The position numbers and the translations under genes are program-made. Of a stretch of 33,662 nt of DNA, positions 1 to 33,662 are shown in pieces. Source of the stretch: a virus; IMG/VR virus record IMGVR_UViG_3300046328_001034, positions 1 to 33,662 of that record; one strand, given 5' to 3'. Within the stretch, counting starts at the first letter, position 1. The number at the start of each line of letters is the position of its first letter. The notes beneath the pieces were generated by a model. That model had not been told where the DNA came from, did not search any database, and was given only the letters and a program-made list of their open reading frames with translations.

Positions 1-55
1 GCAATTGCCTTTTTTCACTTTTACGGGAAATATGAAAATCAAGATTTGTTCTGGA

Positions 56-1603
56 TTATCCGTTCCAGTCTCCGATCATTATCGTAGAGTGTTCGGACAT
101 ACCAGTGAGGTACCGTTGGTACTTTCTGTACACGATGTTGTCGAAGCAATCGCCCAAGTGCGTGGCTTCTGCCTGGTCAATTACTGTACTGGCTTCGGAC
201 TTCTTATCTTTTGAGAAATCCAGTTTAACGGGTGTGTTTTCCAGAGAGGAGATGAGCTGTTTGCATTTGTTGCCGTTAATCCGGATGCGCACAGATCGGG
301 CTTCCTTTTCACTTAAAAGCCGATTAACAAGAAGGTACCTTAACCGGTGAGGGCTATCCAGTCCAAGTATAGGAGAATCAGATCGCCACCCATGCTTTGC
401 CAATCCTTCTCTTACCTGGTCGTAAAAGGTTTTGTTTGATCCTGCTGATTTGTTGTTACCGTTCCGATCTCCATAGATCACGCACTCTTTGATCGGGTGG
501 TTTTTGTACTGATCTGCAAATTTATCGATGAGTGCATAGATTAAAGAATCATAGGTATCGAGATCCACCTCCATGGGTTTCACATATATGTTTTCATTTA
601 TGCGGAACTCTGGCCAGTTGGCGGTGGCTACTTCCTGGCAAACCAGCATCGAAGTAAAACCAGCATTGAAATCAAAGCTCAGTTCAAGGCGTTGGGTTTT
701 TACCAGGAAGTTATCACCCGCAACAAATAGGAGCTTGCTGGCAAAGGATTCGTTGTAATCGTAATCCATGGTGTCGTAGGTTACATGCCGCTTCTCGTTG
801 AAGGATGGGTAAAAACCATTAGGTATCTTTTTGAGCCTACCGTTCCAAAGTTCTACATAGGCTTGGAGTGGTGTTAAGTCGTTCAGCTGTTCCTCCAACC
901 AGTTTGGCCCGAGAACTGCTTCGTTATCCTTTGAGGTTGCCTCGATAAAGAAATAGTTGTTTGGAAGCTTTTTGGCCATTTCCTCCACCTTGTAAATCCA
1001 TTGGCCTGCCTGTGTCCAGGGAGCAGATCCAAAGTGGCATTTGCTTTGGTGGAGGTAGTGCCCGTTAAACCGTTCCGTTGGCCGGGTATTGCCCCGGACC
1101 ATTGGCCGCAAAACCTTCATATTCTCTTCTCCAAAATCTGCGACCTCATCAATATCGTAGGCATCCAAACTACCACCCCTGTTGCTATCTGGCCTGTGGA
1201 AGCTCATCATTTCAATGGTGTACCCGTTTATCCATGTAATGCAGTTGGAATAATCTTCAACCTGGTTCCACGGCTTAAGCCAGTTGGCAGGTGGCCTTTT
1301 GCCAATTATAAAGTGGCCAAACCCTGTCTTTGGGTTGTAGCTCCGAAAGCCAAACCTTTCCCAGCATGCCAAAAGGGATGGGAGAGATTTGTTTACGATC
1401 TGGGCAAAGGTTCTACCCGCCAGCCCGGATTTACCCCGAGGCAGGAAATTAAACTTTGCTACGTTGTGATTTCCTAGTACATCAGTCTTGCCAGCTCCAC
1501 GGCCACCAATAAAGGTTTTGGTTCTTTGTTGGGCCTGAAGGAATGCCGCCTGTTTTGGATTAACATATTGGCGAAGGGATTTAAGGTCACTCTTCTTCGC
1601 CAT
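56..1603 (-). CDS. Terminase large subunit (packaging ATPase-nuclease)
   Basis: This 515-residue protein should pump DNA into the prohead through the portal and cut the concatemer. The N-terminal ATPase carries a Walker A motif GGRGAGKT at residues 33-40 and a Walker B-like AYDIDEV near 148-154. The C-terminal RNase H-like nuclease has the three acidic positions expected: D311 in SFDFNAG, D379 in IYGDRNG, and D485/D488 in HLGDCFDNI. Length is usual for TerL. It overlaps the end of TerS by 17 bases, the normal terS-terL pairing. Downstream is the left edge of the window; the portal would follow if the genome is circular. Confidence 0.95.
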   Translation of the reverse strand: MAKKSDLKSLRQYVNPKQAAFLQAQQRTKTFIGGRGAGKTDVLGNHNVAKFNFLPRGKSGLAGRTFAQIVNKSLPSLLACWERFGFRSYNPKTGFGHFIIGKRPPANWLKPWNQVEDYSNCITWINGYTIEMMSFHRPDSNRGGSLDAYDIDEVADFGEENMKVLRPMVRGNTRPTERFNGHYLHQSKCHFGSAPWTQAGQWIYKVEEMAKKLPNNYFFIEATSKDNEAVLGPNWLEEQLNDLTPLQAYVELWNGRLKKIPNGFYPSFNEKRHVTYDTMDYDYNESFASKLLFVAGDNFLVKTQRLELSFDFNAGFTSMLVCQEVATANWPEFRINENIYVKPMEVDLDTYDSLIYALIDKFADQYKNHPIKECVIYGDRNGNNKSAGSNKTFYDQVREGLAKHGWRSDSPILGLDSPHRLRYLLVNRLLSEKEARSVRIRINGNKCKQLISSLENTPVKLDFSKDKKSEASTVIDQAEATHLGDCFDNIVYRKYQRYLTGMSEHSTIMIGDWNG

Positions 1604-2129
1604 CAGATTCTTTTATTTCTTCGTAATCTGTGTCCTGCGTTACATCTCCTTTATCCAGCTCGGCGGCATCGGTAGTAAAAACCAGAATGGCTGGCCGCAG
1701 GAAGTCTTTTGGATCCAGCCCCTGAAATTTATCCTCTTTATCTAATCCGAGAAGCTTGTCTGCCTTTTCGTGAACAATGGAAGCTTCAAGCCATTTTTCT
1801 TGCTGTTCAAGTTTTTTGGCAAGCCTTCTGTGGTTTTCTGCTGCTGCCACTTTTTGGCCAGCCTTGGAGGTATCCTTTAATGTGGCATAAACCTGTAAAC
1901 ACTCCCGAACGATTCGCATCCCTGTTGGAAAGGAATCTACAACCGAGGTGCTTAAAAGGATATTGGCTGCGGATGTATGGGAATAACCAGAGATCACCAA
2001 GGTCCATGCCTGGTGGTAGCGATCAAGCTGTACTTTTTGTTTGTCCGTTGGCTTGCCACGTCCCAGGAGTAAAGACCGGTACTTATCAAACTTATCCGCT
2101 TTGTATTCTTCTGGTAACTGGGATTCCAT
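1587..2129 (-). CDS. Terminase small subunit (putative)
   Basis: Assigned mainly from position directly upstream of TerL with a 17-base overlap, size (180 residues) and composition. TerS recognises phage DNA and regulates TerL. The N-terminal third (residues about 1-80) is charged and helical, with KPTDKQKVQLDRYHQAWTL then ISGYSHTSAANIL, which resembles a helix-turn-helix DNA-binding segment; a coiled coil with KKLEQQEKWLEA follows and the tail is strongly acidic (ESDGEEE). The frame stays open back to 2231 but the extra residues are encoded across a terminator hairpin, so the start is placed at 2129; 2153 is an alternative. No Shine-Dalgarno is visible. Confidence 0.7.
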   Translation of the reverse strand: MESQLPEEYKADKFDKYRSLLLGRGKPTDKQKVQLDRYHQAWTLVISGYSHTSAANILLSTSVVDSFPTGMRIVRECLQVYATLKDTSKAGQKVAAAENHRRLAKKLEQQEKWLEASIVHEKADKLLGLDKEDKFQGLDPKDFLRPAILVFTTDAAELDKGDVTQDTDYEEIKESDGEEE

Positions 2130-2195
2130 TGATACAAAGGAAATGGAAGCCATCAGGCAAAAAGTAGGACTAAAAAAAAGGCAATTGCTAAACAT

Positions 2196-2227
2196 AAAAA
2201 AACCAGCCTCTATAAGAAGCTGGCTTT
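2196..2227 (-). terminator. Rho-independent terminator upstream of terS
   Basis: On the minus strand a stem AGCCAGC / GCTGGTT (one G-T pair) encloses an 11-base loop and is followed by seven or more T. It sits after the 109-residue gene and before TerS, so it would reduce rather than abolish terminase expression. Confidence 0.75.
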
Positions 2228-2265
2228 CCATTCAATGAAAAAAGTTACCCTATTTGCTCTGGTCT

Positions 2266-2595
2266 TTAGGGAGCGGCATTGGCTCCGGCTTTTATTTTCT
2301 TTTTAAAATTCTTTACGTTTAATGATGAATCGTAGATGCAATTCGGCTTTCTGATAATCCGTTTGTTTGATACGTTGTAGGCATAAAGCACACCATCTTC
2401 GGACTTCCTGAAATTAATCGCCAAATCCATCTTTTCAAACTCAGCTTCGCTTACCTCTCCCGTTGCCATGTTATACTCAAAAACGGTGTGTCCATTTCGG
2501 GGTCTAAGCTTAGCAATCAATTTGAACTCGCTTTTCTCTAGTGTCTTAACTTCTTGGACCGTGTCGGAGGTTGCTTTAATCTGGAGTTGTTTCAT
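2266..2595 (-). CDS. Conserved phage protein of unknown function, 109 aa
   Basis: The protein has a central segment HTVFEYNMATGEVSEAEFEK followed by YAYNVSNKRIIRKPNCIYDSSLNVKNFKKK. From memory this pattern (VFEYN..TGE..EAEF, then IY.S.LN.KN) is a recurring unknown family in Bacteroidota phages near the terminase genes; I cannot name a function. It starts one base after the stop of the 244-residue gene upstream and ends before the terminator at 2196. Its C-terminus, KAGANAAP, is nearly the same as that of the upstream protein (KAGANALK). Likely a packaging or head-associated accessory. Confidence 0.75.
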   Translation of the reverse strand: MKQLQIKATSDTVQEVKTLEKSEFKLIAKLRPRNGHTVFEYNMATGEVSEAEFEKMDLAINFRKSEDGVLYAYNVSNKRIIRKPNCIYDSSLNVKNFKKKIKAGANAAP

Positions 2596-2596
2596 A

Positions 2597-3331
2597 CTAT
2601 TTTAAAGCATTCGCTCCGGCTTTGGCTGCGGCAATCCGGATGTCGAGATTCTCGATCTCTGCATTGGTCTTGGCTTCCTCAGTGAGAAGATCAATGTTGC
2701 CCGGTTGCTTTTCTAGTTTTTTGCGGAGTTTAGACCGCTTTTCTGAAAGCTTTTGTCGTTCTACCTTTAAGGCTGGATCAATTTCAATAGGTGCTGTTTT
2801 TTCTGGCAGCTTAGGCAAGGATCCTTTCGTTAAAAAGAAGTTGATCTGAGTATCAAGTTCCTGCCGCCTTTGATCAAGGCCGTGTGCCTGGCTGGCCAGT
2901 TCTCTCGATTTTTCTTCATTCTCCTCATCTACCGAATCCTGAGAAAGCTTTTCCCTGTCGTGGATTACCTTTCTTTTTTCGGCTAGTAATTCTTTTAGCT
3001 CCGGGTAGTTCTTTTCGAGAATTGAAATCTCCCTTACTTCCTTTTCGGTTTCTGTTTCTTCCTGGCCTTCCTCAACTGCTTGCTTTACTACCGGATCCTT
3101 TTTAGGAATCTGGGCAATGGCTGGCGGCTGGTCAAATGATTTCATTTCGTAAGCCTCGCCAACGGATTCCGCAAGATAAAAGGCTAAACGCTCCAACCCA
3201 TCTTTAGAGTTGCCATTACGGATATGCTGGTTAATGATGTTCCGGTTTGGAATGTACTTACTGGCCAGATATAGACTGGTATTGTAGTCCTTCTCTTCTG
3301 CCTCTAAAAATTCTTTGATTTCCTTTTCCAT
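2597..3331 (-). CDS. Coiled-coil phage protein, 244 aa, unknown function
   Basis: Residues 1-60 (EIKEFLEAEEKDYNTSLYLA then YIPNRNIINQHIRNG) resemble a Bacteroidota phage family in which a short domain beginning EI..WL..G.DY..G..LY precedes the terminase. Residues about 85-240 are dominated by Glu/Lys/Arg heptad-like helices and are probably coiled coil; a proline-containing segment PKLPEKTAPIEIDP splits them. It ends in KAGANALK. The gene follows a terminator at 3359-3387 and has only a short gap to the next gene. A scaffold or head-maturation helper is possible, but the capsid module already has a scaffold candidate, so function is left open. Confidence 0.75.
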   Translation of the reverse strand: MEKEIKEFLEAEEKDYNTSLYLASKYIPNRNIINQHIRNGNSKDGLERLAFYLAESVGEAYEMKSFDQPPAIAQIPKKDPVVKQAVEEGQEETETEKEVREISILEKNYPELKELLAEKRKVIHDREKLSQDSVDEENEEKSRELASQAHGLDQRRQELDTQINFFLTKGSLPKLPEKTAPIEIDPALKVERQKLSEKRSKLRKKLEKQPGNIDLLTEEAKTNAEIENLDIRIAAAKAGANALK

Positions 3332-3358
3332 GGTATTTTTTGAAATAGAGTGAATTTT

Positions 3359-3387
3359 AAAAAAGCCCTACCGTTTGGCAGGGCTTT
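3359..3387 (-). terminator. Rho-independent terminator after the putative tail tube gene
   Basis: Minus-strand stem AAAGCCCT / AGGGCTTT, extended inward by CC-GG pairs across one mismatch with loop GTTT-like, followed by a run of six T. It lies 15 bases beyond the stop of the 172-residue gene, dividing the capsid/tail-tube block from the terminase block. Confidence 0.85.
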
Positions 3388-3401
3388 AGTTGATGAGGTG
3401 C

Positions 3402-3920
3402 TTAATCTTCAATCGGGATGGTGGCAGTGTAGTTATACACACCCACAGTGGAATCGGTTGAAAACTCGATTTCGAAATGGTTTGGATCTGCGGCCTTTGC
3501 ACCAAAGCTGGCTTTGTTCAGCTTCATGTTTGCAGGTACTTTTAAATCTCCCATCATCCAGGTGTTTCCAGATTTGTCTTTTGCAAATAAAATGAAACGG
3601 CCATTGACCATATTCTTTATAAGGTGCAAACGATCTGGAGAAACCTTTGGAATCTTAACCAGAATTTTGGCATTGAGGCCCATTGCTGAACGCTCGCCAA
3701 TCCCGGTAATTTCCAATGATGCCGTTTCGTTATCCATAAGCTCAAATTTGCGGACAAATTTTGCAGCCTTCATGGTTATGGCTGTTGCGATGGTGCTGGT
3801 ACTTGCGGTAACAGCTGGAACGGTTGCAACATCACTTTGGTAAGTAATGTAAAGTTCTGGCAACATCCCACCGACAACCGGCTGGCAATCGGTAAGTAAA
3901 TCTGTAATTAACTCACACAT
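3402..3920 (-). CDS. Putative major tail tube (or head decoration) protein, 172 aa
   Basis: No catalytic motif is present. The sequence alternates short beta-type segments with glycine turns, for example LEITGIGERSAMGLNAKILV, RFILFAKDKSGNTWMMGDLK and HFEIEFSTDSTV, as expected of a beta-rich structural protein. The pattern (a value of the form FxxxKDxxGNxxxxGxLKxPAxM, then an ADP..FxxxFS region) recalls small tail-tube-like proteins found beside the capsid gene in Bacteroidota phages; this is a memory-based family resemblance, not proof. It lies three bases after the 73-residue gene's partner region and directly before a strong terminator, consistent with high expression together with the capsid protein. 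Confidence 0.6.
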   Translation of the reverse strand: MCELITDLLTDCQPVVGGMLPELYITYQSDVATVPAVTASTSTIATAITMKAAKFVRKFELMDNETASLEITGIGERSAMGLNAKILVKIPKVSPDRLHLIKNMVNGRFILFAKDKSGNTWMMGDLKVPANMKLNKASFGAKAADPNHFEIEFSTDSTVGVYNYTATIPIED

Positions 3921-3922
3921 GG

Positions 3923-4144
3923 TTATGCTTCGGTTTCAGGTTCAAAATCTACAAGGCGCACAAGCGCAGATTCAGAAGCCACCAACTGATCAAGATATTC
4001 CTGATTAGCCAGTGCATCTTTGACATTGGCCAGGGTAGCCCCTTGCCAAAATGTATCACCCGATACCATCAGGTAATACTCTTTTCCATTGCTGGTAAAA
4101 GTTGGCGGGGTTACGAACCCCGCCTCGCTTTTTTTCTTTGCCAT
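3923..4144 (-). CDS. Small head-module protein, 73 aa, unknown
   Basis: A short protein between the major capsid gene (6 bases upstream) and the putative tail tube gene (2 bases downstream). It begins basic (MAKKKSEAG), has a compact centre GKEYYLMVSGDTF followed by a helix ANVKDALANQEYLDQLVAS, and ends acidic (DFEPETEA). The position suggests a head completion or capsid-associated role; no family is recognised with certainty. Confidence 0.75.
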   Translation of the reverse strand: MAKKKSEAGFVTPPTFTSNGKEYYLMVSGDTFWQGATLANVKDALANQEYLDQLVASESALVRLVDFEPETEA

Positions 4145-4150
4145 TTTGGA

Positions 4151-5089
4151 TTACGTTCTATCGTTACACCACAGAACTGCTCCATCACAGATTTCGATAC
4201 CGTACCCGAAATCTCCCAATACCTTCAGGTATCGATCAAACTTCTGTAAATCGATGTTGCCCTCGGTGTGATCGCCAAAGCAGATGTTATCCTGCGTGGT
4301 GATGATCACTCTCTGAGATCCAGCCATACCAGCTGCGGCAACCAGTTCGATGTTTGTACCATCCAACATGGTTTTCTCGAAAGAAGTATTGTAAGGCAAT
4401 ACACCGTATCGAGTTCGGTAATCCTGCTCGTAAAAATCTTTCACGGCACGGGAAACAAACATTTTCAAAGGCTGGCCCAAGTAAACATCGGAAACCTTTC
4501 CTTTCACACCTTCCAGCTGCGCAACGGCATTGGTTGCCGTAATGGCACCGCCAGAAGTGTAAACATTGCCCGCAGGAATTTCTCCTGTGATGATCTCAGC
4601 AGCAACGATGGTTAAGATACCATCAATGGTGTCTGCTGGCGTAGTTCCCGCAGCGTTGTAAACCCCTTTCCAGATTCCAGACAATTCCATGTCGGTACCT
4701 GCCTGAGAGGTAAGCCTCTCCATAAGCAATGCTTCGAAAGGAAGATCGAAAGGATTGTCAGAAGTTCTCGCCTTCATCATGCCCAACCAGGTTGGCCAGA
4801 TCAATGAAGGGATAATTTGCACATCAAAAGAGGTTCGGCGTATCTTTAAGATACGTGCACCAATTTTAAGTGCTCCTGCCGTGCCGCTAAAAGCAGCAGA
4901 GGGATTGGCTGGCTTCAAAATAGAAGCTGTACTCAACCGAGGCAATGGGATCTGGTCAGATCCTGCCACAGGAGTAAAGTGATCTTTTGAAACCTTTTGC
5001 AATACCCGGGTGTAAATTTCCGCTTTGTTTTCACGGCAATAGGCACCAAGGGTTGAGGTTAATTCTGATAAGTCAAGAGAATTTGCCAT
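4151..5089 (-). CDS. Major capsid protein (HK97-fold type, Bacteroidota phage family)
   Basis: At 312 residues the size fits a major capsid protein. It follows the protease-scaffold gene by two bases, the usual order. The C-terminal third has the features I associate with Bacteroidota phage capsids: a MLDGTNIELVAAAG segment, RVIITTQDNICFGDHTEGN, then KVLGDFGYGIEICDGAVLW, which would form the A-domain core strands. Residues about 60-110 (AGALKIGARILKIRRTSFDV, PSLIWPTWLG) would be the E-loop/spine region. No cleavage signal is obvious, so whether a delta domain is removed is unknown. Several hundred copies would be needed per virion, so high expression is expected. Confidence 0.85.
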   Translation of the reverse strand: MANSLDLSELTSTLGAYCRENKAEIYTRVLQKVSKDHFTPVAGSDQIPLPRLSTASILKPANPSAAFSGTAGALKIGARILKIRRTSFDVQIIPSLIWPTWLGMMKARTSDNPFDLPFEALLMERLTSQAGTDMELSGIWKGVYNAAGTTPADTIDGILTIVAAEIITGEIPAGNVYTSGGAITATNAVAQLEGVKGKVSDVYLGQPLKMFVSRAVKDFYEQDYRTRYGVLPYNTSFEKTMLDGTNIELVAAAGMAGSQRVIITTQDNICFGDHTEGNIDLQKFDRYLKVLGDFGYGIEICDGAVLWCNDRT

Positions 5090-5091
5090 GA

Positions 5092-6477
5092 TTACTTAGC
5101 TTTTTTTTCGTTTGGATAGTGACCGTGTTTTGCTTTGAACTCTTCGTCCATTTCCCTTTTCACTCTGGTAGTGTAGGATTCTGGGCCTGCTGGTTTTGGA
5201 GAACCTCCAGGAATAACCGCATCAGCTGCCGGTGAGCTGAAAGCCCCCCTCGTTAATGGGTTTTTTTGCATCTGGCTAAAAAGCTCAGTATGCGCACCAA
5301 CCGATTTTTCTACGCCTTCAAGCTTTTCGCTAAAGCCTTTGAACTGAGCCGAAAGCTCTCCAAGGGTTTTGGTTAAAGCAGAAAGTGCAGCTGGATCAGC
5401 GGCAGGCGTTTCAGGTGTGGCAGGATCTGCCTGCTCAGAGACGATGGCGGTAATAATACCGTTTTCATCCGTTGTGATCTTGGATCCGGCAAGGTCTCCC
5501 TCAACGATTTCATGATCACCAGCTGGAGGCACCTCGCCGGTACCGTCCACAATTACCGAATCACCAACGGCGGGAGCATCTCCGGCTGTGATGATGGTAA
5601 TGGCAACGCCGTCCTTCGTCACTCCGGTGGCATCGAGTGCCTTTTTCCCTTGCGACAAAAGCACAGCCTTGATGATGTCCTTAAAGGACTTCGTCGGTTT
5701 GCTCATGGTTTTTAAAATAGATTTTTGTTTATCAAGAAAGGCGATCGCCTTAGCAGGATCATTGAGAAGGAACTTTTTGAGGTGCGGGTGCGAGTTCAAA
5801 AAGCTGTCGGCCTGAAATGCAAAAAGGTGGTCAAAGTATTGACTACCTTCTGAAAACAGGCCATCGGTTGCGGCTCCGGTATCAACACAATCAGAAGCCG
5901 AGAGCTTCTTGATGGTGGCATACAGTTTCCGCTTTTCTTTTGGCAGAGCTTTCCATGCCTCCCAGGCTGGCGTACTACCATCATCATCTACCTTCTTGCC
6001 TTCTATATCGTAGAAGTAGCAATTACCAGGCATGAAAACGATGGATTGACCAAATGCTTTCGGATTTTCGGAGGCCAGCTGAAGGAGATAGTCCTTCATG
6101 CCCTTATATTTTGGGCTGGCGTTGCTGGCCTCTGAAAGGTGGAAATCGGCAAGGCACTGAGAACCCTCTACCCGGATATTAAAGTGTAAACCGGCATAGC
6201 TACCAATCGCATCTTCACTTGCGGCAGGGTGACCAAAGCGACATTTTAAGCCAGATTCATTAAAGGCACCACCAAGGAGGGCAAGCTCATCTATAAAAGA
6301 TTGATCCAACCAAACCTCGTGGCCTTTGGCCTCGCCTACCTGGCAAAGCACCACGCCTTTTAAAATACCAGCTTCGGCATCTACATTGGCGGGCAAAGTT
6401 TCTGTAAATGCAAATTCACTCCGCAGCTGAGTGCCCGGAGCGAAGTGCTTAATATGGTTGATCTTTGACATCGGCAA
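5092..6477 (-). CDS. Capsid maturation protease with C-terminal scaffold domain
   Basis: The 461-residue protein looks like two parts. Residues about 1-215 resemble a phage prohead protease: a conserved RFGHP (H83) and FGQSIVFMP (S145) are plausible catalytic His and Ser, and KLSASDCVDTGAATDGLF is typical of this group. Residues 258-461 begin at an internal ATG (M258, position 5706; MSKPTKSFKDIIKAVL), contain small-domain repeats rich in Gly/Asp/Val, a proline/alanine stretch, and a helix (ALTKTLGELSAQFKGFSEKLEGVEKS split around 385-415) typical of scaffolds, then a basic tail. It lies directly upstream of the capsid gene. The internal ATG could yield a separate scaffold, as in lambda C/Nu3. 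Protease class is inferred. Confidence 0.8.
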   Translation of the reverse strand: MPMSKINHIKHFAPGTQLRSEFAFTETLPANVDAEAGILKGVVLCQVGEAKGHEVWLDQSFIDELALLGGAFNESGLKCRFGHPAASEDAIGSYAGLHFNIRVEGSQCLADFHLSEASNASPKYKGMKDYLLQLASENPKAFGQSIVFMPGNCYFYDIEGKKVDDDGSTPAWEAWKALPKEKRKLYATIKKLSASDCVDTGAATDGLFSEGSQYFDHLFAFQADSFLNSHPHLKKFLLNDPAKAIAFLDKQKSILKTMSKPTKSFKDIIKAVLLSQGKKALDATGVTKDGVAITIITAGDAPAVGDSVIVDGTGEVPPAGDHEIVEGDLAGSKITTDENGIITAIVSEQADPATPETPAADPAALSALTKTLGELSAQFKGFSEKLEGVEKSVGAHTELFSQMQKNPLTRGAFSSPAADAVIPGGSPKPAGPESYTTRVKREMDEEFKAKHGHYPNEKKAK

Positions 6478-6512
6478 ACAAATGTGTTTGCCTTATAGCT
6501 GTTTTTTTAGGA

Positions 6513-6986
6513 CTAATCTGGAACGTAAAGCGGTGCAAACTTGAGCTGTTGCCCTCCTAGCCGTATTTCAATCTTCTGTTTGTCCGCAAACTTTGAGCCA
6601 TCGGCAGCATCAAAAACAAAGGAGAATGGAAGATCCTTACTTCCAAGCAGCCGCATGGATCCATCTGGCTTTTCTGCTATGCAAACAAAACGCTCGTGCT
6701 TGTATAGATCCAGAAACGAGCGAACCTCCTTAACATTGATCGAAGTAAATGAAATGGTTGTATCGAAATACCTGCCGCCCTGGTTAGATTTAAAGGCTTC
6801 TTTTATATCAATAGAATCTGGAAAAACAGGAAGCAGCCAAACCGTACCGGTGCCGGTAATGTTGCTTATATTTTCATTGGCATCAAAATATAGGTTTACC
6901 AACCTGGAGCGGAACAAATAAACCCGGAGGTAGCCACCGCCAACGGGCCAGCACTCAAATTCGAAAATACTGGTACTACTTATCAT
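6513..6986 (-). CDS. Phage protein of unknown function, 157 aa (structural candidate)
   Basis: The start codon overlaps the amidase stop by 4 bases, and the protease-scaffold gene begins 35 bases downstream. The protein is beta-rich with aromatic residues (ECWPVGGGYLRVYLF, RFVCIAEKPDGSMRLLGSKD, KIEIRLGGQQLKFAPLYVPD). The segment CIAEKPDGSMRLLGS and LPFSFVFDAADG resembles tail-associated proteins that modify a tube or tip, but I do not recognise a named family. Its place between endolysin and capsid genes is unusual and does not settle the role. Confidence 0.7.
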   Translation of the reverse strand: MISSTSIFEFECWPVGGGYLRVYLFRSRLVNLYFDANENISNITGTGTVWLLPVFPDSIDIKEAFKSNQGGRYFDTTISFTSINVKEVRSFLDLYKHERFVCIAEKPDGSMRLLGSKDLPFSFVFDAADGSKFADKQKIEIRLGGQQLKFAPLYVPD

Positions 6987-7405
6987 TTGATGTTCATTCT
7001 ATTGAGCCAGGCTTTAACATCAAACGATGGACAAGCCTTTTTTACACCCGGAAAATCCCGATGACCACAAACCTCTGCATTGGGAAACTCTTTTTTTAGG
7101 TCTCTTACAAGGGCTTCCATGGTTTTTAGCTGCTCAGGTGTTCGGTTATCAATCGGCTTATTTGCCCGATCCACGCCACCTATATAACTAATGTGTATGC
7201 TATGGCTATTCCAACCACCACCCACGCCATTGGTTGGATTGGCGTATGGGGCAAGTATTGCCACCTCTCCATTTGCCTTTATGATACGGTGATAGCCTGG
7301 GCTTTTCCATTTTAAAACCTGCTTCCAATAGTTCTGGATGGCATCTACCGTGGCACTCTGGTGGGTTGCTGTGCAATGGATTACAATGTGCTTAATTTCT
7401 CGCAT
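6983..7405 (-). CDS. N-acetylmuramoyl-L-alanine amidase endolysin (Amidase_2, T7-lysozyme-like)
   Basis: This 140-residue single-domain enzyme should cleave the amide bond between muramic acid and L-alanine in peptidoglycan at lysis. Zinc ligands are visible: H10 in IVIHCTAT, H115 in CGHRDFPGV and C125 in KACPSFDV, with Y38 in GYHRII and K123 as the catalytic Tyr/Lys pair of the family. The segment GGGWNSHSIHISYIGG is the expected central strand. No signal peptide is present, so release would depend on a holin; the holin-like gene is far away at 29928-30956. It overlaps its upstream neighbour by 25 bases. Confidence 0.95.
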   Translation of the reverse strand: MREIKHIVIHCTATHQSATVDAIQNYWKQVLKWKSPGYHRIIKANGEVAILAPYANPTNGVGGGWNSHSIHISYIGGVDRANKPIDNRTPEQLKTMEALVRDLKKEFPNAEVCGHRDFPGVKKACPSFDVKAWLNRMNIK

Positions 7406-7839
7406 GCGTTTTTTATTGGTTTAACTGAGGATGGATCTACCTTCTCCATTTTTTGCATAAGGCGATAGGCAGAATTGAAGTCGTAATCTTCTTCGGTAAT
7501 AGAATGGACTTTGTAAAATGTTTGAAGGGCATTCCACCGGCTATAACCAAGTTTTATAAGCAGCTGCACTTCGTTGTACATCCGCTCTCTAAACCTGCGC
7601 TCCATGCTGTTTTTTATGGCAAAAAGAACGTGGAGGCTACTGAACTTGCACTCCACAAAAATGAGCGTGTGGTCCGGGCTTTGGCTTAAATCTTTGGCCA
7701 GTGTTTTGGGTGCCTGGTGAAAATCTTGAGAAAGGGTTACTACCCTATTTTTAAGGTGGAGAACGTTCCCGTCAAATTCAGAAGAAAAGAATTTGATCAC
7801 ATAGTTTTTGACGTAAAGCGGAATCTTTTTTACTGCCAA
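7381..7839 (-). CDS. Unknown phage protein, 152 aa, first gene of the capsid-side late operon
   Basis: No family is recognised. The sequence starts basic (MAVKKIPLYVKNYVIKFF) and is predicted largely helical after residue 65, with a cluster of Arg/Glu (SMERRFRERMYNEVQLLIKLG) and aromatic residues. YSRWNALQTFYKVHSITEEDYDFNSAYRLMQKM is reminiscent of a small helical bundle. As the first gene after the early-operon terminator and next to a candidate promoter with paired 11-base direct repeats, a regulatory or early-late role is possible. The 3' end overlaps the amidase start by 25 bases. Confidence 0.75.
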   Translation of the reverse strand: MAVKKIPLYVKNYVIKFFSSEFDGNVLHLKNRVVTLSQDFHQAPKTLAKDLSQSPDHTLIFVECKFSSLHVLFAIKNSMERRFRERMYNEVQLLIKLGYSRWNALQTFYKVHSITEEDYDFNSAYRLMQKMEKVDPSSVKPIKNACEKLSTL

Positions 7840-7859
7840 TGGTTTAGGACTTTATACAT

Positions 7860-7895
7860 CAAAGAAAACAACTATTGGTTAATAAAACAACTATA
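7860..7895 (-). promoter_or_regulatory. Candidate late promoter with paired direct repeats
   Basis: On the minus strand a box TTTCTTTG (7867-7860), one base from the Bacteroidota -7 consensus TAnnTTTG, lies about 20 bases from an upstream GTTG. The 11-mer ATAGTTGTTTT occurs twice (plus-strand AAAACAACTAT at 7865-7875 and 7884-7894), spaced 19 bases. Transcription would start about 14 bases before the 152-residue gene. The repeats could bind an activator. Functional status is inferred. Confidence 0.45.
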
Positions 7896-7923
7896 TGGAA
7901 TTTTATTAAGGAAATAGGCAAAC

Positions 7924-7955
7924 AAAAAAGCCCCGGATAAATCCGAGGCTTTTTT
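7924..7955. terminator. Strong bidirectional terminator between early and late operons
   Basis: Arms AAAAAAGCC and GGCTTTTTT pair outside an inner CGGA/TCCG stem with one mismatch and a 4-base loop. A T run follows in both directions. It lies 33 bases past the stop of the last early gene (57 residues). Confidence 0.9.
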
Positions 7956-7988
7956 AATACCTGCATGGCTCATTCATGCTTGATGGCG

Positions 7989-8162
7989 TTATCCCTTCCC
8001 TCCATAACTATTCCTAAGCTGGAATCCCATGCCCCTTAGTTCTTCCACCGTTTGAGGGATCATCGGCTTTTGTACCGTTCTGGTAACGGAGGCCCCGTGC
8101 TTGTGCGAAATGAAGTACAGCCTGCATTCACCAGGATTTAGTTTTGCGTTTTTTCGTGCCAT
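7989..8162 (-). CDS. Small basic phage protein, 57 aa, unknown
   Basis: A complete short reading frame from ATG at 8162 to TAA at 7989. The product begins MARKNAKLNPGECRLYFISH and continues KHGASVTRTVQKPMIPQTVEELRGMGFQLRN in outline. Amino acid order looks protein-like and it follows the 70-residue gene by 11 bases on the same strand, ending just before the early terminator. The leader GTTTTAACAAACAA before its ATG resembles the leader of the 70-residue gene. Function is not recognised. Confidence 0.7.
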   Translation of the reverse strand: MARKNAKLNPGECRLYFISHKHGASVTRTVQKPMIPQTVEELRGMGFQLRNSYGGKG

Positions 8163-8173
8163 TGGATTGTTTG

Positions 8174-8386
8174 TTAAAACGGTAAATCATCGATGGATGG
8201 GCGGCAATCCTCAACGTGCCATTTCAGAATGCTAACTGATTTAATGGTTGTCAACACCCAGGCTTTTTTGTTTAGAAATTCAGCCAGGCGTTTGGCTTCC
8301 TTCTCGGCCGCTTCGAGTGTTGGATGTTTGAATGCAGGTGTATGCTGACCTTCAACAAACACCATGAAAAAGAAATTATTTTCCAT
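8174..8386 (-). CDS. Small phage protein with SSB-like C-terminal tail, 70 aa
   Basis: Residues 1-55 form a beta-hairpin and helix pattern (FFFMVFVEGQHTPAFKHPTL, then EAAEKEAKRLAEFLNKKAWVL) that recalls a common small phage family of unknown function. The C-terminus is RPSIDDLPF, which matches the acidic DDxPF tip by which single-stranded DNA-binding protein recruits replication and repair partners. The primase-helicase of this phage ends in the same DDLPF. The protein itself shows no OB fold, so it is not an SSB. A role in linking to replication proteins is inference from the tail. Confidence 0.8.
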   Translation of the reverse strand: MENNFFFMVFVEGQHTPAFKHPTLEAAEKEAKRLAEFLNKKAWVLTTIKSVSILKWHVEDCRPSIDDLPF

Positions 8387-8410
8387 TGCTAATTTTTTGA
8401 TTGTTAAAAC

Positions 8411-8695
8411 TTAATTGATTGTCACTTTAAAAAAATTTTCTGTCTCCTCCTTCTTCCTCTTCATAGTGCTCAGCATCTGGCTGAGCAAGTGGAAGAAGAT
8501 CTCCCAGCTACCTGTCTCCGCATAGCCTTTAATATAAGCCTCATCCTCTACCGTGGTTTTCTTGCTTGAAAGGCAAAAGTCCTCCTCGCCGGTTACACTG
8601 CTTTTTGCTATCACCCGCACGTATCGGGTTTGGGTATCGGTTACCATCCAGGCTTCCGATCGGCTGGCTGTGGTGTAGAATCGATCAGCAGCCAT
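8411..8695 (-). CDS. Unknown early protein, 94 aa
   Basis: The product has an N-terminal beta segment with Arg/Ser (RFYTTASRSEAWMVTDTQTRYVRVI), a short acidic loop and a helical C-terminal half (FFHLLSQMLSTMKRKKEE). It lies between the 70-residue gene (24 bases downstream) and the iteron region. Neither the start at 8695 nor the frame conflicts with a stronger alternative. No family recognised. Confidence 0.6.
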   Translation of the reverse strand: MAADRFYTTASRSEAWMVTDTQTRYVRVIAKSSVTGEEDFCLSSKKTTVEDEAYIKGYAETGSWEIFFHLLSQMLSTMKRKKEETENFFKVTIN

Positions 8696-8770
8696 AGCCT
8701 TGTAAGGTTTTGAGAGTTCCTGTCAACGCTGCTCCATTTCTAAAGCAGACAGCATTTTTTTTGTTGTTTT

Positions 8771-9003
8771 TGTAACATTTGAAACAGAGGCCTGAAATAC
8801 AAAGGCTTATCATGTTACAAAACGTGTTACAAAATCTGTTACAAAAATCCAGCGATTTCGAAGCCAGATTTAGGAGGTCGGCAAAGGGAAATCCTGTTAC
8901 AGTTGTTACATTTTTAATTTTAAAAAAAATAAAATGTAACATCCGTTGCCTGTTCACTATCAACGGCTTATTCTCCGATTTTACAAAAGTTACAAAAGTT
9001 ACA
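8771..9003. repeat. Iteron-like array of TGTTACA motifs, candidate replication origin
   Basis: The 7-mer TGTTACA occurs at 8813, 8825 and 8837 (exact 12-base period, each followed by AAAA), and at 8895 and 8904. Its reverse complement occurs at 8771 and 8935. AGTTACA occurs at 8988 and 8997 with a related TTTTACA at 8979 (9-base period). The array lies immediately downstream of the primase-helicase gene in an AT-rich 365-base stretch. A 130-residue frame on the minus strand spans it but reads as repeat-derived FCN and VTF words, so the array is treated as non-coding. Origin function is inferred. Confidence 0.6.
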
Positions 9004-9060
9004 AGAAAATTGGCTTCGCTTGTTTTTCGCCCAAAGCAAAAGAAGCGCTTATGTAAGGTT

Positions 9061-11511
9061 TTAGAATGGTAGGTCATCGTTGTTCGGTTTTGGCGGCACA
9101 GTTGCCGGTTGTGTTGGTTCTACTTTCAATGGTTCGCCCATATTTGCCCGCTGGCCATGCTCGCTGTACTTATCTTCCTCAAAACCTTTGATCCATTCCT
9201 CCACCTTGAAGTGGAAGCAGCGGCCTACCTTTGAAATATTCCACTGGATCTCCCCCGTCTCAGCATTAAAACTTTCCGGATATCGCAACCGCTGCGGCTC
9301 AGATGGCACCATCTTCATTTTATCTTTCAAAAACTTCTTCACCTCCAGCTGGTCTATGGCATACTTACTTTCAGCATCCCGCTTTATTACCTGGACAATG
9401 GTGGCCACATCCATCCGGAAGCTGTTCACCTTGTAGGTTTGGAAGATGTCCGTAATCACACCATCCACCACCCGATCCACCCGGTTTCGTGTAGCCTCGA
9501 TGATTGATTTCAACTGCTCGGTAATAATGTGCTCCGTTGCAAACCAGGATCTGGTCTTTCGTGCATGGAAAACCTTTCGGGTACTAAGGAAGTGTAGCCA
9601 TGCCGGAATTTCCGCCTTCATCTTGTTTCGCATGTCCGGGTCGTTTTTGATGCCATGCTCAGCAAAGGTTTTTACCCGAACCACAAACCATCGCACCTCG
9701 CCATCCTCAATTTTCATAAGAGAATCAGCATCGTTTGAGCAAATGATCAGCTTCGCGTAAAAGTCCACCGTCTTTACATCTGCCCCCTTGAACTCCAAAA
9801 ACTGCTTATCATCTGTGGCCAGCTTTTTCAGGCGCTCTTTTTCTGCCCGTTTCTCCACATCCAGAAAACCCTCATCAATCCCGATGATGTACTTGGTAAT
9901 GTAGTGGCTGTTGAAACTCTGCTTGAAACGCTCGTTATCGATAATGGTGGCATTTGAACCAAATATGTCCTGCAGCCATTTCAGGAAGGAACTTTTACCC
10001 GTTTCGTTTTCCGGGCTCACCAGGCAAAGCACCGGGAGAATGTGGGTCGGATTCTGCCACATCAGCGTGAGGTAATCTAGGGCCACAGTAAAGATGTCTC
10101 CCTCAATGTCGTTCTCCGCTGTGCCGTTTCCTTCAAAAATATGTTTGAGGAAAGAAAGCGTGTTTTCAATGCCACCCTTTGCTGGCTTATGAATCACCGG
10201 ATTGTAGAGATTAAAGCAACTGTTATGGATCCGCTGGTAGCTGGGCGAATTGTCTGGCATATTGCACCAGGTAAGGTACTTGGGCAGGTCATCCATAAAA
10301 TACTTGCCATAGTCCTGGGTAATTTCCCCTTTGCTCCACTTTACAATTTCCTCCTCCAGCTCATTGTGTTTGTTGGGCACCTTCACCAGGCGGAAGTAGT
10401 CGCACCCAATGCGCATGTACTCCTTCACATCCTGATGGCCAATCCGGAGCAGCTTGCCATTATCGCCATCCTGCACCCAACGGTAACTGAGGCGTTTAAA
10501 AACAAATTCATTGTCTTTAATGTCCGCCTCATACACCTGGTAAAAGTTCTCCGCCGATATAACCCCGAGAAAGTTCTGCAGCTTGTGGTTACCATCCGTA
10601 ATATTAAGGATGTTGAAATTGAGGTTATCCAGCTGCAACATTTTCAGCGATTCCAAAACCGAAGGGTGGCGGTTAGGAAGTTTAGGCGTCAGCAAATCAT
10701 CCAGGCCTTTGCCATCCTGCACATGGTTTCGGGAAATGCAGCCCACATACACATCACGCAGGGCCAGATCCTTGCGGATGCTCATTTCAGCCATCACCGC
10801 CTCACGGAAGTTTTTCCATGCTGTGTAGAACAGATTCGGCCTTTTGCTCAGGTCTTTCCCCGGTTCAAACTTAACTGTCAGAGTGTCAGCATCGGTAAGG
10901 AATAAAACCTTTTCCACCTTGCAAACCACCATCAGCCAGATCAGGTCCTCATGGATCCTCTTGGTGTCGTTGTTGGTGTAAAAGTTATGGATCCCGGCAA
11001 TACCCACCACATCCAGCCCCATTTTTGAGCCGCGAATAGCTTTCTTCTCCCCCTCGGTTATAACGAGGAGCTCGATTTTGGCCTTTTGCCTAAATTTCAA
11101 AATCACCTCAGGTGTAAAGTAGATCTGGTTACCCGCCTTCCATGCCGTTTGGTACTTCATTTCCTTACCCTCAGCATTTAGCCTCGGTACTTTGAAACGG
11201 GTCCGGTGAAAAGGTTTTGGCCATTTGGCATCGCCCTGGTGGTCCGTCCGCAGGTGGCCGTAAAGGTCATAGTATGGGATTACCATATTTCCGGCCTCAT
11301 CCTCAGTAAAAAGCAGATTCCTCTCTACCTCCTCCGTGGTTTCATCCAGTTCCATGGCCTCCCACTCAGAGAAATTACCATTCGGGTTAGGCTTTAGCCC
11401 GATCCGCTTTGGCACCTCAAAGAAGTTATTGGTCGCATCAATCCCGATGCTTTCCATTTGGAGCAGGAAGAAGGATTTCTCGGTTTCGATTTTTTTTGAT
11501 TCTTCCTGCAT
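9061..11511 (-). CDS. Phage primase-helicase (Toprim/DUF3854 plus SF3/DUF5906-like helicase)
   Basis: The 816-residue protein should synthesise primers and unwind DNA at the phage fork. The N-terminal Toprim-like region has E153 in ITEGEKKA, D207 and D209 in FLTDADT, and GKGLDDLL near 267-274. The C-terminal ATPase has Walker A SPENETGKSS at 499-508, Walker B IIGIDEG at 542-548 and motif C-like LIICSNDAD at 588-596, the set expected of superfamily 3 / D5-like helicases. The last residues are PNNDDLPF, an SSB-type interaction tip. The gene sits next to the iteron array and is preceded by one base-spacing to the 112-residue gene. A separate phage polymerase was not found, so host polymerase is likely used. 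Confidence 0.9.
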   Translation of the reverse strand: MQEESKKIETEKSFFLLQMESIGIDATNNFFEVPKRIGLKPNPNGNFSEWEAMELDETTEEVERNLLFTEDEAGNMVIPYYDLYGHLRTDHQGDAKWPKPFHRTRFKVPRLNAEGKEMKYQTAWKAGNQIYFTPEVILKFRQKAKIELLVITEGEKKAIRGSKMGLDVVGIAGIHNFYTNNDTKRIHEDLIWLMVVCKVEKVLFLTDADTLTVKFEPGKDLSKRPNLFYTAWKNFREAVMAEMSIRKDLALRDVYVGCISRNHVQDGKGLDDLLTPKLPNRHPSVLESLKMLQLDNLNFNILNITDGNHKLQNFLGVISAENFYQVYEADIKDNEFVFKRLSYRWVQDGDNGKLLRIGHQDVKEYMRIGCDYFRLVKVPNKHNELEEEIVKWSKGEITQDYGKYFMDDLPKYLTWCNMPDNSPSYQRIHNSCFNLYNPVIHKPAKGGIENTLSFLKHIFEGNGTAENDIEGDIFTVALDYLTLMWQNPTHILPVLCLVSPENETGKSSFLKWLQDIFGSNATIIDNERFKQSFNSHYITKYIIGIDEGFLDVEKRAEKERLKKLATDDKQFLEFKGADVKTVDFYAKLIICSNDADSLMKIEDGEVRWFVVRVKTFAEHGIKNDPDMRNKMKAEIPAWLHFLSTRKVFHARKTRSWFATEHIITEQLKSIIEATRNRVDRVVDGVITDIFQTYKVNSFRMDVATIVQVIKRDAESKYAIDQLEVKKFLKDKMKMVPSEPQRLRYPESFNAETGEIQWNISKVGRCFHFKVEEWIKGFEEDKYSEHGQRANMGEPLKVEPTQPATVPPKPNNDDLPF

Positions 11512-11850
11512 TTAAAAAAGCCTCAGTTGATTGGGTGGTAATTCTGGATCCTCTGTCAAAACCACTGCTTCTGTTGTAGAAATTGGTGTTTTGGTGACTT
11601 CTTCCGCAAACCATTCAAATCCTGTCGTTTGTGGCCAGTAATCCGCACACCCATTTACAGGTCCGTCGTAGTTAATGGCATCAAAGTCATTCTTGATAAT
11701 TTTGGGATCTGGATTTTCATCGATGGATGGGCTGTTAAATAATCCGCTGGGCAAGAAAGGCATGATCGGAGCAATGGTTCCCGCTTCATCAAACCGCTGG
11801 CAGCTCTCCCGGAGGGTGCAGCGGGTAAGGTTGCATTTAGGTAGGTTCAT
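11512..11850 (-). CDS. Small cysteine-containing early protein, 112 aa
   Basis: The N-terminus carries three cysteines, PKCNLTRCTLRESCQRF (C6, C11, C17), and a fourth in NGCADYW near residue 68; together they could hold zinc or an iron-sulfur cluster. The rest is acidic and proline-rich and ends in NQLRLF. It overlaps the ASCH gene by 14 bases and is followed directly by the primase-helicase, so it may serve replication. No family is recognised. Confidence 0.7.
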   Translation of the reverse strand: MNLPKCNLTRCTLRESCQRFDEAGTIAPIMPFLPSGLFNSPSIDENPDPKIIKNDFDAINYDGPVNGCADYWPQTTGFEWFAEEVTKTPISTTEAVVLTEDPELPPNQLRLF

Positions 11851-12475
11851 TGCTTAGGAAATTTTCAGGTTTCTCGATCTTCTTAAACTCTACCACCCAC
11901 ACCCATGGGTTAGCCTCCCAGCTTTCAGGGCCGTTAATCTGGCACCACAGTTTTTCGAAAGAGCGGGCTGCTGAACTCGCATGGAAGTTTCTCCCCTCCA
12001 TATCAGTTACATATCCCTGATAAATAGGACTGGCAAAAACACCTTCCTTCATGGCATCATGCTCACTGATATCCTGCAACCGCTCCACCCGTATGCTCAC
12101 CACCTCCAGAAAAAACCGGCAGTATGCTTTATGCATATGGACACTTGGTTTCCATGGAGCGATTTCGCCAAGGCTTTTTTCCTCATCTGTCCAGTCATAG
12201 TCTGCTTTGTATCGGGTTCTTGCACCTGCCACTGCAAAGGTCTCCCTCACCCAAAGTACATCACCAGGCTTTCCAAATCGGTCCCTTAAAGCAAAACGAG
12301 ATTCTCCTTTCAGATCAAAAACTTCTTTCCTCTTTACCACCAGTTTAGCGTGAAGATCTTCCAGCAAATCGGGCCAAACCATTGGGAAATTTACCTCCCG
12401 CCTGGTCTGCGTTTTCCGGCCCTCTTGAATCGCCTGGACCATCGGCGTACTGAATAATATTGGTATGAATTTCAT
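11837..12475 (-). CDS. ASCH-domain protein, 212 aa
   Basis: Several ASCH signatures are visible: ILFSTPMVQAIQEGRKTQTRR at the N-terminus, GKPGDVLWVRETF near residues 68-80, and RFFLEVVSIRVERLQDISEHDAMKEG near 118-145, with WVWVVEFKKI as the closing strand. ASCH domains are PUA-like folds that bind nucleic acids or modified nucleotides, and phage copies of this type are common beside methyltransferase and Gp37/Gp68 genes. The substrate is unknown. It is 4 bases from the upstream 192-residue gene and overlaps its downstream neighbour. Confidence 0.85.
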   Translation of the reverse strand: MKFIPILFSTPMVQAIQEGRKTQTRREVNFPMVWPDLLEDLHAKLVVKRKEVFDLKGESRFALRDRFGKPGDVLWVRETFAVAGARTRYKADYDWTDEEKSLGEIAPWKPSVHMHKAYCRFFLEVVSIRVERLQDISEHDAMKEGVFASPIYQGYVTDMEGRNFHASSAARSFEKLWCQINGPESWEANPWVWVVEFKKIEKPENFLSNEPT

Positions 12476-12479
12476 GATA

Positions 12480-13031
12480 TTAAGCGGGTTGAAGCTCTTC
12501 TGCCAATTCTCTTTTTAATTCAGCCACAAAAGCCTGCCATGCCGTATCCCAAAACTTTTGGAACTGTGGAGAAATACCAGTAACAGTTTCAGGCATATAA
12601 TCTGTGAACTTCAGATACTCCACAGCATTGTTATACACATATTGCTGAAATACAATTTCCGTTACCGGGGCTTCGCTTTCTACATTTTTGATTTCATCAA
12701 AAAGAGTCCTTGACTGTTTTGCACTAAGTGTTTCGTCCTTTCTGTTCCGGATTATTTCCGATTTCCACAGATTGATAGTTTTTTGAAAATCAAAGAACCT
12801 ACCCACCCCAAATTTTCCTGCCGTATAGTGAATGTCAAGCTTGGTCAGGAAAGCTTTAAAAGAAGTTCCTGCTGAACCCCAATAGTATTGCCAGTTTCCT
12901 AAGTCAGAGGCAATTTGAATCCTTCCGGCTTTCTCGTAGGCATCAATGGTGATATCTGCCCAGTAATCGCTGGTAACTTCCTGGCGAAGTTTGTATAACT
13001 GAATTTTTGATTTTTTAATATTGTAAGTCAT
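12480..13031 (-). CDS. Conserved early phage protein of unknown function, 183 aa
   Basis: Start placed at the ATG beginning MTYNIKKSKIQLYKLRQEV; the frame is open to 13058. The segment YWADITIDAYEKAGRIQIASDLGNWQYYWG followed by FKAFLTKLDIHYTAGKFG is a pattern I recognise as a recurring unknown protein of Bacteroidota phages and mobile elements (outline: ADITVD...GRI.I.SD.G.WQ.YWG). It is rich in Trp/Tyr. The C-terminal half is helical and charged. It lies in the modification/replication block and overlaps slightly with no other gene once the start is corrected. Confidence 0.75.
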   Translation of the reverse strand: MTYNIKKSKIQLYKLRQEVTSDYWADITIDAYEKAGRIQIASDLGNWQYYWGSAGTSFKAFLTKLDIHYTAGKFGVGRFFDFQKTINLWKSEIIRNRKDETLSAKQSRTLFDEIKNVESEAPVTEIVFQQYVYNNAVEYLKFTDYMPETVTGISPQFQKFWDTAWQAFVAELKRELAEELQPA

Positions 13032-13035
13032 GATT

Positions 13036-13260
13036 TTAATTATTAGAAGGTGTTCCAAAATCGGCCCTGTGTTTCTCTACATTGAGTAGTGACCGCATAT
13101 CCTGAAAAGAGCTTTCCCTATCCGTATTGCTGCCCCTTCTCCGGAAGAATCCTTTATCATCCCTCCCCGAGATCACTATAGTTATGTTCGTATCCGGCAG
13201 CAGCTCAGCCACCGCCTGGATCGCCTTTGTTAATTGATTTTTTACCGTTTCTGATTTCAT
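13036..13260 (-). CDS. Small early protein, 74 aa, unknown
   Basis: The start is set at 13260, where ATG overlaps the methyltransferase stop as TGATG; this coupling is more credible than the longer 92-residue frame. The product has a helix (ETVKNQLTKAIQAVAELL), a beta strand NITIVISGRDD and a basic turn GFFRRRGSNTD. No family is recognised. Translational coupling suggests it works with, or is simply co-expressed with, the methyltransferase. Confidence 0.65.
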   Translation of the reverse strand: MKSETVKNQLTKAIQAVAELLPDTNITIVISGRDDKGFFRRRGSNTDRESSFQDMRSLLNVEKHRADFGTPSNN

Positions 13261-14579
13261 CAGGCTTGTTTTTGAAAATTGATTAAAAGTCTTTTTGCCA
13301 TCGCCTCCGCCCATGCCTTCACTACATCAGGCACCACGGAGTTCCCAATGAATTTCTTGTGGTCAGATTGATTCCCCACCATGTGGTATTTCTCTGGAAA
13401 GCCCTGAATTTTCAGCAGCTCAGGGACCATCAGCATTCTCATTTTGACATCAAGGATGTCGTTTTCATCCATCAGGACCTTTATCAAATACAAAGGTTCT
13501 TTATCCTGCATGGCAATGATCACCGGGCTTGGGTTCTCAATCAAATGCGAGTTTCCCCCATAAGATTTATTGAGTATAAATGTGACAAGATTGGCCTTTG
13601 GATTGGTAGGAAGCGTTCCCATTGGCGTTTCTGTACTGGAACTGTAGCCAGTTTTATACTGTCTGAAAATGAACTGAAGCTTTGCAAATCGATCCTTTGT
13701 AGGGATGGTTCCACATGGGAGATCCAATAAATTTAGATTGTCACCATTGCCGTAGTAAGCAAAAAGAATAGAATCGTTCCCCTTCTCTAAAGCTTTGATA
13801 ATGCCTTTGTAAATCACTTTTAAAGTGTTATCACATAGCGGCTTTTTGCGTGTGAAGATCGATTCGCCTTCATCTTCCATTTTAAGTACATCCTTTACAG
13901 CCTTCCAAGGTGCCAAACTGCCAAACATGCCGGGTCTTACCTTCTTGGAGTGTGTTGGCTCCGGCCAGGTGATGGGTAAACCATGTTTCGCAAAGCACCC
14001 AAACAACCGGTTTCGGCTGGTGTAAGCCCCGAAGTTGGCAGAATTCAATTCCCGCCACTCATCATAGTACCCACGGCTGCACATCTCCGCTCTCCATCGT
14101 ACCCAATCCTGCCCATTCTTGCGGCTTATCGGTTTATTGTTGGCATCCAGCGGCCCCCAAGCCATAAACTCCACCACGTTTTCAATTTTCACAAAGTCCG
14201 GATCCAGTGCCTCCTGGTATCGGAACAAATCACAAGCCAGGGTCCGGCTGTCCGCATCGCGGGGAAGGCCACCCTTCGCCTTGCTGTGGTTGGTGCATTC
14301 CAGCGATGCCCAAAGCACCACATACGCATTCGGGTACTGTATTCTCGCTTTGCGTACCAGTTCCACCAGCGGCCCAAGTTCCAGCGTGCGGATATCCTCC
14401 GTAAAGTGCACCACATCCGGGTGGTTAAGAAAATGGCTGTTAATCGCCTTCGGGTCATGGTTTACGCAGGCAATTACCTTCGCCACCTTTTCGCCCTCGA
14501 TCAAAGCCCTGTCATACCCCAGTGTAGTTCCTCCGAAACCACAGAAAAGGTCTATGATTAAAAATGTGGGTTGATTCAC
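13260..14579 (-). CDS. DNA (cytosine-5) methyltransferase
   Basis: C5-methyltransferase motifs appear in order: SAM-binding DLFCGFGGTT (residues 10-19), catalytic cysteine C95 in LWASLECTNHS, ENV at 133-135, SRNRLFG at 188-194 and GNSVVP at 412-417. The catalytic motif is a variant: the usual PCQ is replaced by LECTN, a form I associate with a phage/Bacteroidota subgroup. The enzyme probably protects phage DNA from host restriction or marks it for regulation; no cognate restriction enzyme is nearby. Target sequence cannot be read. It is coupled to the small gene downstream and overlaps the clamp-like gene by 4 bases. Confidence 0.92.
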   Translation of the reverse strand: MNQPTFLIIDLFCGFGGTTLGYDRALIEGEKVAKVIACVNHDPKAINSHFLNHPDVVHFTEDIRTLELGPLVELVRKARIQYPNAYVVLWASLECTNHSKAKGGLPRDADSRTLACDLFRYQEALDPDFVKIENVVEFMAWGPLDANNKPISRKNGQDWVRWRAEMCSRGYYDEWRELNSANFGAYTSRNRLFGCFAKHGLPITWPEPTHSKKVRPGMFGSLAPWKAVKDVLKMEDEGESIFTRKKPLCDNTLKVIYKGIIKALEKGNDSILFAYYGNGDNLNLLDLPCGTIPTKDRFAKLQFIFRQYKTGYSSSTETPMGTLPTNPKANLVTFILNKSYGGNSHLIENPSPVIIAMQDKEPLYLIKVLMDENDILDVKMRMLMVPELLKIQGFPEKYHMVGNQSDHKKFIGNSVVPDVVKAWAEAMAKRLLINFQKQA

Positions 14580-15187
14580 TTCTCCCCCTCATTCCTTCCG
14601 GCTTCCACAGCGCCAGATTTAAAAAACGCAAATGGGGCATCCCTTTCACAATTACTAAGCATCTGAGGCATTAAAAAAGCCTCGCATTTCCAAGGAGAAT
14701 GATCAGGCTCATTTGGTACAACCCTTACAGGCTTATTTGCAGCACTAAAATCAATTCGCAACCCAGCCTGTGGATTTTCGAAAACCTTGTTGATAATCTC
14801 CAGGTATTTCGGATTAAAAGCGATTACATCAACAGAATTTGGTTGCCAGTAATCCACTGCATTTTTATACTCTGGAAACCTTTCATCCATACCTCTTACT
14901 CTCAAGTCACCAAAGGGCCCTCTGAAAAACACCTTGTTATCCTCAACAGTAAAAACAGGATACTTTGCAGAACAGAAATGAGCCCACATTTTGGCAGGCA
15001 ATAGCATGCCATTCATCAATTCAAGGATATTATCCAGGATAACATTTTCCAGAGAAACCTTTACCAACAAATGGGCATCGGTTGCTATCCCTGCATTGTC
15101 TTCAATCAAAACCCCACCCAAAGAAGGTCTCATACAATCCTTACTCGTTGCCAGGTGAAGCTTTGGCATTTTCAAAATATCAGCCAT
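14576..15187 (-). CDS. Miniature DNA sliding-clamp-like protein (DnaN-related), 203 aa
   Basis: Start placed at ATG 15187 (MADILKMPKLHLA); the frame is open further but upstream residues lie inside the DUF5131 gene. Residues about 11-40 (TSKDCMRPSLGGVLIED then AGIATDAHLLVKV) match the beta-clamp pattern RP.L.GVLI..D...ATD.H.L. Residues about 130-170 (AFNPKYLEIINKVF, then AGLRIDFSAANKPVRVVP) match the final clamp domain pattern FNPKYL...., then ..FT..NKPV.I. The protein is about half the usual 370 residues, so at least one domain is missing. It would tether a polymerase or other factor to DNA. It overlaps both neighbours. Confidence 0.7.
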   Translation of the reverse strand: MADILKMPKLHLATSKDCMRPSLGGVLIEDNAGIATDAHLLVKVSLENVILDNILELMNGMLLPAKMWAHFCSAKYPVFTVEDNKVFFRGPFGDLRVRGMDERFPEYKNAVDYWQPNSVDVIAFNPKYLEIINKVFENPQAGLRIDFSAANKPVRVVPNEPDHSPWKCEAFLMPQMLSNCERDAPFAFFKSGAVEAGRNEGEK

Positions 15188-16208
15188 TTTGCACCTCATT
15201 CCTTCCCTTCGGAAATTTGTTCCACTCCTTACCATCCAGAAAATTTCCCGCAGCGTTTTTGCCAACCCTATGGCTACAGGTTTCAGTGTCAAACACTTTG
15301 TAGCTTGTAAATCCACGGACACTTTCATCATTTTGAATTTGACCGATTGGGCACCACTCCCCCCACTGCTTAAAAAAGAAAGGCACCTCCGCCGCCTCAC
15401 ACTGATCTCTCAAACTCCTAAACCAATCCGGATGGCTCGGCTCAGCTTTAGGTCCAGATTCTCCCCCGGCTATTACCCAGTGGATCACTTCATCACATAC
15501 GTCAGAATGGTTTACAAACTCACCTGGATAAAACCCACTGGTCCACGTTCCTGCTCGAAGGCAGTCGTATCTATAATTTGGTAGAGTCTCAACATCAGCT
15601 CGCCTAACTTTTGTAAGGTCAATCGGTCCCACCAACGGCTCACAGCTCACAAATCGCACCGCTGCCGGGCATTTAATCAAATGATAAATCCGCTTATCTG
15701 CCTCCTTCTGGTTCTCAATGGTTGTCCCCAGCCAAACGTTTGGCAGTGGCCATTTAAAAGGAATTTTAAGATCCAATCTCCTTGCAGAATCATCAAGATC
15801 ATGCCCAAGATCTTCATCGTTCAGATACTCGGCCATTCGATCTGGACGTTTTGTAAGTATCTGATAAGTAATGTGTGGCGTTGCAGCCATTAAAGCAAAC
15901 ACATGATCTATCCAATACGGGTTTACATCCTCATGAAATAAATCACTCATGGAGTTCACAAAAACCCGCTGCGGCTTTTTCCATTTCAGCGGTTCTAATA
16001 GTGCCTTCTCATCAAAGTTGATTTTGCCACTCCATACAATCTTCCCGCCTTCTGTTTTGCGGGTGGTTCCCTTATATTTATCCTGGCCCATTTGCTCCAG
16101 GCGAAAGGCCATTCTCATGGCATAGCAATTTTCACAGGCTCGGCTCACCATAGTGCAGCCCGCCAACGGGTTCCAGGTGCGGTCCGTCCATTCAATCTTT
16201 GTGGCCAT
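15180..16208 (-). CDS. Phage Gp37/Gp68-family (DUF5131) protein, radical-SAM-like
   Basis: With the start at 16208 the protein begins MATKIEWTDRTWNPLAGCTM, the typical opening of this family. Three cysteines in GCTMVSRACENCYAM (spacing C-x6-C-x2-C) are the expected cluster-binding set. Family-typical segments follow: VFVNSMSDLFHEDV, YQILTKRPDRM, NVWLGTTIENQ, RFVSCEPLVGPI, WVIAGGESG and PFFFKQWGEW. The biochemical function is not established; related TIM-barrel enzymes act on nucleic acids or nucleotides. It sits with the methyltransferase, ASCH and clamp-like genes. Its start overlaps the 53-residue membrane protein by 17 bases. Confidence 0.92.
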   Translation of the reverse strand: MATKIEWTDRTWNPLAGCTMVSRACENCYAMRMAFRLEQMGQDKYKGTTRKTEGGKIVWSGKINFDEKALLEPLKWKKPQRVFVNSMSDLFHEDVNPYWIDHVFALMAATPHITYQILTKRPDRMAEYLNDEDLGHDLDDSARRLDLKIPFKWPLPNVWLGTTIENQKEADKRIYHLIKCPAAVRFVSCEPLVGPIDLTKVRRADVETLPNYRYDCLRAGTWTSGFYPGEFVNHSDVCDEVIHWVIAGGESGPKAEPSHPDWFRSLRDQCEAAEVPFFFKQWGEWCPIGQIQNDESVRGFTSYKVFDTETCSHRVGKNAAGNFLDGKEWNKFPKGRNEVQNG

Positions 16209-16353
16209 TCTGCTGCATTTTTTTAAGGTTCTCCAGATCTTCCTTAATGGATGTTTTCTTTCTTTTCCACTGGGCAAAGAAGATGGCAGCAACAAACCAC
16301 ATGGCTAGGAATGCAAGCCAGATGCTTCCTTCAATTATTGCGTGCATTGACAT
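16192..16353 (-). CDS. Small membrane protein, 53 aa
   Basis: Start at 16353 (MSMHAIIEGS) is preferred; the frame opens ten residues earlier. Residues about 10-30 (SIWLAFLAMWFVAAIFFAQW) form one transmembrane helix, followed by a basic charged cytoplasmic tail KRKKTSIKEDLENLKKMQQ. It overlaps both neighbours. No family recognised; a small early membrane protein in this place could interact with host envelope functions or superinfection exclusion, but nothing in the sequence proves that. Confidence 0.6.
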   Translation of the reverse strand: MSMHAIIEGSIWLAFLAMWFVAAIFFAQWKRKKTSIKEDLENLKKMQQNGHKD

Positions 16354-16552
16354 TGGTAAACAGGTTAAAAGGTGAAGAATCAAGACCGTATCGAAAAAAG
16401 ATGGGGGCTGGCCCTTGCCGCTGCGGACATTCCGGGTGATGTGGTTCGGGCATCATACCTAACCACTTGCAATGTGGGCAGTGGCCTAAAATAGGGGCAG
16501 AGTTTGCCCGGTCGGTAAGCTGCTGGCTTACCTCAAAGGTTGTTTTTAGCAT
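16331..16552 (-). CDS. Small zinc-finger-like early protein, 73 aa
   Basis: The centre has CPHCKWLGMM then HHPECPQR: a CxxC pair followed about 12 residues later by His/Cys ligands, which fits a small zinc ribbon or knuckle. The rest is Pro/Phe-rich with no other motif. It lies 4 bases from the 84-residue gene upstream and overlaps the small membrane protein. A DNA- or RNA-binding or protein-binding role is possible. Confidence 0.6.
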   Translation of the reverse strand: MLKTTFEVSQQLTDRANSAPILGHCPHCKWLGMMPEPHHPECPQRQGPAPIFFRYGLDSSPFNLFTNVNARNN

Positions 16553-16556
16553 AACT

Positions 16557-16811
16557 TTAGAGGCGTTTTGTGGGTCTGTTATAGACCGGTTTTTTTGTAT
16601 TAGTTGGCTTGGGCGGGGTTACATCGTAAAGCCCGGTAATGGAGATGTAAACTCCCTTCATGTTTACACGCTCTCGAATAAATTCCCTGAGCATGTCCAG
16701 GTGTTCCTGATTTTCAATCCTAAACCCGAGATCAAAAAAGCCTGAGCTGTGCGAGGTAAGGGAAGAAGATGAGGAGGTAACCACATAAAAAACGAGGTAC
16801 TTGGTTTTCAT
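16557..16811 (-). CDS. Unknown early protein, 84 aa
   Basis: The N-terminus is a beta strand followed by a serine run (YLVFYVVTSSSSSLTSHSSG), then FFDLGFRIENQEHLDMLREFIRERVNMKGVYISITGLYDV, resembling a small alpha-beta fold. The C-terminal tail is basic and proline-rich (PPKPTNTKKPVYNRPTKRL). It is one base from the upstream gene and 4 bases from the downstream one, so it is firmly inside the early operon. No family recognised. Confidence 0.65.
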   Translation of the reverse strand: MKTKYLVFYVVTSSSSSLTSHSSGFFDLGFRIENQEHLDMLREFIRERVNMKGVYISITGLYDVTPPKPTNTKKPVYNRPTKRL

Positions 16812-16812
16812 C

Positions 16813-17046
16813 TTATGGTTTAAGGGTTTGGTGAATAAATAGTTCTGTATAATCCTGATCCCAGCCTTTGACCTCCATTAAATAGTGGGCAATAGACTTT
16901 AAGTTGATGTCCTCATAACTAAGGCTGGATATTTGCCGGGATAATACCTTAAAGCGGATCTCGTAAGGAGATAACCCAAGCAGCTCACATGCGACATTAA
17001 GCGCAACGGTTTCTGGAAAGCTCTCTTGTAGATTCATATTAACCAT
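16813..17046 (-). CDS. Unknown early protein, 77 aa
   Basis: Start set at 17046 (MVNMNLQESFPE), giving an 8-base overlap with the upstream gene; the longer frame would overlap it by 62 bases. The product is helical: ETVALNVACELLGLSPYEIRFK then SIAHYLMEVKGWDQDYTELFIHQTL. No motif or family recognised. Confidence 0.6.
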   Translation of the reverse strand: MVNMNLQESFPETVALNVACELLGLSPYEIRFKVLSRQISSLSYEDINLKSIAHYLMEVKGWDQDYTELFIHQTLKP

Positions 17047-17305
17047 TGGTTGATTTTTGTTCCATTGCTGGAGGTAGCTTTTGTAGATACTCAACACCAT
17101 TAAGAGCTACTAGCCCAAGAGTTACCAACTTTTTTATTGCATTTTTTCGGGTAAAATCAACGGCCAGGAGAGGCAACTTTATTACCAGTGTTTCGCCATC
17201 AGTGGTAATGGCAAAGTGTCCATCCGATTCGTTTATAGAGCATTGAACCGTACCGCTAAAGGGTGAATTTTCAGAGTTTAAGAACTCAATCTGTTGAAAT
17301 CCCAT
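17039..17305 (-). CDS. Unknown early protein, 88 aa
   Basis: Starts at the TAATG overlap with the first early gene, so the two are translationally coupled. The first half is beta-rich (FQQIEFLNSENSPFSGTVQC, HFAITTDGETLVIKLPLLAV), the second a basic helix (FTRKNAIKKLVTLGLVAL). No family recognised. Confidence 0.65.
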   Translation of the reverse strand: MGFQQIEFLNSENSPFSGTVQCSINESDGHFAITTDGETLVIKLPLLAVDFTRKNAIKKLVTLGLVALNGVEYLQKLPPAMEQKSTNG

Positions 17306-17604
17306 TACGCTAATTTTTGAGATTGAAAATTGTAACTATTGGCGATTTCAGAGCTTTGAAGCTCATTTGTAGGCATCTGGCCCTCTCTTAACTCCTCAAG
17401 CCCGGAGATTACTCTGATAACATTTAGCTTCTGGTAGTCTTGTACAATGCCCCGCATCACGTTGTTTGCCTGTACTTCGTTGGCGTTTATACCTTGCTTT
17501 TTCTGGTGCTCAACGTAGAGCTTTGCATAGCCCCTTACTTTCATTTTTTTGGTCTGGATGAAGCCTAACTTGTAAGCTTCTTTATGTATCGGTTTTATTG
17601 CCAT
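17305..17604 (-). CDS. First gene of the early operon, Cro-position protein, 99 aa
   Basis: This is the first gene read away from the divergent control region opposite the repressor, the place where a Cro-like or early regulatory protein is expected. The sequence is basic (HKEAYKLGFIQTKKMKVRGYAKLYVEHQKKQG) and helical, with no clear helix-turn-helix that I can define. The last third is polar. It overlaps the next gene as TAATG. A regulatory role is inferred from position only. Confidence 0.65.
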   Translation of the reverse strand: MAIKPIHKEAYKLGFIQTKKMKVRGYAKLYVEHQKKQGINANEVQANNVMRGIVQDYQKLNVIRVISGLEELREGQMPTNELQSSEIANSYNFQSQKLA

Positions 17605-17719
17605 TTGGAAATTTCGAGAAAGTGTTATTTATTTGATAGGATGTTGATTTCTTTCTGCAAAGGAGTTGATAGTTAGTTGATAAATTAACTGTTTTTCTTT
17701 GAATTAAACATAACACAGC
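17605..17719. promoter_or_regulatory. Divergent control region with operator-like repeats
   Basis: The 115-base gap separates the early operon from the repressor. AGTTGATA occurs twice (17664-17671 and 17675-17682), 11 bases apart, one helical turn. The second copy is part of a near-palindrome AGTTGATAAATTAACT (17675-17690). A TTTCTTTG box at about 17695-17702, close to the Bacteroidota -7 motif, lies between this and the repressor start. The arrangement fits repressor operators overlapping divergent promoters; binding is not shown. Confidence 0.55.
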
Positions 17720-18160
17720 ATGAATAGTGTAAATAATAGAATAAGCCAAATTCTAAAAGAAAAAGGTTTAAACCAGTATGAGCTTGCCCCTGTCCTAGGG
17801 ATTACGGCAGCGGGTGTCAGTAAAATGATGAAGCAGAATAAGTTGAAAGTTGCTCAACTTAAGAAAATAGCAATTTTTCTACAGATAGATCCAAACTATC
17901 TAATTGGCTATGAAGATGATGTCACTAATCAAAATATCCATAAAATGCAGGAATCCGTTTTCGCTTATAAAAACCAAACCAATACCTCCCACTACGCTAG
18001 TAACTCAAAGGCAATAATTAAAGATATTAACGATTGTAATCGAGAAGTTGAGTTTTTAAGAGATAAACTAAAATCACAGGAGGAACTTATTAACTCGCTT
18101 AGATCTGATATAAATACCAAACAAACCTTAATCGATTTACTCGCCAGCCCACGTAAGTAG
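17720..18160 (+). CDS. XRE-family repressor (CI-like), 146 aa
   Basis: The N-terminal 60 residues are a classic HTH_3/XRE domain: RISQILKEKGLNQYELAPVLG, then ITAAGVSKMMKQNKLKVAQL with a recognition helix around residues 30-40, and IAIFLQIDPNYLIGYED. The C-terminal half is helical and Glu/Lys-rich (REVEFLRDKLKSQEELINSL), probably a coiled coil for oligomerisation. There is no S24/LexA-type protease domain, so induction would not be by simple RecA-stimulated self-cleavage. It is transcribed away from the early operon and toward the integrase, and ends at a perfect 12-base-stem terminator. Confidence 0.9.
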   Translation: MNSVNNRISQILKEKGLNQYELAPVLGITAAGVSKMMKQNKLKVAQLKKIAIFLQIDPNYLIGYEDDVTNQNIHKMQESVFAYKNQTNTSHYASNSKAIIKDINDCNREVEFLRDKLKSQEELINSLRSDINTKQTLIDLLASPRK

Positions 18161-18168
18161 TGCCAGTT

Positions 18169-18204
18169 CACTGCCAATTTTTACATGAAATTGGCAGTGT
18201 TTTA
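18169..18204 (+). terminator. Rho-independent terminator after the repressor
   Basis: Perfect 12-base stem CACTGCCAATTT (18169-18180) / AAATTGGCAGTG (18188-18199) with a 7-base loop and a following TTTT. It begins 9 bases after the repressor stop. The arms contain the CACTGCCA word that recurs beside the att core, so the element may double as an integrase arm site. Confidence 0.8.
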
Positions 18205-18270
18205 AAATTCCTAATTTACTGTAAATGAGTCTAATGCGTTTTTTATTTTTGGCTAAAAAGCTCTTGGAGT

Positions 18271-18294
18271 GGTTCGAATCCCGCCGCCCCGACA
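18271..18294 (+). other. attP core: 3' end of a tRNA-Pro
   Basis: The segment begins GGTTCGAATCC (T-arm loop and start of the 3' stem strand), continues CGCCGCCCCG (rest of T-stem and acceptor strand) and ends with discriminator A73 after G72. The acceptor strand CGCCCCG implies a 5' strand CGGGGCG with C1-G72 and A73, the signature of bacterial tRNA-Pro. The 5' half of the T-stem (GAGTG) does not pair, and no other tRNA part is upstream, so this is a phage-borne tRNA tail, not a gene. It lies between repressor and integrase. An 8-base inverted repeat TGTAAGCG/CGCTTACA follows at 18296-18324. Confidence 0.8.
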
Positions 18295-18308
18295 TTGTAA
18301 GCGGTTGC

Positions 18309-19571
18309 ATGTCAATCGCTTACATTTTACACAAAGGCTCACTGCCAAATTCACTGCCATTTTTAACAAGTCTTGCGGCCATCTCTTTATCAAGCCATTT
18401 GAAGAAATCTAAGCCTAAATACCGCCTTTGTAAACTCAATGATCATGGTGGCGATCTTTCCAAATGGTGGTACATCGAGTTTTATGTTTTTAACGATGCC
18501 ACGGGAAAGGTTGAACGGCAACGGGTTTCAGGATCCAGGTTAAATGCTCTTAAACAACCCTTTGAAAGGTATTCACACGCCAAAGCTGAGATGGCCAGCA
18601 TAGATGCAAACCTGTTAAACGGCATGGTAATTAACCAGGCACCAAAGGTAAAGGAGGAAGTGCAGAGAATTGCCTCCGATATTACCCTACTGGAAGCCAT
18701 AGATGTTTGCATCACTGCCAAAAAAGGGCAGGGTAGGGCAGAGGAAACCATCAAAGGCTATCTGAGGATCCGAAAGTACCTGGCAGACTACTTCCCAAAG
18801 GTTAATAAGGCTTCAATCTCTAAAATAACCACAGAGGAAGTAATTCAGTTCTTTGAGAAACTGCAAAAGGAGCGGGTTTTAGATGGTAAAACGTTCAATA
18901 ATTACCGATCTAACCTCAGCTCGGTATTCAATTACTTCATTCGCCTGGGTAAGATCCGGTTTAACCCTGCTGTAAGTGTAGAGAGGCAGGTGGAGAAACG
19001 AGGGCATTTGCATGTGCCCTACACCAGTGAGCAGATTACCCAGATTTATAACCATTGCAGGGAGAAGGGAGACCTTCAGTTCATTCTATTTTCCAAGATC
19101 CTTTTCTATTGCTTGTGCCGGCCAGATGAAGTACGGAACCTGCGCATCTCCGACATTAACGGAAAGAAGATATTTTTTGATCCGGAACTGAATAAAAACA
19201 AAAGAGGCAGGTGGAACACTCTTTTCCCGTCACTTTTAAAGGAAATACAAGACCAGAAGATCACAACCTACCCAGCTACCTTTTACATTTTTGGCCCAAA
19301 CGGTAAACCCGGACCGGAGCCAGTGGGCGAGGGTAGGTTTTACAAACGAAACCTTAAGATTCTGGAAGCTCTTGGCATGAAAGGGCAAAAACATACCCTT
19401 TATGCGTTTAAGCACTCGGGAGCCTGTGCTTTCTACATGGCAAAGTTTACAGTAAGGCAAATAATGGAAATCGCTGGCCATACCAACGAATCCACTACCT
19501 ACAAGTACCTGATCAACCTCGGGTTGTTCTCCTCCATTGATGGGATGGAGGACCAAGCCCCTGTAATTTAG
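18309..19571 (+). CDS. Tyrosine-recombinase integrase
   Basis: The conserved region starts at KYRLCKLNDHGGDLSKWWYIEFYVF, an SAM-like arm-binding opening typical of Bacteroidota phage integrases, followed by a core-binding domain and a catalytic domain. In the numbering of the longest frame (start 18225) the catalytic residues are R299 (CLCRPDEV), a Lys near 326, H397 (FKHSGA), H419 (GHTNEST) and nucleophile Y428. The Arg of the usual HxxR is Ala here. The longest frame runs through the att core, so its first residues would change on integration; 18309 is the first ATG beyond the core, and TTG 18399 is another candidate. It overlaps the tape-measure stop tail-to-tail by 4 bases. Confidence 0.92.
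   Translation: MSIAYILHKGSLPNSLPFLTSLAAISLSSHLKKSKPKYRLCKLNDHGGDLSKWWYIEFYVFNDATGKVERQRVSGSRLNALKQPFERYSHAKAEMASIDANLLNGMVINQAPKVKEEVQRIASDITLLEAIDVCITAKKGQGRAEETIKGYLRIRKYLADYFPKVNKASISKITTEEVIQFFEKLQKERVLDGKTFNNYRSNLSSVFNYFIRLGKIRFNPAVSVERQVEKRGHLHVPYTSEQITQIYNHCREKGDLQFILFSKILFYCLCRPDEVRNLRISDINGKKIFFDPELNKNKRGRWNTLFPSLLKEIQDQKITTYPATFYIFGPNGKPGPEPVGEGRFYKRNLKILEALGMKGQKHTLYAFKHSGACAFYMAKFTVRQIMEIAGHTNESTTYKYLINLGLFSSIDGMEDQAPVI
18340..18360 (+). repeat. Direct repeats CACTGCCA, candidate integrase arm sites
   Basis: CACTGCCAA at 18340-18348 and CACTGCCAT at 18352-18360 are 12 bases apart. The same word is found on the other side of the att core at 18169 and, reversed, at 18191-18199. Placement on both sides of a core is the layout of tyrosine-integrase arm-type sites. 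This is inference from position. Confidence 0.5.
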
Positions 19572-22048
19572 GCCGCATTCGCTTTTCGTTCGGTTGCTTC
19601 GGCTTGCTCCATTTGTGCTTTCATTTGCTCGTAAACCACTAGGGCGTTTACCGTTTTGGGCCAGTTAGAAACCGAGGAGTAGATCATGTTTAAAACCTCG
19701 AGCTGTTTCATTGCCATGGCATTATTTGCGGCAGCACCCCCGGCAGAATCTCCTGCCTCTTTTGGTATGTCCACCAAGCCGCCATTTTCAAAGAAACCTC
19801 CCTGCCTCATAATGGGTGCGCCATTGTTGTAAAGGCTGGATTGAAGCAAGGCATCGATTACGGGTTTATTGTTGGAGTATGCCGATGTGCTTAGTACCAT
19901 CAGGTGCTCTTTGCGCTCCATTTCTCCGTAGTGCTGGCCCGTTTTGCCATCAATGAGGTGGATGCCTCCATCTTCGTGCGAGTTGCCAAAATCGGCATAG
20001 CCTCCAAGGGGTGAAATCATACCTCCTTTTCTAAACTGTGTAGTATTTACCTTCTTTAAGGCTACACCGGTACGGCCAATGGCAAGGCCAGTTTGAACGG
20101 CGGCAAACGCTGGCCCCCATCCAGGTATCAGCGCATTCAATGGGTTGGCATTGGCAAACTCCCAGATCTTTGCTACTTCATTAATACCCGAAAGCCCAAT
20201 CTCGGCAACTTTGAGATTCTTAATTAAGCCACCATACTTCCTACGGGATTCCTCATCAGATGCCAATAGATCTGCAAAGTCACCAAATACCGAGGCCGTT
20301 TGCTGATAGGCCATTTGTTCCAGATCAATCTTTTGTTTTTGGGTTCTTTTGGCAAGTTCAACGCTTTTCGCCTGGTGGTCGCTATCAATCTTGGTAATCT
20401 CGAGCTGTGCTTTTTTAATGGCAGATACCTCGGCAGTTCCAGAGTTTTCCAGCAGCCGCAAACGGTTTTCCGCAGCTGTGCGCTTTAGCTCATACAAACG
20501 CTGCTCCTTTTCCTCTTCGGCAATCATCAGGTTTTCAACTGCAAGGGTTTGCGCTTCCAGGTCTACCTGATCCTCGGCTAGTTTCTGGTCTGCCTTTTTC
20601 TTTTTATTTTCGGCTTTGAGTGCTTCAAGGGCATTGTCTCTTTGTGTTTCCAGCTCAAGTTCTAATTCTTCGGTAAGCTTTCCGGCAATAAAGGCATCCT
20701 CCAGCTGCACTTTGTAGGCGTTACGAATCTGCAAGGTTTTACGCTCGTTCTCATCGGTTACATTGGCAATCTTGAGGTTGGTTAATGCCCTCGCTGCGGC
20801 CAATTCTGCTTTGTCGGCATCGTCCTGCGCTTTCTTTTCGGCATCAGACATGGCTTTCTTCTGTGCTTGTTCAGCATCGAGTAAAGCATTACGCCGGTTG
20901 GTTATCTTTTCCTGAAGCTCTAATGAGGATGCCCGCAGGTTGATCACTTCGGCCTCGGCTTCCTTTACTTTTCGGTATTGCTCGTCCGATTCATTGCCTG
21001 TTTTTAGCTGTTGATCGTATTCGATTTTCTGAGCCTGTAGTTTTAACTGAGAAAGGGAAATACTTTCGTTCAATCGTTTTACCTCCAAGGCACTGGCCCG
21101 ATCCAATAAAGCCAGCCGCTCTCCTTCCGATTTTGTTCTATCTTTTGATTGTAGAAGCAACCTGCTGATCTGCTCTTCTGCCTTTGCATTGGTAACAAGT
21201 AAGTTTGATTCTTTCTCATCAATTCTATCCATCAGGTCTGCCAAACCAGCCCCGGCATCAAAGGCATTGCCAAGCTCTTCAGCTAACTTCTGTGCGCCTT
21301 CCCAAAGCCCCTGCATTTTGGTGCTGGCATCTTCTATCCCGGTGCCAAACTGAACAACTCCATTGCCTACCTTTTCAAAGTCGAGGTTGATGATCCCCTC
21401 CAAAACAACGCCAAAGGCTTTAAACCGATTGATCAGGTTGTTAAGGATAAAATCTCCAAGATCTGTCATGGCTTTTTTAGGGTTCTCAAAAGCTGATACA
21501 AGGTATTTCCCCAGGTCTTGGATCGGTTTTAAAAGTAAGCTTACTCCATACCGTAGCCCATTCATTGCCCCCTCAAGCTTTTTGGCTCCCTCATCAGTTT
21601 TGGTGAGGTACTGAAAAAGGCCAGTAAGCAAAAGCACCAAAGCCCCGATGCCTGTGGCGGCTATGGCGCTACGGAGTAAACCAAATCGGGTAATATTTCC
21701 CTGTACAAAACCCTGCATGGCATTCCAGCCCTGGTTTATTTCGCCAAGTATGCCACCCAAAGGCGTGATGTTAAGCATTTCTTTGTTGGCATTCCCCGCC
21801 GTTGAGGCAGTATCGGCATATTGCTTTTTAATATCGGCAACCTGGTCTCTGGTTTTTTTGAGAGCGCCTTCTACTTTACCAATATCGTTCATTTTATCGA
21901 TCCATGCCTGAGAACCGATCTCCAACTGGTTTACCTCTTTGTACATCTGGGATAAATTGCCCCGGATTTCCTTTATGGTTTTGCCTACTTCGGTGCCGTT
22001 TAGTTTGAGGTCTATTACCCCTTCGGCTGTGTTACCCTTTGTTGCCAT
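19568..22048 (-). CDS. Tail tape-measure protein, 826 aa
   Basis: This protein sets tail length and lines the tail tube. Residues 1-110 are helical and polar; about 128-150 is hydrophobic (AIAATGIGALVLLLTGLFQYL); about 270-570 is a long, Glu/Lys/Ala-rich coiled coil; about 640-680 contains NPLNALIPGWGPAFAAVQTG, a second hydrophobic stretch. The C-terminal region GGMISPLGGYADFGNS with EDGGIHLIDG and EHLMVLS is the motif commonly seen near the end of phage tape measures. At about 0.15 nm per residue the tail would be around 120 nm, a long-tailed siphovirus. It is the last gene of the tail operon and meets the integrase with a 4-base overlap. Confidence 0.92.
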   Translation of the reverse strand: MATKGNTAEGVIDLKLNGTEVGKTIKEIRGNLSQMYKEVNQLEIGSQAWIDKMNDIGKVEGALKKTRDQVADIKKQYADTASTAGNANKEMLNITPLGGILGEINQGWNAMQGFVQGNITRFGLLRSAIAATGIGALVLLLTGLFQYLTKTDEGAKKLEGAMNGLRYGVSLLLKPIQDLGKYLVSAFENPKKAMTDLGDFILNNLINRFKAFGVVLEGIINLDFEKVGNGVVQFGTGIEDASTKMQGLWEGAQKLAEELGNAFDAGAGLADLMDRIDEKESNLLVTNAKAEEQISRLLLQSKDRTKSEGERLALLDRASALEVKRLNESISLSQLKLQAQKIEYDQQLKTGNESDEQYRKVKEAEAEVINLRASSLELQEKITNRRNALLDAEQAQKKAMSDAEKKAQDDADKAELAAARALTNLKIANVTDENERKTLQIRNAYKVQLEDAFIAGKLTEELELELETQRDNALEALKAENKKKKADQKLAEDQVDLEAQTLAVENLMIAEEEKEQRLYELKRTAAENRLRLLENSGTAEVSAIKKAQLEITKIDSDHQAKSVELAKRTQKQKIDLEQMAYQQTASVFGDFADLLASDEESRRKYGGLIKNLKVAEIGLSGINEVAKIWEFANANPLNALIPGWGPAFAAVQTGLAIGRTGVALKKVNTTQFRKGGMISPLGGYADFGNSHEDGGIHLIDGKTGQHYGEMERKEHLMVLSTSAYSNNKPVIDALLQSSLYNNGAPIMRQGGFFENGGLVDIPKEAGDSAGGAAANNAMAMKQLEVLNMIYSSVSNWPKTVNALVVYEQMKAQMEQAEATERKANAA

Positions 22049-22577
22049 TTTCCTGGTTTAACTGAGTTTGAAAAATTTTAATGGTGGCCGTACCGGTTGC
22101 TTCTATAAGCATAGTGGTTAGGCGATTTACTTTGGCCCTAAATAGTGTGTTCAACATCCACGGTTTACCGTAGGCTGGTCGTTTTAATCGGCTCATTGCA
22201 ATGCCCCAGGCAATGCGTTTAATTGCCTCGTCTTGTGTGGGCACCCGGTTGGAGTTTTGGTAGCCAGGAATAAACTTGAATTTATCTACGCCCACAATGC
22301 GCACAAACTCTTCCAGATCTTCTACCGGAGCTTGTTTTTTGTAGCGAAGGGCTTTGATATCTCGAAACTTACCAGCAAGGTTGTAGCCAATGGAGATGTC
22401 TATTCTCCCTGCTTTATCCAGCTCGGTGATCTGGCCAAAAATGCTGGAGATGGTTTTACCCGTTACCGATAGGCCACGGGCCTTGGCTCGTTTTATGGCA
22501 TCGCGAATAAACCCTTCGAGAAAGCCGGTTGCTACATCGAGAACGGCTTGGTGGTATTCTTCTGTTTCATTGGCCAT
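22032..22577 (-). CDS. Tail-module protein of unknown function, 181 aa
   Basis: Start set at 22577 (MANETEEYHQAVLDV); the longer frame would extend toward the terminator at 22618. The product has an amphipathic N-terminal helix (LDVATGFLEGFIRDAIKRAKARGL), a central region with SIFGQITELD and ISIGYNLAGKFRDIKALRYKK, and a helical C-terminus. Position directly upstream of the tape measure, with a 17-base overlap, is where tail assembly chaperones or HK97-gp10-like tail proteins are found, but no diagnostic motif is seen. Confidence 0.7.
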   Translation of the reverse strand: MANETEEYHQAVLDVATGFLEGFIRDAIKRAKARGLSVTGKTISSIFGQITELDKAGRIDISIGYNLAGKFRDIKALRYKKQAPVEDLEEFVRIVGVDKFKFIPGYQNSNRVPTQDEAIKRIAWGIAMSRLKRPAYGKPWMLNTLFRAKVNRLTTMLIEATGTATIKIFQTQLNQENGNKG

Positions 22578-22617
22578 GGTACAAATGTGGCACCATGCAC
22601 AAGGAATGAATAGGAAC

Positions 22618-22646
22618 AAAAAAGCCACGCTGGTTGGCGTGGCTTT
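22618..22646 (-). terminator. Terminator after the small membrane-protein gene
   Basis: Perfect 10-base stem AAAGCCACGC / GCGTGGCTTT (22621-22646) with a 6-base loop; on the minus strand it is followed by six T. It lies 36 bases beyond the stop of the 107-residue gene and before the tape-measure pair. Confidence 0.88.
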
Positions 22647-22681
22647 ACTTCACTTTTAAGTTAAGTTTAGAAAATACTGAG

Positions 22682-23005
22682 CTAAAATTTCACAATCAAA
22701 CCAACTCCATTTTGGGTGGTTGATAGATTTATATTTTTCGGCTTGTTGGTAAAAGATAAAAGCTTGTCCAAAACTATTGCGCCTCCAACAGCCATAAACA
22801 TTAAGGATCCTTTCTTTAAGAAATCTCTGCTTCTTTCATCCCGAGCCATACTTTGATTCAACCCAAGGCTAAGGGTTCCTGCATAGACAATGCTGCTGCC
22901 AATAAAAATATGAATAGCCTCATCTTTGCCAAAGGATGGGCTTTGAGCATTACCGTTTAGGCAAAAACCACGAAGAAGCAAAAGAGAAAACAGGATTTTT
23001 TTCAT
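22682..23005 (-). CDS. Small secreted or membrane protein (moron candidate), 107 aa
   Basis: The N-terminus MKKILFSLLLLRGFCLNGNA is a signal peptide with likely cleavage before QSP (GNA/QS), a form common in Bacteroidota. Two further hydrophobic segments lie near residues 31-48 (IHIFIGSSIVYAGTLSL) and 66-84 (GSLMFMAVGGAIVLDKLL), so the mature protein is probably in the inner or outer membrane. The outline KDEAIHIFIGSSI recalls the DKA.HF..G pattern of small membrane proteins of unknown role. It has its own promoter-like box and terminator, unlike its neighbours, which marks it as a possible lysogenic-conversion or lysis gene. Confidence 0.75.
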   Translation of the reverse strand: MKKILFSLLLLRGFCLNGNAQSPSFGKDEAIHIFIGSSIVYAGTLSLGLNQSMARDERSRDFLKKGSLMFMAVGGAIVLDKLLSFTNKPKNINLSTTQNGVGLIVKF

Positions 23006-23021
23006 AAGAGTAAATTTTACT

Positions 23022-23055
23022 CAAAGGTATACTCTCCCGTTTGATCTGGCACAAA
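23022..23055 (-). promoter_or_regulatory. Bacteroidota-type promoter for the moron gene
   Basis: On the minus strand TACCTTTG (23029-23022) matches the -7 consensus TAnnTTTG exactly, and a TTTG (23055-23052) lies 22 bases upstream, slightly longer than the usual 19-21. The start codon is 17 bases past the box. It is the clearest promoter match in the window. Confidence 0.55.
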
Positions 23056-23059
23056 AAAA

Positions 23060-23797
23060 CTAAATCCCATACCTGCCGTTGTTTGCCCAAAAGAGCTGTG
23101 AAATCTCCGAAGCACTCAAAGCTCTATTATAAAATAAAACCTTAGAGACATTCCCACTCATGTATTCCCCACCATTTACCTGCCTACCGATATAAGCAAC
23201 TGAATTAATAGTGTTGATAGCAAAATCACCGGAGTTAATCTGAATACCATTTAAATACAAACGGGCAGTAGTGCCATTGTATGTTGCCGATAAATTATAC
23301 CAAACTCCATTTACCGCAGAAGGGCCAAATAAATTAAGTCCAAAAGCACTAAACACCAACAATCCGCTAAAATACCCAACTGAAAATGCTTGACCAATAT
23401 TAGCTGCACCATAAGTAAATACTAACCCAGGAATGGCAACATTATTGCCCTTAAACCAAACGCTTACAGATCTTGGTGCGTTTCCAGAGGGCAAACCAGT
23501 AACTGGCAACCCAACATATTGAAGTAGTGAGGCCGTAAATTGTAAAGTTTCAAACCGCTCCACTTTTTCAAAAACCGGATTATTAAAAACCGTTCCATTG
23601 TAAAGCCCGCCATTCAAATCCCTCAACAGGGTTCCATGTCCTGGATAACTTACTTTGTCGCTGAGGTCATACTTCAAAATCAAACCAGCCAAAATATCAT
23701 TGCCAGTAGGATAGCTGGGAGTTTTTAACCTTGTGATAAGTTTTGGAAAGCCCTCTGGCCTTCGCGTGAATAAATTAGAACCAGGAAAAGAGTGCAT
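23060..23797 (-). CDS. LamG/concanavalin-like tail protein, 245 aa
   Basis: Residues about 85-245 form a LamG-type jelly roll: SVSVWFKGNNVAIPGLVFTY, GVWYNLSATYNGTTARLYLN, VAYIGRQ and the closing NRALSASEISQLF are the usual strands and final helix of this fold. Such domains bind glycans or surface proteins. The N-terminal 80 residues would attach it to the tail. It lies downstream of the tail-hub and collagen-like genes with a 3-base gap, so it is probably part of the receptor-binding apparatus. Ligand unknown. Confidence 0.8.
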   Translation of the reverse strand: MHSFPGSNLFTRRPEGFPKLITRLKTPSYPTGNDILAGLILKYDLSDKVSYPGHGTLLRDLNGGLYNGTVFNNPVFEKVERFETLQFTASLLQYVGLPVTGLPSGNAPRSVSVWFKGNNVAIPGLVFTYGAANIGQAFSVGYFSGLLVFSAFGLNLFGPSAVNGVWYNLSATYNGTTARLYLNGIQINSGDFAINTINSVAYIGRQVNGGEYMSGNVSKVLFYNRALSASEISQLFWANNGRYGI

Positions 23798-23800
23798 ACC

Positions 23801-24490
23801 TTAAAAAATAGAGCCTCGTGCATGAACTACTACCCGATCCTGTACACCTGCGTAAGCTGACTGGGTAAACCAAAGGCTCTCACCAGAGTTAAGGATAAAC
23901 CCTCCTGTAGGTGTATTGGTGGCCGTTGCTCCAATTACACTTACACTTGCCGTTGCAGTTGGCAATTGAAACTCTCCCACAAGCAGAAGTGAAGCACTGG
24001 TTGGTTTTTTATGAAAAACACAGATGGTCATTGCCGAACTTGCAGCCCTGGCAGTAGGCTGTGCAGATCTCGCCTCAATCACATCAACCCTAGCTCCAAG
24101 GTTAAATCCAGCAATCAAACTGGCAGGCGATCCGGTTAGGTCAATAACAACGTTGCTGCTATTCAATAGCTTAAAACTAGCAACATCAGCAGCTACAGAA
24201 AAGTCTGTGATTGTGTACTCCGTATTTAAGGCGGTTCCTGTGGCTGGGGTTCCACTTAAAAAAATAATTTTATCCCCAGGCAAAAGCACGATCTGGTTAG
24301 AAACCGAAACAAAGCTCCAGTTGGCAACAGAAACCTTATCCGTTGTAACATCAACAGTAACTGGCACTGCTTTCCATGGTATTTCTACAAACTTATAATA
24401 TGTGCCTGTAGTGCCATCTTTTGCCAAATTGGCTACACCACCTTCTACCGGTTGAAATATAGGCACCCGCCCAAATTGTGGAAAATTCAT
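23801..24490 (-). CDS. Tail-tip structural protein, 229 aa, putative
   Basis: The sequence is beta-rich and Thr/Ser/Val-heavy with no charged helices: DKVSVANWSFVSVSNQIVLLPGDK, TEYTITDFSVAADVASFKLLN, GGFILNSGESLWFTQSAYAG. This is usual for tail spikes or fibres. Start overlaps the upstream gene by 4 bases. It sits between the trimerising small proteins and the LamG protein, so it is probably a component of the same tip. No family is recognised. Confidence 0.7.
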   Translation of the reverse strand: MNFPQFGRVPIFQPVEGGVANLAKDGTTGTYYKFVEIPWKAVPVTVDVTTDKVSVANWSFVSVSNQIVLLPGDKIIFLSGTPATGTALNTEYTITDFSVAADVASFKLLNSSNVVIDLTGSPASLIAGFNLGARVDVIEARSAQPTARAASSAMTICVFHKKPTSASLLLVGEFQLPTATASVSVIGATATNTPTGGFILNSGESLWFTQSAYAGVQDRVVVHARGSIF

Positions 24491-24852
24491 ATTCCGTGTT
24501 TCGTTAAAAAGTTTACAAATGCTGTTTCTGTCACGTCTCGAAAGTCAAACTTGGCCACCTCAGAACCATCAATAGAAAGAACTATGTTGGGGTAACTTCC
24601 AACCAATCCCACCCGCTCATTAATCAATTCCAAAACCCGTGTTTCCGTAATCGCATTTACAGGATCCGGTTCTATTTGGGTTGGGTTTAACAGTAAGCCG
24701 GCACGGTTGCTTATGTCCAAGGTTTTTGTAGTAAGTACCTCATCGGTAACTATACCCAGATCATTGGCCATAACCAGCTTTTCAAATTCATCCGCCATAA
24801 CCAAATCTATTTTTTGAAGAAGCGTTAAAAGTTTTTGTTGGTTTTCAGTCAT
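24487..24852 (-). CDS. Small tail-tip protein, 121 aa, unknown
   Basis: Two helical segments (ENQQKLLTLLQKIDLVMADEFE and TKTLDISNRAGLLL) are followed by PDPVNAITETRVLELINERVG and a short C-terminal beta region. It lies 2 bases from the collagen-like gene and overlaps its downstream neighbour by 4 bases, making it part of the tail-fibre set. No family recognised. Confidence 0.65.
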   Translation of the reverse strand: MTENQQKLLTLLQKIDLVMADEFEKLVMANDLGIVTDEVLTTKTLDISNRAGLLLNPTQIEPDPVNAITETRVLELINERVGLVGSYPNIVLSIDGSEVAKFDFRDVTETAFVNFLTKHGI

Positions 24853-24854
24853 TT

Positions 24855-25154
24855 CTATGAATAATTAAGAAAGTTAAAGATATGATTCGTGGTATTTTCT
24901 CCATCTGCTCCTGTTGCACCTGTTGCACCAGTTGCACCAGTTGCTCCTGTTGCTCCCGTTGCTCCGGTTGCACCTGCCTCGCCAGATGGCCCCATTGGTC
25001 CTTGTATTCCAGGATCTCCTTTCGTTGTGATAATGCCAGCAAGCTTTTCATCCAGCTCATCCTTTAATACAGCGGCATCCAGAAACCTCGAAACCAGATC
25101 AATGGTTACCTTACCCTGAACAACTATATTTTTAATGATGGATCTTAGTTTCAT
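24855..25154 (-). CDS. Collagen-like short tail fibre protein, 99 aa
   Basis: Residues 1-43 form a helical N-terminal region ([18 protein letters not shown] and [10 protein letters not shown]). Fourteen Gly-X-Y triplets follow from about residue 46: [15 protein letters not shown], then seven GAT units, GAD and GEN, a collagen-like triple helix. The tail ends IFNFLNYS. Such proteins form trimeric rods in phage fibres. The GAT units are encoded by a 9-base near-repeat (24905-24975), which can gain or lose copies by slippage. Overlaps the hub gene by 4 bases. Confidence 0.85.
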
Positions 25155-27607
25155 AATCGGAACAGGGTAATTTTTGCCATGGCAGAATCAAGAGGAAAGC
25201 TTACATCTATTTTGCTCCACATAAAATACTGGTTTTCTATTTTTACCAGAAGCCAAGGCTTTAGCTTGGAAAGCAGGCTGGCATTAATAACGATGGAAAC
25301 CGTTGCCACTTTAGCAGTGCTCAAAAAATCGAGCCATGGTTTTGCAAACTGATTGTACAATCCTTTTTCCCCTTCCCATCGCAAACTACCTCCGGCATGG
25401 CCTGAGAAAACATCGCCCAAAGATCCATAAGGGTCGCAGCTGGCAAAGGGGTACTTATAGTCATTTGGCTGTAGTTCAAGCGTAGGATTACTTTTTATGC
25501 CACAGTAAGACAAAAGCCTTAGTGAACAGGTGTCTTTCTTTTGGTAATAGGTGCTTTTCCTCTGCTTCCCTGCATACGGAACACGCCAATCACTAGGGGT
25601 TTCTTTTGCAAAATACCTCATGTCCGTTATTGGAATAACAGGCAAAATGCCTCCAAGCCTATATTTAATCACCCGATAAGTTTCACCTTCATGTATTATG
25701 TACTGGCCAACACTAAAGTTTAAACTGTCGCTGTAAATTAGTTTTTCGTATTTACTAGGAGAGCCGCTGTTGTTGGATCCTGTAAAATCCATGAGCGTTG
25801 AACTTTTAATTGCAATTTCTGTGCTTCCATTTCCAACTTTTAAAGGCTGGAGATATCCTGCCCAATCCTTCCAGGCAATGCCACCAGATTCTGATCGATA
25901 GGAAATAAAGTATCGGTTAACATCCAATACGAGAGATACTCTATTTATTTCTACATCGGTGGGCAAAGCGGAAACGGTAGCTTCTGGATCAATAACAACC
26001 ACATCTTCTTCCTCAAAGTTTTTTATCTGAGAGCTGGCTACATTATCAGAACCATCGTGCGTGTATCTCAGGTAAAATCCATCCGGGTTTGAATAGTTTA
26101 TTTCATTGTAACTGGCAACAAGTTCTGTAATATCAATGGCGTTTTCAAAATCGGCAAGTACATCTTTCAAAGGCTTGTACTTTATTTTGTTCTGAAAAAT
26201 ATCAAACCAAACTCCCGTAAAAAACATGGAGCGGATCCCATTCAAAAACTCAGCAATAGAAACATCTGGAGTAAGGGCGTTTCTTTTGAATACGTTTAAA
26301 AAAAGATCAAGAATCTGGCTTTCAGGTATAGTGATCGTATAGCTGGCAGAAGAGATTTTTTCAGCGGCAAAATTTGAATAAAGGACAAGTGATTTAATAA
26401 AGTCGTTAGACATAAAACCCTCATCGTCTACCTCTAGCTGATAAAGTGAATGCACAGCTTCCAAAACGTAGAGCATTCGAAGCATCGGCGAAAAGGCCAC
26501 AGAAGCCACGGCGGGTGCTCCATCAATTACCTCCGTCCAAAATCCACCATCCTTCCAGTAGTTTACATATCCAAAATTGCTAAAGTCACTTAGGAAAGTA
26601 TCGTCTTTTACAGGAAAAACTTTAATGTCACCATCCAGATGATTCTCTGCTGCTTTGTTATACATGTAGAAAAGAACCCGTATTATCTTACTGGGAATAC
26701 TTGGATCAAGTAACGTTGTCAAATCTACATCTATCCATGTAGAACCGATATAGTTTACTCCGTCAATTTCATGGCTGCAATACATATTGCTTCCAACTGG
26801 TGTAACCTGGTAATCATGAGGATCTCCCTCGATGTCGTAGTAAAACCAGTTACTATGATTTCCAAGATCCCTGATATTTTTTAAATCAGCCTCTAAACCA
26901 AGCCAGAACCAAACTCCAATATCATCAACACTATCTGGTTCGATGTTGGTATTGTTTGACTCCGCAAGAAATATATTTCCGCCATGTTTAACCCATGAGA
27001 AATATTCAATGTAAGCAGTGGCATTATTCCAGGCTGGTACATAAATTCTTTCCTCACGGTTTATCCTTTTACAAAGTTCATCCAATACCCGCTCTCTGTT
27101 TAATCCATTGGATTCCTGCCCATGATAATAATAAACACCACCAGAAAGGATTCTAACAATTCGAGTGCTTAAAATACCTGTATTTAATGTGTCTAACTTT
27201 ATACCATAAGTTTGTGTATCGACATCAATAGTAACCTCCCCCATATCCAAATCCCTGAGCTTTGTAGTTCTAAGAGAATCGGCAAAGTTTCCGGATGCAG
27301 TAAAAAGTGAAATCGATATTTCATCTGATGTAGATGAGCCAATTTCCAGAGTACATAAAACCTCAATCAATCCACTTTTTAGCCGATAGCCAGAGAGCGT
27401 AGTTTGATAGCCCGATGTACTCGACATCCGGTTTACAAAATTAAAATGCAGCAGGTTCTTTTCGCTGGCCGGCATGCCAAAGCTGTACACATAACTGCCC
27501 TTCATTACCTCGTTATCAAAGGCAGAATTAAAGTAATTAAGATTTAGCTTGGTGCCGGGTCTTAAATCAAGGCTCTCTCCGTTTGGTGCAATCAGTTCTA
27601 AGCTCAT
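25151..27607 (-). CDS. Tail-tip / baseplate hub protein, 818 aa
   Basis: The opening [25 protein letters not shown] with [20 protein letters not shown] and ASEKNLLHF matches, in outline, large Bacteroidota phage tail proteins that start LEL.APNG...L..G...... and have a P(A/S)E.N... motif. The body is beta-rich with many Trp/Tyr and a C-terminal region [20 protein letters not shown]. By size and place, between two tail proteins and short fibre genes, it is the probable hub or central tip protein. Enzymatic motifs are not seen. Its start overlaps its upstream neighbour by 4 bases. Confidence 0.75.
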
Positions 27608-28716
27608 AGGTTGCCAGCAGTTTGGTTTTCAAAAGCCGTTTGAAACTCGAATACAGCAGACCGAATAAAATCACCATCCGATTTATATTCAACCGTCTTG
27701 CTGTTAATCAATATTGGAATCCACTTTTGCAGTGACTCATTCCACAAAAACCGGTTAGGAGAAAGTAAAAGATCCTGTACCAGAATAGCAAGATCGTTTG
27801 CCAGCATAAAGCCGGTAGATGCTTTAAACTTCTTTCGGCCATCGGTTTTGTAAACCCGATAAGCTGATAGGTCAGCGTTGTAGTAGCTCGATCCCGGGTT
27901 AGATTCAGAAATCCCCTGGCTTACATCTAGTGTGGCCACAAGCCGCTCATCAAAATCGCAATAGCTCCATGCTCCTGCTCCATTCTTCCAGCCCATGGAA
28001 TAAGATGGGTTAATGTTGCGGCTTACTTTTAAATCGCACTCAGCACTCCGGAGGGTCTCTCTCAAAACCGTAAGTTTAAAATAATCTGCCTGGCTATCTT
28101 CAGGAAGGATAACCGGTATCTGAACAATCTGGAAATTGTTGATGGTCTCCATGGTAATTTCTGCAGTGTCCGTTGGCACTCCCGCAATCGAGTAGTGGGT
28201 AAAGAAAAAGCTAAACTCTCCCGTGACCGGAATAAGGAAAAACAGAAAGCCTGGTGAAAGGCGAGAGCAAAGCGCAGGCCCACCCGCATGCAGCCAGGTG
28301 ACCTGGTCCGGTGCATCAGTTTTAAAGCTATCTGTAAAAACTTCCCAAGGCTGTCCCCCGCAAAGGAGCCAGTGGGTGTCTCCCGTTTGCCATGCATCAA
28401 AACCAGTACCATCGTTGATGCGGTAATCTACCCGGAAACGTGTGCTCAGTTTAGCAGTAAAGGCTGGCCCGTCCTCAAACTCTGTTACCGTTGGTATGGT
28501 ATTTCTTAACCGATTGGAAAGGTAGACATCCAATTCAGAATCTACCCTTTGGCTTAAAACGGTTCCGGTAGAAATGAATTGAAAAACACCAAGCGAAACG
28601 GTTAAACCAGAGAAAAGGGTTTCCTCCACAAAGATCTCAAACTCTACCTTATAGCCAATGGCTACATCTGGAATGGTAGTAACAATAGGGTTTTTAGAAT
28701 AGTATATCATGTCCAC
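27604..28716 (-). CDS. Distal tail protein-like structural protein, 370 aa
   Basis: Beta-rich protein with repeated aromatic-Val patterns (VAIGYKVEFEIFVEETLFSG, LSTRFRVDYRINDGTG, GEFSFFFTHYSIAG) and several cysteines. Its 4-base overlap with the hub gene and position just before it suggest a distal tail or tip attachment protein. Bacteroidota homologues of this type open with KNPI...P...VGY.VEFE in my memory; the resemblance is weak. Function inferred from position. Confidence 0.65.
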   Translation of the reverse strand: MDMIYYSKNPIVTTIPDVAIGYKVEFEIFVEETLFSGLTVSLGVFQFISTGTVLSQRVDSELDVYLSNRLRNTIPTVTEFEDGPAFTAKLSTRFRVDYRINDGTGFDAWQTGDTHWLLCGGQPWEVFTDSFKTDAPDQVTWLHAGGPALCSRLSPGFLFFLIPVTGEFSFFFTHYSIAGVPTDTAEITMETINNFQIVQIPVILPEDSQADYFKLTVLRETLRSAECDLKVSRNINPSYSMGWKNGAGAWSYCDFDERLVATLDVSQGISESNPGSSYYNADLSAYRVYKTDGRKKFKASTGFMLANDLAILVQDLLLSPNRFLWNESLQKWIPILINSKTVEYKSDGDFIRSAVFEFQTAFENQTAGNL

Positions 28717-29183
28717 TTATCGGGGTTAATGCATGAAGAAACAAGTCGCTTAATCCGAAATCCTACCCGCCAACCAAAGTCATTGGCTACCGTTAAAGGG
28801 TTTATAGGCTCCATGGGAAGGCTGGAAAATTCAAACTCAAACCCACTGGTCCGGGCAATGGCATGCAGTTTCAAAATAACATCTGTGGCAATGCTGGCCG
28901 TCTCTCGCCAAATGTCATCGGCTTTGTCGTGGTCTCCAACTTCCTCATTTTTCAAGATGGTAAACCCGCTGGAAGCTTCGTACCACATTCCTCCAGAATC
29001 GTTTCTGGAGAGGTACATGTTTGGATATTCCACCCAAAGCAATGGATAGGTAAGCTCGCTCCGGGTTTCCTCAAGAAATCTGCGGATGTCTCCCACCACC
29101 ATCCTGCCACCAAGGTCGGAATGGTTGGCAAGCAGCTGCATGAAGGTTACAAAATCCTCAACTGGCGTTAGACTTGCTGGCAT
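28707..29183 (-). CDS. Tail completion / neck-type protein, 158 aa, putative
   Basis: Residues 5-35 (LTPVEDFVTFMQLLANHSDL) form a helix; then SELTYPLLWVEYPNMYLSRNDSG and TILKNEEVGDHDKADDIWRETASIATDVILKLHAIA, then FEFEFSSLPMEPINPLTVANDFGWRVGFRIKRL. Mixed alpha-beta with a repeated strand GWRVGFRIK at the end is usual in tail-terminator or minor neck proteins of this group. It overlaps both neighbours (10 and 26 bases). No residue is diagnostic. Confidence 0.65.
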   Translation of the reverse strand: MPASLTPVEDFVTFMQLLANHSDLGGRMVVGDIRRFLEETRSELTYPLLWVEYPNMYLSRNDSGGMWYEASSGFTILKNEEVGDHDKADDIWRETASIATDVILKLHAIARTSGFEFEFSSLPMEPINPLTVANDFGWRVGFRIKRLVSSCINPDKWT

Positions 29184-29928
29184 TGGCGTTAGATTTTAAG
29201 TACCCGAGTAAATTTAAAAAAGGAGTTCTGCAGGTTTGGTCAAAGTTTCCAAACACATTCTTGGCACTTACCTGGTAGATGCAATCCAGAAAAGAACCAT
29301 CTCCAGAACCTTCAAACAAAGAGCCAAAGGCCGTCATTACCTGCCGTTTAATCTGGAGGTAAGACCAAACCACAGCAAGGCGGGTTTCGATCTTTACCTT
29401 TTGCATCCGCTTAATGTGACGCTCAGAAAGATCACCATTAAACCTCTGCCGTTTATCGCCGTTCCAGGAGGTGTTGTATTTAATTGCCCAAGGGAAAAGA
29501 ACGATCCACCATTTAGCTGGCCGGCAAAGAATCCCTACCACTTTATTGAGATGCTTTTCATCTCCATCCTTACTCCATTTTTGCAGGGCGCTATCTACCA
29601 CGGCAGCCTCGATGCTGTTGAGGTTAGAAAGCTGAGGGATATAGTACCAGGTAAACCCGACCCGAAACCGAACCAAGGGCAGCTTTGCAGGATCCTTGTT
29701 TATCCATTCAGTAACATGGAGCAGATCAGAAACCTGATCATCAGAAAGCTGATCAAAATACTTTTTAAATCCTTCAGGCAATAAAGCCTCGAGCAGAACA
29801 AGCTGGGTAAAGTGGTTCCATTTGCGCAACAGCATCACAGAAAGAATCCGTGTGCACTGCTTCACAGTCAATTCCTCCCAGCAGTTAGGAACAAGGAACT
29901 TGTTTTTTCTAATCGATAGGGTATGCAT
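29158..29928 (-). CDS. Unknown structural-module protein, 256 aa
   Basis: Rich in Trp and Arg (NCWEELTVKQCTRILSVMLL, VTEWINKDPAKLPLVRFRVGF, WWIVLFPWAIKYNTSW, RQRFNGDLSERHIKRM). The opening PNCWEELTVKQ is a pattern I associate with a recurrent protein between connector and tail genes in Bacteroidota phages. It ends in KSNANASKSNAS, encoded by a short tandem repeat. Start overlaps the holin gene by one base; the 3' end overlaps the next gene by 26 bases. Role unresolved. Confidence 0.7.
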   Translation of the reverse strand: MHTLSIRKNKFLVPNCWEELTVKQCTRILSVMLLRKWNHFTQLVLLEALLPEGFKKYFDQLSDDQVSDLLHVTEWINKDPAKLPLVRFRVGFTWYYIPQLSNLNSIEAAVVDSALQKWSKDGDEKHLNKVVGILCRPAKWWIVLFPWAIKYNTSWNGDKRQRFNGDLSERHIKRMQKVKIETRLAVVWSYLQIKRQVMTAFGSLFEGSGDGSFLDCIYQVSAKNVFGNFDQTCRTPFLNLLGYLKSNANASKSNAS

Positions 29929-30956
29929 TATTTTAAAAGTTTAGCGATAATGGCAGTCAATAATCCACCAGCCACAAAGCCAACCAGAATGCCGAGCCAG
30001 AACCATTTTTTCTTTAAAGAAGTAGGTGGCTCAAGTTTCGGGCAGGGTGGGCACTTGGCCTGAATGGTTTTATACTTAATCACCTCCTTTGGCTTTACTG
30101 TTCCCTCTGCCTGGTAGCTTCCCTTTCCAATCTTCCTAATCCTAACCTTTACGGCTGGCACCAGTGTTGTTGTGTTTGGATCCGCTTTTGTAACCTCGGT
30201 ACCGTGTGGGTTTTCAAATTCAAAAGAATCTCCGATGGCCATCGAATCCAGCGTTCCATCTGTAAACCTGCGGGTAATACTATCACCAGCCAATAAGATG
30301 CGGGTAGTGTCGTGAACGGAAACATACACGGTGTCAGAACCTACCCCGTACTTTTTTACGCATCGGGAATAGCTTACACAGGATGAGAACGATAACAGCA
30401 AAAGAATTAAAGGTAAAACGTTAGCATCCTTTTTCTCTGGCTCATCCTCGCCGGTAAGTAGATCACTATCAATTTTAGTATTGAGGAAAGAAAGGAAATC
30501 TGCCCGGATGTACTTGAGCTTAATCATATTCCGGATTACCGAAAGCAGGTTCCGAACACCAAGAAAACCAAAGGTTGCAGTGGGCATCCATCCATAAGCG
30601 TCCAGATCGATTTGTTTAAAGTGCCAGGTGGCAGACATGATCATTACATGGGCACAAACGATGGGTAAAAACCTTGAGATCTTAGCCATGTTAAACTTCT
30701 CTCCTTTCTTTACCGCCACCATTGCCCCCAGAATAGTGTCTGCCAAAATCATTGCAATCATTAAGACTACAGCCTGCCCCGGTGAGTAGATGTATTTTTC
30801 AAGTATTGCGAAATAACTGAAGCCTGCCGCTGTAGCTACCTGAACAAATACGCTGGCAGAGGACTTCATCCCAAAGGCAGTGCTGATAAAATCGCCAACA
30901 CCACTAAAGCCAAACGTATGCCAGAACATTAACCAGGGAGTTTTGATTGGATGCAT
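29928..30956 (-). CDS. Holin fused to lipoprotein / spanin-like domain, 342 aa
   Basis: Residues 35-145 carry four hydrophobic helices (about 35-53, 61-82, 95-111, 124-142) with AMVAVKKGEKFNMAKISRFL between the second and third, the pattern of the phage_holin_4 / toxin-secretion holin family. A charged linker (TGEDEPEKKD) leads to PLILLLLSFSSC at 182-193, which reads as a lipoprotein signal with lipobox Cys193. The outer part (YSRCVKKYG, DTVYVSVHDTTRIL, IQAKCPPCP) resembles separate lipoproteins near Bacteroidota phage holins, and a final helix (about 318-339, WLGILVGFVAGGLLTAI) ends it. Usually these are two genes. Together they would control lysis with the amidase. Confidence 0.7.
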   Translation of the reverse strand: MHPIKTPWLMFWHTFGFSGVGDFISTAFGMKSSASVFVQVATAAGFSYFAILEKYIYSPGQAVVLMIAMILADTILGAMVAVKKGEKFNMAKISRFLPIVCAHVMIMSATWHFKQIDLDAYGWMPTATFGFLGVRNLLSVIRNMIKLKYIRADFLSFLNTKIDSDLLTGEDEPEKKDANVLPLILLLLSFSSCVSYSRCVKKYGVGSDTVYVSVHDTTRILLAGDSITRRFTDGTLDSMAIGDSFEFENPHGTEVTKADPNTTTLVPAVKVRIRKIGKGSYQAEGTVKPKEVIKYKTIQAKCPPCPKLEPPTSLKKKWFWLGILVGFVAGGLLTAIIAKLLK

Positions 30957-30958
30957 AT

Positions 30959-31945
30959 TTAAAAACCAAATGAAGGTGAGAATGTGTCGTTAAGTGGTTC
31001 GTCTGGAGCAGGTAAAACTGTTTCAGAAAGTGGATATTGATAATCTGGATAAAGAATAGGGTTTGCTTCAAGAAACCTTTTGGTTTCATTAAACAACCTC
31101 TCAGCATCCTGCCGATAGTTTTCTACCTGTCCACCAACAACAGTAGGATCAGCGGCGAGACGTTGTTTTACTGCATCGCTGTCCGAAAGAAATCGGACAC
31201 CAATACCAGAAAATTGAAATGCCAGTTTGTGCAGTGCATCTTTAAAGGTATAGCTAACCAGCAAAGGGGAGAGATATTGGTCTATCAATATCTTTTGATC
31301 TGTCGAAAGTGTACCATCTAAAATGCTGGCCTTTAAAGAATCAAACATTGCTACACCAAGCATTGGCCGAATGTATTGAAGTTCACATCTTTGGATAAAA
31401 GGCCGAAGCAGAAGGAACGCTCTTCGAGACTGAGCCACTGCTGCATAATTGGCAAGGGTTGCAGATGAATTGATGATTAACCCTCTGGCCGCTTTTTGTG
31501 CATCAGAGTCCGTCCAATCTGGATAATCAATAGCGGGTGCATTTTCTAAAAACTGAAGCAGGGTTTCTAAAAACAAATCACCATCAGAGCAATATTTTTC
31601 AAGTGTCTGGAAATACTTCCATTGATTGATGCCCGTTAGGTTCTGCCCCGTTGGCTCACTTATTCCAGCATCCCCAACATTTGCCAACATGTAGGGAAAA
31701 AGCTCCAGCATTGTGTAAAATGCAAGTGGCCGCTGAATTGCTTTTAAAAGTTTAGCATCCTCTGCCCCAAGGGGTGTAATACCGTTATACAGCGCATCGA
31801 TGTAATCATACAACGGCTGGCCAATCATTGGAATGATGTACTTCTGTTCCGCACTTTCCACATATCCAGAAAGTGTTGCCCACTTGGTAGAAGCGTTCAG
31901 CGTTCCACAAAACGTTTTAACTTCAGCTGTAGTTTTGAATAGCAT
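30959..31945 (-). CDS. Head-tail connector (DUF6712-like), 328 aa, with internal duplication
   Basis: The N-terminal half (AEVKTFCGTLNASTKWATL, AEQKYIIPMIGQPLYDYIDAL, PLAFYTMLELFP) and the C-terminal half (QRCELQYIRPMLGVAMFDSL, LSPLLVSYTFKDALHKLAFQF) share the pattern YI.PM.G...(Y/F)D.......DG......D..L......PL..Y, pointing to two copies of one domain. The family is found beside the portal in Bacteroidota phages and is the likely adaptor ring. It overlaps the portal by one base and precedes the holin gene by 2 bases. Confidence 0.8.
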   Translation of the reverse strand: MLFKTTAEVKTFCGTLNASTKWATLSGYVESAEQKYIIPMIGQPLYDYIDALYNGITPLGAEDAKLLKAIQRPLAFYTMLELFPYMLANVGDAGISEPTGQNLTGINQWKYFQTLEKYCSDGDLFLETLLQFLENAPAIDYPDWTDSDAQKAARGLIINSSATLANYAAVAQSRRAFLLLRPFIQRCELQYIRPMLGVAMFDSLKASILDGTLSTDQKILIDQYLSPLLVSYTFKDALHKLAFQFSGIGVRFLSDSDAVKQRLAADPTVVGGQVENYRQDAERLFNETKRFLEANPILYPDYQYPLSETVLPAPDEPLNDTFSPSFGF

Positions 31946-33204
31946 TATTGTGCGGTTACGTTTTGTGTGCCAGTTGGATTACTGTCTAAGGTGGTAAGCT
32001 CTACATCCCGATGGCCAAAAAAGAAATCAGGATTGAAGCCATTAATCTTACAAGCCAGATTAACAGATTTCAAAATCTGCTTCCTTGGAATTGGAGTAAG
32101 CGTAGCAATGGTGTACTGATGTGCAAGGCGAATCTCTGAGCTGTTACTTCCAAGGCTTCCACCCTGATCCACCCCGGCAAGTTTTGGGCTAATCCCGTGG
32201 CTCGATGCCTGAAATTGCTTTGCAAGCTTTGCCAGCTCCAGATAGGATTTATCTGGATTTACATTTGTTAAAGGAATAATCTCAAGACCTGGAATAACTT
32301 TTCCAGATATCGGATCAAACTCAAAATCAGATACAATAGTCTTACTCGCATTTTCTTGTCCGGCAAGGCTTTGATCCATTCGCTCACGAAATTCTTTTTT
32401 CTTAGCCTCTCTCTGTTTTTCAGGGTATCGCTCCCAATAGTTTTTTGGCACCCGTACATGGTACTTGATATTGTACCCGTTTTTCAAACCAGCCGCATGA
32501 AACAAAGGAATGATGTTGTCTACCTTGGTCCAGTTGGTAGAACCCCACCAGTTTGCAAAGCCATAGTAAACCTGTCCTGGTACCGGAAGCTTTGCTTGCA
32601 TCATGAAATCAGATGCATAATGCTCGATCCCTTCCACATAAGCCCGGATGGATTTCAAAGGGTTCAGATCTCCGATGCCTTTACTCCAATCATCACAGAT
32701 TAAGTAGTGAGGAATCCTTCCCGTCCTTGGATCAATCACCTCGGCACGGGTGTGTACAAAATCACGGCACTTTAATCGCTTAACCTCCCCAAAAGCAGAT
32801 AAACCAAACTCGGTAAACACCTGCGCAAAGTAGGCCCACTGATAAGCGGCAGTTAAATAGTAATCATCCAGCTCTACAGCTTCTGCCCAATCCTCCATTC
32901 TGGCATCAACCACCGCCTCAATCCTGATTTTCCCGTTCTCAATAATCCTTCTGTAAAGCTGAGGACCGGATCCGTAGAAATATGAAGCCACTTTTCCAAG
33001 CAATTCAGGTTTCGAATCGTTGTCAGTGACCAATTTTATCATGTTGGTGGGCAGGTTATTGTCTGCCCCAGCTTTGGCATACTTAAAATCCCCTGCTCGT
33101 CCTGCGTTTTTGTCAGAATTTACAACATCATAGGCTGTGAACTCCACAACCGTTTGCGAACTTTGCAAAAAGAACACATCATCACTTAGCTGAACTTCCG
33201 CCAT
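31945..33204 (-). CDS. Portal protein, 419 aa
   Basis: Size fits a portal, the dodecameric ring for DNA entry. Key features: KAGADNNLPTNMIKLVTDND and LGKVASYFYGSGPQL near the N-terminus (clip/stem region), TEFGLSAFGEVKRLKCRDF, and at residues 350-400 the segment QASSHGISPKLAGVDQGGSLGSNSSEIRLAHQY then LTPIPRKQIL, the usual C-terminal region of this portal group where the tail-end helix begins. It is one base from the connector gene. The upstream 458-base gap and TerL (across the junction) are consistent with a packaging cassette. No promoter is clear. Confidence 0.88.
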   Translation of the reverse strand: MAEVQLSDDVFFLQSSQTVVEFTAYDVVNSDKNAGRAGDFKYAKAGADNNLPTNMIKLVTDNDSKPELLGKVASYFYGSGPQLYRRIIENGKIRIEAVVDARMEDWAEAVELDDYYLTAAYQWAYFAQVFTEFGLSAFGEVKRLKCRDFVHTRAEVIDPRTGRIPHYLICDDWSKGIGDLNPLKSIRAYVEGIEHYASDFMMQAKLPVPGQVYYGFANWWGSTNWTKVDNIIPLFHAAGLKNGYNIKYHVRVPKNYWERYPEKQREAKKKEFRERMDQSLAGQENASKTIVSDFEFDPISGKVIPGLEIIPLTNVNPDKSYLELAKLAKQFQASSHGISPKLAGVDQGGSLGSNSSEIRLAHQYTIATLTPIPRKQILKSVNLACKINGFNPDFFFGHRDVELTTLDSNPTGTQNVTAQ

Positions 33205-33662
33205 ATTTATAATGCTTGATTGTTAGGCCGTTAAATTTTCTTAATAGGTGGATATAGCATTCAAAAGGATGGTTGGCCTCAATATCAAATAGCAAAAGTG
33301 TTCTTGTCTTTTTTAAAGAGGTTTGATTTCGCCTTCCCTGATTCCCTGTTCCTTCCCGATTTTCATTTTTTGTGGTAGCCTTCCCGGAATTTGTCCGGCA
33401 TAGCTTTTTCTCACAAATCGAAAAATCACTTGATCGCCGAAATTCAAGTGAGAATCTTTCTCCTTCATACCAGATTTTATCGAGTACAAGTTCAATTGGT
33501 ATTTCTCCTTTCCCTGGCGTTTGCATCGATACAAATTTTTAACATAACCCCTGTTTTAAATAGGACCGATTTTATTGAAGTGTTTTGTTAAAAAAAGCAT
33601 CACAAAAATTTGTACATCAGGCTATTGACCCATTTTTTAAGGTATTAGGGATCACATTTTAA
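33205..33662. other. Intergenic region with no secure gene; possible small frameshifted gene
   Basis: On the minus strand two overlapping frames are open: 33526-33182 (starts MQTPGKGEIPIELVLDKIWY) and a TTG-start frame 33534-33313 (contains DQVIFRFVRKSYAGQIPG). Each reads like protein over only part of its length, so a small gene with a frameshift is possible. The inverted repeat TACAAATTTTT / AAAAATTTGTA (33530-33540 and 33604-33614) flanks 63 bases. The rest is AT-rich with no clear hairpin or promoter. The region probably supplies the promoter for the portal operon. Confidence 0.35.

Follow-up and report, generated by a model that had tools for sequence, protein, structure and literature searches.

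Two proteins of one phage, a primase-helicase and a conserved 70-residue protein, end in C-terminal tips that likely mimic the SSB tip of the host

The acidic C-terminal tip of SSB (DDDIPF in E. coli) recruits many replication and repair proteins and has been regarded as a hub signal proper to SSBs. The window, which here means the whole stretch of 33,662 bases that was analysed, encodes two proteins that carry such a tip outside any detected SSB domain. An 816-residue primase-helicase terminates in ...VPPKPNNDDLPF (NNDDLPF directly before the stop codon), and a 70-residue protein terminates in ...CRPSIDDLPF (SIDDLPF before the stop). Both reading frames, already reported in the initial annotation, were confirmed on the minus strand. 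Its description of tips flanking an iteron array also agrees with the layout given below, in which a repeat-rich spacer of ~365 bp and the gene of a 94-residue protein lie between the two tips. The spacer possibly represents a replication origin with iterons; the 94-residue protein (8411-8695) matched no known family in a Pfam profile search.

8174..8386, minus strand: 70-residue protein, predicted beta-beta-alpha-beta core with C-terminal DDLPF tip (reading frame, family alignments, AF2 model and phrog_28324 match)
8174..8191, minus strand: DDLPF tip codons and stop of the 70-residue protein (pattern scan; tip kept in 27 relatives)
8411..8695, minus strand: 94-residue protein between the two tipped genes (reading frame; homologue at the same place in L001, the closest relative of the primase)
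8696..9060, no strand: spacer in which TGTTACAAAA recurs in both orientations (L001 has similar elements at the corresponding position, 8440-8760)
9061..11511, minus strand: 816-residue primase-helicase (DUF3854 and DUF5906) with C-terminal DDLPF tip (Pfam; PHROG DNA primase)
9061..9078, minus strand: DDLPF tip codons and stop of the primase-helicase (pattern scan; kept in L001 despite divergence of the linker)
9079..9201, minus strand: Pro/Glu/Thr-rich, presumably disordered linker of the primase, residues 771-811 (10 of 41 residues identical to L001)

The DDLPF pattern followed by a stop-like codon (GAYGAYYTNCCNTTYTRR) was found at exactly two places in the window, 8174-8191 and 9061-9078, whereas 100 dinucleotide shuffles gave none (mean 0.00, maximum 0), which bears out the earlier statement that two tips are unlikely by chance. 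The looser pattern [DE]LPF was detected at the same two places only (0.22 expected), and none of the other reading frames of the window (at least 35 residues) had a DDLPF-type end. Among 34 related loci, 35 of 1457 distinct reading frames of at least 50 residues ended in PF, and the acidic-LPF ends were those of members of the 70-residue family, of primases or of a DUF3127 OB-fold protein. Over whole records the tip pattern gave 27 matches and a reversed-pattern control gave one. Coincidental acidic-hydrophobic ends with no SSB-related function would be in line with the drift of the primase tip in distant relatives and with the core relatives of the 70-residue protein outside Bacteroidota, which are mostly tipless. 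Nevertheless, the shuffles, the reversed-pattern control and the conservation of the tip in 27 relatives, despite a variable linker and synonymous codon change, make coincidence very improbable. The tips are real, conserved and specific.

Relatives of the 70-residue protein were drawn from phage records, viral contigs and bacterial genomes, and 27 of them (24 distinct) were read to the stop codon. They derive from Bacteroides phage BKO1-TP3, the Microcystis phages Mea-Yong924-1 and -2, many uncultured phages, and prophages of Bacteroides and Paludibacter. All 27 end in PF and 11 in DDLPF, the remaining tips being mainly SDLPF, DELPF, EDLPF and DGLPF. Acidic residues precede L/I-P-F as in an SSB-Ct-type tip, with D or E at position -4 in 23 and at position -5 in 18 of the 27. 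Pairwise identity within the family is highest over the last four positions (86%), intermediate in the core (62%) and lowest in the linker (25%), and the stretch from the conserved DCRP to the tip varies in both length and sequence. In both tipped proteins the tip follows a variable flexible linker (24-25% identity). The tip codons vary synonymously across the relatives (four Pro and five Leu codons). Taken together, the conserved tip, its variable linker and the codon variation mark a short linear motif under selection. Variable tails, which the initial annotation had named as an argument against its proposal, were not encountered in this family, as 26 of the 27 relatives retain LPF while the linker varies. 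Two longer relatives (L029 and L034) are fused to another C-terminal domain and have no tip at that place.

The 816-residue protein matched PF19263 (4.5e-16, 60 bits, cut-off 27.6) and PF12965 (3.7e-6, 27.3 bits, cut-off 23), both above the curated cut-off, and a PHROG DNA primase family, which assigns it to the DUF3854/DUF5906 primase-helicases. Compared to L001, an 83% relative, 622 of the first 700 residues are identical and 40 of the 70 that follow; at the C-terminus the linker retains 10 of 41 residues (24%), whereas the tip is kept 5/5 with different codons. The expectation of a tip conserved at both C-termini held for the 70-residue family, while the primase keeps DDLPF in L001 only. 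Two long homologues among the distant DUF5906 prophage primases end in KIPF (L191) and EIPFN (L192), and the short distant ones as well as L006 have no tip. The primase of Mea-Yong924-1, a phage that also has a tailed 70-residue protein, ends in PKPELPF; it has no Pfam match, and no relatives of it were found in viral contigs. A Toprim protein of L020 ends in DELPFDAPF. Because of these ends, the primase tip appears recurrent by sequence, yet looser than that of the 70-residue protein. An obligate pair of tips was considered and rejected, as L001 has the primase tip without a tailed 70-residue protein and L002 has the 70-residue tip beside an unrelated, tipless DUF3987 protein.

Two further reading frames on the minus strand of the window were noted. 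The 112-residue protein at 11512-11850 ends in NQLRLF directly before the stop, resembling the beta-clamp-binding motif QLxLF; this end is not conserved in L001, as the counterpart there ends in TKTPVIT. The protein encoded at 14576-15400 matched a family of phage DNA polymerase processivity factors (phrog_947, 1.4e-7).

The host of the phage, judging from its relatives, is probably a member of the Bacteroidota. Of 34 Bacteroidota SSB reading frames examined, 23 end in LPF or IPF, including 16 with DDLPF, and the variants DGLPF and EDLPF are present among the host tips too; at the level of sequence, the phage tip is the usual Bacteroidota SSB tip. One SSB of a Flavobacteriaceae MAG (L158, 1423-1827, minus strand) ends in DKDLSF, with a penultimate Ser as in E. 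coli ssb-113. According to structural work on SSB partners, the pocket buries the C-terminal Phe, whose carboxylate meets a basic lip, while the Asp residues face a basic ridge; binding is weakened by deletion of the Phe or by a Pro-to-Ser exchange (PMC10164576; for DnaG, PMC5872125). The positions named essential in these structures are retained here, namely the acidic residues and, in the 70-residue family, the primase and its close relative alike, the penultimate Pro and the C-terminal Phe with its free carboxylate. A search of the open-access literature, and thus of a limited part of it, yielded no report of an SSB tip on non-SSB phage proteins; the motif is known, and its carriers here are apparently undescribed.

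Mimicry of the SSB tip is well backed by the sequences, and the two tails are likely mimics that engage SSB-interacting proteins of the host. As a whole phage protein family retains the hook, its probable use is to contact replication or repair machinery of the host. The more specific proposal, that both tails dock in SSB-Ct pockets on proteins of the host and thereby bring these to phage DNA, is the reading we prefer with moderate confidence. The interpretation offered by the initial annotation stands in this form with regard to family conservation, the match to the tip of the host phylum and the retained key residues, but does not extend to a primase DDLPF beyond one close relative.

Does the phage encode an SSB of its own? 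Profile searches of the window with PF00436, DUF3127 and phrog_378 detected none. PF00436 was further searched in 25 records, comprising that of L001 (primase tip only), that of L029 (whose relative is tipless) and 23 that encode the tailed protein. Only the record of L029 contains such an SSB, and its absence from all 23 tailed-protein records is provisional because several records are fragments. Four further records, reached via the C-terminal domain of the L029 protein, all carry a PF00436 SSB, giving 5/5 records of C-extended tipless relatives versus 0/23 tailed ones, with the qualification that these four form a small set whose matches lie mainly outside the shared domain. A DUF3127 OB-fold protein was present in four of the 23 tailed-protein records, with a DDLPF tip in L024 and L026 and tipless in L015 and L020. 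In L020 its gene (5228-5515) starts 17 bp downstream of a tailed 69-residue gene. Owing to these four records the lack of an SSB is not universal, and the suggestion that the phage has none and spreads the tip to other proteins is consistent with the absence of all three families from the window and of PF00436 from the 23 records, though not as a strict rule.

The same records bear on the possibility that the 70-residue protein itself binds ssDNA through a fold other than OB, or supplies the tip-bearing half of a split SSB, with the tip acting as it does on SSB. A set of viral contigs chosen solely by the DDLPF-stop pattern contained at least 113 distinct reading frames, dominated by the ssDNA-binding families PF00436 (at least 18), DUF3127 (at least 18) and gp32 (at least 17); among the matches listed, several PHROG ssDNA-binding families add more, and one reading frame belongs to a primase/helicase family. 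A PcfJ-like protein of 631 residues (L112, 7779-9674) and a 331-residue protein without Pfam match (L072, 1462-2457) also end in DDLPF. Most other viral DDLPF proteins, among the matches listed, being ssDNA-binding favours this alternative and makes it a serious one, and the SSBs in the records of tipless relatives and the tipless DUF3127 proteins of L015 and L020 point the same way. On the other hand, the five tipless relatives, four of which match mainly in another domain, are a small basis, and the predicted core described below has a near-neutral charge and is not an OB fold; overall we consider it unlikely. A split SSB in the narrower sense, in which some Bacteroidota phages would combine a tipless DUF3127 OB domain with the tip supplied in trans by the 70-residue protein, and in which this protein and the primase would supply the tip where an OB protein is lacking, as here, is distinctly unlikely; tipless DUF3127 was found in two records only.

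The core of the 70-residue protein was modelled by AF2 from the 24-sequence alignment, replacing a poor single-sequence model, and is predicted as beta-beta-alpha-beta; pLDDT averages 80 overall and is lowest, at a mean of 65, over the final 10 residues. No known family was detected in Pfam or NCBIfam and no significant match to a solved structure in the PDB, by sequence or by fold. An assignment as an OB-fold or PF00436 SSB was therefore rejected, as the model is of another fold and neither Pfam nor any OB or SSB match supports it. The phrog_28324 profile matched 22 of the 24 family members (best 5.1e-7), and similar folds among viral structures were uncharacterised phage proteins. Before the tip the core contains 9 K/R and 8 D/E. 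Among the core relatives, those read from Escherichia, Caulobacter, Aeromonas and Vibrio phages lack the tip, and most of them are fusions with other domains. A 69-residue core relative in the Bordetella phages PY223 and PBb001 (L205, 5989-6198; L206, 489-698) ends in GCDDPFPF before the stop, which by its sequence is an SSB-like tip outside Bacteroidota. The family is confined to phages and prophages, is rare in hosts (1 of 296 Bacteroidota genomes) and had no relative in a plasmid search. Its neighbours are genes for exonuclease VIII, RecT, NinB/Orf, Holliday junction resolvase, helicase, primase and methylase. These replication and recombination neighbours, the restriction to phages and prophages and the lack of PF00436 with the tailed form were counted for mimicry; the distant primases without DDLPF, the lack of an obligate pair and DUF3127 in four records were counted against it.

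A tip of this kind could also compete. As an abundant early protein, the 70-residue protein might occupy the SSB-Ct pockets of host repair helicases and nucleases and so keep these enzymes off phage ssDNA, the primase tip being a separate recruitment feature. It is small and single-domain with the tip always last, and the replication modules that it accompanies differ widely (primase-helicase, DnaC-type loader, RecT/exonuclease), as would be expected for a generic host-directed function. The KD of the monovalent SSB-Ct is micromolar (PMC10164576), a level that an abundant small protein could reach. A pure decoy, however, needs no conserved folded core, and conservation at many core positions equals that of the tip; the primase tip would be left unexplained. 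We regard a decoy as unlikely and prefer recruitment because the primase is tipped as well and the core of the 70-residue protein is conserved.

In the preferred reading of recruitment by SSB-tip mimicry, each tail would be a flexible linker that ends in an acidic-Leu-Pro-Phe hook; with its free carboxylate, this hook would fit the SSB-Ct pocket of SSB-interacting proteins in the host, the likely Bacteroidota partners being PriA, RecO, RecQ, RecG or DnaG-like proteins. The hook of the primase-helicase would hold a host factor at the fork or origin of the phage, the role that SSB-coated DNA plays for the chromosome. The small domain of the 70-residue protein would serve as an anchor, to DNA or to a phage partner, and its hook would draw host factors to the DNA of a phage that relies on the SSB of its host. 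From the sequences we infer pocket binding, the identity of the partners and recruitment rather than competition. If true, phages take over the ssDNA-processing network of the host by copying its address label. A role would thereby be suggested for a so far uncharacterised phage domain, and the tips of the 70-residue family and the primase would offer a natural probe for Bacteroidota SSB-Ct pockets.

In comparison with known systems, the 70-residue protein has its core fold and a sequence motif in common with the uncharacterised phrog_28324 and phrog_17352 domain of T7-like, Caulobacter and Vibrio phages, whose relatives outside Bacteroidota mostly lack the tip. With bacterial SSB (PF00436) both carriers share the terminal D-D-L-P-F, the free carboxylate of the Phe and the variable linker before it, whereas in SSB the tip sits on an OB-fold protein and here on a primase-helicase and a small protein with a predicted non-OB core. 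The SSB of phage HK620, whose tail NDYPPF is needed by the phage protein Sak4 (PMC5928155), phage DUF3127 proteins and gp32-like DDLPF proteins are likewise phage proteins with an SSB-like tip from a replication or recombination region; these are ssDNA-binding, whereas the carriers described here, known from sequence, have no detected SSB domain. Orf/YbcN of lambda-type phages is another phage protein that connects to the network of SSB interactions in the host; YbcN recognises the SSB tail (PMC4118853), whereas the proteins of the window carry it.
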